Origin: Acetobacter sp. AN02
Lineage (GTDB): Bacteria; Pseudomonadota; Alphaproteobacteria; Acetobacterales; Acetobacteraceae
Length of the DNA: 64,000 nucleotides
Assembly (NCBI RefSeq): GCF_029759835.1
Contig: NZ_JAJJND010000001.1
Coordinates: 1 to 64,000 of the forward strand
Direction: 5' to 3'
Position 1 is the stretch's first letter, and each line of letters begins with the position of its first letter. The notes under the pieces are model-generated. The model was not told the origin of the DNA. It ran no database searches and saw nothing but the letters and a program-made list of their open reading frames with translations. The position numbers were made by a program, and so were the translations under genes. Positions 1 to 64,000 of the stretch are shown one piece after another.

Positions 1-438
1 ACCTGAACTCGCCTGAATACCTCTTCCGCGTAACCTTGCCCATAAACCCGTCCTCTCTCAGGCCGGTCTATAGCTTAACCCCCTGTCCAAAAAACCGGGG
101 CCACCTCTATACGGCCTGGTCTCGCCCCATGCGCTTCGACATGATCTGCGACGCTCACGAGATCGGACATCGTCTGACGAAACCCAATCATTCCTGGACG
201 AACGGTCAGGTTGAACGGATGAACCGGACAATCAAGGAAGCAACCGTCAAACGCTTCCATTACGATAGTCATGAGCAGTTAAGGACACACCTCAATGACT
301 TCATGGCAGCCTATAATTTCGGGCGAAGACTCATGACCCTGAACGGCCTCACCCCTTACGAATACGTCTGCAAAATCTGGACTTCAGAGCCAGAAAGATT
401 CATCATAAATCCAACCCATCAAAACACGGGACTAAACA
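1..438 (+). mobile_element. Right end of an IS481-type insertion sequence
   Basis: The first ~438 bases carry the 3' part of an IS481-like transposase gene. The element appears to finish at GGGACTAAACA (428-438), because IS481 elements usually end in ...ACA (complement of TGT). If so, the transposase stop codon at 441-443 lies just outside the element. The left end is outside the window or lost. The boundary is inferred from family habit; no target duplication can be checked here. Confidence 0.6.
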
Positions 439-443
439 CCTAG
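3..443 (+). CDS. IS481-family transposase, C-terminal part (5' partial)
   Basis: The frame is open from base 3 to the stop at 441-443. From about base 125 the protein matches the C-terminal half of IS481-type DDE transposases: RFDMICDAHEIGHRLTKPNH, then WTNGQVERMNRTIKEATVKR and NGLTPYEYVCKIWTSEPERF. The WTNGQVERMN block holds the last catalytic Glu of the DDE triad. The upstream part (about bases 3-110) does not obviously look like transposase, so the gene may be truncated or rearranged as well as cut by the window edge. It would not be active as seen. Confidence 0.7.
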   Translation: MNSPEYLFRVTLPINPSSLRPVYSLTPCPKNRGHLYTAWSRPMRFDMICDAHEIGHRLTKPNHSWTNGQVERMNRTIKEATVKRFHYDSHEQLRTHLNDFMAAYNFGRRLMTLNGLTPYEYVCKIWTSEPERFIINPTHQNTGLNT

Positions 444-463
444 GCACCTGAACGGAGCAGGGA

Positions 464-1435
464 ATGTTTCTGGCTCACAGACCCGGCACCCCGGGGCATA
501 CCATCACATCCGCGGAAGAGGCAGACAAAGCCGTATGGCTGGATCTGATCACACCCACGGACACCGAGCGCGCCATGGTCTCCGCCCTGTGTGGAACACC
601 GATCCCCTCACGCGCCAGCCTGGAGGAGATCGAAAGCTCCTCCAGACTCTACACCTCCGAAAACGCCGTATTCCTCTCCTCCCCCCTGGTCAGACGCTCG
701 GGAGAGGATTTCGCCTCCTTCCCTCTCGGATTTGTCCTGACACAGACCCGCCTCATCACCATCCGCTATGCGGACTACAACTCCTTCGATATCACGGCCC
801 GCCATATCTCCGAGGCCACAAGCCCCATGGCCCCCAACGAAATCCTCGTTATGCTCCTTGAAGCCATCGTGGAACGCCTCGCCGATAACCTCGAGCATAT
901 GGGCCACATCCTGTCCCGCCTCTCCCACGACATCTTCACCGGAGGCCGGCCCTCACGCGGATATCTCGCGTCCTGGCAAAAAGGAATCCTCCGCCGCGTC
1001 GGACAGGCGGAAGACACCGCCTCGCTCATCCGCGACAGCCTGCTCGGCCTAGACAGAATAGCCATCTTCCTGTCCGACACACAGGCGGAAGACATCCCCG
1101 GAGCGCTCGTTCAGCGTATCGGAACCGTCAGCCGGGACATCGCATCGCTCAAGGATTTCGTTCAGCAGATGTCCACCAAAGTTCAGTTTCTTCTCGATGC
1201 CGTCCTCGGATTTATCAGTATCGAACAGAATGACGGCATGAAGATCCTCACGATCGTCAGCTTCATCGGCGTCGCGCCCACGCTGATTGCCGGAATCTAC
1301 GGCATGAACTTCAAGGACATACCCGAACTCTCCTGGCGCTACGGATACTGGTACTGCCTCACGGCCATGGCCTCCTCAATCATCATCCCGCTCATATGGT
1401 TCTGGCGCACGGGATGGATGGGCCGCTCGGAATAA
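464..1435 (+). CDS. CorA-family divalent cation transporter
   Basis: A 323-residue inner-membrane protein with the CorA layout: a large soluble N-terminal domain, a long helical stretch (about 130-255), then two C-terminal membrane helices (about 258-280 and 293-318). The signature GMN motif lies at the end of the first helix (GIYGMNF). CorA proteins form pentameric channels for Mg2+, Co2+ or Zn2+; which ion is used here cannot be read from sequence. The start follows a GGAGCAGGG ribosome-binding site. The gene begins only about 25 bases past the apparent IS end, so the insertion may have replaced its native promoter. Transcribed alone; the next gene converges on it. Confidence 0.88.
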   Translation: MFLAHRPGTPGHTITSAEEADKAVWLDLITPTDTERAMVSALCGTPIPSRASLEEIESSSRLYTSENAVFLSSPLVRRSGEDFASFPLGFVLTQTRLITIRYADYNSFDITARHISEATSPMAPNEILVMLLEAIVERLADNLEHMGHILSRLSHDIFTGGRPSRGYLASWQKGILRRVGQAEDTASLIRDSLLGLDRIAIFLSDTQAEDIPGALVQRIGTVSRDIASLKDFVQQMSTKVQFLLDAVLGFISIEQNDGMKILTIVSFIGVAPTLIAGIYGMNFKDIPELSWRYGYWYCLTAMASSIIIPLIWFWRTGWMGRSE

Positions 1436-1474
1436 AACCGGACCGGACTCCGCAGGCAGCAGCCTCACACAGCC

Positions 1475-2785
1475 TCAGGGGTTATGAAAGCGGTCCAGCT
1501 GCCGGGCATTGAGATCATCCGCAGACATCTCACGCCGCACCTTCGCAGGTTTCTTCTTCGGGCGGAAAGCCGGAGCCGGATCAGCATGTGGCGGCGCACC
1601 CTCATCAGGTGACGGAGACAGAACCGCCCCGGTCACGGGATCAGTCACTGCAGGAACGGACGGCAGGGACGGAGCGGAAGGCGAATCGGAAACCGACTGC
1701 ACCGACGGCATTCCCGCCAGCGTGCCGTCACGCAGGGACTCCGCCGTCACCTGCACATTCCGCCTGACCGCGCCCGTCCGACCCAGCGGCGGGGAGATCA
1801 GCGTGCCGTCCGTCACTTCCAGGCCACCGGCATTGCCCACCGTCAGCGTAAACGGCCCGCCCTCATCCGGCAACGCCCAGGTGTCCCCGTCCTGGAACGT
1901 ATGCTCATAGGCCACATGCCCGTCCGCCGCGCGCACCTGGACCCAGGTCGTCCCGATCGCCTTCAGACCCAGCTTCGGCGGACCGGACGGCGGCAGCGGA
2001 GAGGGCGCCGCCTGTTCAGACGGCCCCGGGGGAGCACCGCCCGCAGGCAGCCCGTCCGTACCACCGGACGAAGACACATCGGCAGAGGACCCGTCCTGCT
2101 GAGACACCCCTGACCCAAGCGCGGCATCCGGGGAAGGCTCCGGCACACCTGACAGCGCCGCATCCGCCGCAGAAGCTATTTTCTGCTGCCGCTCCGGATC
2201 ATTCCCCGCTGCCGGACCGGGAACAGAAGGCCCGGAAGACGGCATCACGGACGCAACCTGAGGAGACGGCGTGGTCGCATCCTTAATCCCCGGTATGACT
2301 GAGGCAACCGAGGGAATCTTCTGCACGGGCATCGGGTCCGTCCCGACATAGCGGTACCACCCGACATAGGAGGCAACCACAACAACCAGACCCGTAATCA
2401 CAACCACACTGGCCGGCAGCGTCCGCTCCGGCTTCGGCTCGGGAAAAACCAGCTCCGGCGTCCGCAGACGGCTGCGGACATCCCGGCGATACAGCGCCAC
2501 CATAGCCTCAGGACTGAACCCCAGCCCCTTCGCATAGCCGCGCAGAAAACCAAGCGCATAGATCCCCGCAGGCAGCAGGTCGGAACGGTTATCCTCAAAC
2601 GCCCGGAGATACTCCTCGCTGATCCGGAGCCAGGCCGAAACGGACTCCAGACTCCACCCCAAACGCTCCCGCCGCTGGCGCAGCGCCTCCCCCACCCCCA
2701 GACGCGCGGCATCCGGAAGAGGTGCGGTCCACGCATCCTCCTGCACCAGCGTCTGCTCATCCGAAGGCGGGGAGGTCTCGTTCAT
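1475..2785 (-). CDS. rodZ: RodZ-like cell-shape protein
   Basis: A 436-residue bitopic membrane protein with RodZ architecture: an N-terminal helix-turn-helix of the Xre/HTH_25 type (about 30-95), a single membrane segment (about 123-145), a long Pro/Ser/Ala-rich periplasmic linker (about 150-270), and a C-terminal DUF4115-like beta domain (about 272-350). RodZ links MreB to the elongation machinery. It is longer than the E. coli protein, mainly in the low-complexity linker and basic tail. Its ATG overlaps the stop of the upstream flavoprotein gene by one base (TGATG), implying translational coupling in a lysC-flavoprotein-rodZ operon. Confidence 0.82.
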   Translation of the reverse strand: MNETSPPSDEQTLVQEDAWTAPLPDAARLGVGEALRQRRERLGWSLESVSAWLRISEEYLRAFEDNRSDLLPAGIYALGFLRGYAKGLGFSPEAMVALYRRDVRSRLRTPELVFPEPKPERTLPASVVVITGLVVVVASYVGWYRYVGTDPMPVQKIPSVASVIPGIKDATTPSPQVASVMPSSGPSVPGPAAGNDPERQQKIASAADAALSGVPEPSPDAALGSGVSQQDGSSADVSSSGGTDGLPAGGAPPGPSEQAAPSPLPPSGPPKLGLKAIGTTWVQVRAADGHVAYEHTFQDGDTWALPDEGGPFTLTVGNAGGLEVTDGTLISPPLGRTGAVRRNVQVTAESLRDGTLAGMPSVQSVSDSPSAPSLPSVPAVTDPVTGAVLSPSPDEGAPPHADPAPAFRPKKKPAKVRREMSADDLNARQLDRFHNP

Positions 2786-3861
2786 CAGGACGGACGGGCG
2801 TCTTTCCGGCGGAGAATCGCCTGCTCCGCCTGCTCCAGCAGATCATCAATGATCTGCTGCACAGGCTCGACCGCCCGGACCATCCCCACGGACTGCCCCG
2901 CCATCACGGAGCCGTTCTCAACATCCCCGTCAATCACGGCCCGGCGCAGCGCACCCGCCCAGAAATGCTCAATATCCAGCTGCGCCGCCTCCTTCGTCAG
3001 CTCACCCGCATGGAACCGGCGGATAACCTCCGCCTGATGCGCCACAAAACGATGGCTGCCCTCATTCTCCAGCGCCCGCACCGGAATGACCGGAAAACGC
3101 GGATCAAGCTGCGGAGACGTCACCGCATCGCGCGCCGCCGCACGGACAAACGCCTTCTTGAAATTCTCATGCGCGATGCTCTCGGCCGCCGCCGCAAAGC
3201 GCGTCCCGAGCTGCGCCCCGGCCGCCCCCTGCTCCAGACAGGACAGGATCGCATCACCCCGGCTCAGTCCCCCGGCCACAAAGACCGGAACAGCCGTGAC
3301 ATGCGGCAAGATCTCCTGCATCAGAACCGTCAGGGACACCGGCCCGATATGGCCGCCCGCTTCCGCACCCTCGATCACGAGCGCATCCACGCCCATCTTC
3401 ACAAGCCGCTTCGCCAGAACCAGCGCCGGCGCAAAGGCAATCACCCGCGCACCGCCGTCCTTAAGAGCACGGATCGCCGTCGAGGGCGGAATCCCGCCCG
3501 CCAGCACCACATGCCCGACCTTATGCCGCAGACAGACCTGCACCAGCTCATCAAGCTGCGGATGCATGGTGATCAGGTTCACGCCGAACGGCCTGTCCGT
3601 CAGCGCCCGCGTCGCACGGATCTCCTCATCCAGACGGGCAGGCTCCATCGCACCGCAGGCAATCACGCCAAATGCGCCCGCATTGGAAATCGCAGAGACA
3701 AGCGTCCGCTCGCTCACCCAGGACATCGCCCCGCCCAGCACGGCCACCTCGGTGCCCAGGAACTCCGTCCCGCGCGCCCACAGGCGGTTCAGCTCAGCCC
3801 GGGCCTCGCCCCTGAGAGCGGCAGACACCTGCACGCCCTGATGTTCCGTCTCAGACAGCAT
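2785..3861 (-). CDS. Nitronate monooxygenase / FabK-like flavoprotein
   Basis: About 358 residues forming an FMN-dependent TIM barrel of the 2-nitropropane dioxygenase / enoyl-ACP reductase II family. Visible signatures are GTEVAVLGGAMSWVS near the start, the central VIEGAEAGGHIG and the phosphate-binding AGGLSRGDAILSCLEQGAAG followed by AQLGTRF. I chose the ATG at 3861 (MLSETEHQG), which overlaps the lysC stop by 11 bases. Longer in-frame starts up to 3918 run deep into lysC. Family members oxidise nitronates or reduce enoyl-ACP; the sequence does not settle which. It lies between lysC and rodZ in one operon. Confidence 0.75.
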   Translation of the reverse strand: MLSETEHQGVQVSAALRGEARAELNRLWARGTEFLGTEVAVLGGAMSWVSERTLVSAISNAGAFGVIACGAMEPARLDEEIRATRALTDRPFGVNLITMHPQLDELVQVCLRHKVGHVVLAGGIPPSTAIRALKDGGARVIAFAPALVLAKRLVKMGVDALVIEGAEAGGHIGPVSLTVLMQEILPHVTAVPVFVAGGLSRGDAILSCLEQGAAGAQLGTRFAAAAESIAHENFKKAFVRAAARDAVTSPQLDPRFPVIPVRALENEGSHRFVAHQAEVIRRFHAGELTKEAAQLDIEHFWAGALRRAVIDGDVENGSVMAGQSVGMVRAVEPVQQIIDDLLEQAEQAILRRKDARPS

Positions 3862-5104
3862 CGAGACCATACGCCGTATGGAGGGCACGGATGGCAAGCT
3901 CGGCATATTCCGCCGCAATCAGGACAGACACCTTGATCTCGCTGGTGGAGATCACCTGAATGTTGATCCCGCGATCGGACAGGGTGCGGAACATCATGTT
4001 CGCCACACCAGCATGAGACCGCATACCGATCCCCACGACACTCACCTTCACGACATTCGTATCCGTATGGAGCTGGCCATACTGAATCTCCGGATGCGCG
4101 GCCTCCATGATGGCAATCGCACGATCCAGATCGGTCCTGGTCGTCGTGAACGTCATGTTGGTCATGTCGTCCTCACCGGTGCTCTGAACAATCATATCAA
4201 CATTGATGTTCGCATCCGAAAGCGGCCCGAAAATGGCAGCGGCAATGCCGGGACGATCCGGAATGCGACGGATGGCAACCTTCGCCTCGTCCCGCGAATA
4301 GGCAATGCCCGTAACCAGTTCCTGTTCCACGATCTCGTCCTCATCCACAACCAGTGACCCGGGCAGGGCATCATCCGCCGCCGGCTCGTCATCAGCAAAA
4401 CTCGACAGCACCTGAACCCGCACCCGCTCCTTCATGGCAAGCTCGACACTGCGGGTCTGAAGCACCTTGGCCCCGACAGACGCCAGCTCCAGCATCTCCT
4501 CATAGCTGATTCTGCCAAGCTTGCGGGCCGTCGGCACGATGCGCGGATCCGTGGTATAAACCCCGTCCACATCCGTATAGATATCACAGCGATCCGCCCG
4601 GACCGCCGCCGCAACAGCCACGGCAGACGTATCGGAACCGCCGCGCCCGAGAGTCGATATCCGCTCATCCGGACCGATCCCCTGGAAACCGGCAATCACC
4701 GGCACCTGCCCGTGGCTCATGCAGGCAATCAGCTTCTCGCCATCAATCCCGGTAATCCGCGCCTTGCCATGCGCGTCATCCGTCCTGACCGGAAGCTGCC
4801 AGCCCTGAAAGGAGCGCGCATCCACACCCAGCCCCTGCAGCGCGATGGCCAGAAGACCGCTCGTCACCTGCTCGCCGGTCGCCACGACAGCATCATATTC
4901 CCTCGGATCATGCAGCGGAGACAGTGCCTGACAGAAACCGACAAGCCGGTTCGTCTCCCCGGCCATGGCGGAAACGACAACAGCCACCTCACACCCGGCC
5001 TCCACCTGCTTCTTCACACGCGCCGCCACAGCACGGATGCGATCGAGATCACCGACCGAGGTGCCCCCGAACTTCATGACAATGCGTCTGGTGCTGCACG
5101 ACAT
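3851..5104 (-). CDS. lysC: Aspartate kinase
   Basis: A 417-residue monofunctional aspartokinase, the first step of Lys, Thr, Met and diaminopimelate synthesis. It opens with VMKFGGTSVGD (kinase P-loop region), has GRGGSDTSAVAVAAA in the catalytic domain (residues to about 245), and two C-terminal ACT domains (about 265-410) that usually confer feedback control by Lys or Thr. Length matches alphaproteobacterial LysC. It is the first gene of a minus-strand operon and lies back-to-back with ubiG, an arrangement common in Alphaproteobacteria. Confidence 0.95.
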   Translation of the reverse strand: MSCSTRRIVMKFGGTSVGDLDRIRAVAARVKKQVEAGCEVAVVVSAMAGETNRLVGFCQALSPLHDPREYDAVVATGEQVTSGLLAIALQGLGVDARSFQGWQLPVRTDDAHGKARITGIDGEKLIACMSHGQVPVIAGFQGIGPDERISTLGRGGSDTSAVAVAAAVRADRCDIYTDVDGVYTTDPRIVPTARKLGRISYEEMLELASVGAKVLQTRSVELAMKERVRVQVLSSFADDEPAADDALPGSLVVDEDEIVEQELVTGIAYSRDEAKVAIRRIPDRPGIAAAIFGPLSDANINVDMIVQSTGEDDMTNMTFTTTRTDLDRAIAIMEAAHPEIQYGQLHTDTNVVKVSVVGIGMRSHAGVANMMFRTLSDRGINIQVISTSEIKVSVLIAAEYAELAIRALHTAYGLDAV

Positions 5105-5328
5105 AATCTCTGTATAACTCCGCCTGAGACCCCGATGTCAGACCGCAACAGCACGGCCTGCCTTCCCTGCCCTGCGCCGGACTCCCCCGGGACAAGGCCC
5201 GTTGCAGAAGACGGCAAACCGCGTCACATACCTCTCACCCTTGCCCGCGTCCAGCACCGGACCCGCAATCCCGCTACCGGAATACAGGCAGCAGAGCCGG
5301 TCCGGAAGGACAGAAAAGAGCCGTTTCG

Positions 5329-6105
5329 ATGCCTTCAGATCAGTTCCCCCCGGATATTTCCTCCCCTGCAGACAGCACGCCCCCCCCGCCTGCCTCCGTT
5401 TCCGAGGAGGAAATCGCCCGGTTCGGATCCATCGCCGCACAGTGGTGGGACCCCAAAGGCCCCATGCGTCCCCTGCATGCCATGAACCCGCTCAGAATCG
5501 GCTGGATCAGCCACTTCCTGCCCCTGCGCGCGAAAAAACAGCCCCCCCTGCGCCTCCTCGATATCGGCTGCGGCGCAGGCCTCGCCAGCGAGGCCCTGGC
5601 CACCGAAGGCCACGACGTGACAGGCCTCGACGCCTCCGGCCAGGGCATCAGCGCCGCACGCGCCCATCTGGAAGCCTGTCCGCTCCCGCCAGGCGCAGGC
5701 CCCCTCACCTACCGCACCGGCAGCGCGGAGGAACTGGTCAGCAAAGGCGCCGCCTTCGATGCCGTGGTCGCGCTGGAAGTCATCGAACACGTCACGGACC
5801 CCGCAGCCTTCATGGACCTGCTGGCCCGCCTGACCCTGCCCGGCGGGCAGGTCTTCATCTCCACCATGAACCGGACCCCCAGAGCCTGGCTGTTCGCAAT
5901 ACTGGGCGCGGAATACATCGCCCGCCTCCTGCCGACAGGCACGCATGACTGGAACAAGTTTCTCACACCCGCCGAACTCGCCGCCGCAGGCCGCAGCGCC
6001 GGACTGCGCATGACAGACATCTCCGGCATGGTTCCGGGGATCGGCGGGTGGAAAAAATCACGAAATCTGAACGTGAATTACATCACCCGCTTTACAAAAA
6101 GCTGA
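5329..6105 (+). CDS. ubiG: Ubiquinone biosynthesis O-methyltransferase UbiG
   Basis: A 258-residue class I SAM methyltransferase that carries out the two O-methylations of ubiquinone synthesis. It has the typical UbiG N-terminus (EEEIARFGSIAAQWWDP, PLHAMNPLR), the SAM-binding motif LLDIGCGAGLASEALA (about 79-95), and the later motifs VVALEVIEHV and ISTMNRT. Ubiquinone is the electron acceptor of the membrane PQQ dehydrogenases encoded in this window. The start follows a GGAAGGACAG-type ribosome site. The gene is divergent from lysC, separated by about 220 bases that must hold both promoters. Confidence 0.95.
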   Translation: MPSDQFPPDISSPADSTPPPPASVSEEEIARFGSIAAQWWDPKGPMRPLHAMNPLRIGWISHFLPLRAKKQPPLRLLDIGCGAGLASEALATEGHDVTGLDASGQGISAARAHLEACPLPPGAGPLTYRTGSAEELVSKGAAFDAVVALEVIEHVTDPAAFMDLLARLTLPGGQVFISTMNRTPRAWLFAILGAEYIARLLPTGTHDWNKFLTPAELAAAGRSAGLRMTDISGMVPGIGGWKKSRNLNVNYITRFTKS

Positions 6106-6115
6106 ATACAGCCCG

Positions 6116-6155
6116 CCTGCGCGGAAAAATATTTCCGCGCCTCCTCCGCGCAGGC
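6116..6155 (+). terminator. Overlapping hairpins after ubiG
   Basis: GCGCGGAAA (6119-6127) pairs perfectly with TTTCCGCGC (6132-6140). An alternative stem pairs the overlapping GCCTGCGCGGA (6116-6126) with TCCGCGCAGGC (6145-6155). The two cannot form together. Neither is followed by a strong T-run, so this is a weak or bidirectional terminator candidate for ubiG. Confidence 0.45.
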
Positions 6156-6254
6156 AGACCACACATCTGACAAACCTTTATAAATAAATAATAATTTAAA
6201 ATAACTGTTTAATTTAGTTATATAAATCATTATACCTGTTTTTATGTTTTTATA

Positions 6255-6282
6255 TTGACTCCCACGATTCCCCGTGTATGAA
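6255..6282 (+). promoter_or_regulatory. Sigma70-like promoter for the small gene and cysE
   Basis: TTGACT (6255-6260) and TATGAA (6277-6282) are separated by 16 bases and preceded by an AT-rich tract that could act as an UP element. It points at the small gene at 6463 and cysE. This is read by eye, not experimentally supported. Confidence 0.45.
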
Positions 6283-6335
6283 TGAGGCCGTATTCCTGAC
6301 GGAAGACATCCGGGCATCAGCCAGAGGCACACATC

Positions 6336-6413
6336 ATGTCAGACCGAATGCGCAGCACGGCCCGATGTCGGGCCGGACGCTCCCCCGCCCCGCAGGGCAC
6401 CCTCCCGAACTGA
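6336..6413 (+). CDS. Possible arginine-rich leader peptide upstream of cysE
   Basis: A 25-codon frame (MSDRMRSTARCRAGRSPAPQ...) begins 8 bases after AGAGG (6323-6327). Five of its first 15 residues are Arg and residue 11 is Cys. Its middle codons lie in a perfect hairpin, CGGCCCGA / TCGGGCCG (6358-6375). The position, in the leader of a cysteine-synthesis gene, is that of an attenuation peptide, but I know of no matching described family and it could be chance. Confidence 0.25.
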   Translation: MSDRMRSTARCRAGRSPAPQGTLPN

Positions 6414-6462
6414 AGTCCGGCGATCATCTGCCGGCAGATTATGCTCAGAAGGCAGACTGATC

Positions 6463-6669
6463 ATGTACGAATCACACACGCTGGAAGTCGACGGAGTTTT
6501 CGTCGGCACGATCATTCTCGAAACAGACCGGGAAAAACACCGGTTCCATGCCGTGCACGAAAGCGTGCGCCCCCTCCATAATCAGAGCCTGCAGGACCGG
6601 CACGAACTCGTGCGCCAGGCCGAATCACGCTTCCGCCGCTCCCGTCAGCTCCGGAGCCTGCATGCTTGA
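6463..6669 (+). CDS. Small hypothetical protein overlapping cysE
   Basis: Encodes 68 residues, acidic at first (MYESHTLEVDGVFVGTIILE) and then rich in Arg, His and Gln. No signal peptide, membrane segment or known motif is visible. Its stop codon overlaps the cysE start by 8 bases, so the two are probably translated together, which supports it being a real gene. The function is unknown; the position suggests a link to cysteine or sulfur metabolism. Confidence 0.55.
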   Translation: MYESHTLEVDGVFVGTIILETDREKHRFHAVHESVRPLHNQSLQDRHELVRQAESRFRRSRQLRSLHA

Positions 6670-7531
6670 CACGCTGCACGGGGACAGAGGCACGCCGGAA
6701 ACAGCGTCTTCTGAAAATACAGGCGTTTCCCGGGAAATTTCTCTATCCCTTGAAAAACTGTGGCGCATGATGCAGAACGAGGCCCGGCTGTACGGAGATC
6801 CGTTCCTGGCCGGGCTCGTCAGAAGCTGCATCCTGGATCAGCCCGATATCGCCACAGGCCTGGCCCGGCTCCTGTCGTCAAAATTCGACAGCAGCCTCAT
6901 GCCCGGCCGGTCCGTCGAGGATCTGATACAGGAATTCTACAGAACACATCCCGATACTCTGGAAAAAACCGCCGCAGACCTGGTCTCGGTGCGCGAACGC
7001 GATCCCGCAGCCTCGGATCTCATAACGCCTTTCCTGTTCTTCAAGGGATTCCACGCCCTGCAGGCCCATCGTGTCGCGCACTGGCTGTGGCATGACAACC
7101 GGACCGTCGCCGCACGCTTCATCCAGGGACGGGCCTCAGAACTGTTCGCCGTGGATATCCATCCCGCCGCCCGGCTCGGGCAGCGGATCATGTTCGATCA
7201 CGGCACCGGCATCGTCATAGGCGAGACAACGATCATCGAAGATGACGTCGCCCTGCTCCAGAACGTCACGCTTGGCGGAACCGGCAAGGAAAACGGAGAC
7301 AGGCACCCGAAAGTACGAAAGGGCGCACTGATCGGCACCGGAGCCAAAATCCTCGGCAATATCGAGATCGGGGAAGGAGCCCGCGTCGGTGCCGGAGCCG
7401 TCGTTCTGAAATCCGTTGATACCTACACAACAGTCGTTGGAAATCCGGCCCGCCCGGTCGGAAAACGCCACGAGAACCTTCCCTCCCTGACGATGGACCA
7501 GGCCCTGCCCCCGGAAGACTACGTCATCTGA
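6662..7531 (+). CDS. cysE: Serine O-acetyltransferase
   Basis: A 289-residue enzyme that makes O-acetylserine from serine and acetyl-CoA, the committed step of cysteine synthesis. The N-terminal helical domain is followed by a left-handed beta-helix of hexapeptide repeats (about 165-265) with family motifs HPAARLG, FDHGTGIVIGET and LLQNVTLGGTGK, then GDRHPKV. I chose the ATG at 6662 because it overlaps the small upstream gene and gives the usual family length; the frame is open further upstream. The following gene encodes a sulfate-binding protein, consistent with a sulfur-assimilation unit. Confidence 0.93.
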   Translation: MLDTLHGDRGTPETASSENTGVSREISLSLEKLWRMMQNEARLYGDPFLAGLVRSCILDQPDIATGLARLLSSKFDSSLMPGRSVEDLIQEFYRTHPDTLEKTAADLVSVRERDPAASDLITPFLFFKGFHALQAHRVAHWLWHDNRTVAARFIQGRASELFAVDIHPAARLGQRIMFDHGTGIVIGETTIIEDDVALLQNVTLGGTGKENGDRHPKVRKGALIGTGAKILGNIEIGEGARVGAGAVVLKSVDTYTTVVGNPARPVGKRHENLPSLTMDQALPPEDYVI

Positions 7532-7632
7532 CACGGTCATAATATCCCGCGTAAAAACCATAGAAAATCCCGGACCACACACCGTCCGGACACCCGCATC
7601 CCGAACACAGCCTCCAAGGACAACCCCGGACC

Positions 7633-8665
7633 ATGACCGCACTCCCCCCGATCAGCCGCCGCACCCTGCTCAGAACCGGCCTCGCCGCCGGTGCGGCAGC
7701 CCTCACCACGACACATTCCGCCCGCGCCGCGGATTTTTCCCTGCTGAACGTGTCATACGATCCGACACGCGAGCTTTATGCCGAAATCGACAAAACCTTC
7801 CGGACATTCTGGACAGACGGACATCCGGGCGATCATGTCGCGGTCCGCAGCTCCCATGGCGGCTCAGGCGCTCAGGCCCGCTCAGTGCTCGAAGGGGCCC
7901 CCGCCGATATCGTCACGCTCGGACTGGCCTGGGATATCGACGTCCTGGCACAGCATGGCCTCCTTGCGGCGGACTGGGAAAAACGCCTGCCCCACAATTC
8001 AACCCCCTTCACCAGCACGATCGTTTTTCTCGTCCGCAAGGGCAATCCGAAAAACATCCATAACTGGCCTGACCTGATCCGTGATGATGTGTCCGTCATC
8101 ACACCCAACCCGAAAACATCCGGCGGCGCACGCTGGAACTATCTCGCCGCCTGGGGATGGTCCCTGCGGTCTTCCGGAAACTCGGAAGACAAAGCAAAGG
8201 AGTATCTGAAAAAACTCTTCGCGCGCGTCCCCGTTCTCGATACCGGCGCACGCGGCGCGACAAACTCCTTCGTGCAGCGCCAGCTCGGAGACGTCCTGCT
8301 CGCCTGGGAAAACGAAGCCCTGCTCGCAGTCCACGATCTCGGACCCGATCAGTTCGATATCGTCGTCCCCTCCGTCAGCATTCTTGCCGAACCCCCTGTC
8401 GCCGTCGTGGATAAAAACGTCAGGGCACACGGCACCGAAGCCGTTGCGAACGCCTATGTGAATTTCCTGTTCACACCCGAAGCACAGAAAATCGGGGCAA
8501 AACACTATTACCGCCCGGCCGATCCCGCGATCCTCGCCGCCAGCCAGTCAGTCAGTCTTTCCGAAAGTCGATACGTTCGATGTCGCAAGCCTGGGCGGAT
8601 GGAAAAGCATCCAGAAACTCCATTTCAGTGACGGAGGAATTTTCGATCAGCTCTACAGGGGATAA
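7633..8665 (+). pseudogene. Tat-exported sulfate-binding protein, frameshifted at a CAGT repeat
   Basis: This encodes a periplasmic sulfate/thiosulfate-binding protein of the Sbp/CysP type. It has a twin-arginine signal (ISRRTLLRTGLAAGAAAL, cleavage near SARA), then LLNVSYDPTRELYAEIDKTF, RSSHGGSGAQARSV, TPNPKTSGGARWNYLAAWG and FLFTPEAQKIGAKHYYRP, all typical. As read, the frame stops at 8631 with a foreign 16-residue tail. Three tandem CAGT units (8545-8556) cause this. With two units the frame continues FPKVDTFDVASLGGWKSIQK...LYRG to the stop at 8663-8665, which is the normal family ending. The cysT, cysW and cysA partners are not in the window. The frameshift could be a fixed mutation, a phase-variable state or a sequencing error. 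Confidence 0.85.
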
Positions 8666-9000
8666 CCACTCCGCCGGGCGGCACGGAAAAAACGGATACG
8701 GATAAGAAATCATCCACAACAGAACCGCAGTGTTCTGAAATATCTCCTGCCGTATCCGTCCGGCCATATATAAAGGGCTTTCCGGCTGACTATCTCTGCA
8801 CAGATATGTACGGAAAGCAGATATATACAGAACAAAAAACGATATTTCCGATCACGATATCGCCCGCATCCGCCCCGGGCCACCACAGATATCACGAAAC
8901 CGTGAAAGCATATCCGCCTGACGCCCGCCGGAAAACATTGACCTGCCATCCGTGCAGAGTCTTACTGAAAGTCCTGCCACCAGAGAGAAAGGATACTGCC
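8666..9000. other. pqqA upstream region
   Basis: 335 bases without a credible gene. It contains CATATATAAAGGG (8765-8777), an imperfect 17-base tandem repeat (8801-8834), and the inverted repeat CGATAT...ATATCG around 8840-8862. It must hold the promoter of the pqq operon. No single promoter stands out clearly enough to place. Confidence 0.5.
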
Positions 9001-9081
9001 ATGTCCTGGACAACACCGAAAATCACTGAGGTACCTCTGGGTGCCGAAATCAACAGCTATGTCTGCGGCCTGAAGAAATAA
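9001..9081 (+). CDS. pqqA: PQQ precursor peptide PqqA
   Basis: A 26-residue ribosomal peptide that is the substrate of PQQ synthesis. It carries the conserved Glu16 and Tyr20 (GAEINSYVCG) that PqqE cross-links and from which the PQQ skeleton derives. The start follows a GAGAAAGGA ribosome site. It is the first gene of pqqABCDE and is followed by a hairpin, an arrangement that gives far more pqqA than downstream transcript in related bacteria. Confidence 0.97.
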   Translation: MSWTTPKITEVPLGAEINSYVCGLKK

Positions 9082-9106
9082 TCCGGCCCGCAGGCCCGGC
9101 CCGGAA

Positions 9107-9135
9107 CGCCGCCGGTCTCGCACCGGCGGCGTTTT
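9107..9135 (+). terminator. Hairpin between pqqA and pqqB
   Basis: CGCCGCCGGT (9107-9116) pairs perfectly with ACCGGCGGCG (9122-9131) across a five-base loop and is followed by TTTT. It looks like a partial rho-independent terminator, or a 3' stabiliser of the abundant pqqA message, with read-through into pqqB. Confidence 0.8.
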
Positions 9136-9140
9136 GTGCA

Positions 9141-9146
9141 TATAAT
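9141..9146 (+). promoter_or_regulatory. Possible -10 box of a second promoter at pqqB
   Basis: A perfect TATAAT lies eight bases before the pqqB ATG, just after the pqqA terminator. No good -35 is seen. If used, transcription would start at or next to the ATG, giving an almost leaderless message. Confidence 0.3.
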
Positions 9147-9153
9147 TTCTGCC

Positions 9154-10077
9154 ATGATTGATCTCATCGTCCTGGGCGCTGCAGCAGGCGGCGGGTTTCC
9201 CCAGTGGAACTCCGGAGCGGATGCCTGCAACAGAGCCCGCGCCGCAGACCCTCTCGCTCCCGCCCGCACCCAGGCCTCCATCGCCATCAGCGGAGACGGA
9301 ACGCACTGGTTCATCGTCAATGCCTCACCCGATCTGCGGCAGCAGATCACACAGACCCCCGAACTCCACCCGAAAACCGGCCTGCGCTCCACCCCGATCC
9401 AGGGCGTCATCCTCACGGGTGCTGAGGTGGACACCATCACGGGCCTCCTCACCCTGCGCGAACGCCAGCCCTTCGACATCCTCGCCAGCCGCCAGGTGCT
9501 GGACCAGCTCGACGCCAACCCGATCTTCGAAGCTCTGAACCGCAGCATCGTCACCCGGTCCGAATTCCGCACCACAGAAACCATCGCGCTCAGGCACACC
9601 GACGGCACCCCGTCCGGACTGCAGGTGACGCCCTTCACCGTCCCCGGCAAGGTTCCGCTTTATGCCGAAGCAGGTGAAAATCCCGGAGAAATTCTCGAAA
9701 ACGGAGAAACGGTCGGGCTGGAGATCGCCGACGGACAGCACCGCGTTCTCTATATCCCCGGCTGTGCGGACATGACCCCCGGCCTGCGGACCCGGCTGCA
9801 GAATGCCGATCTGGTCCTGTTCGACGGAACGCTGTGGACCGATGACGAGATGATCCGCGCAGGAACCGGAGTGAAGACGGGACGCAGAATGGGACATATG
9901 TCGGTTTCCGGTCCGGATGGCACGATTTCCGCGCTCAGAAATCTGAATATTACCCGGATGATATTCATCCATATCAACAATTCGAACCCCCTCCTGCTCG
10001 CCGATTCCGCCGAACGCGCCGAAGCCGCTGCGGCAGGATGGGAAGTCTCTTACGACGGTATGAGGATCACGCTGTGA
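9154..10077 (+). CDS. pqqB: PQQ biosynthesis protein PqqB
   Basis: A 307-residue metallo-beta-lactamase-fold protein, typical PqqB length. It begins MIDLIVLGAAAGGGFPQWNS, diagnostic of the family, with later GVILTGAEVDTITGLLTLRE and GHMSVSG. PqqB is thought to act as an oxygenase on the tyrosine-derived intermediate during ring formation. The start at 9154 matches the family N-terminus; no ribosome-binding site is visible before it. It overlaps pqqC by four bases. Confidence 0.95.
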   Translation: MIDLIVLGAAAGGGFPQWNSGADACNRARAADPLAPARTQASIAISGDGTHWFIVNASPDLRQQITQTPELHPKTGLRSTPIQGVILTGAEVDTITGLLTLRERQPFDILASRQVLDQLDANPIFEALNRSIVTRSEFRTTETIALRHTDGTPSGLQVTPFTVPGKVPLYAEAGENPGEILENGETVGLEIADGQHRVLYIPGCADMTPGLRTRLQNADLVLFDGTLWTDDEMIRAGTGVKTGRRMGHMSVSGPDGTISALRNLNITRMIFIHINNSNPLLLADSAERAEAAAAGWEVSYDGMRITL

Positions 10078-10805
10078 GCGCTCCCCTTTCCCCCGACCAG
10101 CTCGAAGCCGCCCTGCGCGCCATCGGCGCGGAGCGCTATCACAACCTGCATCCGTTCCACCGGGCACTGCATGACGGACACCTGACAAAGGCCCAGGTCC
10201 AGGCCTGGGCCCTGAACCGCTACTATTACCAGGCCCGCATCCCGGCCAAGGACGCAACCCTGCTGGCCCGGCTGCCCACGGCGGAGCTGCGGCGGGAATG
10301 GCGCCGCCGGATCGAGGATCATGACGGCACAGAGCCCGGCACCGGCGGGATCGCCCGCTGGCTGCATCTGACGGACGGGCTCGGCCTTGATCGCGGCTAT
10401 GTCGAATCCCTTGAGGGACTGCTGCCCGGCACGCGCTTTGCCGTCGATGCCTATGTGCATTTCGTCGGGGAACGGACGATCACGGAAGCCATCGCCTCCT
10501 CCCTGACCGAACTGTTCTCTCCGCAGATCATCTCCGAGCGTGTCTCGGGCATGCTGCGCAACTACGATTTCATCACGGAAGAGACACTGGCCTATTTCAC
10601 CCCGCGCCTGACCCAGGCCCCGCGCGATTCCGATTTCGCCCTGAACTGGGTGCGCGAACACGCACGCACGACAGAGGAACAGACAGCGGTTCTCAATGCC
10701 CTGAAATTCAAATGCGGCGTGCTCTGGTCGATGCTGGATGCGCTGGATTACGCCTATGTCGCGCCGGGACATATTCCTCCGGGCGCTTTCCGGCCCGTCT
10801 CATGA
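10074..10805 (+). CDS. pqqC: PQQ synthase PqqC
   Basis: A 243-residue heme-oxygenase-like helical protein that performs the last oxidation and ring closure of PQQ. Family motifs include YHNLHPFHRALHDGHLTKAQ, NRYYYQARIPAKDA, RRRIEDHDG and FVGERTITEAIASSLTELFS. The start is a GTG at 10074 that overlaps the pqqB stop (GTGA). The in-frame ATG at 10038 lies inside pqqB and would add a non-family N-terminus. Confidence 0.95.
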   Translation: MSAPLSPDQLEAALRAIGAERYHNLHPFHRALHDGHLTKAQVQAWALNRYYYQARIPAKDATLLARLPTAELRREWRRRIEDHDGTEPGTGGIARWLHLTDGLGLDRGYVESLEGLLPGTRFAVDAYVHFVGERTITEAIASSLTELFSPQIISERVSGMLRNYDFITEETLAYFTPRLTQAPRDSDFALNWVREHARTTEEQTAVLNALKFKCGVLWSMLDALDYAYVAPGHIPPGAFRPVS

Positions 10806-11086
10806 CCGGCATGTCGGAGCAGACGGTTCCGGCCTTTGCCCGCGGGACCCGCCTGCAGCACGACCGCGTACGCGATCAATGGATCATCCAGGCCCCGGAG
10901 CGGGCCTTCCTTGCCGATCCTGTGGCGGCGGAAATTCTCCGGCGGGTTGACGGCCATACCTCCCTGGGCGGGATCATCGACGCTCTGGCGGAGGCTTTCA
11001 GGGCCCCGCGCGAGGTGATCGCGCGGGATGTTCTGGCCATGGCCGGAGATCTTGCCGGACGCCAGGTTCTGGTGAGCGTGACATGA
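10802..11086 (+). CDS. pqqD: PqqD peptide chaperone
   Basis: A 94-residue RiPP recognition element protein that binds PqqA and presents it to PqqE. It has the family features PAFARGTRLQHDRVRDQWII and LLxPE-like QAPERAF, then ILRRVDGHTSLGGIIDALAE. The ATG overlaps the pqqC stop (ATGA), which fixes the start; the longer upstream frame lies within pqqC. Confidence 0.93.
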   Translation: MTGMSEQTVPAFARGTRLQHDRVRDQWIIQAPERAFLADPVAAEILRRVDGHTSLGGIIDALAEAFRAPREVIARDVLAMAGDLAGRQVLVSVT

Positions 11087-12165
11087 CTGCCGCGTCGCCC
11101 CCGATGAGCCTGCTGGCTGAACTGACCCATCGCTGCCCGCTGCGCTGTCCCTACTGTTCCAATCCCCTGGCCCTGGAGCCGAAAGCCCGCGAACTGTCCA
11201 CGGCGGAATGGTGTGACGTGCTCGGCCAGGCGGCGGCGCTCGGCGTATTACAGGTGCATTTCTCGGGCGGAGAACCGATGGCGCGGCGCGACCTGCCCGA
11301 ACTGGTGCGCCATGCCTCCGCCGCCGGACTTTACACCAATCTGATCACCTCCGGCGTCCTGATGACACCGGAGTCCCTGACCGCTCTCTCCGATGCCGGA
11401 CTGGATCACGTGCAGCTTTCCTTCCAGGATTCCGACGCGGACACGGCGGAAGTGATCGGCGGAATGAAGGGCGCGCAGCTCCGCAAGCTTGAGGCCGCAC
11501 GGCTGATTGCGGAGGACGGCATGCCGATGACGTTCAATTTCGTCATCCATCGTCTGAATGCGGAGCGGGTTCCGGCCATGCTGGATCTGGCGGACGCCTG
11601 CGGGGCGCGCCGGGTGGAAATCGCCCATACGCAATATTACGGCTGGGGCCTGCGGAACCGGGCGGCTCTGCTGCCGACGCGTTCCCAGCTTGAGGCAACC
11701 GAGCGGGCCGTTGCTGCCGCACGGGAACGGTTCGGCAGCCGGATCGCCATCGATTTCGTCACGCCGGATTATTACGCCGATGAGCCCAAGCCCTGCATGG
11801 GCGGCTGGGGCGAGCGGTTCCTGAACATCACACCCGCCGGGCGCGTTCTGCCCTGCCATGCGGCCGAGACCATCCCGGGCGTGACGTTTCCGGACATCCG
11901 GACCTCGTCCCTGAAGGAGATATGGGAGGAGTCGGAGCTGTTCGGGATGTTCCGCGGCACGGACTGGATGCCCGAACCCTGCCGGTCCTGCGATCGCCGG
12001 GAGGCGGATCGCGGCGGATGCCGCTGTCAGGCTCTGGCCCTGACCGGGCGGGCGGACACGACGGACCCGGTCTGCCGCCGCTCCGCGCATCGCGGGCTGA
12101 TCGACGCGCAGCTTCCGTCCGGAGATCACGAAGCGGCACCGTTCATATATCGTCCGGCCCCGTGA
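11083..12165 (+). CDS. pqqE: Radical SAM protein PqqE
   Basis: A 360-residue radical SAM enzyme that forms the carbon-carbon bond between Glu and Tyr of PqqA. The CX3CX2C cluster (CPLRCPYC, about residues 19-26) binds the SAM 4Fe-4S cluster, followed by HFSGGEPMARRDL. The C-terminal SPASM region holds further cysteines (KPCMGGWGERFLNITPAGRV, PCHAAETIPG, CRSCDRREADRGGCRCQA). The ATG overlaps the pqqD stop. The operon lacks pqqF, so the precursor is probably trimmed by a protease encoded elsewhere, as in Gluconobacter. Confidence 0.96.
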   Translation: MTAASPPMSLLAELTHRCPLRCPYCSNPLALEPKARELSTAEWCDVLGQAAALGVLQVHFSGGEPMARRDLPELVRHASAAGLYTNLITSGVLMTPESLTALSDAGLDHVQLSFQDSDADTAEVIGGMKGAQLRKLEAARLIAEDGMPMTFNFVIHRLNAERVPAMLDLADACGARRVEIAHTQYYGWGLRNRAALLPTRSQLEATERAVAAARERFGSRIAIDFVTPDYYADEPKPCMGGWGERFLNITPAGRVLPCHAAETIPGVTFPDIRTSSLKEIWEESELFGMFRGTDWMPEPCRSCDRREADRGGCRCQALALTGRADTTDPVCRRSAHRGLIDAQLPSGDHEAAPFIYRPAP

Positions 12166-12174
12166 ACGGCCGAT

Positions 12175-12193
12175 GCAGAATGTTACATTCTGC
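12175..12193. promoter_or_regulatory. Perfect 19-base palindrome after pqqE
   Basis: GCAGAATG (12175-12182), TTA, CATTCTGC (12186-12193). It lies 10 bases after the pqqE stop and about 120 bases before the next gene. It lacks a T-run, so it may be a protein-binding site for the gene at 12316 or an mRNA 3' stabiliser rather than a terminator. Confidence 0.4.
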
Positions 12194-12315
12194 CGAGACC
12201 CGGGGATGCGAATGTGGCGTCAGGCCGGGATATCGCCTGATCCCGCCGCCTTTTCCGGACAGGTGGCCTGTTTTACTGCTGGACAGATGACGCCCCGTAT
12301 CGTCTTTGATCTCTC

Positions 12316-12666
12316 ATGATGTCCGAGGATCTCTACACTCAAAGGATCAGTGCACTGCTGGCCCGTCTGCCCGAAAGGCTGCGGAAGGGTATTCAGTGGC
12401 TTCTGGAGCCGTCCCGGAAATGGGTGCGGATTCCCTCCGGACTGCTGTTCTGTGTCGGGGGGCTGCTCGGATTCCTGCCGGTTCTCGGGTTCTGGATGCT
12501 CCCGGTCGGAATTCTGCTGCTGTCCGAGGATTTTCCTCCGTTCCGACGCCTCAGCATGCGGGGGCTGGACTGGGTGGCCCGTAAGCGCCCGGGCTGGCTG
12601 GAGCCGCCTGCGGGCAGTCCTCCTCCGGGCAACCCGCCGGACGCGTCATCGGGCGGACCGGCGTGA
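12316..12666 (+). CDS. Small membrane protein, PGPGW-like
   Basis: 116 residues with a basic amphipathic N-terminus, one long hydrophobic hairpin (about 42-70: SGLLFCVGGLLGFLPVLGFW, MLPVGILLLSED) and an ARKRPGW segment before a Pro/Gly-rich tail. It resembles small transmembrane proteins of the PGPGW type found near envelope genes; this assignment is tentative. It is followed 30 bases later by a phosphatase-like gene on the same strand. Confidence 0.6.
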   Translation: MMSEDLYTQRISALLARLPERLRKGIQWLLEPSRKWVRIPSGLLFCVGGLLGFLPVLGFWMLPVGILLLSEDFPPFRRLSMRGLDWVARKRPGWLEPPAGSPPPGNPPDASSGGPA

Positions 12667-12696
12667 TCCCTGTGCATATTGAAAGAGTTCTGATCG

Positions 12697-13359
12697 GTGT
12701 TTGACGGCGATATCTCCACCCGAAACGGTCGTCTGCGCGCGTGGAATGACAGTCTCTTTGTCGATCATGCCGTATTCCGCCTGGTCTGGACGAATGTCCG
12801 GCCGGTCATTCCCGGCAAGGTCTGGCGCTGCAATCACCCGACGCCCGCCCGCCTGGCCCGGGCGAAGGAACGGTACGGGCTGAAAACCCTGGTCAATCTG
12901 CGCGGGCACCGGCAGTGCGGTTCGGACGCGCTGTCCCGCGATGCGGCCCGGCGGCTTGGTCTTGAACATATCGATATGGCGTTCGAGAGCCGCGGCGCCC
13001 CGCATCGCGACCGTATCCTGCGCTTTGCCGGGCTGTATGAGACCATACAGTTTCCGATGATGATGCACTGCAAATCAGGGGCGGACCGTGCGGGTCTTGC
13101 CTCCGGTCTGGCAGTTCTTTTTGAGGGTGGGAGCGCGACGGAGGCGCTCAGGCAGCTCTCCTGGCGCTACGGCCATTTCAACCGGTCCCGGACAGGGATT
13201 CTGGATGCATTCTTCCTGCGCTATCGCAGCGAGGCCGAGGGGCGGATGCCCTTTCTGGACTGGGTTCGCGACGAATATGACGAGGCCGCCCTGAAGCGGG
13301 ATTTCGTTTCAGGAAAGCTTGCCTCTTTCGTGAACGACACCGTGCTCCGTCGCGAATAA
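12697..13359 (+). CDS. Dual-specificity / tyrosine phosphatase-like protein
   Basis: 220 residues with the Cys-based phosphatase loop HCKSGADRAG (CX5R, catalytic Cys near residue 125) and an upstream TLVNLRGHR segment that fits the general-acid region of this fold. No signal peptide is seen. The start is a GTG at 12697 with a weak ribosome site. Such proteins in Alphaproteobacteria are often linked to envelope or polysaccharide functions, but the substrate is unknown here. Neighbours are a small membrane protein and a TolC-family exporter. Confidence 0.75.
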   Translation: MFDGDISTRNGRLRAWNDSLFVDHAVFRLVWTNVRPVIPGKVWRCNHPTPARLARAKERYGLKTLVNLRGHRQCGSDALSRDAARRLGLEHIDMAFESRGAPHRDRILRFAGLYETIQFPMMMHCKSGADRAGLASGLAVLFEGGSATEALRQLSWRYGHFNRSRTGILDAFFLRYRSEAEGRMPFLDWVRDEYDEAALKRDFVSGKLASFVNDTVLRRE

Positions 13360-13470
13360 TTCCTTACCGTTCTGATACATTCCGCAATACCGGAAGGCAT
13401 CATTCGTTTGTCCGGTCTGCCACGATCCGGTAAAATCGGTTCTTCCTTCTGACTGCTCCGGAATCAGTTC

Positions 13471-14769
13471 TTGCCCGCCTGTCATGGCCCGTCCGCCCTG
13501 CCCGCACTCTCCTTTCCGGCTGTCGTCCGGGCGCTCGGTGCGGCGGCGGTCTTCCTGTGTCTTATGCCCGGTGCCGCACGCTGCGCCGGGACGCTGCCGT
13601 TCACGACGGCGGTGGCACGCGCATGGGCCATCGATCCGGTCCGTGACGAGCTGATCACGAACCGGCATATGGCCGGAGAGCGGGCGGATGCCGCAAAATC
13701 ATGGTTCGCGGGCGGCCCGACGCTGAACGGCACCTATCTGGACGATCATTTCATCGGCTCCAAGCAGGGCTACACCACCTATCAGGGATCTGTTTCCGTC
13801 CCGCTCTGGCTGCCGGGCCAGGCAACCGCGACGGAAAAGGTTGCGGAAGCCGAGGAAGCTGCGGCTGAAACCCGTCTGCGTGTCGAGCATATGGCGGTCG
13901 CGGTGCGCGTTCTGGATGCCACCGGCGCCATTCTGATTGCACGGCGGAATCTGGAGATTGCCAGCTCCACCGCATCCGACCTGCAGCGTCTGGAAGATCT
14001 GACCCGCCAGGGCGTTCAGTCCGGAGAGCTTCCGTCATCCGATCTCCAGGCCGCCGTGTCGGAACATGCACGGGCGCAAAGTGCCGTCGGAGAGGCCCGC
14101 GAGAAGATCATCACGACCGAAGAGGCCCTGCGCCAGCTGACGGGCAGCGATCTGGTGCCGGATATCCTGTCCTGGGACGAGGCGGCGGGTGCCGTTGCCC
14201 TGCGGCGGCTGCCCGAAGCCATCGCACGGCGGGACCCGCGTGTCCGCAATGCCCGTCAGAACGTTCTGACGGCGCGTGAGGGGATGAAGCTGGCCCGCCG
14301 GAGCTACATGCCCAACCCGGAGGTCGGGATCGACGTCCTGCGTCAGGCACAGTGGGAAAGCCCGATGGATACGCAGGTCGGCGCGCATTTCAGCGTAGCG
14401 CTTCCGAGTGACGTGCGTAATGCCCCGATCATGACGGCGGCCGCGAACCGGCTCGCGCTGGCCGGACGTGAGGAAATCCAGACGCAGCGCAACGTGCGTA
14501 ATGAGGTGGCGCAGGTTCGCGCCCGGGTGGATGCCGCGAGAATCACGCTCGAGAATGCCCGGAGTTCCGAACGGGCCCTGAGCGAACGGGCCGGAATTAC
14601 GGAGAAGGCATGGCGTCTGAGCGAGATGCCGCTGATCGAGGCCCTGCGCGCCCGTCAGGCAGCCTGGGAGGGCGCACGCGCCCTTAATGAGGCGGAAGTG
14701 AGCTGGCATGCGGCGCTGATCCGCCTGATTATTGCCAGTGGCGATCTCCCGGGTGTCGGCTTCCTCTGA
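13471..14769 (+). CDS. TolC-family outer membrane efflux protein
   Basis: About 432 residues with an N-terminal signal sequence (hydrophobic stretch LGAAAVFLCLMPGAARCA) and the two long helical repeats of outer-membrane efflux proteins: AEEAAAETRLRVEHMAVAVR... and the second repeat VRNEVAQVRARVDAARITLE. It would form a trimeric outer-membrane channel for an RND, MFS or ABC pump, or a metal efflux system of the CzcC type. No pump genes are adjacent. The start is a TTG; no ATG is available before the signal sequence. Confidence 0.8.
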   Translation: MPACHGPSALPALSFPAVVRALGAAAVFLCLMPGAARCAGTLPFTTAVARAWAIDPVRDELITNRHMAGERADAAKSWFAGGPTLNGTYLDDHFIGSKQGYTTYQGSVSVPLWLPGQATATEKVAEAEEAAAETRLRVEHMAVAVRVLDATGAILIARRNLEIASSTASDLQRLEDLTRQGVQSGELPSSDLQAAVSEHARAQSAVGEAREKIITTEEALRQLTGSDLVPDILSWDEAAGAVALRRLPEAIARRDPRVRNARQNVLTAREGMKLARRSYMPNPEVGIDVLRQAQWESPMDTQVGAHFSVALPSDVRNAPIMTAAANRLALAGREEIQTQRNVRNEVAQVRARVDAARITLENARSSERALSERAGITEKAWRLSEMPLIEALRARQAAWEGARALNEAEVSWHAALIRLIIASGDLPGVGFL

Positions 14770-14773
14770 GGCG

Positions 14774-16282
14774 TCAGTTCCGGACGGAGCGGCGTTCGCT
14801 GACGGCCAGGCGGCGTTCGGCCATTTTTGCAAGCCGGACGAACGGCAGCCCCAGCAGCAGATAGGCCGCACCGACCATCAGCCCCGTCCCGAAATAGTCG
14901 AAATAGGTTGAGGACAGGCGCACATAGGTCTGGCTCAGCTCCGTCAGCGTGATGATGGAAACCAGAGAGGAGTCCTTGAGCAGGGAGATGAAATCATTGG
15001 TCATCACCGGCACGACGACACGGAAGGCCTGCGGCACCACCACGTAGCGCAGGGCCTGAGTGTGCGTCATGTTCAGGGCCGTGGCCGCTTCCATCTGCCC
15101 GCGGGCAACGGACTGAAGCCCGGCCCGGTAATTCTCCGCCTCATAGGCCGCATAGTTCAGCCCCAGACCAAGTACGCCCGCCACAAAGGGAGACAGGCGG
15201 ACGCCGATCGCCGGAAGCCCGTAGAAGATGAACAGGATCTGGATCAGCAGAGGCGTGCCGCGCACGACCTCGATATAAAGCCCGGCCAGAAGACCGGCCC
15301 ATCCCGGGCCATAGCGGCGCAGAAGCGCCAGGATCATGCCGAGCAGCACGGCAAGGCACATGGCGCAGGCGGAAACCGCAAGCGTCATCAGTGCGCCCCG
15401 GAAGATCAGAGGCAGGAACCCGACATAGCGCTCCATCCGCGCCTTCATGCCCTGGCTCTTGCGGATGGCATTCAGATATCGCGTCCACTCATCAGGGCTG
15501 ATTGCCGGTTCCGCATGATCGCCCGTCCATTCGGCCATCTCCGGCGTCCAGAGATTCCAGCGCGCGAGAATCCGGTGCAGGGAACCGTCCCGGACCATGG
15601 ACTCAATGGCGGCGTCCATCTTCTGCCGCAGCAGCACGTTGGCCCCTTTACGGAAGGCGATCCCGTAGGACAGCTGCCCCACGGGAGGCCCCACGAGGCG
15701 CAGCATGGGATCGGCCTCTCCATAATACAGCGCGATGGGGCCATCGATCAGCACGGCATCCAGACGCCCGTCCCTCAGATCAGCAAAGACATTGGATTCC
15801 TCGTCATAGGTCCGCAGGGTGACGTCCGCGCGCTCACGCAGCATGCGCTCGGCCAGCGTGTCCTTCAGTGTCCCGATGGTATGCCCGCCAAGACGCTCGA
15901 ACGAGTCCAGCCCGGCCTGGTCACGCCGGACCACGATACGCTCTGACGTGACATAGTACGGCTTGCTGAAATCGAGCGCCTCCATATGCTCGGGCGTCAT
16001 TTCGATGCCGTCGATCACCATCTCGTAGAAACCGCGCTGGAGGCCGGGGATCAGGCCGTCCCAGTCGTTCTGCACGAATTCGGTATCCCTACCGATACGC
16101 CGGCCCAGCTCCGTGACGATATCATTCTCGAACCCGGCCATACGGCTCTGATCCGCCGGATCGTGAAAGAGATAGGGCACGTTGGACGTGCCGTCAGAGG
16201 CCCAGCGTACCGGGGCGGACCATCCCGCGGCAGGCAGCAGGCTGGCAAGACACAGGGCCAGCCGGATCAGAAAGGAGATCAT
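14774..16282 (-). CDS. Amino-acid ABC transporter, fused binding protein and permease
   Basis: A 502-residue protein joining two normally separate parts. Residues 1-23 are a signal peptide ([20 protein letters not shown]); 24-260 are a polar-amino-acid-binding domain (AGFENDIVTELGRRIG, NDWDGLIPGLQRGFYEMVID, LDAVLIDGPIALYY). A linker leads to a HisMQ/GlnP-type permease with several membrane helices (about 295-490) and the EAA loop (ENYRAGLQSVARGQMEAATA). The ATG at 16282 overlaps the stop of the ATPase gene by four bases, fixing the start. GlnP-type fusions are known elsewhere. The substrate is probably a polar amino acid; glutamine is only a guess. Confidence 0.85.
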   Translation of the reverse strand: MISFLIRLALCLASLLPAAGWSAPVRWASDGTSNVPYLFHDPADQSRMAGFENDIVTELGRRIGRDTEFVQNDWDGLIPGLQRGFYEMVIDGIEMTPEHMEALDFSKPYYVTSERIVVRRDQAGLDSFERLGGHTIGTLKDTLAERMLRERADVTLRTYDEESNVFADLRDGRLDAVLIDGPIALYYGEADPMLRLVGPPVGQLSYGIAFRKGANVLLRQKMDAAIESMVRDGSLHRILARWNLWTPEMAEWTGDHAEPAISPDEWTRYLNAIRKSQGMKARMERYVGFLPLIFRGALMTLAVSACAMCLAVLLGMILALLRRYGPGWAGLLAGLYIEVVRGTPLLIQILFIFYGLPAIGVRLSPFVAGVLGLGLNYAAYEAENYRAGLQSVARGQMEAATALNMTHTQALRYVVVPQAFRVVVPVMTNDFISLLKDSSLVSIITLTELSQTYVRLSSTYFDYFGTGLMVGAAYLLLGLPFVRLAKMAERRLAVSERRSVRN

Positions 16283-17130
16283 CGCAGGGAAGAGCCCAGA
16301 AAGGCGCGGGTGCGCGGGTCTGTGGGGTTGTCCCACATCAGATCCGGATCACCGCTTTCCACGATCCCGCCTCCTTCCATGAATACGGTGCGGTCCGAGG
16401 CGGCACGGGCAAACCGCATATCGTGCGTTACGACGATCTGCGTCATCCCCTCCTCGTCCAGTGCCCGCATCACGCCGAGCACCTCCTCGGACATGCGGGG
16501 ATCGAGGGCCGAGGTCGGCTCGTCATACAGCATCACCTCGGGCCGCATCGCGAGCGCACGGGCAATCGCGGCGCGCTGCTGCTGCCCGCCTGAAAGCGTG
16601 CCGGGATAGCGCAGGGCCGCCGCACCGAGCCCGACCTTGTCGAGCAGGTCTCTCGCCTCCGCCTCCGCCACCGGGGCCGAGGTCCGTTTGACGACGCGGG
16701 GTGCGAGCATGACGTTGTCCAGCACCGTGCGGTGGGGAAACAGGTTGAAGGACTGGAACACCATCCCGACATGCGCCCGGAGCTGATGAGCCTGGGCCTC
16801 GTCCTTTGCTTTCCACGGCCCGCGGTTCCGGCGGATCGTGTCATCGGCGATCGTGACGACGCCGTCATCGGGAATCTCAAGAAAATTCAGGCAGCGCAGG
16901 AAGGTTGATTTCCCGCAGCCGGACGGGCCGATGATGGAGATCAGCTCACCGCGCATGACGCTGAGGGAGACATCGCGCAGGACGACATGGCCGTCGAACG
17001 CCTTGCTGATATTTTCGGCCCGGAGAACCGTCTCAACGGAAAATGCCGGCCCGGGAGACCCCGGACCGGCATTCTGATCATCAGACTGTAGAATGATCTC
17101 AGGCAGCTTTGAGCATCCCGCGAAGAACAT
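16279..17130 (-). CDS. Amino-acid ABC transporter ATP-binding protein
   Basis: A GlnQ/HisP-type ATPase with Walker [10 protein letters not shown]-loop [11 protein letters not shown], signature LSGGQQQR, Walker [13 protein letters not shown] and the switch His in VVTHDMRFA. It is translationally coupled to the fused binding protein-permease. Start choice is awkward: no ATG, GTG or TTG lies between the acnA stop and the conserved domain. I used the ATG at 17130, which overlaps acnA by 32 bases and adds about 30 non-conserved residues. A CTG nearer the domain is an alternative. Confidence 0.85.
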
Positions 17131-19795
17131 ACTGGAGGATGCCACCATGCCGGTAATATTCGACCTCATCCAGAGTATCGATACGGCAGAGCAGCGGAAC
17201 CTCGTCCTTCTTACCATCAGCGCGGGTGATGACAAGGGTCACGTCCATGCGCGGCGTGATTTTGTCCAGACCGACAATGTCCAGAACCTCGTCACCCTTG
17301 AGCCCGAGGGTCTCGCGGGTCGTGCCCTCCTTGAACAGCAGCGGCAGAACGCCCATGCCGACCAGGTTGGAACGGTGGATACGCTCGAAGCTCTCCGCGA
17401 TCACGGCCTTGATGCCAAGCAGCAGGGTGCCTTTTGCGGCCCAGTCACGGGAAGAGCCCATGCCGTATTCCTTGCCGCCGATAACGACGAGGGGCGTGTT
17501 CTCTTTCTGATACTGCATGGCCACATCGTAGATGAAGCCCTGCTTGCCGTCCGGGAAGTGCTTCGAATAGCCGCCTTCCGTGCCGGGGCACATCTCATTC
17601 CTGATGCGGATATTGGCAAACGTGCCGCGTACCATGATGCGGTCGTTACCACGGCGTGAACCGTAGGAGTTGAAGTCCTTCGGCTCCACACCGTGCTCGA
17701 TCAGATACTTGCCCGCGGGCGAGTCCTTCTTGATCGAACCGGCCGGAGAGATGTGGTCGGTCGTGATGTTGTCACCAAGCAGCGCAAGGATGCGTGCACC
17801 CTTGACGTTGCCGCTGGCCGCACCCGGCTCAGCCGTCATATCCTTGAAATACGGCGGGTCCTGCACGTAGGTGGATTTCGGATCCCATTTATAGGTCTCC
17901 GAACCGGTCACGACGTTCAGATCCTGCCATTCCTTCGGCCCTTTGGAGGCCTTGGAGTAGCGCTCGATGAACTGCTCACGGGTGATCGCGGTGCCGATCA
18001 GCTCCGCAATCTCGTGGTTCGTCGGCCAGATATCCTTCAGATAGACCGGCTTGCCGTCTCTGGACGTGCCGAGCGGCTCTGTCGTGATATCCTTACGCAT
18101 CGTGCCGAGGATGGAGTAGGCCACCACCAGCGGCGGGCTCGCGAGGTAGTTCGCACGGACGTTGGGGGAGATACGCCCCTCGAAGTTACGGTTACCGGAC
18201 AGGACCGACACCGCGACCAGCTTGTTGTTCTCGATCGCGTCGACGATGTTATCGGCGAGCGGACCGGAGTTACCGATGCAGGTCGTGCAGCCGTAGCCGA
18301 CCGTGTTGAAGCCCAGCGCGTCGAGATCTTCCTGCAGCCCGGCACGGTTCAGATAATCCGTGACGACCCGGGAGCCGGGTGCGAGGGATGTCTTGACCCA
18401 GGGTTTCGGAGAGAGACCGAGCGCACGGGCCTTGCGAGCCACGAGACCGGCAGCGATCAGAACCGCAGGGTTGGACGTGTTCGTGCAGGAGGTGATGGCG
18501 GCGATCACGACATCACCGTTGGTGATCTCGTAATTCGTTCCGGCAACCTTCGCCTTCTTGTCCACATCAGCAGCCGGAACGCCGAGACCTGCGGTCAGCT
18601 CCTTGCCGAATGCGGTGGTCGCATCCTTGAGGGACACGCGGTCCTGCGGGCGCTTCGGTCCGGCGAGGGAAGGTACGACGGTGGAGAGGTCAAGTTCCAG
18701 CGTGTCGGTAAAGACCGGCTCCGGCGTCTCCGCCGTGCGGAACATGCCCTGCGCCTTGTAGTATTCCTCAACCAGGCGGATGCGGTGTGCGTCACGGCCT
18801 GTCTGATGCAGATACTCCAGCGTCAGCTTGTCGACCGGGAAGAAGCCGCAGGTCGCACCGTATTCCGGAGCCATGTTGGCAATGGTCGCACGGTCCGCAA
18901 CCGGCAGATGGTCGAGGGCGGGACCGAAGAACTCGACGAACTTGCCGACAACGCCCTTCTTGCGCAGCATCTGCGTGACGGTCAGCACGAGATCGGTCGC
19001 GGTCGCGCCTTCCGGCAGCTTGCCCGTCAGACGGAAGCCGATCACGTCGGGGATCAGCATGGCAATCGGCTGGCCGAGCATGGCAGCCTCAGCCTCGATC
19101 CCGCCGACACCCCAGCCCAGAACGCCAAGGCCGTTGACCATGGTCGTGTGGGAGTCCGTGCCGAACAGCGTGTCGGGATAGACATAGTCCTTCCCGCCGA
19201 CGGCGGCGGTCCAGGCAACCTGTGCGATATATTCGAGGTTCACCTGATGGCAGATGCCGGTATCGGGCGGAACCACCGAGAAATTCTCGAACGCTTCCTG
19301 GCCCCAGCGCAGGAAGGCATAGCGCTCGGCATTACGCTCGAACTCGATAGTGATGTTCTTCTGCAGCGCATCCGGCGTGCCGTAGACATCGACCATGACC
19401 GAGTGATCGATCACGAGGTTCACCGGAACGAGCGGATTCACCTTGTCCGGGTTGCCCTTGAGCTGCACGATGCCGTCGCGCATCGCAGCAAGGTCCACAA
19501 CACCCGGAACACCGGTGAAGTCCTGCATGAGGATACGGGACGGCTTGAAGGGAACTTCCTTCGCGCTGGAGCCCTTCGGCAGCCATCCGGCGATGGATTT
19601 CGCGTCATCCTGAGTATAGGAGCGGCCATCCTCAAAGCGCAGGATGTTTTCCAGCAGCACCTTCAGGCTGACCGGCAGGCGGCTGACATCGCCGATCGTC
19701 TTTTCCGCCTCGGGTATGGAGAAATAGTGGTACGTCTTGCCGTCAACCTTGAGCTCGCGCCCGGTTTTCAGGGAATCATGCCCAACCGTCTTCAT
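17099..19795 (-). CDS. acnA: Aconitate hydratase A
   Basis: An 898-residue aconitase interconverting citrate and isocitrate. It shows the AcnA/IRP order of motifs: [33 protein letters not shown], the cluster cysteines [10 protein letters not shown] (one) and [12 protein letters not shown] (two), the swivel domain with [15 protein letters not shown], and SRDWAAKGT. The ATG at 19795 follows AAGGA at seven bases; a GTG one codon earlier is less likely. Its 3' end overlaps the ATPase gene. It is divergent from ccmA. Confidence 0.97.
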
Positions 19796-20063
19796 CACAT
19801 TATCCTTTCACGACCACAGCATAAGCTGGTGCGTCGAACCGGCCGGGGATGCAGCGCCTCTGCTCCCCTCTCCGGAGAGATTCCCCGGCCTCTCTCAGGG
19901 CGGCCGGGTTGATCTCTGATCGGCGTCAGAACATACCAGGGCGTGCCCGTGGGACAAGCCGCGCGCCGGTTACGACATCGCGAGCAGCCGGAAAAGCACG
20001 GATGCCCGTGGTCACAAATCAGGGAACTGCGTCATTTTCACCCATTCCGCCCCTCCTGAACGC

Positions 20064-20693
20064 TTGCAATGCCGGAATCTGTCCGTTTTACGCGGTGACC
20101 GACTCGTGCTTGATAACGTCTCTTTCACGCTTCGTGCCGGAGAGGCCATGCTGCTCACCGGACCCAACGGTGCAGGAAAATCCACCCTGCTGAGGACGCT
20201 TGCCGGGCTCAGAAGGCCGGACGGGGGCCGGATTCTGTGGGATGACGAGGACATGACAGAGGACCGCACGGCGCATGGCCGCAGGATCGGCTGGCTTGGT
20301 CATCAGGATGCGCTCAAGCCCGGCCTGACCCTGCTGGAAAATCTCAGACTGAGCGCGAACGGTGCAAAACCTGAGGCCGCTCTGCGGGCCTTTGATCTGG
20401 ACTCCCTGGCCGACCTGCCTGCCCGGATGCTGTCGGCAGGACAGAAACGGCGCTCCGCGCTGGCCCGCGTTCTGCTGGCCGATGCACCGCTCTGGCTTCT
20501 GGATGAGCCGAGCGTCGGACTGGATCAGGTCTCTGTCGGGCAGCTCGGCGTCGCGATGGCCGCGCACCGCGCACAGGGCGGGATCGTGATCGCCACCACC
20601 CATGTTCCGCTTCCGCTGGCCGGAGCCATCCCTTTTTCTCTGGCGGGGTCTCCGGCTGATTCTCCGGCGGAAACCGGAGAATACGTAGCGTGA
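20064..20693 (+). CDS. ccmA: Heme exporter ATP-binding protein CcmA
   Basis: A 209-residue ABC ATPase of cytochrome c maturation system I: Walker A GPNGAGKST, the CcmA-style signature LSAGQKRRSALARVLL in place of LSGGQ, Walker B WLLDEPSVGLD, and ATTHVPL. With CcmB and CcmC it releases holo-CcmE, which supplies heme for c-type cytochromes. The start appears to be a TTG giving MQCRNLSVLRGDR, as in the family. It overlaps ccmB. Confidence 0.9.
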   Translation: MQCRNLSVLRGDRLVLDNVSFTLRAGEAMLLTGPNGAGKSTLLRTLAGLRRPDGGRILWDDEDMTEDRTAHGRRIGWLGHQDALKPGLTLLENLRLSANGAKPEAALRAFDLDSLADLPARMLSAGQKRRSALARVLLADAPLWLLDEPSVGLDQVSVGQLGVAMAAHRAQGGIVIATTHVPLPLAGAIPFSLAGSPADSPAETGEYVA

Positions 20694-21364
20694 GTGCCAT
20701 GCGGATTTTTACAGGAGTGATCGGCCGGGATCTGCGCCTGGCGCTCCGGCACGGGGCAGACACGCTGGGAGCCGCTCTTTTCTTCGTTCTCACCGGGGCG
20801 CTGTTTCCCCTGGCGCTTGGCCCCTCGCCGGAACTTCTGGCGCGGATGGCTCCGGGAGTGATCTGGGTCTGTGCGCTGCTGGCAGCCCTTCTGCCGCTGG
20901 ACCGTCTGTTCGGTGCGGAGCAGGAAGACGGCTCCCTGGATCAGCTGATGCTGCTTGGCCTTCCGCCCTCCCTGATCGGCCTGGCCAAGATGACGGCACA
21001 CTGGCTGACGACCGGGCTGCCGGTTCTGCTGGCCTCCATACCGATGGCGATCATGCTCGGGCTGCCCGCCGCAACGCTGCCGGTTCTGCTGGCCGGGCTT
21101 CTTCCGGGCACCCTGGTTCTGTCGCTGGCCGGTGGAATGGCGGCCTCCGTCGTTCTGGGCGCGCGGCGGGGCGGCGTGCTCCTGCCTCTGCTGGTTCTGC
21201 CGCTGATCACACCCGCACTGATCTTCGGGGCTGCGGCTGTTGACAGCGCACGCAGCGGTCTGAACTGGGTGCCGGATCTTGAGCTGCTCTGGGCGTTCCT
21301 CGCCGGTGCCCTGCCGCTGTGCCCGCTTGCCGCAGGAGCCGGACTGAGGGCAGCGACGGAATAG
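20690..21364 (+). CDS. ccmB: Heme exporter protein CcmB
   Basis: A 224-residue membrane protein with six hydrophobic segments, the usual CcmB length. Typical features are VIGRDLRLALRHGAD near the start, LFGAEQEDGSLDQLMLLGLP after helix two, and the last helices near 185-220. The GTG start overlaps the ccmA stop by four bases; an ATG four codons later is possible. No ccmC-ccmH genes follow, so the rest of the system is elsewhere. Confidence 0.9.
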   Translation: MSAMRIFTGVIGRDLRLALRHGADTLGAALFFVLTGALFPLALGPSPELLARMAPGVIWVCALLAALLPLDRLFGAEQEDGSLDQLMLLGLPPSLIGLAKMTAHWLTTGLPVLLASIPMAIMLGLPAATLPVLLAGLLPGTLVLSLAGGMAASVVLGARRGGVLLPLLVLPLITPALIFGAAAVDSARSGLNWVPDLELLWAFLAGALPLCPLAAGAGLRAATE

Positions 21365-21394
21365 GGTCTGACATGGCGCGGATGGCGGCGGCCT

Positions 21395-22255
21395 TCAGAG
21401 GGATGATGCGGAAAACGTGTCGCACTGTCCGATGTCGCCACTGTCCAGGCCACGCCGGAACCAGCGCGCCCGCTGCGCGGAGGTGCCGTGCGTGAAACTG
21501 TCCGGCACGGCATAGCCCTGTGCCTGTTTCTGCAGCCGGTCATCGCCGACGGCCGCCGCCGCATTCATGCTGTTCTCGACATCCCCGCTTTCCAGAATAC
21601 CCCGCGCCTGATCTGCCCGCCGCGCCCAGACGCCGGCAAGACAGTCCGCCTGCAGCTCGGTTCGCACGGATGATCCGGCAGCCCCCGCACTGCTGCCCGC
21701 ATGCCTGAGAATCCCCAGCTCATCCTGAACATGATGCCCCACCTCATGCGCGATGACATAGGCCTGCGCCGCATTCCCGCGCGCACCGAGGTGGTTCTGA
21801 AGCTCCTGAAAAAACGCCAGATCGAGATAGATCTTCTGATCCGCCGGGCAGTAGAACGGCCCTGACACCGTCTGTGCAAAACCGCAGCCCGACTGCGTGC
21901 GTCCCGTGAACAGAACAAGCCCCGGATCGTGATAGGTCCGGTTCATCTGGCGGAAATAGCTGCCCCAGACATCCTCCGTGGATGCCAGAACCCGTGCCGT
22001 AAACTGCCGTCCGGCATCGTCCGCAGGTGCACCGCCTGAAGAGGACGACGCCTGCTGCGCGGGCGCGGAACTATGCGGGGATTCCAACATGTCCAGAAAA
22101 TTCATCACGATCCGCGGATCGACCCCGAAATACATCGCGCCCAGAATCAGCAGGATTCCGCCAATCCCGCCCACACGAAATCCACGCCCTCCGCCGCCTC
22201 CGGCCCCGCGCCGGTCCTCGATATTCCCGCTTTCCCGCTCATCATCCAGACGCAT
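21395..22255 (-). CDS. YpfJ-type neutral zinc metallopeptidase
   Basis: A 286-residue putative zinc protease of the YpfJ / KPN_02809 family. After a short cytoplasmic N-terminus comes a Gly-rich stretch and one membrane segment (about 28-50), then the catalytic domain with the zincin motif AHEVGHHVQ, preceded by FYCPADQKIYLDLAFFQEL. Family length and order match. The substrate is unknown. It converges on ccmB and is not in an operon with it. Confidence 0.88.
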   Translation of the reverse strand: MRLDDERESGNIEDRRGAGGGGGRGFRVGGIGGILLILGAMYFGVDPRIVMNFLDMLESPHSSAPAQQASSSSGGAPADDAGRQFTARVLASTEDVWGSYFRQMNRTYHDPGLVLFTGRTQSGCGFAQTVSGPFYCPADQKIYLDLAFFQELQNHLGARGNAAQAYVIAHEVGHHVQDELGILRHAGSSAGAAGSSVRTELQADCLAGVWARRADQARGILESGDVENSMNAAAAVGDDRLQKQAQGYAVPDSFTHGTSAQRARWFRRGLDSGDIGQCDTFSASSL

Positions 22256-22530
22256 CGGTCCCGTATCCCGTTCTCCGGCCCCGTTCCCCCGGGGCTCATG
22301 TCATTCTTCGAAAGGACATCATGCCTTCCGCTGAGAGATTCTGACAGATGCATCCTGCGCCAGGTGCATGACTGAGGCATGACGACGACGGCGGAAAGGA
22401 CGAAAAAGGGGTTTACTTGCCGGAGAATCTGCCTCCATCATGATGCTGGAATGGGAGTACCCGTTCCGTCCGGCGGACAGCCCCGTCCCCGGTCCCGACA
22501 GACCGCTTTTCCTGAAGAAGTCCTCCTGAC

Positions 22531-23727
22531 ATGATCCCCGCCCTTATGCCCGTTTTCAACCGTGCCGATCTCGCCTTTGCGCGGGGCGACGGCGCCTGGC
22601 TGACGACGACGGACGGACGACGATTCCTGGACTTCGCGGCGGGCATCGCTTCCTGCTCGGTCGGACATGCCAACCCGCACCTCGTTGCCGCCATCGCGGA
22701 GCAGGCCGGACGGGTGATGCATGTCTCCAACCTGTTCCGCATCCCCGAAGCCGAGAGCCTGGCCGAACGCCTGGTTGCCGCCAGCTTTGCGGACAGCGTG
22801 TTCTTCTGCAATTCCGGAGCGGAGGCGAATGAGGGCCTGATCAAGGCCATCCGCCGCGCCCAGGCCGGAAACGGCCATCCGGAGCGCACGCGCATCCTGT
22901 GCTTTGACGGCGCTTTTCATGGCCGCACCCTGGCCACGCTCGCGGCGACCGGCAATCCGACCTATCTCGAAGGCTTCGGAGAGGTTGCTCCGGGCTTCGA
23001 TCACGTCCCGTTCGGCAATATGAACGCCGTGCGCGATGCCATCACTGCGGAAACCGCCGGAATCCTGATCGAGCCGATCCAGGGAGAAAGCGGCATCAGG
23101 CCCGCCGATATGCGCTTCCTGCAGGAACTGCGTGCCGTCTGTGATGAATTCGGGCTATTCTTGGGCTTCGATGAGGTCCAGACCGGAATCGGACGGACCG
23201 GAAAGCTGTTCGCGCATGAATGGGCCGGAACGGAGCCGGATATCTGCTCTTCCGCAAAAGGTCTTGGCGGCGGCTTCCCGATCGGTGCGATCCTGGCGAA
23301 GGAGGAGGTTGCAAAATATCTCACACCCGGATCGCACGGCTCGACATTCGGCGGAAATCCGCTGGCCTGCGCGGCTGCCGGTGCCGTTCTGGACATTATC
23401 CTCGCTCCGGGATTTCTGGAGCAGGTCCGCACACGCGCCGCCATCCTGGATGAGGGACTGGATGCCCTTCTCCGCGACTTCCCGGAGGTGTTCACCGAAC
23501 GCCGTGGTCTGGGCCTGCTGATCGGCATGCGCTGTGCCGTCCCTGCGGGAGACGTCGTTACGGCCCTGCGCGAGCACGGTATGCTGGCCGTCACGGCAGG
23601 GGACAACGTGCTCCGTCTGGTTCCGCCCCTGACCCTGACGGAGGAAGACTGCACCCGTGCCCTGCTGCTGCTGCGCGAGACGGCACGGGCCGTCCCTGCA
23701 AGGACGCCCGAAGGAGCCGCAGCATGA
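22531..23727 (+). CDS. argD: Acetylornithine aminotransferase
   Basis: A 398-residue class III PLP aminotransferase of arginine synthesis; it can also serve as the lysine-pathway DAP aminotransferase. Motifs: [62 protein letters not shown], and the PLP lysine in [17 protein letters not shown]. Its stop overlaps the argF start (ATGA), marking an argDF operon, a common alphaproteobacterial arrangement. Confidence 0.94.
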
Positions 23728-24731
23728 GCGCCGTCCTGACAGATATCCGCGCCGCGACGGCAGGCTCCGCAACAGCCCCGCGCCACTTCCTCAATATCCG
23801 TGACCTGGATGCCACGACGCTGCGTCAGATCCTGGATGTCGCCGCAGGTGTGAAAGCCATGCAGCAGGGCCGCCGTCGTCCGCTGCATCCTGCCGCACCG
23901 CTGGCCGGACGGACTCTCGGCATCCTGCTCTCCAAACCCTCAACCCGGACGCGCGTATCGTTCGAGGTCGGCGTGCGGCAGCTTGGCGGGGATGCCGTCA
24001 TCCTGACCTCCGCGGAAACGCAGCTCGGGCGCGGGGAGTCGGTTGCCGATACCGCGCGTGTTCTTTCGCGCTTCGTGGATGCCCTGGTGCTCCGGACGGG
24101 CCGCACCGCGGCTCTGGAGGATCTGGCGAAATGGAGCTCCGTCCCGGTCATCAACGGTCTGACGCCGGACTCCCATCCGGTGCAGATTCTTGCGGATATC
24201 ATGACGTTCGAGGAGCATCGCGGACCGATCGGCGGCCGGACGGTCGCCTGGATCGGAGACGGCAATAACGTCGCATCCTCCCTGATAGAGGCCGCAGCCC
24301 GTTTCGGCTTCCGCCTGCGCCTGGCCACCCCGCCCTCTCTGGCTCCGTCAGAACGGGTCGTGGCCTGGGCCCGCGCGGAAGGGGCCGACATCACCCTGAC
24401 GGATGATCCGCGTGAGGCCGTCGCCGGAGCCGACTGCGTCGTGACCGACACATGGGTCAGCATGTCGGATGAGGATGCAGCCGAGCGCATCATCCTGCTG
24501 GAGCCGTACCGCGTCGATACGGCCCTGATGGCCCGGGCCGCACCGGATGCGCTGTTCATGCACTGCCTGCCCGCCCATATCGGGGAGGAAGTCACGGCAG
24601 AGGTGTTTGAAAGCAGGGCCTCCGTCGTGTTCGACGAGGCCGAAAACCGCCTTCACGCCCAGAAGGGCCTGCTGATCTGGGCCCTGTGCGGTGATGCCTG
24701 GCAGACATACGGACAGGAAGGAGAACGCTGA
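23724..24731 (+). CDS. argF: Ornithine carbamoyltransferase
   Basis: A 335-residue enzyme making citrulline from ornithine and carbamoyl phosphate. Carbamoyl-phosphate motif [20 protein letters not shown], ornithine-site [36 protein letters not shown], and the catalytic [12 protein letters not shown] are all present. It starts inside the argD stop and its own stop overlaps the next start (TGATG), so three genes are coupled. Confidence 0.95.
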
Positions 24732-25057
24732 TGCCAGACTCTGAAAAGTCACGTTTCATACAGGCCGAACAGCCGGGAGCCACAGAGGAAGGTCCGGCCG
24801 CCCCCGGATGGCTGGAAGACAGCGTGGCGCGTGCCTTCGCGACCCTGCCTGCGACTGTCCCGTCCTCTGTCAGGAATACCTATATCGACTGCCTGGCGTC
24901 CGTCCGGCGCGGCTCGGATGTGGAAGGGACCTGGAACGCCTGTCAGGCCGGTGTCATGCGCGCCCTGGCTTCCGTGCCGGAGCTGACGGATGACCAGAGG
25001 GAAACCTTCCGTCTCCTGCTGGAGAAAATTGAAAGCGATCTGGGCGCCGAACTGTAA
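24731..25057 (+). CDS. Small hypothetical protein in the argDF operon
   Basis: A 108-residue acidic protein with no signal peptide or membrane helix. Its middle reads SVRNTYIDCLASVRRGSD and WNACQAGVMRALASV, with two cysteines about 20 residues apart, followed by a helical LTDDQRETFRLLLEKIESDL. The start overlaps the argF stop by one base. I do not recognise it. Its coupling to argF argues that it is real. Confidence 0.7.
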   Translation: MPDSEKSRFIQAEQPGATEEGPAAPGWLEDSVARAFATLPATVPSSVRNTYIDCLASVRRGSDVEGTWNACQAGVMRALASVPELTDDQRETFRLLLEKIESDLGAEL

Positions 25058-25199
25058 CCTGTTCCCCCGGATACGGCGCGGGAAAAGATGACATTCCTCG
25101 TGGTCAGGGCAGCCGGTCATCTGTGGGCACGGGGTGCACCGGCCTGACCTGGCTGTCAGCGGAATATTCAGATTGCGGTCCCATATACTCGCCACTACT

Positions 25200-25340
25200 A
25201 TGGAGCAGGATCGCAAAGCAGGAGACCGGGAAGACGAGGTGGGCCTGCGGACAGAATTGAGGACCGGTTTGCAGCTCATCATCAGTACAGAGGTTGCGGT
25301 GTCCGCAGGACACTCCAGAAGAAAGGAAGGGCTCGCATGA
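25200..25340 (+). CDS. Possible small reading frame overlapping hslO
   Basis: A 46-codon frame (MEQDRKAGDREDEVGLRTEL...) ending in a TGA that overlaps the hslO ATG by four bases. The overlap hints at coupling; the protein has no recognisable features. It may be chance. Confidence 0.2.
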   Translation: MEQDRKAGDREDEVGLRTELRTGLQLIISTEVAVSAGHSRRKEGLA

Positions 25341-26302
25341 TCGCCACCCCCGCTTTCCTCGACGGCAGCCGGCCCGACGTTCCGGATCTGGTCGTCACCC
25401 AGGGCGTGACACCCTTCTATCTCGATAACCAGCCCGTCCGCGGGCGCCTGGTGCGTCCCGGCGTGCTGACGGATGCGCTGCTGTCGCGCCATGACAATCC
25501 CTATGTGATCTCCGCGCTTGCGGGCAAAGCCCTGGCGCTGGTCGGGGGACTGGCCTCGGCCCTGAAATTCCAGGGGTCCTTCTCCCTGCAGATCCGGGGC
25601 GACGGCCCCGTCAGTATGGTTGTGGCGGACTGCACGGATGACGGTGCGCTGCGGTTTTACGTGCGGCACGACGAGGAAGAACTGGAGCAGCTTCTGGGCG
25701 AGATCACCAGCCCCACGGATCGTGATCTGGTCGGCTCGGGCTATATGGCTCTGACTGTAGATCAGGGTCCGGAAACGGAACGCCACCAGGGTATCGTGGA
25801 GATCACCGGAGACGATCTGGCCGAAATGGCCATGCATTATTTCGAGACGTCCGAACAGCACAGCGTGTTCATCCGGCTGGCCTCCGCCATGACCGACAGC
25901 GGATGGCGGACCGGCGGGCTGATCATGGAGAAAATCGCCGCCGAAGGCGGTGTGGTGGCAGAGCACATCACCGGGGAAACCTCTCCTGAAGGGGATGAAG
26001 CCTGGGAGACGGCCCTGATGCTTGCCCGCACGCTCACGGGGGCGGAACTGCTCGACGACAACCTGTCCTCTTCCGCGCTGCTCTATCGCCTGTTTCACGA
26101 ACAGGAGCTCTGCCTTGGTCATGACCGGGCCCTGGCCTACGGATGCCGCTGCTCCCGCGCCCGACTGGCCGGAGTTCTCGGAGGGTTCTCGGAGGACGAT
26201 CTCGATCACATGACGGAATGCGATACCATCACCATGACGTGTGAGTTCTGCAATGTCAGCTTCCGCTTCGACCGCGACGAGATCAGTACCGCCCGTGGCT
26301 GA
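25337..26302 (+). CDS. hslO: Redox-activated chaperone Hsp33
   Basis: A 321-residue cytoplasmic holdase switched on by oxidative unfolding. The C-terminal zinc center has the expected CXC (GCRCSRARL) and CXXC (CEFCNVSF) pairs about 30 residues apart, and the N-terminal domain shows GGLASALKFQGSFSLQIRGDGP. It starts after GAAAGGAAGG. The next gene starts eight bases before its stop, so they are co-translated. Useful in an organism that lives by rapid aerobic oxidation. Confidence 0.93.
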   Translation: MIATPAFLDGSRPDVPDLVVTQGVTPFYLDNQPVRGRLVRPGVLTDALLSRHDNPYVISALAGKALALVGGLASALKFQGSFSLQIRGDGPVSMVVADCTDDGALRFYVRHDEEELEQLLGEITSPTDRDLVGSGYMALTVDQGPETERHQGIVEITGDDLAEMAMHYFETSEQHSVFIRLASAMTDSGWRTGGLIMEKIAAEGGVVAEHITGETSPEGDEAWETALMLARTLTGAELLDDNLSSSALLYRLFHEQELCLGHDRALAYGCRCSRARLAGVLGGFSEDDLDHMTECDTITMTCEFCNVSFRFDRDEISTARG

Positions 26303-27281
26303 CGCAGGGATCGCAGCCGGAGAGGGCTTTCCGGACGTCATCCGCGACGGACGCCGCATCACGCGGACGGAAGAGGGCTGGCACCTGACCGGTGTGGTCC
26401 GGTGTCTCCGCCCGCTGACTGTCCTGAGTTTCCGGCACGAGGACGGCCTGCACGAAGCCTGCTGGTTCACCGGCCCGGACGGAGAGCTGCGTGCCACCGG
26501 TTTCGAGCAGCTGCCGAGACAGGATCAGGCAGAACTGCAGGAAAGCGCCACCGCGCTGTTCGTTCTGCTGGCACGGGACATTCTCATCAGTGTCTACCCT
26601 TCTCCGCCGGAGGATGCCTGGCAGCTTGCGGCCCTGTCTCCGGCCCTGCGGCTGAAACTGCTCTATCACTGGCTGTCCACCTTCCCCGCGCCGGAGATCC
26701 GGACCGGGCTGCCGGCTGAGGGATTCCGCCAGCCGCGTCCCTCGCAGGCAGAGCAGGTCGTCTCGCCTGAGCGCCTGCGGGTTCTGCTTGCCGCACCGCA
26801 TGGAGTGGCCGAGAATGAGCCGCTCGTTGTGCTGTCCCCGTTCTCGGACACGCTCGTCTCCGGAGCCGAGGTTCTCGATGACGGGGAGATGCGGCTGTGG
26901 CGTTTCGCGGATCGCCGGGCGGGAAGTGTCTTTTTCCTCGGGGCCGTTCTCCCGCAATACAGTCCGGGATCACGGTTCACTCTGTTCTATTCCCCGCTCG
27001 CTTCCACCGTGTTCCTGTTCAGAACCGGAAATGATGAGCCGTTCGAGCCGGATCCGGATCTTGTGCGGATCGGCCAGTCCGTTCCCGGGCGTCTGTGCAT
27101 CGCTACGGCAGCCAGCCCGTCCCTTTGCAATCAGCCCGTTCCTGCCGATAAGGCCGTGTCCGGACTGGCCGGAATGTCCCTGATCGGGCAGGTCTCCCGG
27201 CTTAAACCGGACACGGCCGCTTCCGGCCCGCTGACTGACGACCTTAATCTGCCCGCGGTCTTCGCCGGACGACAGACATGA
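26295..27281 (+). CDS. Hypothetical protein downstream of hslO
   Basis: A 328-residue protein, apparently cytoplasmic. I place the start at the GTG 26295, just before the hslO stop; an earlier in-frame start lies within hslO. It opens VADAGIAAGEGFPDVIRDGR and includes LKLLYHWLSTFPAPEI and FRTGNDEPFEPDPDL. No known domain is recognised. It overlaps the lipoprotein gene by four bases, so hslO, this gene and the lipoprotein form a tight unit. Function unknown. Confidence 0.7.
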   Translation: MADAGIAAGEGFPDVIRDGRRITRTEEGWHLTGVVRCLRPLTVLSFRHEDGLHEACWFTGPDGELRATGFEQLPRQDQAELQESATALFVLLARDILISVYPSPPEDAWQLAALSPALRLKLLYHWLSTFPAPEIRTGLPAEGFRQPRPSQAEQVVSPERLRVLLAAPHGVAENEPLVVLSPFSDTLVSGAEVLDDGEMRLWRFADRRAGSVFFLGAVLPQYSPGSRFTLFYSPLASTVFLFRTGNDEPFEPDPDLVRIGQSVPGRLCIATAASPSLCNQPVPADKAVSGLAGMSLIGQVSRLKPDTAASGPLTDDLNLPAVFAGRQT

Positions 27282-28162
27282 GAGGATATATCGGCATGAA
27301 GAGTCCGGCGTCACATCGCCCGCGGAAGATCGGGCGGAAGATCGGCCTGCTGACCGGCGGCCTTCTCATCCTCGCCGCCTGTGGCGATGATCACCCTGCC
27401 GAGGTCTTCCCACCCTATCAGTTCGCGGATTCCGGGCAGATTCATCTCAACGCGGCCACGCTGGACGTGCATAACGACATCACGCCCGGCTCCGTGCCCG
27501 GCGATATTTCGGAACGCGCGCCCATCTCCCCGGTTTCTGCCCTGCATCAGCTTGCCTATGAGCGGCTCGCCGCCTCCGGCGCGTCCGGGACGGCCGTTTT
27601 CAATATCCGTCGTGCCAGTATTCTGCACGATGCCGGAGGCATGCTGCACGGGGAAATGGACGTCCGCCTGTCCCTGACCTCCGCCGACGGACAGAGCTCC
27701 GGCCAGGCTGAGGCCCATGTCACGCGCAACATGCTGCCTCCCATGACGGATGGCGATACGGACTCACCCGCCGCGCTGTACAATCTGACGAAGCAGATGA
27801 CGGATGATATGAACACGGAGCTGGAGACACAGATCCGTCATCATCTGTCGCACTGGCTGGTCGATGCGGGCGGAACGCCGACAGGTGCGGCCATTGAGTC
27901 CAGCACTCTCACTCCCCCTGACGGCAGCAAGGCCGCAACGGCAGCCGGAACCGGAACGGTGGCGGCATCTGAGGCAGCCACGCCGGACAGCACGCCGCCG
28001 GCAGATACACCGGCCGCCACAGCCGCACCCGCCAGCCAGGAGCCGGATGCGATCTTCCCGACCGGGCTCGGCAGTTCCGGAAGCGATGCGGCTCCGGTGA
28101 AAAAAATGTCCCCTCCCGCCGGTGTGCTGAAACTGCCTGCAAAAACATCCTCGCCCGGTTAA
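27278..28162 (+). CDS. Putative lipoprotein
   Basis: A 294-residue protein with a basic N-terminus, hydrophobic stretch IGLLTGGLLILAAC and a lipobox ending LAAC|GDD (Cys near residue 35), so it is probably lipid-anchored; Asp after the Cys suggests inner-membrane retention by the E. coli rule. The globular part (about 40-205) is unrecognised. The tail (205-294) is rich in Ala, Pro and Thr. The start overlaps the upstream stop; a Met six codons later is an alternative. Confidence 0.7.
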   Translation: MRGYIGMKSPASHRPRKIGRKIGLLTGGLLILAACGDDHPAEVFPPYQFADSGQIHLNAATLDVHNDITPGSVPGDISERAPISPVSALHQLAYERLAASGASGTAVFNIRRASILHDAGGMLHGEMDVRLSLTSADGQSSGQAEAHVTRNMLPPMTDGDTDSPAALYNLTKQMTDDMNTELETQIRHHLSHWLVDAGGTPTGAAIESSTLTPPDGSKAATAAGTGTVAASEAATPDSTPPADTPAATAAPASQEPDAIFPTGLGSSGSDAAPVKKMSPPAGVLKLPAKTSSPG

Positions 28163-28165
28163 CCC

Positions 28166-28207
28166 GATATCAGGATATTCCTGCCACGGTCGTGGCAGGA
28201 GGATATC
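28166..28207 (+). promoter_or_regulatory. Hairpin masking a ribosome-binding site
   Basis: TCCTGCCACG (28179-28188) pairs with CGTGGCAGGA (28191-28200), and an outer GATATC (28166-28171) can pair with GATATC (28202-28207). The 3' arm contains AGGAGG (28197-28202), the ribosome site of the gene at 28210. It could terminate the lipoprotein transcript or control translation of the small gene. Confidence 0.5.
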
Positions 28208-28209
28208 TG

Positions 28210-28455
28210 ATGACAACGCTTCCAGCCCATCTCGGCAGTACCGGCCAGGCGCTGCTTACGCTCCGCCAGTCTTCCGCGCGCACGGCAGACTCCCCGGCCT
28301 CTCTCGCCGCAACCGGCGTGGCCGTTTCCGGCGGACACTCAAAAGGCCACTCTTTCGCCGCCATGATCGACGCGACAGGTCACGTCACCATGCAGCAGCC
28401 CCATGAGAAGGGACACAAGACGGAAGACTCCGCCGGAGCCAGTCTGTTCGGCTGA
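28210..28455 (+). CDS. Small hypothetical protein
   Basis: An 81-residue protein starting seven bases after a perfect AGGAGG. It is Ser/Thr/Ala-rich with a His- and Gly-containing middle (VSGGHSKGHSFAAMIDATGH) and ends HEKGHKTEDSAGASLFG. No signal peptide or membrane helix is visible. I do not recognise it. The strong ribosome site supports it being expressed. Confidence 0.55.
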   Translation: MTTLPAHLGSTGQALLTLRQSSARTADSPASLAATGVAVSGGHSKGHSFAAMIDATGHVTMQQPHEKGHKTEDSAGASLFG

Positions 28456-28529
28456 CGCAGGGGTCGTCTGGTCTTCGCGCAACTCCGGACTATACTGCCC
28501 CGCAGAATTCCGGTTTGCGCGAGGTCTCC

Positions 28530-30575
28530 ATGCGGGAGTTTCATTCCCTCTTCCGTCACGGGTTTGCCCGTGTTGCCGCCTGCACCCTGCCTGCCTCTCT
28601 GGCGGACCCGCACAGCGCGGCCACAGGAATAGCGGAGGTCGTCCGGACATGTTCGGATCAGGGGGCGGTCATTGCCGTCTTCCCGGAACTCTGCCTGTCC
28701 GGCTACGCCATCGACGATCTGCGCCAGCAGGATGTCCTGCTTGACGCCGTCAGGGACGCCCTTATCCGGCTTGCGGCCGAAACTGCAGACTGCCTGCCCC
28801 TCTTCTTTGTCGGCGCGCCTCTGTGCCACGGAGATGCCCTGTATAACTGCGCCGTCGCCATCCATCGCGGCCGGATCATCGGCGTGGTGCCCAAATCCTT
28901 CCTGCCCGGCTACCGCGAATTCTACGAGAACCGGCAGTTTACTGCAGGAGCAGGGCTGACCGGAGAAGTCCTCCGTATCGGAGATCATCAGGATATTCCC
29001 TTCGGAACGGATATTCTTTTCGAGGCCTCCGACATTCCTGGTCTCGTGATCGGCACCGAAATCTGTGAGGATATCTGGGTACCGGACCCGCCCTCCACAC
29101 GCCTGGCCCTGTCCGGCGCGACCGTTATCGCCAATCTGTCGGCAAGCAACATCACGGTCGGCAAGGCGGAGGAGCGCGATCTCCTGTGCCGTTCCCACTC
29201 CGCGCGCTGTCACCTGACCTATCTCTATGCGGCTGCCGGAGAAGGCGAATCGACAACGGACGTCGCCTGGGACGGGCAGGTCAGTATTTTCGAAAACGGA
29301 AAATGCCTCGCCGCAACGGACCGGTTCCCTTCCGGACCACGGATTGCTTTTGCCGATACGGATCTTGACCTGCTGCGTCAGGAAAGACTGCGGATGACAA
29401 GCTTCGCGGCCACGGCAGACGCATATGGCCTTCCTCCCGTACGCCGCATCTCACTGACATTCGATCCTCCGGTCCTCTCCGATCTGCGCCGTGCCATTCC
29501 GCGCTTTCCGTTCGTTCCTGAAGATCCCGGGCGTCTGGCTCTGGACTGCTATGAAGCCTGTACGATTCAGGTCTCCGCCCTCAAGCAGAGGCTGAAAGCC
29601 AGCAGGAGCCGGACCCTGGTCATCGGTGTCTCCGGCGGTCTGGACTCCACGCATGCCCTGCTGGTTGCCGTCCGCGCGGCAGAGGAGCTGGGCCTCGGAC
29701 GAGAGGCCGTACTCGGCTTCACGATGCCCGGTTTCGGCACCAGCGATACGACGAAATCCCTGGCGCATGAGCTGATGCGCTCGCTGGGCGTGACGGCTGC
29801 CGAACTCGACATCCGGCCCACAGCGCTCAGAATGCTGGAGGAAATGGGACATCCCTACGCAAAAGGGGAGCCGGTCTACGATATCACCTTCGAGAATGTG
29901 CAGGCCGGACTGCGAACCGACTTCCTTTTCCGGATCGCCAACCAGAAAAACGGAATTGTGATCGGCACGGGAGACCTTTCGGAACTGGCGCTCGGCTGGT
30001 GCACTTATGGTGTCGGTGACCAGATGGCACATTACAACGTCAATTCCGGCCTGCCGAAAACACTGATCCAGCATCTGATCCGCTGGTTCATCTCTTCCGG
30101 CCGTTTTTCAGACACGACCGCCCGCGTCCTGCGGGAGATCCTGTCCTGCGAAATCTCACCCGAGCTGATCCCTGCCGGACCGGACGGGGTGCAGAGCACG
30201 GAGGCGACGATCGGCCCCTACGCTCTGCATGATTTTTTCCTGTTCTACGTACTGCGCTATGGCTTCCGGCCCTCCAGGATTGCCTGGCTGGCTGAACACG
30301 CCTGGGGAAAGATCACGGAAGAAGGCTGGCCGCCGGAATTCCCGGAAAAAGACCGCAGATCCTGGACTCTTGCCGAGATCCGGCACTGGCTGAAAATCTT
30401 TCTGCAGCGCTATTTCACAACCAGTCAGTTCAAACGCTCAGCCATGCCGAACGGCCCTAAAATCGTCGCCGGTGGTGCCTTATCCCCTCGCGGGGACTGG
30501 CGCGCGCCGTCAGACGGCAATGCCCGGATCTGGCTTGATGAACTGGAGAGCAATGTTCCGACGGGAGAGGATTGA
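28530..30575 (+). CDS. nadE: Glutamine-dependent NAD+ synthetase
   Basis: A 681-residue two-domain enzyme that makes NAD+ from deamido-NAD+ using glutamine nitrogen. The N-terminal nitrilase-fold glutaminase has its Glu (FPELCLSGYAIDDL), Lys (PKSFLPGYREFYE) and Cys (GTEICEDIWVPDPPS). The C-terminal synthetase carries the SGGLDSTHALL P-loop, GFTMPGFGTSDTTK, and GTGDLSELALGWCTYGVGDQ. Length fits the long NadE type. Start taken at the ATG 28530, which gives MREFHSLFRHGFARVA. Confidence 0.95.
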   Translation: MREFHSLFRHGFARVAACTLPASLADPHSAATGIAEVVRTCSDQGAVIAVFPELCLSGYAIDDLRQQDVLLDAVRDALIRLAAETADCLPLFFVGAPLCHGDALYNCAVAIHRGRIIGVVPKSFLPGYREFYENRQFTAGAGLTGEVLRIGDHQDIPFGTDILFEASDIPGLVIGTEICEDIWVPDPPSTRLALSGATVIANLSASNITVGKAEERDLLCRSHSARCHLTYLYAAAGEGESTTDVAWDGQVSIFENGKCLAATDRFPSGPRIAFADTDLDLLRQERLRMTSFAATADAYGLPPVRRISLTFDPPVLSDLRRAIPRFPFVPEDPGRLALDCYEACTIQVSALKQRLKASRSRTLVIGVSGGLDSTHALLVAVRAAEELGLGREAVLGFTMPGFGTSDTTKSLAHELMRSLGVTAAELDIRPTALRMLEEMGHPYAKGEPVYDITFENVQAGLRTDFLFRIANQKNGIVIGTGDLSELALGWCTYGVGDQMAHYNVNSGLPKTLIQHLIRWFISSGRFSDTTARVLREILSCEISPELIPAGPDGVQSTEATIGPYALHDFFLFYVLRYGFRPSRIAWLAEHAWGKITEEGWPPEFPEKDRRSWTLAEIRHWLKIFLQRYFTTSQFKRSAMPNGPKIVAGGALSPRGDWRAPSDGNARIWLDELESNVPTGED

Positions 30576-30605
30576 GGAACGTCCCCGCGCGCAGAAGCAT
30601 TGCCA

Positions 30606-31367
30606 TCAGAAACGTGAGCGCAGCCCTGCAAAACCGAGTGCCAGCCTGTCTCCCAGCCCGCGTGCGGCCTCTCCCGTGACCGGCTTCCGCTTCAAGTCAC
30701 GCCGGGCCAGGACACGCGGAAGCGCGGCGGGGCCATGTGCCGCAGTCGCATCACGCAGAAACGCTTTTCCCTGTTCACGCAGCCAGGAAGCTGCCTCCGG
30801 CGTCGCCTCCCCGGAGCTGAATCTTTCGGGCAGCGCACGCCGGCCTGAGCGCAGTACGGCCGGAAGATGCCGCAGCAGACTGCCGGTTCCGTAAGCCGCT
30901 CCCGCAGCTTCCAGCCCGGCGAGGGTCGCCTCATCCGTCACACCGCAAAGCTCCCCCATGGCACGCTGCAGCCCTCCCGGACCGCAACGCATGGAGCGCA
31001 GCCAGGCCTCATCATCGGACAGGCCTGAAAGCTCTGCCTCGCGAGCATCCAGCACGCCCTGCAGGGTCCGACCGGAAACCTGCCCTCCGTCCAGAAGCTC
31101 CGAAAGCGGAGAAGCCACCTCATGCGTGAATCGCGCACCGCCGATAATGTCGCGCCACCACTGCAGACGGATATATCCCGCAAGTGGCCCCGCAACCTCC
31201 GAAGAGACCGCAGGCGCCAGGGCACGCGTAATCTCATGATTGAACGCAATCAGAACGAATGCGCCCCGGCGGGCAGGCTCGGACAGGAACATGGCGCAGA
31301 AAAACCTGTCCGGATCGCTGAGCCGTGCGATATTCTGGCAGATATCTGTGAACTCACCGGATGTCAT
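30606..31367 (-). CDS. Squalene/phytoene synthase-family protein
   Basis: A 253-residue helical protein related to squalene/phytoene synthases, shorter than HpnC/HpnD. It has DRFFCAMFLSEPARRGAFVLIAFNHEI, RLQWWRDIIGG and YGTGSLLRHLPAVL in the usual order. The first Asp-rich motif is degenerate (FNHEI), so prenyl-transferase activity is doubtful. It may be closer to the NDUFAF6-like group linked to complex I assembly. It is divergent from sodB. Confidence 0.75.
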   Translation of the reverse strand: MTSGEFTDICQNIARLSDPDRFFCAMFLSEPARRGAFVLIAFNHEITRALAPAVSSEVAGPLAGYIRLQWWRDIIGGARFTHEVASPLSELLDGGQVSGRTLQGVLDAREAELSGLSDDEAWLRSMRCGPGGLQRAMGELCGVTDEATLAGLEAAGAAYGTGSLLRHLPAVLRSGRRALPERFSSGEATPEAASWLREQGKAFLRDATAAHGPAALPRVLARRDLKRKPVTGEAARGLGDRLALGFAGLRSRF

Positions 31368-31520
31368 GACGTTGTCTCTCTATACGAAACACCCGGCATG
31401 TCATAGGGCTGTGAAGTCCTGCTCCCTTGACGCCTGAGCACAGGGTCCATAGCTGTTTGATCTGGCAAGTCTTATGATCCGCCACAACAGAGCCTGATTT
31501 CAAGAATGAAGGAGAAAGCC

Positions 31521-32129
31521 ATGGCTTTCGAACTCCCAGCCCTCCCGTTTTCCTACAATGCTCTCGGCGCGAAAGGCATGTGCCAGGAAACGCTCGAACT
31601 GCACCACGACAAGCATCATCAGGCCTACGTGACGGCTCTGAACGGCTTCGTTGAGGCAAAGCCGGAACTTCAGGGCAAATCCCTGGACGAGATCATCCTG
31701 GCCGTGAAGGGTGATGCATCCCAGGCTCCGGTGTTCAACAATGCCGGTCAGCACTGGAATCACATCCTGTTCTGGCAGAACCTGTCCCCGAACGGCGGCT
31801 CCATTCCGGGCACGCTTGAGTCCAAGATCAAGGCCGATTTCGGCAGCGTCGAGACGTTTAAGGACGAATTCAAGAAGGCCGCCACGACGCAGTTCGGCTC
31901 CGGCTGGGCCTGGCTCGTTCTGACGTCATCCGGCAAGCTTGCCGTCACGAAAACGGCGAACGGCTCCAACCCGCTGGCCGAAGGTCAGGGAACCGCGCTG
32001 CTCGGTCTGGACGTGTGGGAACACGCCTACTACCTGGATTTCCGCAACCGTCGTCCGGATTACATCACCAACTATCTGGATCGCCTGGCAAACTACGAGT
32101 TCGCCGAGGCCCAGCTCAGCGCAGCCTGA
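31521..32129 (+). CDS. sodB: Superoxide dismutase (Fe/Mn)
   Basis: A 202-residue cytoplasmic superoxide dismutase. Metal ligands fit the family: His in LELHHDKHHQAYV, His in NNAGQHWNHILFW, Asp and His in LDVWEHAYYLDF. FGSGWAWLV and NNAGQHWNH favour an iron enzyme; metal use is best tested. The start at 31521 follows AAGGAGAAA. A strong terminator follows the gene. Confidence 0.95.
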   Translation: MAFELPALPFSYNALGAKGMCQETLELHHDKHHQAYVTALNGFVEAKPELQGKSLDEIILAVKGDASQAPVFNNAGQHWNHILFWQNLSPNGGSIPGTLESKIKADFGSVETFKDEFKKAATTQFGSGWAWLVLTSSGKLAVTKTANGSNPLAEGQGTALLGLDVWEHAYYLDFRNRRPDYITNYLDRLANYEFAEAQLSAA

Positions 32130-32151
32130 TCTTTCGCGAAAAGGCAGCCCG

Positions 32152-32180
32152 ACAGGCCCGGATCATCCGGGCCTGTTTTC
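32152..32180 (+). terminator. sodB terminator
   Basis: ACAGGCCCGGAT (32152-32163) pairs with ATCCGGGCCTGT (32165-32176), followed by TTTTC and further Ts. A good rho-independent terminator 22 bases after the sodB stop. Confidence 0.85.
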
Positions 32181-32231
32181 GTTTCGGCTGCTTGTTTTTC
32201 CGGGCGGGTCACTTTATGGTGCCGCCACCGC

Positions 32232-32321
32232 GGAAGGGTGGCCGAGCGGTTTAAGGCACCGGTCTTGAAAACCGGCGTGCGTGTGAGCGTACCGTGGGTT
32301 CGAATCCCACCTCTTCCGCCA
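32232..32321 (+). tRNA. tRNA-Ser(TGA)
   Basis: A 90-base tRNA with a long variable arm, as for serine. The acceptor GGAAGGG pairs with CTCTTCC (one G-T), the anticodon stem-loop is CCGGT-CTTGAAA-ACCGG giving anticodon TGA, the T arm contains GGTTCGAATCC, and CCA is encoded. Its 3' flank is shared with the other tRNA-Ser of the window. Confidence 0.96.
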
Positions 32322-32363
32322 GTCCTGCTTCAGCAGACATCCATACATCATCATAAAGCGTTG
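32322..32363 (+). repeat. tRNA-Ser trailer repeat, copy 1
   Basis: 42 bases directly after CCA that match the trailer of tRNA-Ser(GCT) at 35 of 42 positions, including a small CTGC-TTCA-GCAG stem-loop. Confidence 0.75.
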
Positions 32364-32681
32364 TCGGACTGCGGTTTTTCGCGTTTCTGTTGTCCGCCGT
32401 AATGCGGAACAATCCGCATACATCCGGCACGTTTGTGGGTAAAATGTGGGTAAAGCGCTGGCAGAGATGATCGCGCCGAATGATGTGCAGTCTGTCGAAC
32501 TGCCTCTGCCGCAACCGGAAGGAAGCGGTCTTCAGAACCGTTCCGCAACACTCAAAAACAGTCTTAAAAACCTGAGAAGTGACGGTCTCCGGCCGTTTGG
32601 TATGAGCGGTGCGTGCACGCGGGCAGACGGCACATTCTGCCGCAGAATATGATCTTTGTGACTGACCTCACATACTCGTAT

Positions 32682-32696
32682 TGTTATGTTATAACA
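32682..32696. promoter_or_regulatory. Zur-type operator before the TonB-dependent receptor
   Basis: TGTTATGTTATAACA differs at one position from the TGTTATANTATAACA core recognised by Zur in Proteobacteria, and the flanking CATTTC on the right also fits the longer consensus. It lies about 50 bases before the receptor start, where a repressor would block the promoter. Confidence 0.65.
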
Positions 32697-32743
32697 TTTC
32701 ATATAAGGAGACTTATATTACATGCCAGCAACAGGGTCTTGCC

Positions 32744-34966
32744 GTGTTTCCGTCACTCAGCCGTCCCGCCCATCTGCTCATTCTCGCCTGCCCGGCTTTC
32801 CTCTGCTGCGAGGCGATGGCGCAGACAACGACAGCCCGTTCGGTGTTTGAGGACCAGTCCCCTGACGCGGACGGTGCCAGACCGACTGAGGAACATATTG
32901 TCGTAAACGCACGGCTTGATCGCCTGCGTGCGTCCCTGCTTTCCTCTACCGGTGCGACAACATGGCGGTTCAGCCGGAAGGATATTGAAACCATTCCGGG
33001 CGGTGATAACGCTCCGCTCAATCAGGTTCTGCTTCAGGCGCCCGGGGTGACGCAGGACAGCTTCGGACAGATTCATGTGCGTGGCGATCATAACGAGGTC
33101 CAGTATCGTATCGACGGTGTTCAGCTTCCCGAGGGGATGAGTGTCTTCGGTCAGGCGCTGATGACGCGATTTGCCCATTCAATGGCGCTGACGACCGGAG
33201 CACTGCCTGCCCAGTATGGCTTTCTGACTGCAGGAGTCATTGACCTCACGACAAAGAACGGCAGTGCCGATCCGGGTGGTGATGCATCTGTCTACGGAGG
33301 CGCGCGGGATTATTTCTTCCCGTCCGCGCAGTATGGAACACATTATAAGAAATGGGATGTTTTTCTGACGGCGGATTTCGTTCATAACCGCGTCGGCGTG
33401 GAAAACCCGACCCCGTCTTTCAATGCCATCCACGATCTGAGCAATCAGTACCACTTCCTTGGCCATCTGCGTTATACAATCGACGACAATACCCGCGTCA
33501 GCTTCATCGCCGGCGCCTCCAACGCGCAGTATCAGCTTCCGAATAATCCCGGTCAGCAAAGACAGTTTGCGAGTCCGTCCTGGATCGGGAGCGCTCTGTC
33601 CGGGCAGCTTTATGGCAGCATGGACAGTGCCTCTCTCAACCAGAGGCAGAAGGAAATTACCGATTTCGGAATTCTGTCCCTTCAGAAGGAGATGGAGAAC
33701 GTATCGTTCCAGACATCGGTTTTTTCAAGATACAGCTCTTTGGGATATTCGCCTGATATGACCGGCGATCTGATCTATAACGGCATTTCGCAGCACGCGG
33801 CCCGGTCGGTCATGTCCACCGGCAGCCAGACGGATTTTACCTGGAAAGCCGCACCGCGCCACACTGTCAGATTCGGTATGCAGGCTTTTATTGAAAGGAC
33901 TGTTTCAAAATCTGACAGTCTTGTCTATCTCCGGACAGGCACCGATTCTGATGGCGAGCCGGACTATGATGGCAGCACGACGTCGGTTCATGACGGTTCC
34001 GGACGGACCGGCTGGATATATGGTCTTTATGCTCAGGATGAGTGGCGGCTGCTCCGTTCCCTTACTCTGAATTACGGCGTGAGATTTGACGGCGTGGACC
34101 AGTACACGCACGCGATGCAGGTCAGCCCGCGCCTGAATATCGTCTGGCATCCGTGGAAAAAAACCACGTTCCACGCAGGATATTCCCGCTATTTCACGCC
34201 TCCGCCGTTTGAACTGATCGGCGGACAGTCGCTTTCAAAATATGATAACACGTCTGCAGAGTCTGCAAACCTTCAGAATGCGACCGTGCGCGCTGAGCGG
34301 GATCATTATTTTGATGCGGGTGTGGCGCAGCAGATCATACCGGGCTGGAACGTATCCTTTGATGCCTATGTCAAACTGGCCAGAAACCTGATCGACGAGG
34401 GGCAGTTCGGTTCTCCCGTGATTATGACGGCCTTTAATTACAGGCGCGGTCAGGTGAACGGCTATGAGGTGTCCACCAGCTATGATCGCGGACCGATCGC
34501 CCTTTACGGGAATTTCGCGTGGTCACGGGCAATCGGCAAGGACATTGTCAGCGGCCAGTGGAATTTCGATTCTGATGATCTGTCTTACATCAGGGACAGA
34601 TGGGTGCATCTGGATCATGATCAGCGCTGGACCGCCTCTGCCGGGGCCAGTTACACGGCATTTCGTAAAACAGATCATCCTCTGATGCTCTCTGCCACCA
34701 TGGTTTACGGCAGCGGCCTGAGGAAGGATTCGACAATCCCCAACGGGGCGTCAGTGCCGCAATACGCTACCTTCAACCTTGCTGTCGTACAGAGTTTCGA
34801 CCATCTGATTCCGCTTTCCTTCCTCAAACGGACGCAGATCCGTCTGGATGTCACCAATCTTTTTGACCGCAGCTATATGCTGCGCGACGGTAGCGGAATC
34901 GGTGTGGGTGCGCCGCAATACGGGCTTCGCCGTACAATCATGACGGGCATTTCCCAGAGATTCTGA
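32744..34966 (+). CDS. TonB-dependent outer-membrane receptor, probably for zinc
   Basis: A 740-residue gated outer-membrane transporter. It has a signal peptide (VFPSLSRPAHLLILACPAFL, cleavage after AMAQ), a plug domain (IETIPGGDNAPLNQVLLQAP, IHVRGDHNEVQYRIDGVQLP) and a beta-barrel ending in Phe (SQRF). The zinc link comes from the Zur box and is inference. The GTG at 32744 gives a clean signal peptide. A better ribosome site (AGGAG, 32706-32710) serves an ATG at 32722 in another frame, so the start is uncertain. It stands alone; TonB-ExbBD are elsewhere. Confidence 0.85.
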   Translation: MFPSLSRPAHLLILACPAFLCCEAMAQTTTARSVFEDQSPDADGARPTEEHIVVNARLDRLRASLLSSTGATTWRFSRKDIETIPGGDNAPLNQVLLQAPGVTQDSFGQIHVRGDHNEVQYRIDGVQLPEGMSVFGQALMTRFAHSMALTTGALPAQYGFLTAGVIDLTTKNGSADPGGDASVYGGARDYFFPSAQYGTHYKKWDVFLTADFVHNRVGVENPTPSFNAIHDLSNQYHFLGHLRYTIDDNTRVSFIAGASNAQYQLPNNPGQQRQFASPSWIGSALSGQLYGSMDSASLNQRQKEITDFGILSLQKEMENVSFQTSVFSRYSSLGYSPDMTGDLIYNGISQHAARSVMSTGSQTDFTWKAAPRHTVRFGMQAFIERTVSKSDSLVYLRTGTDSDGEPDYDGSTTSVHDGSGRTGWIYGLYAQDEWRLLRSLTLNYGVRFDGVDQYTHAMQVSPRLNIVWHPWKKTTFHAGYSRYFTPPPFELIGGQSLSKYDNTSAESANLQNATVRAERDHYFDAGVAQQIIPGWNVSFDAYVKLARNLIDEGQFGSPVIMTAFNYRRGQVNGYEVSTSYDRGPIALYGNFAWSRAIGKDIVSGQWNFDSDDLSYIRDRWVHLDHDQRWTASAGASYTAFRKTDHPLMLSATMVYGSGLRKDSTIPNGASVPQYATFNLAVVQSFDHLIPLSFLKRTQIRLDVTNLFDRSYMLRDGSGIGVGAPQYGLRRTIMTGISQRF

Positions 34967-35053
34967 GCCGGACGGAGCTGCCCTTTCCCCGCAGGCAATG
35001 ATGAGCGTATGATCACCGCCCCTTTTCTGTAATATGCGACGAGAACCCTGATC

Positions 35054-36907
35054 ATGCCTGCCTATCGTTCAAGAACCACTACCCACGGACGCAACATGGC
35101 GGGCGCACGGAGCCTCTGGCGGGCAACCGGGATGAAGGACGGGGATTTCGGCAAGCCCATCATCGCGGTGGCCAATTCCTTCACACAGTTCGTTCCCGGA
35201 CATGTGCATCTGAAGGATCTTGGTCAGCTTGTCTGCGGGGCGATCGGAGAGGCTGGTGGCATTGGCCGCGAATTCAACACCATCGCGGTTGATGACGGGA
35301 TCGCCATGGGCCATGGCGGGATGCTCTACAGCCTGCCTTCACGCGATCTGATTGCGGATGCCGTTGAATATATGGTCAACGCGCATTGTGCTGATGCCCT
35401 CGTCTGCATCAGCAACTGCGACAAAATCACGCCGGGTATGCTGATGGCGGCCATGCGCCTGAATATTCCGACGGTTTTCGTCTCCGGAGGTCCGATGGAA
35501 GCCGGGCGGCTGAACCAGGACGGGATCGAGCGCCGTGTGGACCTCGTGACGTCCATGGTTGCTGCGGCAAACCCGAATGTGAGCGAGAGCGAAAGCGAGA
35601 GCATCGAACGCTCTGCCTGCCCCACATGCGGGTCCTGCTCGGGCATGTTTACCGCCAATTCCATGAACTGCCTGACTGAGGCTCTGGGACTGTCGCTGCC
35701 GGGCAATGGCAGCCTGGTCGCGACACATGCGGACCGGCGTGAGCTTTTCCTGAAGGCTGGTCGTCTCGCCGTTGATCTGGCACGCCGATATTATGAAAAG
35801 GACGATGCCTCCGTCCTGCCGCGTTCCATTGCCTCACGCGAGGCGTTTGAGAACGCCATGACAGTGGATATCGCAATGGGCGGATCGACCAATACGGTGC
35901 TGCATCTCCTGGCTGCCGCACATGAGGGTGAGGTCCGGTTCTCCATGGAGGACATAGACCGTCTTTCCCGCAGGGTGCCGAACCTGTGCAAGGTGTCTCC
36001 GTCACGTTCTGACGTGCATATGGAAGACGTACACCGGGCGGGCGGTATTCCGGGCATCATGGGCGAGCTGGACCGGCTTGGTCTGCTGCACCGTGATGCC
36101 TGCACGGTGCACAGCGCCTCGGTCTCGGACTCCCTTGCGCGCTGGGATATTGCGGGAACGGGCACCGAAGAGGCCGGGGTCTTTTTCCGGGCGGCACCGG
36201 GCGGTGTCCGTACGACAGAGGCGTTCTCTCAGTCCAGCCGGTATAAGGAAGCCGATACGGATCGTGAGAACGGTACCGTTCGCAACGGTGCGCATGCGTT
36301 CAGCCAGGATGGCGGGCTTGCCGTGCTGTATGGCAATATTGCCGAGGACGGTGCCATCGTCAAAACGGCTGGTGTTGCCGAGAACATCCTGAAATTCACC
36401 GGACCTGCACGTATTTTCGAGAGTCAGGATGATGCGGTCTCGGCCATTCTCGGTGACAGGATCAGGGCGGGCGATGTGGTCGTGATCCGGTATGAGGGGC
36501 CCAAAGGCGGTCCCGGCATGCAGGAAATGCTCTATCCCACGAGCTATCTGAAATCGAAGGGGCTGGCTGAGAGCTGCGCGCTCATCACGGATGGCCGTTT
36601 CTCCGGCGGCAGTTCGGGACTGTCCATCGGCCATATTTCCCCCGAAGCGGCGGAAGGCGGTGCGATCGGCCTGCTGAAGGATGGCGATATCATCGAGATT
36701 GATATTCCGAACCGCGTGCTCCGCACCTCGGTTTCCGATGCCGAACTTTCCGAGCGCCGTCGCGAGATGCAGGATCTGGGGGACAGAGCCTGGCAGCCGG
36801 ATCGCACACGCACGGTCTCCACGGCCCTGCGCGCGTATGCAGCTCTTACAACCAGCGCCTCACGCGGGGCCGTGCGCGACCTTTCGCAGCTGACACCCCG
36901 CCGCTGA
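35054..36907 (+). CDS. ilvD: Dihydroxy-acid dehydratase
   Basis: A 617-residue iron-sulfur dehydratase of Val, Leu and Ile synthesis. Motifs: [10 protein letters not shown] near the start, [13 protein letters not shown] with a cluster Cys, [18 protein letters not shown] with further cysteines, [14 protein letters not shown], and [20 protein letters not shown]. Length and order match IlvD. It is transcribed alone, 87 bases after the receptor, and ends in a hairpin shared with the convergent kinase gene. Confidence 0.96.
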
Positions 36908-36915
36908 GGACCGCA

Positions 36916-36939
36916 CAGGGGCGGGATTTTCCGCCCCTG
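36916..36939. terminator. Hairpin between ilvD and dihydroxyacetone kinase
   Basis: CAGGGGCGG (36916-36924) pairs with CCGCCCCTG (36931-36939) around a GATTTT loop. It lies between two convergent genes and could end both transcripts, though no T-run follows on either strand. Confidence 0.5.
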
Positions 36940-36948
36940 CCGATACGG

Positions 36949-38577
36949 TCAGGCCTTTGCCATGGACTCCAGCATCCGGGCGATAGCCTCAGCCCCCGGA
37001 TCAGGAATTCCGGAAAGCTGATCCTCGGGCACGTAGGACGCCCGGCCCGCATGGGATTTTTTCATCGTCTTCGTGGAATCCGCACCGGACCGGGCAGCCG
37101 AGGCGGCTTCGCTCAGGCTGCCACCTCCTGCGAAGGCTTTGAGTGCCGGATCGATCGCATCGATCATGGTGCGGTCTCCGGGCTTGGCACCGCCAAGCTC
37201 CTGCATGGCCGCCAGACCTTCCTGAAGCGCCTCCGGCCAGTCCGCATCGCTGCGTCCGGCTGCGGTGAACAGGATTGACAGCAGTGCTCCGCTTGATCCG
37301 CCGGTATTTCGTGTCAGGACACGCGCCAGCGTCGTACAGAGATGTTTCGGGTTATCCAGCGGCAGCCTGTCGAGCGAGCGGAGAATTTCCGTGGCGGCCT
37401 CCGCGAAGGTGGAACCTGCATCACCGTCACCGATTTTCGCATCCAGCGCATTGAGGCTGTCCGCCTGATCAATCAGGGTCTGCGCGCCGGTACGGAAGAG
37501 TTTTTCAAGCGCCGGGCTGCTTCCCGGGCTGAACGCGAAGGTTTCCGGCAGATCGGGCATCTCATGAAGGGCGGGCTTGCCGAACGGTACGGTTCCGGGC
37601 CATGCGGCCGGTTCTGCCGGGGCTGTCAGCGCCTCTCTGATCTCATCCGTCAGGGCTATGACCGTGAGCGAGAACCCGTTCATGTTCAGCGCCGTCATGA
37701 CAGGAGCCGGGCCTATGATGAGATCGGTTTTCCGGGCGAGGCCGGTTCCGGCAAAGGCCTCCAGCAGGAGTGTCATCTCGATCGGCGGCACGCTGCCCAG
37801 CATATTGAGCAGAAGAGCGTAGCGCGTTTTCCCCTCAGGCAGGGCCTGATCCAGCGTATCGGCGGCCAGCGCCATCAGAGCATCGGCCGTGGAGACCTCG
37901 ATCTGCTTCGCTCCGGGCTCTCCGTGGATTCCGAGACCGAGTTCTGCCTGTTCTTCCGTCAGCCGGGTCGAGTGTTCCGGATCATAGGCATTGCAGTCGC
38001 TCAGGGACAGGCCGATGGAGGCGAGTCCTTCTGCAGCCGACCGGGCCTTTCTCGTCACCTCTTCGAGCGTATCTCCCTTAGAGGCTGCATGACCGGCAAT
38101 TTTCTGGATCAGCGTCGTTCCGGCCAGACCCCGCGGGAAACGGCTGTCCGGCAGGGAAATGTCATCCCCGACAACGATGGTCTCAACCTTCAGACCCATA
38201 TCCCTAGCCTGCTCGGCGGCCAGGGTGAAATTCAGACGATCACCGGTATAGCTCTTGATGACCAGCAGACATCCGGCCTTTCCGGTGACGGCCAGGATGG
38301 CTGCCAGAATGGCATCAACGCCCGGTGAGGCAAACACGGAGCCGCACACGGCGGCGTCCAGCATGCCTTCCCCCACAAATCCGGCATGGGCCGGTTCATG
38401 CCCGGTGCCGCCGCCTGAAATCACAGCGACGTGGTCCTTGTTACGCTCTCTGCGCAGGATGACCCTGATTTCAGGATAGCCATCCAGTCGGCAGAGATGC
38501 TGCCCCGCAGACGAACGCAGCAGGCCGTCAAGGGATTCCGTGACGACAGTTTCACGGCTGTTGAAGAAACGCTTCAT
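36949..38577 (-). CDS. dhaK: Dihydroxyacetone kinase (DhaK-DhaL fusion)
   Basis: A 542-residue ATP-dependent kinase converting dihydroxyacetone to its phosphate. The N-terminal DhaK domain (about 1-330) has SGGGTGHEPAHAGFVGEG and the substrate-binding His218 (GIHGEPGA). The C-terminal DhaL domain (about 355-540) has the Mg-ATP Asp cluster (DAKIGDGDAGSTFA) and GGSSGALLSI. Single-chain enzymes of this type use ATP rather than PEP. It is divergent from sldBA, whose product from glycerol is dihydroxyacetone. Confidence 0.92.
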   Translation of the reverse strand: MKRFFNSRETVVTESLDGLLRSSAGQHLCRLDGYPEIRVILRRERNKDHVAVISGGGTGHEPAHAGFVGEGMLDAAVCGSVFASPGVDAILAAILAVTGKAGCLLVIKSYTGDRLNFTLAAEQARDMGLKVETIVVGDDISLPDSRFPRGLAGTTLIQKIAGHAASKGDTLEEVTRKARSAAEGLASIGLSLSDCNAYDPEHSTRLTEEQAELGLGIHGEPGAKQIEVSTADALMALAADTLDQALPEGKTRYALLLNMLGSVPPIEMTLLLEAFAGTGLARKTDLIIGPAPVMTALNMNGFSLTVIALTDEIREALTAPAEPAAWPGTVPFGKPALHEMPDLPETFAFSPGSSPALEKLFRTGAQTLIDQADSLNALDAKIGDGDAGSTFAEAATEILRSLDRLPLDNPKHLCTTLARVLTRNTGGSSGALLSILFTAAGRSDADWPEALQEGLAAMQELGGAKPGDRTMIDAIDPALKAFAGGGSLSEAASAARSGADSTKTMKKSHAGRASYVPEDQLSGIPDPGAEAIARMLESMAKA

Positions 38578-39044
38578 GAACGCGGAGCCTCTCTGTTATT
38601 CTTATCCCGTCCGCAGGACCCTAGCACCGGTTCCGCCTTACGATCCAACTGCGGCCGGGCCTTACGGTTCACGGCGAGGCAATGACATCCGTGTGACCTG
38701 AAGGATTGTGCGGTGTGCTGCAGGCCCGGTCTGCCGCCCGTATCAGCCGCTTTGTCAAAGATTTTCGCGATATCGACATCGATATGTGCAGGATGTATAA
38801 ATCCTTGATAAATTATATTTCATAATTGAATGTATCAAACCGCCCGGCCGACCGTTGCAGCCGCGCAAAGGCCGGGTACCGCGCGCGCAGCGAGGTATGT
38901 GGCGGGGAGACAAAAGACCGGAAAGTCCGAAGATTATGGTACAAAAATAATTGATGATGAGACTAAAAACATCATCGTATATCGATTTATACCGAAAACC
39001 GGAGGTTCTTTATCTCGTTTTTTTCGTGAAATACGGAGTGCATT
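38578..39044. other. Divergent control region of dihydroxyacetone kinase and sldBA
   Basis: 467 bases without a credible gene. The first part is GC-rich and must hold the kinase promoter. From about 38760 it becomes AT-rich, with a near-palindrome ATATCGA-CA-TCGATAT (38770-38785) and several possible -10 boxes. The frame at 38830 looks like chance. Confidence 0.55.
38770..38785. promoter_or_regulatory. Palindrome upstream of sldBA
   Basis: ATATCGA (38770-38776), CA, TCGATAT (38779-38785): seven-base arms around a two-base center, between the two divergent genes. A plausible regulator site; no matching motif is known to me. Confidence 0.35.
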
Positions 39045-39431
39045 ATGAATTCTGTTCAACAAACAGGCAAAAAGCCGGGGCTTCCCGTGCTTTGTCTGGC
39101 AGTCCTGATCATCCTTCTGGGGCTGCCGCTTGTCATCATGGGAGTGCAGCTCGCGGCTCTCGGCGGCTCATTCTACTACGTTCTCTTCGGCGCGGCCATC
39201 ATCGCAGCGGGCGGGCTCATGCTCTTCGGCTCCGTGAACGGCGCTTTCCTCTATCTTGTCGCATGGCTCGTCACCATTCCCTGGTCCCTGTGGGAAGCCG
39301 GTCTTGACGGATGGGGTCTTCTGCCCCGGCTCCTCGGACCGACCATCATCGCGATCCTTGTCGCGCTGACGATACCTGCCCTGCGCGGCACGTCTGCGGC
39401 TGCCGTATCTTCCCGCGGAGGACACGCATAA
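39045..39431 (+). CDS. sldB: Membrane subunit of PQQ polyol dehydrogenase, SldB
   Basis: A 128-residue integral membrane protein with four to five helices, matching SldB, the small subunit of the PQQ-dependent glycerol/sorbitol/arabitol dehydrogenase. The stretch WSLWEAGLDGWGLLPRLLGP corresponds to the membrane domain of fused glucose dehydrogenases. SldB anchors SldA and is needed for activity and ubiquinone reduction. The start follows CGGAG; its stop overlaps the sldA start (TAATG). Confidence 0.93.
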   Translation: MNSVQQTGKKPGLPVLCLAVLIILLGLPLVIMGVQLAALGGSFYYVLFGAAIIAAGGLMLFGSVNGAFLYLVAWLVTIPWSLWEAGLDGWGLLPRLLGPTIIAILVALTIPALRGTSAAAVSSRGGHA

Positions 39432-41611
39432 TGCTTCGCCACTCTCTTCTTACAGCCTCCGTCCTGTGCTGCGCTGCCGGTGCCGCCCTTCCGCTCTCCG
39501 CACGGGCCGATGACACGCCGCCCTGGACGGCTCCCGGACCGGCCAGCTATCCGCCCAAGAAGCCTCTTGGCAAGTTTGATGCGCCGTCTCCCTATGCCCC
39601 GCAGGCTCCGGGTGTTAACGCCGCGGACATCCCCTCCGGCCCTCCCTCTCCTCCTTCGGAGGCAACGCCTGCGGTTGAGCAGATCAGTGCACATCCTGCA
39701 CGTGAGGACTGGCCGGTATACGGGCATGACACGCAGGCCACGCGCTATTCCCCACTCAATCAGATCACTCCGGAGAACGTCAGCCAGCTGAAGCGGGCTT
39801 TCGTCTATCATACCGGCAGCAAGCCGGGTCCGGGCCAGATCAACAAATGGGCTGCTGAAACCACACCGATCAAGGTGGGTGACGGGCTTTATATGTGCTC
39901 GGCGCTGAACGACATCATGAAGCTCGACCCGGCTACCGGAAAGGAAATCTGGCGGCACAACTCGGGCGTCAAATATGACAGCATCCCCTATACGGCGGCC
40001 TGTAAGGGCGTGACGTATTACACGGCCTCGACCGTGCCGGAGGGGCAACCCTGCCACAACCGTATCGTGGTCGGCACGCTGGACATGAGGCTGATCGAGG
40101 TGGATGCGGCTGACGGCAAGCTCTGCGAGGGCTTCGGCACGCATGGCCAGGTCAATCTGATGAAGGGCATGGGCTCCTCCGTCCCCGGCTTCGTCGCCAT
40201 GACGGTTCCGCCGCCGATCGTGAACGGTGCGGTCGTGGTCAGCCACGAGGTTCTGGACGGCCAGCGCCGCTGGGCGCCGTCGGGTGTCATCCGCGGATAC
40301 GATGCCGAAACCGGCCGCTTCCTGTGGGCCTGGGACGTGAATCGTCCTGATGATCACGGTGAGCCGGCAGAGGGTGATCACTACAGCCGCGGCACGCCGA
40401 ACTCGTGGGCGGCCCTTACCGGCGATAATGAGCTCGGGCTTGTCTATGTTCCGACCGGCAACTCCGCTGCGGACTACTACAGCTCCATGCGCTCTCCGGA
40501 AGAGAACAAGATTTCCTCCTCCGTTGTGGCTATCGACGTGAAGACGGGCTCCCCGCGCTGGGTTTTCCAGACCGTGCATAAGGACGTCTGGGATTACGAT
40601 ATCGGTTCCCAGGCCACCCTGTTCGAGTTCCCCGGCAAGGACGGACCGATCCCGGCCCTGTTCATGCCGACCAAGCGTGGTCAGACCTTCGTTCTCGACC
40701 GTCGCACCGGCAAGCCGATCCTGCCGGTTGAGGAACGCCCTGCCCCGCAGGAATCCGACGTTCCGGGTGAGGTCCGTTCTCCGACGCAGCCCTGGTCCGT
40801 GGGTATGCCGCGTCTGGGTGTCGCGGATCTGAAAGAGACGGATATGTGGGGCATGTCGCCGATCGACCAGCTCTACTGCCGCGTCAAGTTCCGCCGCGCG
40901 CATTATGACGGTGAGTTCACGCCGCCGCGTATCGGTCAGCCCACGATTGAATTCCCGGGTTATAACGGCGGCAGCGACTGGGGCAGCGTAGCCTACGATC
41001 CTCAGACCGGCATTCTGGTGGCCAACTGGAACGTGACGCCGATGTATGATCAGCTGGTCACGCGTAAGAAGGCGGATCAGATCGGTCTGATGCCGATCGA
41101 CAGCCCGCACTTCACCCCGGCAGCCGGCGGTGCGGAGGGCAATGGCGCCCAGGCTGACACGCCTTACGGTATCACCGTGGCTCCGTTCTGGAACCAGTAT
41201 ACCGGTATGATGTGCAACAAGCCGCCGTACGGTTACATCACGGCGATCGACATGCACACGCAGAAGGTCATCTGGCAGCATCCGCTGGGCAGCGCCCGCG
41301 CCAACGGTCCGTGGGGATTTCCGACCCATCTTCCGCTCACGATCGGCACGCCGAACAACGGCGGTTCGACCATCACGGCAGGCGGTCTGATCTTCCTCGG
41401 TGCGACCACCGACAACCTGATCCACGCGTTTGACCTGAAATCCGGTAAGGAGCTGTGGAACGACGTGCTCCCCGGCGGTGGCCAGGCCAACACGATGACC
41501 TATGAGTACAAGGGCAAGCAGTACGTGGCCATCATGGCCGGCGGACATCACTTCATGATGACGCCTGTCAGCGATGAGCTGGTCGTCTACGCTCTTCCTG
41601 ACTCCAAATAA
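39431..41611 (+). CDS. sldA: PQQ-dependent polyol (glycerol/sorbitol/arabitol) dehydrogenase, SldA
   Basis: A 726-residue periplasmic quinoprotein with a signal peptide (RHSLLTASVLCCAAGAALPL, cleavage after ARA) and an eight-bladed propeller. Diagnostic segments: DWPVYGHDTQATRYSPLNQI, GTPNSWAALTGDNELGLVYV, VHKDVWDYDIGSQ, FVLDRRTGKPILPVEERP, and WQHPLGSARANGPWGFPTHL. It oxidises polyols in the periplasm, for example glycerol to dihydroxyacetone and sorbitol to sorbose. The cofactor comes from the pqq operon of this window. Translationally coupled to sldB. Confidence 0.94.
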   Translation: MLRHSLLTASVLCCAAGAALPLSARADDTPPWTAPGPASYPPKKPLGKFDAPSPYAPQAPGVNAADIPSGPPSPPSEATPAVEQISAHPAREDWPVYGHDTQATRYSPLNQITPENVSQLKRAFVYHTGSKPGPGQINKWAAETTPIKVGDGLYMCSALNDIMKLDPATGKEIWRHNSGVKYDSIPYTAACKGVTYYTASTVPEGQPCHNRIVVGTLDMRLIEVDAADGKLCEGFGTHGQVNLMKGMGSSVPGFVAMTVPPPIVNGAVVVSHEVLDGQRRWAPSGVIRGYDAETGRFLWAWDVNRPDDHGEPAEGDHYSRGTPNSWAALTGDNELGLVYVPTGNSAADYYSSMRSPEENKISSSVVAIDVKTGSPRWVFQTVHKDVWDYDIGSQATLFEFPGKDGPIPALFMPTKRGQTFVLDRRTGKPILPVEERPAPQESDVPGEVRSPTQPWSVGMPRLGVADLKETDMWGMSPIDQLYCRVKFRRAHYDGEFTPPRIGQPTIEFPGYNGGSDWGSVAYDPQTGILVANWNVTPMYDQLVTRKKADQIGLMPIDSPHFTPAAGGAEGNGAQADTPYGITVAPFWNQYTGMMCNKPPYGYITAIDMHTQKVIWQHPLGSARANGPWGFPTHLPLTIGTPNNGGSTITAGGLIFLGATTDNLIHAFDLKSGKELWNDVLPGGGQANTMTYEYKGKQYVAIMAGGHHFMMTPVSDELVVYALPDSK

Positions 41612-41622
41612 GGAAAGCTGTC

Positions 41623-41648
41623 TTCCGGCGCGAATATCCGCGCCGGAA
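41623..41648 (+). terminator. sldA terminator hairpin
   Basis: TTCCGGCGCG (41623-41632) pairs with CGCGCCGGAA (41639-41648) 12 bases after the sldA stop. No strong T-run follows. Confidence 0.6.
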
Positions 41649-41688
41649 ATTCAGTGAACCTCGCTGCTGACGCTTTTCTGTCAGTCGG

Positions 41689-41716
41689 ACGGCGCCTGAT
41701 CCTGATCAGGCGCCGT
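41689..41716. terminator. Hairpin at the end of the pseudouridine synthase gene
   Basis: ACGGCGCCTGATC (41689-41701) pairs perfectly with GATCAGGCGCCGT (41704-41716). It spans the end of the minus-strand gene and separates it from the convergent sldA, so it may stop transcription from both sides. Confidence 0.6.
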
Positions 41717-42416
41717 TCTGCGTTTCGGGAGAGGTCAGACCGCAGGCGCTGAGTGCCGTTTTCATATGTTCCGGCACCGGTGCGCTGATATCTGTCTCCG
41801 GGAGAATCAGCCTGCGTGCCAGAAGATGCAGCGGCACATCCTGCTTCTGTTCGCCGTAGACCGTATCGCCCAGCACGGGCCAGCCGGATGCGGCGCAGTG
41901 TGCACGGATCTGATGTGTCCGGCCGGTCAGGAGCTCGACCTCAAGCCACGCCAGATTTCGCTCCGGGGAATAGCCCCGCAGATGCCAGCGGGTCAGGGAC
42001 GGCTGACCGTCCTGTGCGACACTCATGCGCCAGAACCGGCCCTGCTCCGTTCTTTTCAGGGGGAAACTGATATCTCCGGACTCAGCCTCCGGACGTCCCC
42101 GCACGACCACGTGGTAGATCTTGCGTATTCCGTCGGTCCGGAGCTGCTCCTGCAGGTCCAGAAGCGCCTGTTTGCGCAGGGCGATCATGAGGCAGCCGGA
42201 CGTATCCTGATCCAGCCGGTGCACAAGCCACGGCCCGTCCTTTCTCCGGCTCATCAGCGGAAACCAGTCCTCCACGGACGGCCCGCCTGCTCTGGACGGA
42301 TAGACCGGCAGACCGGCGGGCTTATCGATCACAAGAAAACGGTTCGTCTCGTAAAGGACCGTAAAAGGCAGCTTATGCACCGCAGGCGGAACTGCCCGGG
42401 CCGGCGGAGGCCGCAT
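41706..42416 (-). CDS. RluA-family pseudouridine synthase
   Basis: A 236-residue RNA pseudouridine synthase with the catalytic Asp motif HRLDQDTSG and the family segments LVIDKPAGLPVYPS and LLTGRTHQIRAHCAASGWPVLGD. No N-terminal S4 domain is seen, so it resembles the short RluA/TruC-like group. The exact target base in rRNA or tRNA cannot be told. Its ATG overlaps the ftsK stop by one base (TGATG). Confidence 0.9.
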   Translation of the reverse strand: MRPPPARAVPPAVHKLPFTVLYETNRFLVIDKPAGLPVYPSRAGGPSVEDWFPLMSRRKDGPWLVHRLDQDTSGCLMIALRKQALLDLQEQLRTDGIRKIYHVVVRGRPEAESGDISFPLKRTEQGRFWRMSVAQDGQPSLTRWHLRGYSPERNLAWLEVELLTGRTHQIRAHCAASGWPVLGDTVYGEQKQDVPLHLLARRLILPETDISAPVPEHMKTALSACGLTSPETQNGA

Positions 42417-45121
42417 CAGTCCTCGGCCCCGCGCCCGATCAGCACCTTCCTCCGACCGACATGATCGGCCGGGGTCACGATCCCGTTCTTTTCCATCTGC
42501 TCGATCAGTTTTGCCGCACGATTATAGCCGATCGAGAGGTGACGCTGGACAAAGGAGGTGGATGCCTTCCCTTCCCGGATTACGACGGCCACCGCCTTGT
42601 CATAGAGACCACCATCCTCACCTCCGCCGCCATAGCTGCCTGTATCGGCAACAGCCGCCGTATCATCCTCGCGGTCTGAAATGACGTCCTCATCATAGAT
42701 CGGCTCACCCTGCTCACGCAGGAACCCGACGACGGCCTCAACTTCGCTGTCGGCCACAAATGGACCGTGCACGCGTGTGATACGCCCGCCGCCCTGCATG
42801 AACAGCATGTCACCCTGCCCCAGAAGCTGCTCGGCGCCCTGCTCTCCCAGGATCGTGCGGCTGTCGAACTTGCTGATGACCTGGAAGGAAATGCGTGTCG
42901 GGAAGTTGGCCTTGATCGTGCCGGTAATGACATCGACCGAAGGCCGCTGTGTGGCCATGATGACATGGATGCCGGCCGCACGGGCTTTCTGCGCCAGGCG
43001 CTGCACGGCCGCATCGATTTCCTTTCCGGCTGTCATCATCAGATCGGCCATCTCATCGATCACGACGACGATATGCGGCAGCGGCTCGATCGTGAAGGAC
43101 TGCTCCTCGAAAATCGGATTGCCGGTTTCGGGATCATATCCCGTCTGCACCCGGCGGGTGACCTCCTCGCCCCGGTCGCGGACCTGGATGGCCCGCTCAT
43201 TATATCCCGCAATATTCCGGACCTGCAGATGCGCCATATTGCGGTAACGCCGGTCCATCTCCCGGACCACCCATTTGAGTGCGGCCACGGCTTTCTGCGG
43301 CTCGGTCACGACCGGCGTCAGAAGATGGGGGATCCCGTCATAGATCGACAGTTCAAGCACTTTCGGGTCGATCATGATCAGGCGGCACTGATCCGGCGAG
43401 TGACGGAACAGCAGCGACAGGATCATCCCGTTCACGCCGACCGACTTACCCGATCCGGTCGTGCCTGCAACGAGCAGATGCGGCATCTTCGCGAGATCGC
43501 TGAATATCGGCGCACCGGCGATATCTTTGCCCAGCGCAAGCTCCAGCACGCCGTTTGTTTTCGTCCATTCGGGACAGCGGAACAGTTCCGACAGATAAAC
43601 CGTCTCTCGCACCGCGTTGGGCACCTCGATACCCATCACGTTACGCCCGGGTACCGTGGCGATGCGCACGCTCAGAACCGAGAGCGAGCGTGCGACATCG
43701 TCGGCCAGACCAATCACGCGGGCCGCGCGGATGCCCGGGGCCGGTTCAAGTTCGTAGAGCGTGACCACAGGGCCGGGATGAATACCGACGATCCGCCCCT
43801 GCACACCGAAATCCGACAGCACCGTCTCCAGCAGTCTGGCATTGGCCTGCAGCATTTCCTGCGAAGGACCGTTCTGCGCGTGCTCCGGCCCGAGCGTCCT
43901 GAGCAGGGAGAGCGGCGGGAGCTGCCAGCCGCCGTCACGACGGGGCGGCTGCTTCTCTTTCCGGGCCTCCTGCTGTGCGGCCTTATCCTGCGTGCCGCTG
44001 AACATGCGTGAGAAAAATCCTCTGGATGCAGCCGGTGCCGGATCAGCGGGCTCCTCCGGAGCAGAGGAAAACTGCTGCACCACGACGGGCTCCGGAACGG
44101 GGCGGGACAGCTCGGGCTCCGGCGGTCTGCTCGCAGCGGAGGGAGCGGCGGCCTGCGCCATTGCCGGGCCAGGCAGCGCAATCACGGGCTGCTCCTCTGC
44201 CGGAGGCGGTCCCGGGCGGACCAGAGCATCAGGGGACGGAGCCGGACGCGGGCGATCGTCATCCACGGAAATCACAGCCTGGCCTGCCGGAATTGCCGCC
44301 ATCTGCGGTCCGGTCTGAGGCTGAAACCGGGACGGGGACTGAGAAACCGGGGCCACTGGAGGCGCGGTCCATGAGGTCGGGCCGCCGGACTGTGTTTCTT
44401 TCCACGCAAGAGGAGAGGCGACCGGCGAGGCCTGGGGCCGCGCAAAAGCCGCCTCGTTTCCTGTGTTGGAGGAGGCACGGATTTTTCTGACACCGGCATG
44501 CAGGAGCGCGCCACCCTGTCGGAACACGAACCTCACGGCCGCCATGATCCCGGCGGCAATCGCCCGCCATTCCTGCCGGTCAAGGCCGAGACCGAGGCCA
44601 GCCAGCGTCAGTGCCAGAATCAGACCCAGCACCCAGAGCACGACGGCGCCCGCCGGTCCGGTGGCGGCCACCCCGGCCTGGACCGCAGCCGTTGCGGCGG
44701 ACAGCCCGATCCCGCCGCCAATCCCGGCATCGGACGGCCAGCGGGGCGCCTGGAACACCGTCACGAGCAGCGGCAGGGCTGCCAGCAGGGCCGCTGCGAC
44801 CGGCAGCAGTGCGACCAGCGCGATAAGGCGCAGCACAAAGACGCTCAGCCTGTGCCAGCGGATGATGCGCCACCCCCAGCAGGCCAGCGCCATGACCACC
44901 AGCCATGCCGCAAGTCCGATCGAGGGAAGAAGCGTGTCGGCAACGGCAGCCCCCGGCCAGCCCAGCCAGTTGGTTGCGGGGGTTTCCGTCGCGACGCTGA
45001 AGGACGGATCGGCGGGGTTGTAGCTGACCAGCATGATCGCCAGAGACAGGGCTGCGAGCCACAGACAGACCCCTCCGGCCTCGGTCAGGCGGCGTCTGAT
45101 TCCTGTCAGGCCACCTGACAT
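42416..45121 (-). CDS. ftsK: DNA translocase FtsK
   Basis: About 901 residues. Several N-terminal membrane helices (within about 1-200) anchor it at the septum. A Pro/Ala-rich linker (about 220-400) is followed by the motor with Walker [14 protein letters not shown], Walker [13 protein letters not shown], and the C-terminal gamma winged-helix domain ([20 protein letters not shown]...[14 protein letters not shown]) that reads KOPS/SRL signals. It moves chromosomes and activates XerCD at dif. I chose the ATG at 45121; a TTG at 45157 would add 12 residues. Confidence 0.95.
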
Positions 45122-45261
45122 TCTGGAGGAGGAAAAAACCGGACCGGGGCGCGCCAAGAGCTGAAATCCTGAAAAAGAACTGTACGGACAGACAGGGTTC
45201 TACTCCGGACCACCGTCTGCCAGAAAGGGTCTTAATCCGGTCAAACACAGAAATACGGCCC

Positions 45262-46683
45262 TTACGGGGCAGAATATGCCTCTTTCATTTTCTCGATTTC
45301 GTTAAGAAACCCATAGAAAACAGACCAGTCATCATTTTTCGCGATCGGCGTCCATATGGCGTCCATCGTATCGGTCAGTATGTCCGGCGGTGCCTCACGC
45401 GCGAAAAACGCGGTCCGTGTCTGAATCCCCGAAGCCGACGTGTATTCCTCAAGAATCGCCCGCAGCGGAGCAAAATCCTGCGATAGGTAGAATGACGCCC
45501 GGGGTCCCTGCAGCGCCTGCTCCGCCCGGCAGCCGCCACCGAACCAGTCAAAGGGGAAACAGGCAAAGGGCATACCGCTGGCACGCAGGAAGACCGATAC
45601 TGCCTCACGCAGTGTCCGGTCCTTCTCCGCGCCCCGTGAGGCCAGCCCCAGACGCCGCAGCCAGGCCCGGTCAAGTGCGTCATGATACAGAGCCGGGAAC
45701 TGTTCGAGAGTTGCGACCAGATCATCATATGAGGCAAGCTCGATAAGGCTTTCAGCCAGTCTTGCCAGGTTCCACAGCAATGTTTCGGGCTGTCTACCAT
45801 AGGCATACAGACGTGAGTGGTCGAAATATGCCGCCGTAAAGCTGTCATCCCAGGAGGGGAGGAAACGCCAGGGGCCGTAGTCAAAACTCTCTCCGGTGAT
45901 GTTGATATTATCCGTGTTCAGCACGCCATGGACGAAGCCTGCCGCCATCCACTGCGCGCCCGTCTGTGCCACACGCCGCGTTGTCTCCCTCAGCAGCGTG
46001 ATGGCCGGAGCCTCGTCTCCGGTTCCTGCGGCCTGCGGAAAGTAGGTTTCGAGCACATAGGCCACCAGTTTTTCCAAGGCCGGTCTGTCCTGAAGGGCGG
46101 CAAGACGCTGGAATGTTCCGATCCGTATGTGTGAGTGGCTGAGTCTGACCAGCACGGAGGAGCGTGCCGGGGACGGTTCATCATGGCGCTGGAGAGCCTC
46201 TCCTGTCTCGATCAGGCTGAAGGCACGCGATGTATTCACGCCCAGCGCCTCCAGCATTCCGGCTGCCAGCACCTCCCTTACGCCGCCGCGCAGGGTCAGC
46301 CTTCCGTCCCCGGCGCGTGACCAGGGTGTCTGTCCGCTGCCCTTGGTTCCGAGATCCAGGAGACGTCCGTCCTGCAGGTCGTACAGCTGTGCGAAAAGGA
46401 AGCCGCGCCCGTCCCCCAGATCGGGGTTGTAATGACGGAACTGGTGTCCGTGGTAGCGCAGGGCCAACGGGTATTCCAGCGTGCCGGGCAGAGGCTGGAA
46501 ATGCCCGAAATGACTGATCCATTCCGCTTCATCCAGGGTTTCAAGTCCTGTCTGCCGGGCTGCGGCCTGGTTACGGAAACGCAGGATATGTTCAGGGAAA
46601 ACCGCGGCTCTTACCTCATCATAAAAACTGTTTCCCAGTGCAAGATGCGCCGCCGAGGGCTTGTATCGGGGAGAAGGAGGCAT
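45262..46683 (-). CDS. selO: SelO/YdiU protein adenylyltransferase
   Basis: A 473-residue pseudokinase-fold enzyme that transfers AMP to proteins. Family motifs: ALRYHGHQFRHYNPDLGDGR, LDLGTKGSGQTPWSRAGDGR, RGGVREVLAAGMLEALG, and GFVHGVLNTDNINITGESFDYGPW-type active-site loop. Length fits E. coli YdiU. In bacteria it modifies redox-related proteins under oxidative stress. Monocistronic on the minus strand. Confidence 0.93.
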   Translation of the reverse strand: MPPSPRYKPSAAHLALGNSFYDEVRAAVFPEHILRFRNQAAARQTGLETLDEAEWISHFGHFQPLPGTLEYPLALRYHGHQFRHYNPDLGDGRGFLFAQLYDLQDGRLLDLGTKGSGQTPWSRAGDGRLTLRGGVREVLAAGMLEALGVNTSRAFSLIETGEALQRHDEPSPARSSVLVRLSHSHIRIGTFQRLAALQDRPALEKLVAYVLETYFPQAAGTGDEAPAITLLRETTRRVAQTGAQWMAAGFVHGVLNTDNINITGESFDYGPWRFLPSWDDSFTAAYFDHSRLYAYGRQPETLLWNLARLAESLIELASYDDLVATLEQFPALYHDALDRAWLRRLGLASRGAEKDRTLREAVSVFLRASGMPFACFPFDWFGGGCRAEQALQGPRASFYLSQDFAPLRAILEEYTSASGIQTRTAFFAREAPPDILTDTMDAIWTPIAKNDDWSVFYGFLNEIEKMKEAYSAP

Positions 46684-46792
46684 GATTCTGAAACCCTGTG
46701 CGCGAAAGAGGCCATGAGCATTTGACTTGTGCCACAGAACGCACTAAACGCCACATCTGCAGACGCCGTGTTATAACGCACGCTCTTCAGGC

Positions 46793-46884
46793 GGAGGGGT
46801 GGCCGAGTGGCTGAAGGCGGCGGTTTGCTAAACCGTTATACGGGTTAAACCGTATCGAGAGTTCGAATCTCTTCCCCTCCGCCA
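46793..46884 (+). tRNA. tRNA-Ser(GCT)
   Basis: A 92-base tRNA with a long variable arm. The acceptor GGAGGGG pairs with CCCCTCC, the anticodon loop in CGGTTTGCTAAACCG gives anticodon GCT, the T arm contains GTTCGAATC, and CCA is encoded. Shares its 3' flank with tRNA-Ser(TGA). Confidence 0.96.
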
Positions 46885-46926
46885 GTCCTGCTTCCGCAGA
46901 CATCCGTGCATTATCGCAAATCGTTG
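46885..46926 (+). repeat. tRNA-Ser trailer repeat, copy 2
   Basis: 42 bases after CCA matching the trailer of tRNA-Ser(TGA) at 35 of 42 positions. The CTGC-TTCC-GCAG stem is kept while its loop changes. Confidence 0.75.
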
Positions 46927-46960
46927 CCCGCCGCAGTGCATGGCAGTCAGGATATTGTCT

Positions 46961-47932
46961 TCACTCGTAGGTTATCGTGAAGGTGGCCGAGGAACTCAGG
47001 CCGCCTGGCGTTATTTTTCCGGTCCGGTAATATCTGGCGGAATAGTTCAGGGAGACGGTGCCGTCGGTTGTGGTTCCTGCCGGGGCATAATCTCCCAGGG
47101 TGACCGGATTTCCTCCATCATCTGTCATCTGAATGCCCACTCCGGTGGCTGATCCGGAGACCGGAAGAAGCACGCCGGCAATGCCTGAATCCACCCCGTT
47201 GCTGTCAAATCTGATCATGATCGGCGCACCTGCGCTGCATGAGAGATTGATTTGGAAGCCCGTGCTTCCTGTTATTGATCCTGTTGCGAGCATAAGAGAG
47301 GCATCGACCGACGGGAGATTGACCGTGATGGATGTGGTACTGACGGTGCAGGCGGGATCGACGATTGTTACGTCATTATTGAGATATACATGCTCGTAGA
47401 TGACATCATCCATCATGACGTCACCCAGCGGTCCTGATTTTATGACTGCATTATCTGCAATTCTTCCGGTTTTCAGAAGGGTTATATGCTGCACTGAGCC
47501 TGAGACAAGCGTGATCAGCCCCGAGGCATTGTACGGATATGTATAGCTTGCATAGGGATTATTCGGCCACGGACCAGCAAGCGCACCGGTGGTCTGTATG
47601 ATCTCGAATGCCGTGCCTGAAGTTCCTGTGGGAAAGACCGTAACGTCTCCGCTCACCGTGCCTCTTGATGCATCCACCTGGAAACCGTACGGAATCGGGA
47701 CCTGTACCGGACAGGTTACGGAGAGACCGTGGTCCGGCATGCCTGCGACATCCGCAGAGCTTGCCAGTTCGCTGCCTATCGCCAGGGTGTAGTTTACGGA
47801 AATCTGTGATGGCAGAGTTAAGTAAACGGTGGGAACGGTTGTCACGCCAGTAGCGCGGACGCACCCCGCAGCTCCGGCAAAAGCCGAGACAGGGAAGCAG
47901 ACTGCCAGTATCAGGAGCAACAATCGGAACAT
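46961..47932 (-). CDS. Orphan fimbrial adhesin-like protein
   Basis: A 323-residue exported protein. After a signal peptide (MFRLLLLILAVCFPVSAFAG) come an N-terminal beta-rich domain (about 22-190) and a C-terminal pilin-like domain (about 193-323). The latter has the type 1 pilus pattern: ACTVSTTSITVNLPSV, a second Cys in QINLSCSAG, then GVLLPVSGSATGVGIQMTDD, LNYSARYYRTGKITPG and a final ATFTITYE donor strand. Two-domain tip adhesins such as FimH are built this way. No chaperone, usher or major pilin gene is nearby, which is odd. Its upstream flank is very AT-rich, hinting at transfer. Confidence 0.75.
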   Translation of the reverse strand: MFRLLLLILAVCFPVSAFAGAAGCVRATGVTTVPTVYLTLPSQISVNYTLAIGSELASSADVAGMPDHGLSVTCPVQVPIPYGFQVDASRGTVSGDVTVFPTGTSGTAFEIIQTTGALAGPWPNNPYASYTYPYNASGLITLVSGSVQHITLLKTGRIADNAVIKSGPLGDVMMDDVIYEHVYLNNDVTIVDPACTVSTTSITVNLPSVDASLMLATGSITGSTGFQINLSCSAGAPIMIRFDSNGVDSGIAGVLLPVSGSATGVGIQMTDDGGNPVTLGDYAPAGTTTDGTVSLNYSARYYRTGKITPGGLSSSATFTITYE

Positions 47933-48025
47933 AACTTATTCTGGGAAATAAGTATGATTATTTTGTTAAAATAAGTGAATAATTTATAAAAAAATCCTGA
48001 AATATTTTTTATAAATTGAGAATTT
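47933..48025. other. AT-rich spacer between the adhesin gene and ung
   Basis: 93 bases, far richer in A and T than the surrounding genome. It presumably contains the adhesin promoter; no individual site can be placed with confidence. Confidence 0.5.
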
Positions 48026-48724
48026 TTATTCTTCGCAAATTTCAGAAATAGCCCAGCCCACCGGCTCCATACCATTTTTTTCGAGAAATTCATTCGCCTT
48101 CGAGAAATACTGCCCGCCGAAAAAGCCGTTATGAGCTGACAGGGGCGACGGATGCACATTTTTCAGCACGAGGTGACGTGAGGCATCGACGAAGGCGGCC
48201 TTGCGCTGTGCATATGCACCCCAGAGAATGAACACGACGGGGGTGTCCTGCTCGTTCACGCATCTGATGACCGCATCCGTGAAACGTTCCCATCCTTTTT
48301 TCTGATGAGAGGCTGCCTGTCCGCGTTCGACGGTCAGGACACTGTTGAGCAGAAGAACCCCCTGCTGCGCCCAGTGTGTCAGATTTCCGTGGGAAGCCGG
48401 CGGGATGCCGAGATCGCTCTGCATCTCCTTGTAGATATTCACCAGAGACGGTGGGATTCTGATCCCTGCCGGAACGCTGAAGCACAGGCCATGCGCCTGA
48501 CCTTCCCCGTGATACGGATCCTGACCGAGGATCACGACCTTCACTTTTCCCAGCGGTGTGAGATTGAGCGCACGGAACCAGTGCGCTCCTATGGGAAATA
48601 TCTGCTTCCCCTGTTTTTTCTCCTCCGCGAGGAAGGCCCGGAGTTCCTGCATGTAGGCGGAATCAAACTCCTTCTGCAGGGGCGTGATCCAGCTTTCATC
48701 CAGCCGGACAGGGCGCTCACTCAC
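48026..48724 (-). CDS. ung: Uracil-DNA glycosylase
   Basis: A 232-residue family 1 uracil-DNA glycosylase that starts base-excision repair of uracil. The water-activating loop [20 protein letters not shown], the uracil-binding [10 protein letters not shown], and the minor-groove loop [13 protein letters not shown] are all intact. Length is standard. It lies head-to-tail after the glucose dehydrogenase stop side, 31 bases away, with its own start. Confidence 0.96.
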
Positions 48725-48755
48725 GCCCTGTCCTCCGCGATCGTTCCGTCTGCTC

Positions 48756-51179
48756 TCATTTATCCAGAGTCCACGCGATCAGGTAGTCTCCTTCGGTCGT
48801 GCCGAAGGAGCCGTGTCCGCCCGCATAGCTGACGATGTACTGCCGGCCGTCTGCCGTGTAGGTCATCGGAGTGGACTGTCCGCCTGCGGGCAGGGCCTGT
48901 GTCCAGAGCACCTTTCCGCTTGTGACATCATAGGCGCGGATTTTCTGATCCATCGAGCCGGTGAGGAAGGCGACGTTTCCGGCCGTGACCAGCGGTCCGC
49001 CCAGTTCGGGCACGCCGACCGTCAGCGCCGGAAGCGGCAGGGCGCGGAACGGTGAGGCGTTCAGGCTGTGCTCCAGCGTGCCGTTGCGGTGCTGCCAGAC
49101 GATACGGCTGGTCCGCAGATCGATCCCGGCCATATAGCCCCAAGGCGGACGTTTGCAGGGGATCGGCAGGCCGACCTTGCTCGTGACCGGGTTGAGGAAG
49201 GCGGTGATCTCCACCGCATAGGGGATTCCGTAATTCGGCTGCAGGCCGGATTCACCGCCCGTTCCGCCACCTTTTCCTTTATCGGGCCATGTCGGGTTGC
49301 CAGGGCCGCGCGGGACCAGACGGGAGACGAAGGGCAGCGCGATCGGGCTGGCGATTGCGATCTGTCTCTGCCTGTCGACGGCAAGGCCGCCCCATTCGAA
49401 CATGCCGAGATTACCGGGGAAGACGAGCGTGCCTCTTTCCGAGGGAGGCGTGAAGGTGCCCTGGTAATCAAGCTGATGGAAATAGATGCGGCAGATGAGC
49501 TGATCGAAGATCGTCCCGCCCCACATATCCGCGCCCGTCAGCGGCAGTTCCGGCCGGAAGGTCAGCTCGGAGAAGGGCTGCGTGGGTGACAGGTGATCTC
49601 CCTTCGCGGCCCCCTGCGGTACGGGACGCTCCGGCGCGGGCACGACCGGCTGGCCGTCCCGGCGGTCCAGGACGAAGATATTACCTGTTTTCGCAGGGGC
49701 GTAGATCACCGGAACGACGCTGCCATCCTGCCTCGTGATATCCGCAAGGCTCATCTGGGCGGGCTGGTCCATATCCCACAGGTCGTGGTGCACGGACTGC
49801 CAGAACCAGGCCAGACGACCGGTATCGGCGTGCAGCGCAAGCACGCCCGTCGCGAAGCGCTCCATATCCGGCGTGCGGTTCCCGCCCCACTCATCCGGCG
49901 TGGCGACACCCATCGGGATATAGATGAGGCCGAGCTTCTGGTCATAGGAGGAGGTGATCCAGGAGTTCGGGGAATTCGGGACGAAGAGATGTCCGCTTTC
50001 CGGGAGCTGGCTCGGGTCCGGATTGCCCGGGTCGAAAGCCCATACGAGCTTGCCGGTGAAAATATCGAAAGCGCGGGTCACGCCGGAGGGTTCATGAACG
50101 GAACCGTTATCCATGACCGCGCCGGAGATGATCACCAGTCTGTCGGTCAGGACCGGCGGGGAAGTCGGCTGATACAGGCCTGTCTGCGTGTAGGGCATGC
50201 CGCCCTCGCGCAGGCTGAGCTCTCCGTTCGTGCCGAAGGAAGGGCACACCTTTCCGTCATCGGCATTGACGGCGAACATGCGTCCGTCGCCGGTCGGCAG
50301 GAACAGGCGGTGATGGCACTCCCCGGCGGGGGCGGGCTGTCCGTCGGATGTCAGGGCGGTGTCGTCGGACTCGTGATAGGACAGGCCGCGACAGGTCAGG
50401 TGCTGGTAATCCGGGCTGACATGGATTTTCGGATCGAACACCCAGTTGACGTGTCCGGTCGCGCCGTTGACGGAATAGATCCTGTGATGGGTGGAGCACA
50501 GATAGAGCGTTCCGTTGACGGCGAGCGGTGTGGCCTCATTGGTGGTCTCTCCCGGATCTTCCGCACGGCGGACATCTCCGGTATGTATTTTCCAGGCGAC
50601 TTTCAGGTGGCTGACATTGTCTGATGTGATCTGCGTCAGCGGGGAGAAGCGGTCTCCGGCCTGAGTGCGCCCGTAGGCGCGCCAGTCTCCGGGCGGCTGA
50701 TCATCGGGGAGCTGTGCGGCGGCGATTTTATCGGTCGGAAGATTTCCGGCGATGTCCTCCGGGTCCTGCATGAAGGTGACGGCCAGCAGGACCACGGCGA
50801 TACCGATACTTCCACCCAGCGCGGTCTGCATCCCGCGTCCGGCCCCGAGCGGGCGCGCGACGAAGGGCAGCACCAGCCAAAGGCTGAGCAGCATAAACAT
50901 GTCGGTTCTTGGCAGGAACGACCAGAAATCGAGGCCGGTCTCAAACAGGGCCCAGGCGAGGGATGTCAGCAGCAGGATGGTGCAGATCAGATAGGCCAAG
51001 GCTGAGGCGCGGACTACGAGGAAGGCGATGGCCAGCAAGGCCATACCGCTAAGGAAATAGAACGGCGTATCATGGCAGATCAGGAGCCACGCGCCTCCGG
51101 CTGCAAGATACAGGCCGCACAGGGCGAAGATTGCGGAGGTCAGCTTGACCCATATGCCGGAAGCTTTCTGCCTGGACAT
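48756..51179 (-). CDS. Membrane-bound PQQ-dependent glucose dehydrogenase
   Basis: A quinoprotein of 807 residues, the length of Gluconobacter membrane glucose dehydrogenase. The first ~140 residues hold five membrane helices (with [20 protein letters not shown]); the rest is the periplasmic propeller ([93 protein letters not shown]). It oxidises glucose to gluconolactone and reduces ubiquinone directly. A close paralogue such as a quinate-type enzyme is possible but less likely. I chose the ATG at 51179. Confidence 0.9.
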
Positions 51180-51520
51180 CAAAATTCTCTCACTTCAGTC
51201 GTATTCCGGATGCGGCCGGGGCCTGCCTGCATGGCAGGAGCCGTGAATTCTTTCCTGCCAACACATCTGCCGGGCAGAAGTTTATCGTACCGGCAACAGG
51301 ACGGTTTCGTTCCTGTATATCACGATATCTACACGCGGCGCAAAGCCGGAAAAAGCGAATTTACGGGCAGCGAGCCGCGGAGTCCGGCGGGGAACAGGCC
51401 GGAAACAGACGTAACGCAGGGCGGATATCGGTCTGTGGCGGTTCCGTCGGCGCGACGTATCCGGTAGTCTGCGCCGGATTACGGGTTTTCCATGGCTCTG
51501 CGGGTTTCGGGGTTCTGTCC
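51180..51520. other. Divergent intergenic region upstream of glucose dehydrogenase
   Basis: About 340 bases between two divergent genes. The only structure I can point to is a CCTGCC-TGCAT-GGCAGG stem-loop (51222-51238), about 45 bases from the dehydrogenase start, in its 5' leader. No credible gene is seen. Confidence 0.5.
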
Positions 51521-51976
51521 ATGATGTTTCGTGCTGGTCTTTCTGCGTTTCTCCTGGCTCTGCTGCTGCCGCTTCCGGCGCTTGCGGCCGGGGAGGATGA
51601 TCCGGCAACGGCGGCCGTGCGGGAAAGCATCCGCAAGCTGAGCGCTCATCCTGAGGACGTGGTGTTCGGTAAGATCACGACTCATGCCCGCAAGGGTGAG
51701 GAGGTGAGCTGCGGGGAGGCCCGGCTAGTTCCCCTGGGGAAGAAGACAGACGAGTCCGTTGTGTTCGGGGTCAGCGCGGCCTCGGGCGGGCCGGTGCTGT
51801 TCGAGACGCTGCCGATTCCGGAACGGCTGGATTTCAGGGAGGTGAATGAGTGGCTCAACCGCAGCGTGGCGCTTGAGGACCTGGAGGAGTTGGGCTGCGT
51901 GCCTCAGGGCAGCTACAAACGCTACAGGAGACATCTGAATCATGTGATGGAGCAGCGTAAGGACACGTCCGGCTGA
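51521..51976 (+). CDS. Secreted hypothetical protein
   Basis: 151 residues with a clear signal peptide (FRAGLSAFLLALLLPLPALA, cleavage near ALAA). The mature part contains KITTHARKGEEVSCGEARL and VNEWLNRSVALEDLEELGC, with two cysteines that could form a disulfide. No known domain is recognised. Two ATG codons in a row mark the start. It stands alone before ispH. Confidence 0.7.
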   Translation: MMFRAGLSAFLLALLLPLPALAAGEDDPATAAVRESIRKLSAHPEDVVFGKITTHARKGEEVSCGEARLVPLGKKTDESVVFGVSAASGGPVLFETLPIPERLDFREVNEWLNRSVALEDLEELGCVPQGSYKRYRRHLNHVMEQRKDTSG

Positions 51977-52183
51977 AGAATACCGGAACTGCCGGGAGGC
52001 ATCCCGGACTGGAAAAACGCGGCCCGGCACATCATGCCACGATCTCCTTCCCTGGTCCGCAGAGCAGTTCCGGGCAAGAACGGGCTTGCGCGGAGCTGCG
52101 GGTTTGCGTAGGCCTGTGGCTGATATCCCTGACAGCAGGGCCGGCCTGTCTCCGCCCGGTCCTCTTCCGTTTTACCGGAGCCC

Positions 52184-53185
52184 ATGATGTCCGAGCAGAT
52201 TCTTTCCACCAGACCTGACGCCCCTTCCGGTGCATCGCATCGTGCGCTGCGGGTCGTTCTTGCCGGGCCGCGCGGTTTCTGCGCGGGTGTGGACCGTGCG
52301 ATCCGTGTGGTGGAGGAGGCGATCCGCCGTTATGGCGCGCCGGTCTATGTGCGGCATGAGATCGTCCATAACCGCACCGTGGTTGAGGAGCTGGAGGCGA
52401 AGGGGGCCATCTTTGTCGAGGAACTCGATGAGGTGCCTGCGGATGGTCATGTGGTGTTTTCCGCCCATGGCGTGCCCAAGACGGTTCCGGCCGAGGCCGA
52501 GCGCCGCAACCTGCTCTATCTGGATGCGACCTGCCCTCTGGTGTCCAAGGTGCATCGCGAGGCCGAGCGGCATTATGCGGACGGAGGCCCGGACAGCCGC
52601 CATATCCTGATGATCGGCCATGCCGGGCATCCGGAGGTGATCGGCACGATGGGGCAGCTTCCGCCGGGCGCTGTTACGCTGATCAATGATGCGGACGAGG
52701 CACGGAGCGTTCAGCCTGCCGATCCCGCGCGTCTGGCGTTCATCACGCAGACGACGCTTTCGGTCGATGATACCGCGGAGATCGTGGACATCCTGCGCAC
52801 GCGCTTTCCTCTGATCGAGGGACCAAAGCGCGAGGACATCTGCTATGCCACGACCAACCGGCAGGAAGCGGTCAAGGCGATTGCTCCGGAATGTGATCTG
52901 GTGATCGTGATCGGATCTCCGAATTCCTCCAACTCCCAGCGTCTGCGCGAGGTTGCGGAGCGTTCGGGCACGAAGCGTGCGCTGCTGGTGCCGAAGCTGT
53001 CGGCTCTGGACTGGTCCGTTCTGGACGGTGTGGAGACGCTGGGCATCACGGCCGGGGCGTCTGCTCCCGAGGCCCTGGTGCAGGAGATGGTGACGGAGCT
53101 GTCGAACCGTTATGCGCTGAAGATCGAGGAGCGGACGGTCAAGGAAGAGAACGTCACTTTCCGTCTGCCTGCGCCGCTCGGCTGA
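52184..53185 (+). CDS. ispH: 4-Hydroxy-3-methylbut-2-enyl diphosphate reductase
   Basis: A 333-residue iron-sulfur enzyme giving IPP and DMAPP in the last step of the MEP pathway. The three cluster cysteines are present in [31 protein letters not shown] and [13 protein letters not shown], with the catalytic Glu region TTLSVDDT and the substrate site [11 protein letters not shown]. First of an ispH-thrB-rnhA cluster, a usual alphaproteobacterial order; thrB follows after six bases. Confidence 0.96.
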
Positions 53186-53191
53186 TTCCGG

Positions 53192-54166
53192 GTGGCTGTC
53201 TATACCGAGGTCAGTGACGCGGCGCTTGTCGCGTTTCTCGCGGAATACGATATCGGCACGCTTACGGCCTTTCGCGGTATTGCGGAGGGTGTTGAGAACT
53301 CGAACTATGTCCTGCGTACCACCGGCGGGGATTTCATTCTCACCCTGCATGAGAAGCGGGTTGATCCGGGCGACCTGCCCTGGTTTCTCGGTCTGATGCG
53401 TCATCTGGCGCGGCAGGGGGTGGTCTGCCCCCAGCCCGTGGCCGGACGTGACGGGGAGACGCTGCGGGAGCTGGCTGGCCGGCCGGCGGCGATCACGACC
53501 TTTCTTGAGGGGGTATGGCCGCGGCAGGTTCAGACGGCGCATGGTTTTCCGCTCGGTGCGGCTCTGGCGCGGCTGCATCTGGCCGGGGAGAGCTACACCA
53601 CGCCGCGCCCCAATGCGCTCGGACCGCAGGCCTGGGCGCCTCTTCTGGAGGCCAGCCGGGCACGAGCCGATGAGGTGCAGCCGGGGCTTGCGGCGGAGCT
53701 GGATGCGGCTCTGGCGCGTATTCTGCCTGCCTGGCCGGGAGCGGGCGATAATCCCGATCTGCCGCGCGGGCAGATTCACGCCGATCTCTTTCCGGATAAT
53801 GTGTTCTTCCTCAACGGGACGCTGTCCGGGCTGATCGATTTCTATTTCGCCTGTACCGATATCCTGGCCTATGACATCGCGATCTGCCTGAATGCTTGGT
53901 GCCTGGATGACAGAGGGCAATTCAGCGTGACATGCGCGCGCCGGATGCTGGAAGGGTATGACAGCGTGCGGCCTCTGTCCGGGGCGGAACGCGATGCGCT
54001 GCCGGTTCTTGCGGCCGGGGCGGCGATGCGGTTCTGCCTGACGCGGCTTTATGACTGGATCAATACGCCTGCAGGAGCGATGGTGACGCGGAAGGATCCG
54101 CTGGCCTATCTGCGGCGGCTGCGTTTCCACCTCTCCGTATCCGGTGCGGGTGATTATGGGGTCTGA
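53192..54166 (+). CDS. thrB: Homoserine kinase (ThrB, APH fold)
   Basis: A 324-residue homoserine kinase of the aminoglycoside-phosphotransferase fold found in Alphaproteobacteria, not the GHMP type of E. coli. It begins [20 protein letters not shown], has [16 protein letters not shown], and the catalytic loop [13 protein letters not shown] followed by [10 protein letters not shown]. It phosphorylates homoserine for threonine synthesis, downstream of the lysC product. The start is a GTG; its end overlaps rnhA by 11 bases. Confidence 0.93.
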
Positions 54167-54647
54167 TCCGGAAGAGGCCGAGGAGGTTCCCGTCGAAATC
54201 TGGACGGATGGCGGCTGTCGTCCGAATCCCGGGCCGGGCGGCTGGGGCGTGCTGCTGCGCTATAAGGGCCGGGAGCGTGAAATGTCCGGCGGAGCGGCCG
54301 AGACCACCAATAACCGCATGGAGCTGACGGCGGCGGCGGAGGCGCTTGAGGCGCTGAACCGTCCGTGCCGTGTCGAGCTGCATACCGACAGTGAATATGT
54401 CCGCAATGGCATCACGCGCTGGCATACGGGCTGGGTCCGGAAGAACTGGCGCAACTCCTCCGGCGATCCGGTGAAGAACATGGATCTGTGGCAGCGTCTT
54501 CTGGCGGCTGCGAAGAAGCATGACGTGTCCTGGCACTGGGTGAAGGGCCATTCGGGCGTGCCGGAGAATGAGCGGGTTGATGAGCTGGCGACGGCGGCGC
54601 GTGTGGAGATGGAAAACGGCGGCCGGGATCTGCCGGAAGAGGGCTGA
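54156..54647 (+). CDS. rnhA: Ribonuclease HI
   Basis: A 163-residue enzyme cleaving RNA in RNA-DNA hybrids. The catalytic acids sit in [15 protein letters not shown] (Asp), [13 protein letters not shown] (Glu), [12 protein letters not shown] (Asp) and ENERVDELA (Asp), with the basic handle [16 protein letters not shown]. Start at the ATG 54156, overlapping thrB. Confidence 0.95.
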
Positions 54648-54687
54648 TCTTCCGAGCCGGATCTGCCCGTGCGGTGATCCGGGGCGT

Positions 54688-54924
54688 GAGGAAATCACGC
54701 GCTCTCTGATCTGCCGGTTCCTGTTTTCCCGTATCGAATTTTCCGGCGGACTGACCGGCCATTACTTCGGGTTTACTGAAGACGAAGGTGTCCGGGGAGC
54801 CTGGCGGGGATTCCGGACGCTCTGCGGAGCGAGGTCAGGCCGCGCGCGCCATGATGCGGTTGAGGGAGGCCTGGCGGAGGCTGCCCGTGAGGACGACGAC
54901 ATGCAGGCCCATTTCTGATGTCAT
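54688..54924 (-). pseudogene. Remnant of an NADPH-dependent FMN reductase
   Basis: Reading from the ATG at 54924, the first 29 residues (GLHVVVLTGSLRQASLNRIM) match the FMN-binding start of ChrR/azoreductase-like flavoproteins, then a TGA occurs at 54837-54835. In the same frame, after about 60 bases, comes FVFSKPEVMAGQSAGKFD (near 54780-54733) and ADQRARDFL, which match the C-terminal end of the same family. The middle, roughly 120 residues in relatives, is missing, and no stop ends the C-terminal part before rnhA. It lies 67 bases after pirin on the same strand, where such reductases often occur. Confidence 0.6.
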
Positions 54925-54991
54925 GATGTGCTGCCCTGCCCTTTCATCCGTATGCATCATGGGATGAGACGCATACGGAGGTCGGGTTTTT

Positions 54992-55864
54992 TTACGCTGC
55001 CGGAATGCCCCCGAATTTTCCGGCGCGGAATTCGTCGATGGCGGCCCGGATCTCGTCCTGGGTGTTCATAACGAACGGGCCGTATCCTGCAATCGGCTCG
55101 TTGAGCGGCTGTCCTGTGAGCACGAGGAAGCTGGTTTCGGTTCCGGCTCTGAGGGGCACGCTATGGCCTTCGGTGCCAAGCAGAACGAATTTCGCGCTGC
55201 CGGCCTTTTCCTTATCCCCGACCGCCAGCTCCCCTTCGAGGCAGATGACTGCGGCGTTGTGGCCTTCGGGCAGCGGCATGGTGACCTGTGCGCCCTCATG
55301 CAGCACGCCGTCCCAGACGTTGAGCGGGGAGAATATCCGGGCCGGGCCTTTCGTGCTTTCATACTCTCCGGCGATGACCCGCAGACGGCCTGCCTGATCC
55401 GGCAGGGCGACCTCAGGGATGTCGGCTGCCGTGATCGTCTGATAGGAGGCCGGGGTGCCCTTGTCCTTTGCCAGGAGGTTCACCCAGAGCTGCACCATGC
55501 GGAACGGGTCGCCCTTTCCGGCATAGGCGGCGAAATGGAATTCCTGGTGCAGGATGCCGTTTCCGGCCGTCATCCACTGGACGTCTCCCGGGCCGATCAC
55601 GCCGCCCCCGCCGGAGGAATCCCTGTGCTCGACCTCTCCGTCATAGACGATCGTCACGGTTTCGAACCCTTTATGGGGGTGTTCGCCCACGCCGCGCCGC
55701 GTCTGTGTGGGGGTGAATTCGTGCGGGCCTGCATAGTCCAGGAGCAGGAACGGGCTGAGCTGCTTTCCGAAATCGCTGTAGGAAAACAGGGAGCGGACGG
55801 GGAAGCCGTCTCCGACCCAGTGGCCCTGATCATTACCGTAAAGGCCGAGGACAGTCTTGTGCAT
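54992..55864 (-). CDS. Pirin-family protein
   Basis: A 290-residue bicupin of the YhhW/pirin type. The metal-binding set appears in GVGEHPHKGFETVTIVYDGE and GDVQWMTAGNGILHQEF. Bacterial pirins can have quercetinase activity or modulate metabolism; the role here is unknown. It is followed on the same strand by the decayed flavin reductase, so this was probably once a two-gene operon. Confidence 0.9.
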   Translation of the reverse strand: MHKTVLGLYGNDQGHWVGDGFPVRSLFSYSDFGKQLSPFLLLDYAGPHEFTPTQTRRGVGEHPHKGFETVTIVYDGEVEHRDSSGGGGVIGPGDVQWMTAGNGILHQEFHFAAYAGKGDPFRMVQLWVNLLAKDKGTPASYQTITAADIPEVALPDQAGRLRVIAGEYESTKGPARIFSPLNVWDGVLHEGAQVTMPLPEGHNAAVICLEGELAVGDKEKAGSAKFVLLGTEGHSVPLRAGTETSFLVLTGQPLNEPIAGYGPFVMNTQDEIRAAIDEFRAGKFGGIPAA

Positions 55865-56040
55865 GACAGGTCTCCCTGTTTGCTTTCCGCGGGTTTTCTT
55901 CCCGTGGAGATAGGGTTTTACCGGCGGAGATGAAAGCCCCGGGAGGGATGGTCTGTCACAGGAGTATTTTCCGGTGGCACCTGGTCCGGCTCCGGGATAT
56001 GCGTATCCGGCACAGTGATTTCTGACGGACGGACAGGGTG

Positions 56041-56955
56041 ATGACAGAGCAGCCGGTCATTTTCATTGACGGAGAGGCCGGGACGACGGGGCTGGGCATT
56101 CGCGAGCGTCTTCGCGACCTGCCGGTGCGGCTGCATTCCGTTGATCCGGCCCGGCGCAAGGATCCGGCAGCCCGTGCAGAGGCAATGGCGGCGGCGGACC
56201 TCGTGGTTCTGTGTCTGCCGGACGAGGCGGCGCGTGAGACGGTCGCGCTGCGGGAGACGCTGTCCGGGGATGCGCGGCCACGTCTGCTGGATGCGAGCAC
56301 GGCGTTCCGGACGGATGATGCCTGGGCGTACGGGTTTCCGGAGCTGAGGCCCGGCCAGGCGGAGCACATCGCCCGGGCGGATCTCGTTTCCAATCCCGGC
56401 TGTTATCCCACCGGCGCTCTGGCCCTGCTGCGGCCGCTGATTGCCGCCGGTGTGATGGAGGCGGGTTTTCCGGTCTGCATCAATGCCGTGAGCGGATATT
56501 CCGGCGGCGGGAAATCCATGATCGCGGCGCATGAGCAGGAAGGCGGTCCGGCTTTTGAGCTGTATGGTCTGGGGCTGGAGCACAAGCATGTTCCTGAGAT
56601 CATGAAGCATGCGGGGCTGACGCGGCGTCCGGTTTTCGTGCCGTCGGTGGGGCATTTCCCCCAGGGGATGATCGTTTCGATCCCGCTGCATCTGGCGGAA
56701 CTGAAGGGCGGCGTGAAGGGTGGTGATCTTCAGACGCTGCTGGAGCGGGCCTATGAGGGCTGCTCCATGGTGCGCGTTCTTCCCCCTGAAGCGAAGCTGA
56801 TCGGGGAGCCCCTGGCCGGACGGGATGATCTCGAGCTGCGTGTTCATGCGAATGACGCGCATGGCCAGGCGGTGCTGACGGCGCGGCTGGATAATCTTGG
56901 CAAGGGAGCGTCCGGAGCGGCGATCCAGAATATCCGCCTCATGCTCGGGGTCTGA
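56041..56955 (+). CDS. argC: N-acetyl-gamma-glutamyl-phosphate reductase (type 2)
   Basis: A 304-residue NADP-dependent reductase of arginine synthesis, the shorter type common in Alphaproteobacteria. It starts with the nucleotide-binding [18 protein letters not shown] and has the catalytic Cys in [28 protein letters not shown] and [15 protein letters not shown] follow. A GTG one codon before the chosen ATG is possible. Separate from the argDF operon at 22531. Confidence 0.94.
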
Positions 56956-57068
56956 TGGTCCGTTCTGCGGGACGGCTATACCGGAAGGCGACAGGCGGAG
57001 ACGACGAACTGAGAACGACAGGCGGGAACTTTTCGCGTCCTGTCTTTCCTGATAGGACTGCCGGGGTT

Positions 57069-57152
57069 GCGAGCGTGACGGAATGGCAGACGTAGTCGGC
57101 TCAAAATCGACCGCCGCAAGGCATGGGGGTTCGAGTCCCCCCGCTCGCACCA
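57069..57152 (+). tRNA. tRNA-Leu(CAA)
   Basis: An 84-base tRNA with a long variable arm. The acceptor GCGAGCG pairs with CGCTCGC, the anticodon loop CTCAAAA in GTCGG-loop-TCGAC gives anticodon CAA, the T arm contains GGTTCGAGTCC, and CCA is encoded. It lies 26 bases before serC. Confidence 0.95.
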
Positions 57153-57177
57153 GTCTGAACATAAATCCGGCAGGCCG

Positions 57178-58362
57178 ATGTCACTGACTTCCGCATCCCG
57201 GGCCCGGCAGGGGGTTCGCCCGTCTGTCCGCCCGGCCAATCCCCGTTTTTCCTCCGGTCCCTGCGCCAAGCGTCCGGGCTGGAGCCTTGAGGCCCTGTCC
57301 GGTGCGCTGCTGGGTCGTTCGCACCGTGCGCCGGAGGGGCGTGCCCGTCTGGGAGAGGTGATCGAGCGGTCCGCATCGATCCTGCAGATGCCGAAGGACT
57401 GGCGTCTGGGCATCGTTCCGGCCTCTGACACCGGCGCTGTCGAGATGGCGCTGTGGTCTCTGCTCGGTTCGCGGCCGGTTGACGTTCTGGCGTTCGAGAG
57501 TTTTTCCGCCACCTGGGCGGCGGACATCACGAAGCAGCTTGCGCTTGATGCGCGGGTTCTGACGGCTGAATACGGGCATCTGCCGGATCTGTCTCAGGTG
57601 GACTGGTCCCGCGATGTGGTTCTGGCCTGGAACGGCACGACATCGGGGGTGTGTTTTCCCGGTGCGGAGGCCATTCCGGCGGAGCATGACGGGCTGGTGA
57701 TCTGTGATGCGACATCTGCGGCCTTTGCGATGGATCTTCCGTGGGACCGTCTGGATGTGGTGACCTGGTCCTGGCAGAAGGCGCTGGGCGGCGAGGCGGC
57801 GCACGGGATGCTGGCGCTGTCTCCGCGGGCTGTTGCCCGTCTTGAGGGGACGCCTGCACCGCGTCCGCTGCCGAAGATTTTCCGGCTGACGTCCGGCGGT
57901 AAGCTGATTGAGGGGATTTTCCGCGGAGACACGATCAACACGCCGTCCATGCTGTGTGTCGAGGACGCGATTGACAGCCTTGTCTGGGCCGAGGAGGCCG
58001 GCGGGCTGGAGGAGCTCAAGCGCCGCTGTCAGGCCAGTCTTGCCGCGATATCCGCCTGGGAGGCGACATCGGACTGGGCACGGTTTCTTGCGGTCAATCC
58101 GCAGGAGCGGTCTCCGACCTCGGTCTGTCTGCGGATCGTGGCTCCGTGGTTTACGGCGCTGCCCGAGGATGTCCAGCGCAGGACGGCCGGGAAAATCGCG
58201 GCTCTGCTGGCCTCCGAGGGGGTGGCGTTTGATATTGCCGGATATCGCGATGCGCCTCCGGGTCTGAGGATCTGGGCCGGTGCGACGGTTGAGACATCAG
58301 ATATCGAGGCGCTTCTGCCCTGGCTGGACTGGGCTTATGAGATCGTGCGGGAGGAGAGCTGA
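57178..58362 (+). CDS. serC: Phosphoserine aminotransferase
   Basis: A 394-residue PLP enzyme of the alphaproteobacterial SerC type. Segments include RFSSGPCAKRPGWSLEAL near the start, ASDTGAVEMALWSLLG, and the PLP lysine in VTWSWQKALGGEAAHG. It makes phosphoserine from phosphohydroxypyruvate, which feeds CysE. In many relatives serA follows, but here an ABC transporter does. Possibly processed from a transcript shared with the tRNA-Leu just upstream. Confidence 0.93.
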   Translation: MSLTSASRARQGVRPSVRPANPRFSSGPCAKRPGWSLEALSGALLGRSHRAPEGRARLGEVIERSASILQMPKDWRLGIVPASDTGAVEMALWSLLGSRPVDVLAFESFSATWAADITKQLALDARVLTAEYGHLPDLSQVDWSRDVVLAWNGTTSGVCFPGAEAIPAEHDGLVICDATSAAFAMDLPWDRLDVVTWSWQKALGGEAAHGMLALSPRAVARLEGTPAPRPLPKIFRLTSGGKLIEGIFRGDTINTPSMLCVEDAIDSLVWAEEAGGLEELKRRCQASLAAISAWEATSDWARFLAVNPQERSPTSVCLRIVAPWFTALPEDVQRRTAGKIAALLASEGVAFDIAGYRDAPPGLRIWAGATVETSDIEALLPWLDWAYEIVREES

Positions 58363-58487
58363 AGTTCTCTCCCCTTCCTTGCCCCGCGGCAAACGGCCTG
58401 TCTTTTCACGTCTGATTTACGCTGAGATCGTGGTTGAATTTTTATTTTACTATTTTAATTGACATAATAGATAATACTGCGATCTAA

Positions 58488-58524
58488 GGAGCCTGTATTT
58501 CTCCCGTTTTTCTCCGGAGGCTCC
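58488..58524 (+). promoter_or_regulatory. Stem that can mask the ribosome site of the SsuA-type gene
   Basis: GGAGCCT (58488-58494) can pair with AGGCTCC (58518-58524), covering the GGAGG (58516-58520) that serves the ATG at 58528. Upstream (58435-58480) is a strongly AT-rich tract with TTGACA (58459-58464) and GATAAT, likely the operon promoter. Confidence 0.35.
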
Positions 58525-58527
58525 CCG

Positions 58528-59565
58528 ATGAGGCTGACGCACAGAGTGAAGAGACTTGCCGCAACCGTGACTGCGGCTGCAGCCCTGTTTTTCGGCGCGG
58601 ACCAGGCGGCGATGGCTGCGTCTGTCCGCGTCGGGTATATTCCTGTTCTGGGGTCTTCGGCGCTATTTGTTCTGGATGGCAAGGGCTGGGCAAAAGATGC
58701 GGGGATCGACCTGGAGCTGGTCCGGTTTTCCTCCGGTCCGCAGGCGATCCAGGCGCTCGTATCCGGGCGGATTGATGCCTATGTCGCGGGGATTCTGCCG
58801 CTGCTTCAGGTCCGCAGTCACGGGACGGATGTGAAGGTTATGGCGACCGGCGCGATCGAGGAGCTGTCTGTTGTCGCCCGCGGGGCGTTTGCCGCGGGTA
58901 TTCCGCAGGACGGGCCGTCTGCGGAGCCGCTTGCCGGGCGGATTGCTGCCTTTACGAAGGCTCAGGGGCGCAGGCTGCGTATTGCGGCGCAGCCCGAGGG
59001 TTCGGTTCCTGATACGCTTCTGCGGTTCTGGCTGACGCAGAAAGAAAAGCAGGACATCTCCTCTGTCGAGATTGTCGGTCTGGGGATCGATGCGGCCCAG
59101 CAGGCGTTTCTGGCCGGGGCTGTGGACGCGGCCGTTCTGCGGGAGCCTGCCCTGACGGTGATCCGCAGCCGTCTTCCTGAGACGCGGACACTGGCGACCG
59201 GGCATGATATGCTGCCGGACCAGCCTGGCTCCGTTCTGGCGATCCTTCGTCCGTCTTCTCCCGAACATGCGGCCTGGGCTGCGAAGCTGACGGGTCTGTT
59301 CGTGAAGGCGACCGCTTTCGTTTCGGCGCATCCGGATGAGGCGGCGCCCTATGTTTCGAAAGAGCTCGGGGCGGGTCTGCTGGGTCCGGATGTGATTGCC
59401 CGGGCGCTGCGAGCATCTGCGGATGGTTTCGTGTCTGATCCGGCGCGGATTGTTGCGGGGACGAAGGCTCTGCAGGATTTTGAGGTCTCCAGAGGGCTTC
59501 TGCGATCTGCCGCACCGGTTGAGGATCTGTTCGATCTGGTGACCTGGCGTCAGGCTGCGCCGTAA
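58528..59565 (+). CDS. Sulfonate/taurine/nitrate-type ABC transporter binding protein
   Basis: A 345-residue periplasmic protein of the SsuA/TauA/NMT1 class. The signal peptide (RLAATVTAAAALFFGADQAA, cleavage near MAA) is followed by VRVGYIPVLGSSALFVLDGK, GPQAIQALVSGRIDAYVAG and AVLREPALTVI. The ligand could be an alkanesulfonate, taurine, nitrate or a pyrimidine precursor. No ssuD, tauD or nitrate reductase gene is nearby to decide. First of a three-gene operon. Confidence 0.82.
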   Translation: MRLTHRVKRLAATVTAAAALFFGADQAAMAASVRVGYIPVLGSSALFVLDGKGWAKDAGIDLELVRFSSGPQAIQALVSGRIDAYVAGILPLLQVRSHGTDVKVMATGAIEELSVVARGAFAAGIPQDGPSAEPLAGRIAAFTKAQGRRLRIAAQPEGSVPDTLLRFWLTQKEKQDISSVEIVGLGIDAAQQAFLAGAVDAAVLREPALTVIRSRLPETRTLATGHDMLPDQPGSVLAILRPSSPEHAAWAAKLTGLFVKATAFVSAHPDEAAPYVSKELGAGLLGPDVIARALRASADGFVSDPARIVAGTKALQDFEVSRGLLRSAAPVEDLFDLVTWRQAAP

Positions 59566-59587
59566 GACGACTGATTCCGGGAAGAAG

Positions 59588-60355
59588 ATGACTGAACGCC
59601 GTCTCAGCGGCCGGGTGAGGCTGGGTCTCAGCCTCTCCGGTCTGATCGTGCTGTTTGCCCTGTGGCAGGCTGCCGTGAAATCCAGGCTGGTTCCGCCTGG
59701 TATCCTGCCTGCGCCGTCCGAGCTGTGGCCTGCCTGGATGGCGGAGATTTCGGGAGGATTCTGGCAGCAGTCCATTCTGGACAGTCTTTCCCATTATGCG
59801 ACCGGTCTTCTGGCCGGGTCCGTTCTGGGGACGTCGGCCGGTCTGGTCTGCGGGTCCGTGCCGGTGATCGATGCGGCGAGCGGCGGGATCGTGCGGATGC
59901 TGCGTCCGATCCCCGGTCTGGCCTGGGTTCCGTTTGCCATTCTGTGGTTTGGTCTGAACAATGCGGGGGCGACGTTCGTGATCGCGATCTCCGTGTTCTG
60001 GATCAATTTCTATGCGGCCTGGGGTGCGGTGAAGGCCGTAGATCGTGATCTTTATGAGGTTGCGGCGGCTTTCGGCCATCGCGGATTTTTTTCCCGTCTG
60101 TCCTGCGTGACGCTGCCTGCCGCCATGCCGGGCCTTCTTGCGGGGCTGCGGACCGGTCTGGGTCAGGGCTGGATGTCCGTGGTTGCGGCCGAGCTGTTCG
60201 GTGTGCCGGGGATCGGGGCACGGATGATGCAGGCTTCCAGTCTGCTCGCGACGGATGTGGTTGTGGTGTACATGCTGACCATGGCGGCCCTGTATGCCCT
60301 GACGGATTTTCTTTTCGGGCTGGTGCGTGACCGGCTGCTGCGCTGGCAGGGGTGA
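59588..60355 (+). CDS. SsuC/TauC-type ABC transporter permease
   Basis: A 255-residue inner-membrane permease with about six helices. It has LARWQAA-like FALWQAAVKSRLVPPGILPA and PIPGLAWVPFAILWFGLNNA, then the EAA loop VDRDLYEVAAAFGHRGFFSR...TLPAAMPGLLAGLRTGLGQGW typical of SsuC/TauC. It begins 22 bases after the binding-protein gene and overlaps the ATPase gene by four bases. Confidence 0.88.
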   Translation: MTERRLSGRVRLGLSLSGLIVLFALWQAAVKSRLVPPGILPAPSELWPAWMAEISGGFWQQSILDSLSHYATGLLAGSVLGTSAGLVCGSVPVIDAASGGIVRMLRPIPGLAWVPFAILWFGLNNAGATFVIAISVFWINFYAAWGAVKAVDRDLYEVAAAFGHRGFFSRLSCVTLPAAMPGLLAGLRTGLGQGWMSVVAAELFGVPGIGARMMQASSLLATDVVVVYMLTMAALYALTDFLFGLVRDRLLRWQG

Positions 60356-61098
60356 CGGGGATGTCTCTGGTTCATATCGAGGATGCCGGTCTGTCTCATG
60401 ACGGAGGGGAGAGTTTTGTTTTCCGTCATGTGACGCTTGCGCTGGAATCCGGGCAGTTCGTGGCTGTTCTGGGGCCGTCCGGTGCAGGCAAGTCCACTCT
60501 TCTGCGGGTTGTCATGGGGCTTGTTCCGCCGACCGAGGGGCGGGTGACGCTGACGGCGCCGGCGCATCGGGACGGGACGCGGGGCACGGCTCTGGTATTT
60601 CAGGATGCGCGGCTGATGCCGTGGCGCAGCGTGCGGAAGAATGTGGAGCTGGGGCTGGAGGGGCTTGGCATTCCGGCTCCGGAGCGTCATGCGCGGGCGG
60701 AGCGGGTTCTTAAGCTTGTGGGGCTGACGGCGGAGGCGGGTCGCTGGCCCCGGCAGCTTTCAGGAGGGCAGCGGCAGCGTGCGGGCGTGGCGCGGGCTCT
60801 TGTGACCGATCCGGAGCTTCTGCTGATGGATGAGCCGTTCGGGGCTCTGGATGCGATCACCCGGGCCGGTCTGCAGCAGGAACTGCTGGAGATCTGGCGG
60901 GAGACCCGCAAGACGGTTCTGTTTGTCACGCATGATGTTGAGGAGGCGATCCTCATGGCGGACCGGATCGTGGTTCTGTCCGGCCGGCCTGCGGCGGTGC
61001 GGGCGGATATCATGGTCGGGGCGCGGCCGCGTGATCCGTCCTCTGCGGAGATGCGGGCGCTTACTTCTGAACTGCGGCGGCTGATTGCGGAGCCGTGA
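60352..61098 (+). CDS. SsuB/TauB-type ABC transporter ATP-binding protein
   Basis: A 248-residue ATPase with Walker A GPSGAGKST, Q-loop LVFQDARLMPWRSV, signature LSGGQRQRAGVARAL, Walker B LLLMDEPFGALD and the switch His in FVTHDVEEAI. The MPWRSV after the Q-loop is characteristic of the nitrate/sulfonate/taurine group. The GTG at 60352 overlaps the permease stop; an ATG three codons later is equally possible. Its last 38 bases overlap the convergent MarC-family gene. Confidence 0.9.
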   Translation: MTGMSLVHIEDAGLSHDGGESFVFRHVTLALESGQFVAVLGPSGAGKSTLLRVVMGLVPPTEGRVTLTAPAHRDGTRGTALVFQDARLMPWRSVRKNVELGLEGLGIPAPERHARAERVLKLVGLTAEAGRWPRQLSGGQRQRAGVARALVTDPELLLMDEPFGALDAITRAGLQQELLEIWRETRKTVLFVTHDVEEAILMADRIVVLSGRPAAVRADIMVGARPRDPSSAEMRALTSELRRLIAEP

Positions 61099-61792
61099 CG
61101 GCGGCGGGGCGGACGTGATCCAGAATATCCTCTGCAAATCCGCCGATCCCTCCGGCCAGGATCTGCACGCCGATGCAGAGCAGGATCAGGGCTGAGAGGC
61201 GGCTGAGGATGCGTGCGCCGGTCACGCCGAGCAGGGCGGTCAGTTTCTCCGCGTAGGTGTACATGACCCATACGACGAGGGCGACCAGGGCCGAGGCGAT
61301 GGTGATGCCGAAACAGTACAGGAACGGGGCATTGGCCGGGCGTCCCGCGCTGAGAGCGATGGCGACCGAGATGGCGCCGGGTCCGACCGTGAATGGCATC
61401 GTCAGCGGGAAGAAGGCCACGTCCTGGAGGTGGGTGGTGGCCACGGTGCGGCCCTCCTGCATGGCCTGTTCCTGCCGTCTGGCCTCGACCCGTTCCGCGC
61501 TGTGCAGCAGTGTCCATCCGCCCACGGCGACGACCAGCCCGCCTGCGACGCGCAGGGCGTTGAGCGAGACGCCGAAGAAGGACAGGAGCGCGTTTCCGAT
61601 CCACACGGATGCGATGAGCAGGACGCAGGAATAGAGCGCGACCTTGCGGGCGAGGAGGCTGGCGTCTTCCTTTGACCGGTCTGCCACCATCTGCGCGAAG
61701 ATCAGCGAGGCGCCCAGCGGGTTGACGATCGAGAACAGGGCGGGAAAGGCCAGCAGAACGCAGTCTGTCAGGAGACGGACCGACTCAGACAT
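61061..61792 (-). CDS. MarC-family integral membrane protein
   Basis: A 243-residue membrane protein with six hydrophobic helices, of the MarC/UPF0056 group. Typical stretches are LLAFPALFSIVNPLGASLIF and AFFPLTMPFTVGPGAISVAI. The function is not established for the family; a link to drug resistance is disputed. The ATG at 61792 overlaps the stop of the MprF-like gene by eight bases, so they are co-translated; an earlier in-frame start lies inside that gene. Confidence 0.88.
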   Translation of the reverse strand: MSESVRLLTDCVLLAFPALFSIVNPLGASLIFAQMVADRSKEDASLLARKVALYSCVLLIASVWIGNALLSFFGVSLNALRVAGGLVVAVGGWTLLHSAERVEARRQEQAMQEGRTVATTHLQDVAFFPLTMPFTVGPGAISVAIALSAGRPANAPFLYCFGITIASALVALVVWVMYTYAEKLTALLGVTGARILSRLSALILLCIGVQILAGGIGGFAEDILDHVRPAAVTAPQSAAAVQK

Positions 61793-63887
61793 GGCTGTCC
61801 GGCCTTTGCTGTCTGTCCGCACATTCCGGCGTGCCGCGGGCTTCCAGTCTGGCCCTGACGAGGCCGCTCTGTTCCGGCGGACAGAACAGCAGTGTGCCGT
61901 CCGGCATGGGCCAGCTGACCAGTCCGAGGTCGTCGTAGACGTTCTGGAAAATCGTTCCTGCTCCCCGGAAGGCGGGCTGCAGCCCTTCCTGTATGGCCAG
62001 GTCTCTGAGCTGCCAGATGACGGTGGCGCAGTCCGCGCTCTCGCCTGCCGGATCGCCCAAGCCGACGAGAAAACCGCTGCGGCGTCTGACCGGGACGGCG
62101 GCCTGTGCGGCCTGTCCCGTGATCAGCGCCTCGGGGGCCAGTCCGGGGAAGCTGAGATGAGCATGGTCGAGGGTTTCGTACCATGCGCGGCGTTCTTCTG
62201 TCCAGGGCTGCGTGCGGACGCGTCCGGCGCGCATGAGCCGTGCGAGCACCAGCAGGCTGAGCAGGATGGTGATGACCACGAGCCAGTGTCTGTCCCCCTC
62301 CCCGCTGAAGGACAGCATTTCCCACCAGGTGCCGGGCATTTTATGGGTGATGATCACGAGGCCGCAGCACAGGAGGAACATCAGGGAGCCGACCGTGGCC
62401 GGGGACAGCGGTTCGCTGAGGATGCGTGCGTGGCGGTAGTAGCATTTGCGGAACGGCGCGATGAGGAAGGCCGTGAATGCCAGCACGGCCGGGACGAGCA
62501 TCATGTTGCCGCGAAGGAAGGTTGCCACGGCTGTTGCGAGCAGCACGGCGATCGTGGCTGACCATGTCAGGGTGACGCGCTGGGCCAGTCCGAGGGCCAG
62601 TGCGATGAGCAGGGCACCGGCGAGGGAGAGGAGATAGTCCCCGCCTGCGAGGCCGGTTGCGGTCAGCCCGGAATCGGCTGCGAATTCCAGCGGATTCATG
62701 ATCGGAAGCGTCAGCAGCATCAGGCCGCACAGGGCGACGGCTCCGGTCGCGACCGTGACGGAGAATCCGGCCTCGCTTTCCCGGACGGCCCCGCTCGGCC
62801 GGCGCGGGCGCGGAGCATCCCGGCCTTCTGCCTTCGCGGCGACTGCGGCGGCCTCTTCCTCCGGATGCATGGCGGCATCTCCGCGCAGGAACAGTTCGTG
62901 TCCTGCGAACATGCCTCCGGCGAGGAAGAGCGGGCCGATATAGTAGAACAGCCGGAACACGAGGATGATGCCGAGGATGCGCGGTGCGGGGAGATAGGGG
63001 CCGAGTGCGACCAGCATCGTGCCGTCGAACACGCCCAGCCCGCCCGGCACGCTGGCGACGAGGCCTGCGGTGTAGGACGCGATATAGATTGCGAGGAATG
63101 TGCCGAAGCCGACGGTTCCGAGTGGCAGGAGGACGTAGGGGATGGAGGCTGTGGCTGCGACCTCTGCCGCGGAGACGACCGTCTGCGCCAGGGCCATGAG
63201 CGGCGAGGGCAGATCGATCCGGTTCCCGCGGATGGTGATGCTGCGCCATCTGATCCCGGCGAGGATATAGGCCAGTACGCCGCCCCATAATGCGCCTCCG
63301 GCGAGGCGGAGCAGCAGCGGGGAGAGGTGGTCTCCGATCAGGGGGAGTGCGTGGGGTTCTGCGAGCAGCACGCCGCCGATCAGGGCGGCGGCACCGAGGA
63401 GATAGGTGGCGGAGCAGAAGGCGATGATCTGCGCGATGGCAAGAGGCGGCAGTCCCCAGTTCCGGTAGAGCCTGAACCGGACGGCGGCGCCGGAGATCGC
63501 GGAGAAGCCGAGATTATGGGACAGGACGTAGGAACAGAAGGCTGCGAAGGAGGTCTTGAGCAGGCCGATTTTCGGATAGCCCGCCTGGATGACGGCAAGG
63601 CGGTCGTAGAAGGACAGGATGAAATACGACAGTACGGTGCATCCGCCTGCGGCCATCAGGGCGCTGTGCGGGATGGCTTTGAGGGCGCCGGCGACCTCCG
63701 TGAGGCTGAGATGACGGATTTCCCTCTGGACGACCACGATGGCGGCGACCATCAGCACCAGACCGAAGATATGCGGGAGGTGCCGCCGCCAGACGCTGGT
63801 GGTGACGGCTTCCCCGATCTCTCCGCCGTCGCACTCTGCCGGTCCGTCGGAGCCGGGTTTTCTGTCCGGCTGGTCTGTCTTCGTCAT
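61785..63887 (-). CDS. MprF-like phospholipid flippase with short C-terminal domain
   Basis: A 700-residue membrane protein. The N-terminal part (about 35-330) is a LPG_synthase_TM/flippase domain (NLGFSAISGAAVRFRLYRNW, ASVPGGLGVFDGTMLVALGP), followed by more helices (about 375-560). A C-terminal piece (about 590-690) resembles only the first half of the DUF2156 aminoacyl-transferase: FLVGLGDPAGES, CATVIWQLRDLAIQEGLQPA, YDDLGL. Full MprF has about 850 residues. The second acyltransferase half is missing, so lysyl- or alanyl-phosphatidylglycerol synthesis is doubtful. Its 3' end is coupled to marC. Confidence 0.82.
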   Translation of the reverse strand: MTKTDQPDRKPGSDGPAECDGGEIGEAVTTSVWRRHLPHIFGLVLMVAAIVVVQREIRHLSLTEVAGALKAIPHSALMAAGGCTVLSYFILSFYDRLAVIQAGYPKIGLLKTSFAAFCSYVLSHNLGFSAISGAAVRFRLYRNWGLPPLAIAQIIAFCSATYLLGAAALIGGVLLAEPHALPLIGDHLSPLLLRLAGGALWGGVLAYILAGIRWRSITIRGNRIDLPSPLMALAQTVVSAAEVAATASIPYVLLPLGTVGFGTFLAIYIASYTAGLVASVPGGLGVFDGTMLVALGPYLPAPRILGIILVFRLFYYIGPLFLAGGMFAGHELFLRGDAAMHPEEEAAAVAAKAEGRDAPRPRRPSGAVRESEAGFSVTVATGAVALCGLMLLTLPIMNPLEFAADSGLTATGLAGGDYLLSLAGALLIALALGLAQRVTLTWSATIAVLLATAVATFLRGNMMLVPAVLAFTAFLIAPFRKCYYRHARILSEPLSPATVGSLMFLLCCGLVIITHKMPGTWWEMLSFSGEGDRHWLVVITILLSLLVLARLMRAGRVRTQPWTEERRAWYETLDHAHLSFPGLAPEALITGQAAQAAVPVRRRSGFLVGLGDPAGESADCATVIWQLRDLAIQEGLQPAFRGAGTIFQNVYDDLGLVSWPMPDGTLLFCPPEQSGLVRARLEARGTPECADRQQRPDSHV

Positions 63888-63912
63888 TGCAGCAGTGCCC
63901 TGCCCGCTCTGG

Positions 63913-64000
63913 TCAGCGGGCCAGAGCCGCGTCGATCAGCGCTATGGTTTCCGTCACGCCGTAAAGCGCGATGAAACCGCCGAACCGCGGCCCTTCGGAC
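63913..64000 (-). CDS. C-terminal fragment of an unidentified gene (window edge)
   Basis: The last 28 codons of a minus-strand gene are visible (PRFGGFIALYGVTETIALID...LAR, stop at 63915-63913). The gene continues past the window. It ends 25 bases before the MprF-like start, so the two may share an operon. Too little is present to name it. Confidence 0.55.
   Translation of the reverse strand, partial: SEGPRFGGFIALYGVTETIALIDAALAR

Follow-up and report, generated by a model that had tools for sequence, protein, structure and literature searches.

The window analysed here, a stretch of 64,000 nucleotides from Acetobacter sp. AN02, carries the gene order rnhA, reductase remnant, pirin, argC (Table 1). 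The remnant lies on the strand of pirin and starts 67 bases after the end of that gene (gap 54925-54991), as the sequence-only reading had correctly placed it. An ATG at 54924 on the minus strand opens a frame that reads MTSEMGLHVVVLTGSLRQASLNRIMARAA up to a TGA and, past this stop codon, DTFVFSKPEVMAGQSAGKFDTGKQEPADQRARDFL and onward, in agreement with the earlier claim that both ends of a reductase are readable in a single frame.

Table 1. Features at the rnhA-pirin locus, with positions given in the window.
Feature	Position	Strand	Evidence
rnhA (RNase HI), convergent with the remnant	54144-54647	+	RNase_H, 161.6 bits; stop codon overlaps the reductase tail
C-terminal reductase remnant, codons 139-188, without its own stop	54643-54792	-	orthologue profile, 39.8 bits; tblastn; open frame
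Deletion scar, codons ~39-138 absent; weak fit to codons 39-45	54793-54812	-	
Frameshifted reductase continuation, codons 30-38 (PDLAPQSVR)	54813-54839	-	frameshift-aware alignment
N-terminal remnant of ChrR-type FMN reductase, codons 1-29 including GSLRQASLN	54838-54924	-	orthologue profile, 21.5 bits
pirin, 290 aa, intact	54992-55864	-	Pirin, 113.5 bits; Pirin_C, 105.1 bits

The assignment of these ends to an NADPH-dependent FMN reductase, which had been proposed from the letters, was borne out by a translated search with a profile HMM. Twenty reductase genes were gathered from relatives, and the profile was built on 19 distinct intact Acetobacteraceae copies, the gene of Acetobacter persici (L009, same contig as L045) being excluded for its broken frame. 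In the segment 54640-54991, columns 1-29 and 139-188 of the profile gave the scores listed in Table 1, whereas the top score over 1000 dinucleotide shuffles of the segment, read in six frames each, was 4.4 bits; when the whole window was scanned, the two pieces reached 19.0 and 36.9 bits and the next place 2.4. Both ends of the remnant accordingly match the family of the 19 orthologues (ChrR-type, PF03358 family), while a search of the same genome with the PF03358 model itself does not have the remnant among its matches. Aligned by tblastn with residues 139-189 of one intact reductase (L005), the C-terminal piece shows 51% identity (E 1.9e-11). Its homology does not stop at 54688, as first thought, but runs to about 54643, where it overlaps the final five bases of rnhA; the frame lacks its own stop codon and stays open as far as 54412 across rnhA.

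The lost gene is predicted, from comparison of an intact orthologue with known structures, to have encoded a ChrR-type NAD(P)H-dependent FMN reductase (quinone/chromate reductase). The Komagataeibacter swingsii orthologue (L116) scores 141.5 bits against PF03358 and matches PDB 3s2y over residues 3-185 (E 1.2e-82) as well as 4h6p and 4hs4, followed by E. coli YieF/ChrR (3svl, E 4.2e-64). The entries 3s2y, 4h6p and 4hs4 belong to Gh-ChrR, the chromate reductase of Gluconacetobacter hansenii, in which, according to PMC3412864, S15, R17, S20 and N22 are phosphate-loop residues, PEYNY 82-86 binds the flavin ring, and N85, R101 and S118 were probed by mutation. With the Gh-ChrR numbering carried over to the remnant through the L116 alignment, the FMN phosphate loop GSLRxxSxN is present as GSLRQASLN (codons 54885 to 54861) and retains all four of these loop residues. 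Like Gh-ChrR, the remnant thus has the loop G14-N22 and the C-terminal part, but unlike it, the window copy carries a frameshift, is missing codons ~39-138 and does not end in its own stop codon. The flavin-ring and NADH/substrate residues (PEYNY 82-86, N85, R101, S118) fall inside the deleted stretch, and the locus is therefore to be regarded as a remnant rather than as a working member of the ChrR-type family. E. coli ChrR/YieF likewise belongs to the family of the lost reductase, whereas the window copy is dead.

Concerning the interruption of the frame, the frameshift-aware alignment indicates that, past codon 29, the homology resumes in another frame, where codons 30-38 are still recognizable. 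In a fixed register, the 48-base middle was shuffled base by base 20000 times without equalling the real score, and among 18272 segments taken from both strands of the window only the real stretch reached 13.5, the next best being 11.97, the columns for this test having been picked after the alignment was seen. In a less specific test, in which the whole frameshift-aware alignment was rescored with the middle shuffled, the real score was reached by 17 of 300 shuffles, so that the 20 bases next to the scar can be attributed to codons 39-45 only weakly; pairwise DNA alignments moreover place the middle of the remnant differently depending on the relative used. Since codons 30-38 continue in another frame, the TGA, whose presence in the frame had been rightly reported, is best explained as a by-product of a small frameshift rather than as a separate nonsense mutation. 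The size of the deletion has to be revised as well: about 120 residues had been thought to be gone, while the alignment gives about 100 missing codons (39-138), or 109 (30-138) when the frameshifted piece is taken as lost. The reductase that follows pirin in A. persici JCM 25330 (L045:3903-4010) also changes frame close to the place seen in the window, near codon 28, which may reflect either a sequencing error or the decay of a second copy.

Selective constraint differs between the two neighbours, the remnant being relaxed and pirin constrained. Of the 29 residues that are invariant in the 19 intact copies and fall within the surviving N- and C-terminal ends, 10 are changed in the remnant, compared with at most one (mean 0.32) when each intact reductase is left out in turn. 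As the lineage of the window is long, pirin was taken as a control for branch length: over the same 17 relatives, the remnant breaks 11 of 32 invariant residues and pirin 10 of 165. The pirins of left-out relatives break at most 5 of 170, and the higher count in the window pirin fits a long branch. These substitutions also bear on the idea that the genome holds an intact reductase whose middle was collapsed in assembly or sequencing. The assembly is a draft in 186 contigs, it is the one genome of its species among 49 of the genus, and the nearest pirin DNA among these is only 73% identical, all of which leaves some room for an artefact; however, a missing middle would not cause changes at otherwise invariant residues of the surviving ends, and no further reductase piece was matched in the genome. 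A local assembly fault is therefore unlikely, given that the substitutions are spread across the remnant, and an artefact of this kind is considered very improbable.

The decay nevertheless seems not to be very old. The N-terminal piece alone has one of nine invariant residues changed and the frameshifted piece none of two, and differences between the C-terminal piece and the intact copies are most frequent at third codon positions (means of 13.8, 17.5 and 30.3 for first, second and third positions, against 10.8, 11.3 and 27.6 among the intact copies themselves), although the codon-position comparison is not decisive by itself. This pattern argues that selection acted on the gene during much of the time since its lineage separated. 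The good state of the N-terminal piece and the retained phosphate loop could also be cited for a living small gene, in which the 29-codon open reading frame at 54924-54838, or an RNA from the segment, would have kept a function. Such a loop should not, however, hold FMN without the remaining fold, the folding energy of the segment is no better than that of shuffles (z -0.12), and no sigma-70-like promoter was found in 54100-56100 (shuffle mean 0.3), so that a functional small gene appears very improbable as well. In the same interval, the terminator scan returned one terminator-like site, located within pirin (shuffle mean 1.5). An imperfect 12-base inverted repeat, followed by a run of T on the plus strand, lies at 54947-54979, between pirin and the remnant; it is absent from the output of the scan and could be a candidate end of rnhA transcription.

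Taken together, we consider with a probability of about 0.95 that 54924-54643 (minus strand) is a pseudogene of a pirin-linked ChrR-type reductase, marked by the removal of some 100 codons from its interior, at least one frameshift and the loss of the stop codon at the rnhA junction. In the ancestor, pirin and the reductase would have been carried on one transcript. The internal deletion has removed the residues binding the flavin ring, NADH and the substrate, for which reason no working enzyme is to be expected; in whatever order these lesions arose, a small frameshift at least came in addition, and the stop codon was probably lost where a rearrangement joined the gene to rnhA. The cell may no longer need this reductase, or may rely on another flavodoxin-fold quinone reductase. 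Two FMN_red-like genes, presumably WrbA-like, are present on other contigs of the genome. In its nature, the remnant is a pseudogene of the common sort, from a well-known enzyme family and produced by ordinary gene decay, and genome erosion in Acetobacteraceae is already in print (for instance PMC6558740).

The former link between the two genes is supported by the relatives. The window pirin shares 63-76% identity with the best-matching pirin in each of 22 other genus members, and a DNA search with it over the 49 genus genomes shows that 30, including its own, carry this pirin. Combined by hand from the positions given by several searches, the tally for the other 29 is as follows: a reductase follows pirin on its strand in 21, lies elsewhere in the genome in five (G007, G027, G030, G034 and G259) and was not found in three (G019, G026 and G260). 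Within the 21 pairs, the spacing is below 300 bases in 20 and about 780 bases in one (G036); 19 of the reductases have a full-length open frame, that of A. persici (G010) is frameshifted and one (G025) ends at a contig end. In the genome of the window itself, the remnant (54649-54792) is the sole match to the intact reductase protein. The comparison with relatives that had been called for thus speaks for the original proposal that pirin has lost its reductase partner by internal deletion. On the basis of strand and spacing, the two genes would form a putative operon. As for the literature, none of the papers listed by a search for such a link combines pirin with an FMN or chromate reductase in its title or abstract.

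The comparison was extended to the family. In a DNA search of 200 of its genomes, 23 had a match, the genome of the window included, and in none of these 23 did a match reach from the end of pirin into the remnant. Short matches of 26-29 bases to the first part of the reductase do not represent reductase genes, since only one of the 24 other loci from this search has a reductase; this sole pair (L122), from another genus, has the reductase 124 bases after pirin. Pirin loci such as L119, L120, L121, L123 and L124 have no reductase within the covered stretch of about 1.5 kb on either side, and none was seen at the pirin loci of named Gluconacetobacter and Novacetimonas (L044, L049-L052 and L055). 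Similarly, at a domain E of 0.01, no reductase remnant was detected in six loci having pirin without a nearby reductase (L006, L010, L014, L023, L024 and L025), or in the named loci L039, L040, L044, L049-L052, L054 and L055; the pirin loci of G259 and G260 were checked for remnants by tblastn only. The linkage of pirin and reductase is therefore common within the genus and not universal across the family.

The window shares with the other Acetobacter pairs the order and the strand, pirin then reductase, but differs from them in that the reductase is broken and the pair is flanked by rnhA and argC, an arrangement that is new here and unseen at the relatives' loci examined. As in the window, ispH, thrB and rnhA stand together in the rnhA loci of 29 relatives (29 of 40 other genomes searched), and pirin is not found within about 1.5 kb on either side of rnhA in these loci, nor beside argC in 29 relatives' argC loci. 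Conversely, neither rnhA nor argC is found beside pirin in 29 other pirin loci of the genus, over stretches of up to about 1.5 kb. Since the relatives' rnhA, argC and pirin loci show no such neighbours, the order rnhA, remnant, pirin, argC is most likely rearranged, and the reductase tail, which meets rnhA within a few bases, would sit at the rearrangement junction, a feature that the sequence-only reading had missed. The neighbours rnhA, pirin and argC, which together span 54144-56955 in the window, stand apart at the relatives' loci examined, where rnhA does not adjoin the reductase either.

More tentatively, and with the odds rather against it, the pair could have moved beside rnhA in this lineage, the junction cutting into the stop codon of the reductase could have begun its decay, and pirin could now work without its usual redox partner. 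If so, the genus would provide natural cases (paired, unlinked, lost) for testing the relation between pirin and a quinone reductase. As it stands, the locus is a clean example of partner loss, in a single genus that also holds adjacent and unlinked pairs, and hence part of a natural series in which a dependence of pirin on a ChrR-type reductase can be examined; beyond that series, it is useful chiefly to annotators.

Finally, K. swingsii differs from the Acetobacter arrangement in that a gene with an isochorismatase domain separates pirin from the reductase. Similar open reading frames of about 230 codons lie between the two genes at L116:2752-3532, L053:3862-4645 and L041:1445-2226, two of these genomes being Komagataeibacter and the third that of an uncultured relative; the protein of L116, the only one of the three that was scanned, carries the isochorismatase domain PF00857 (84.9 bits).
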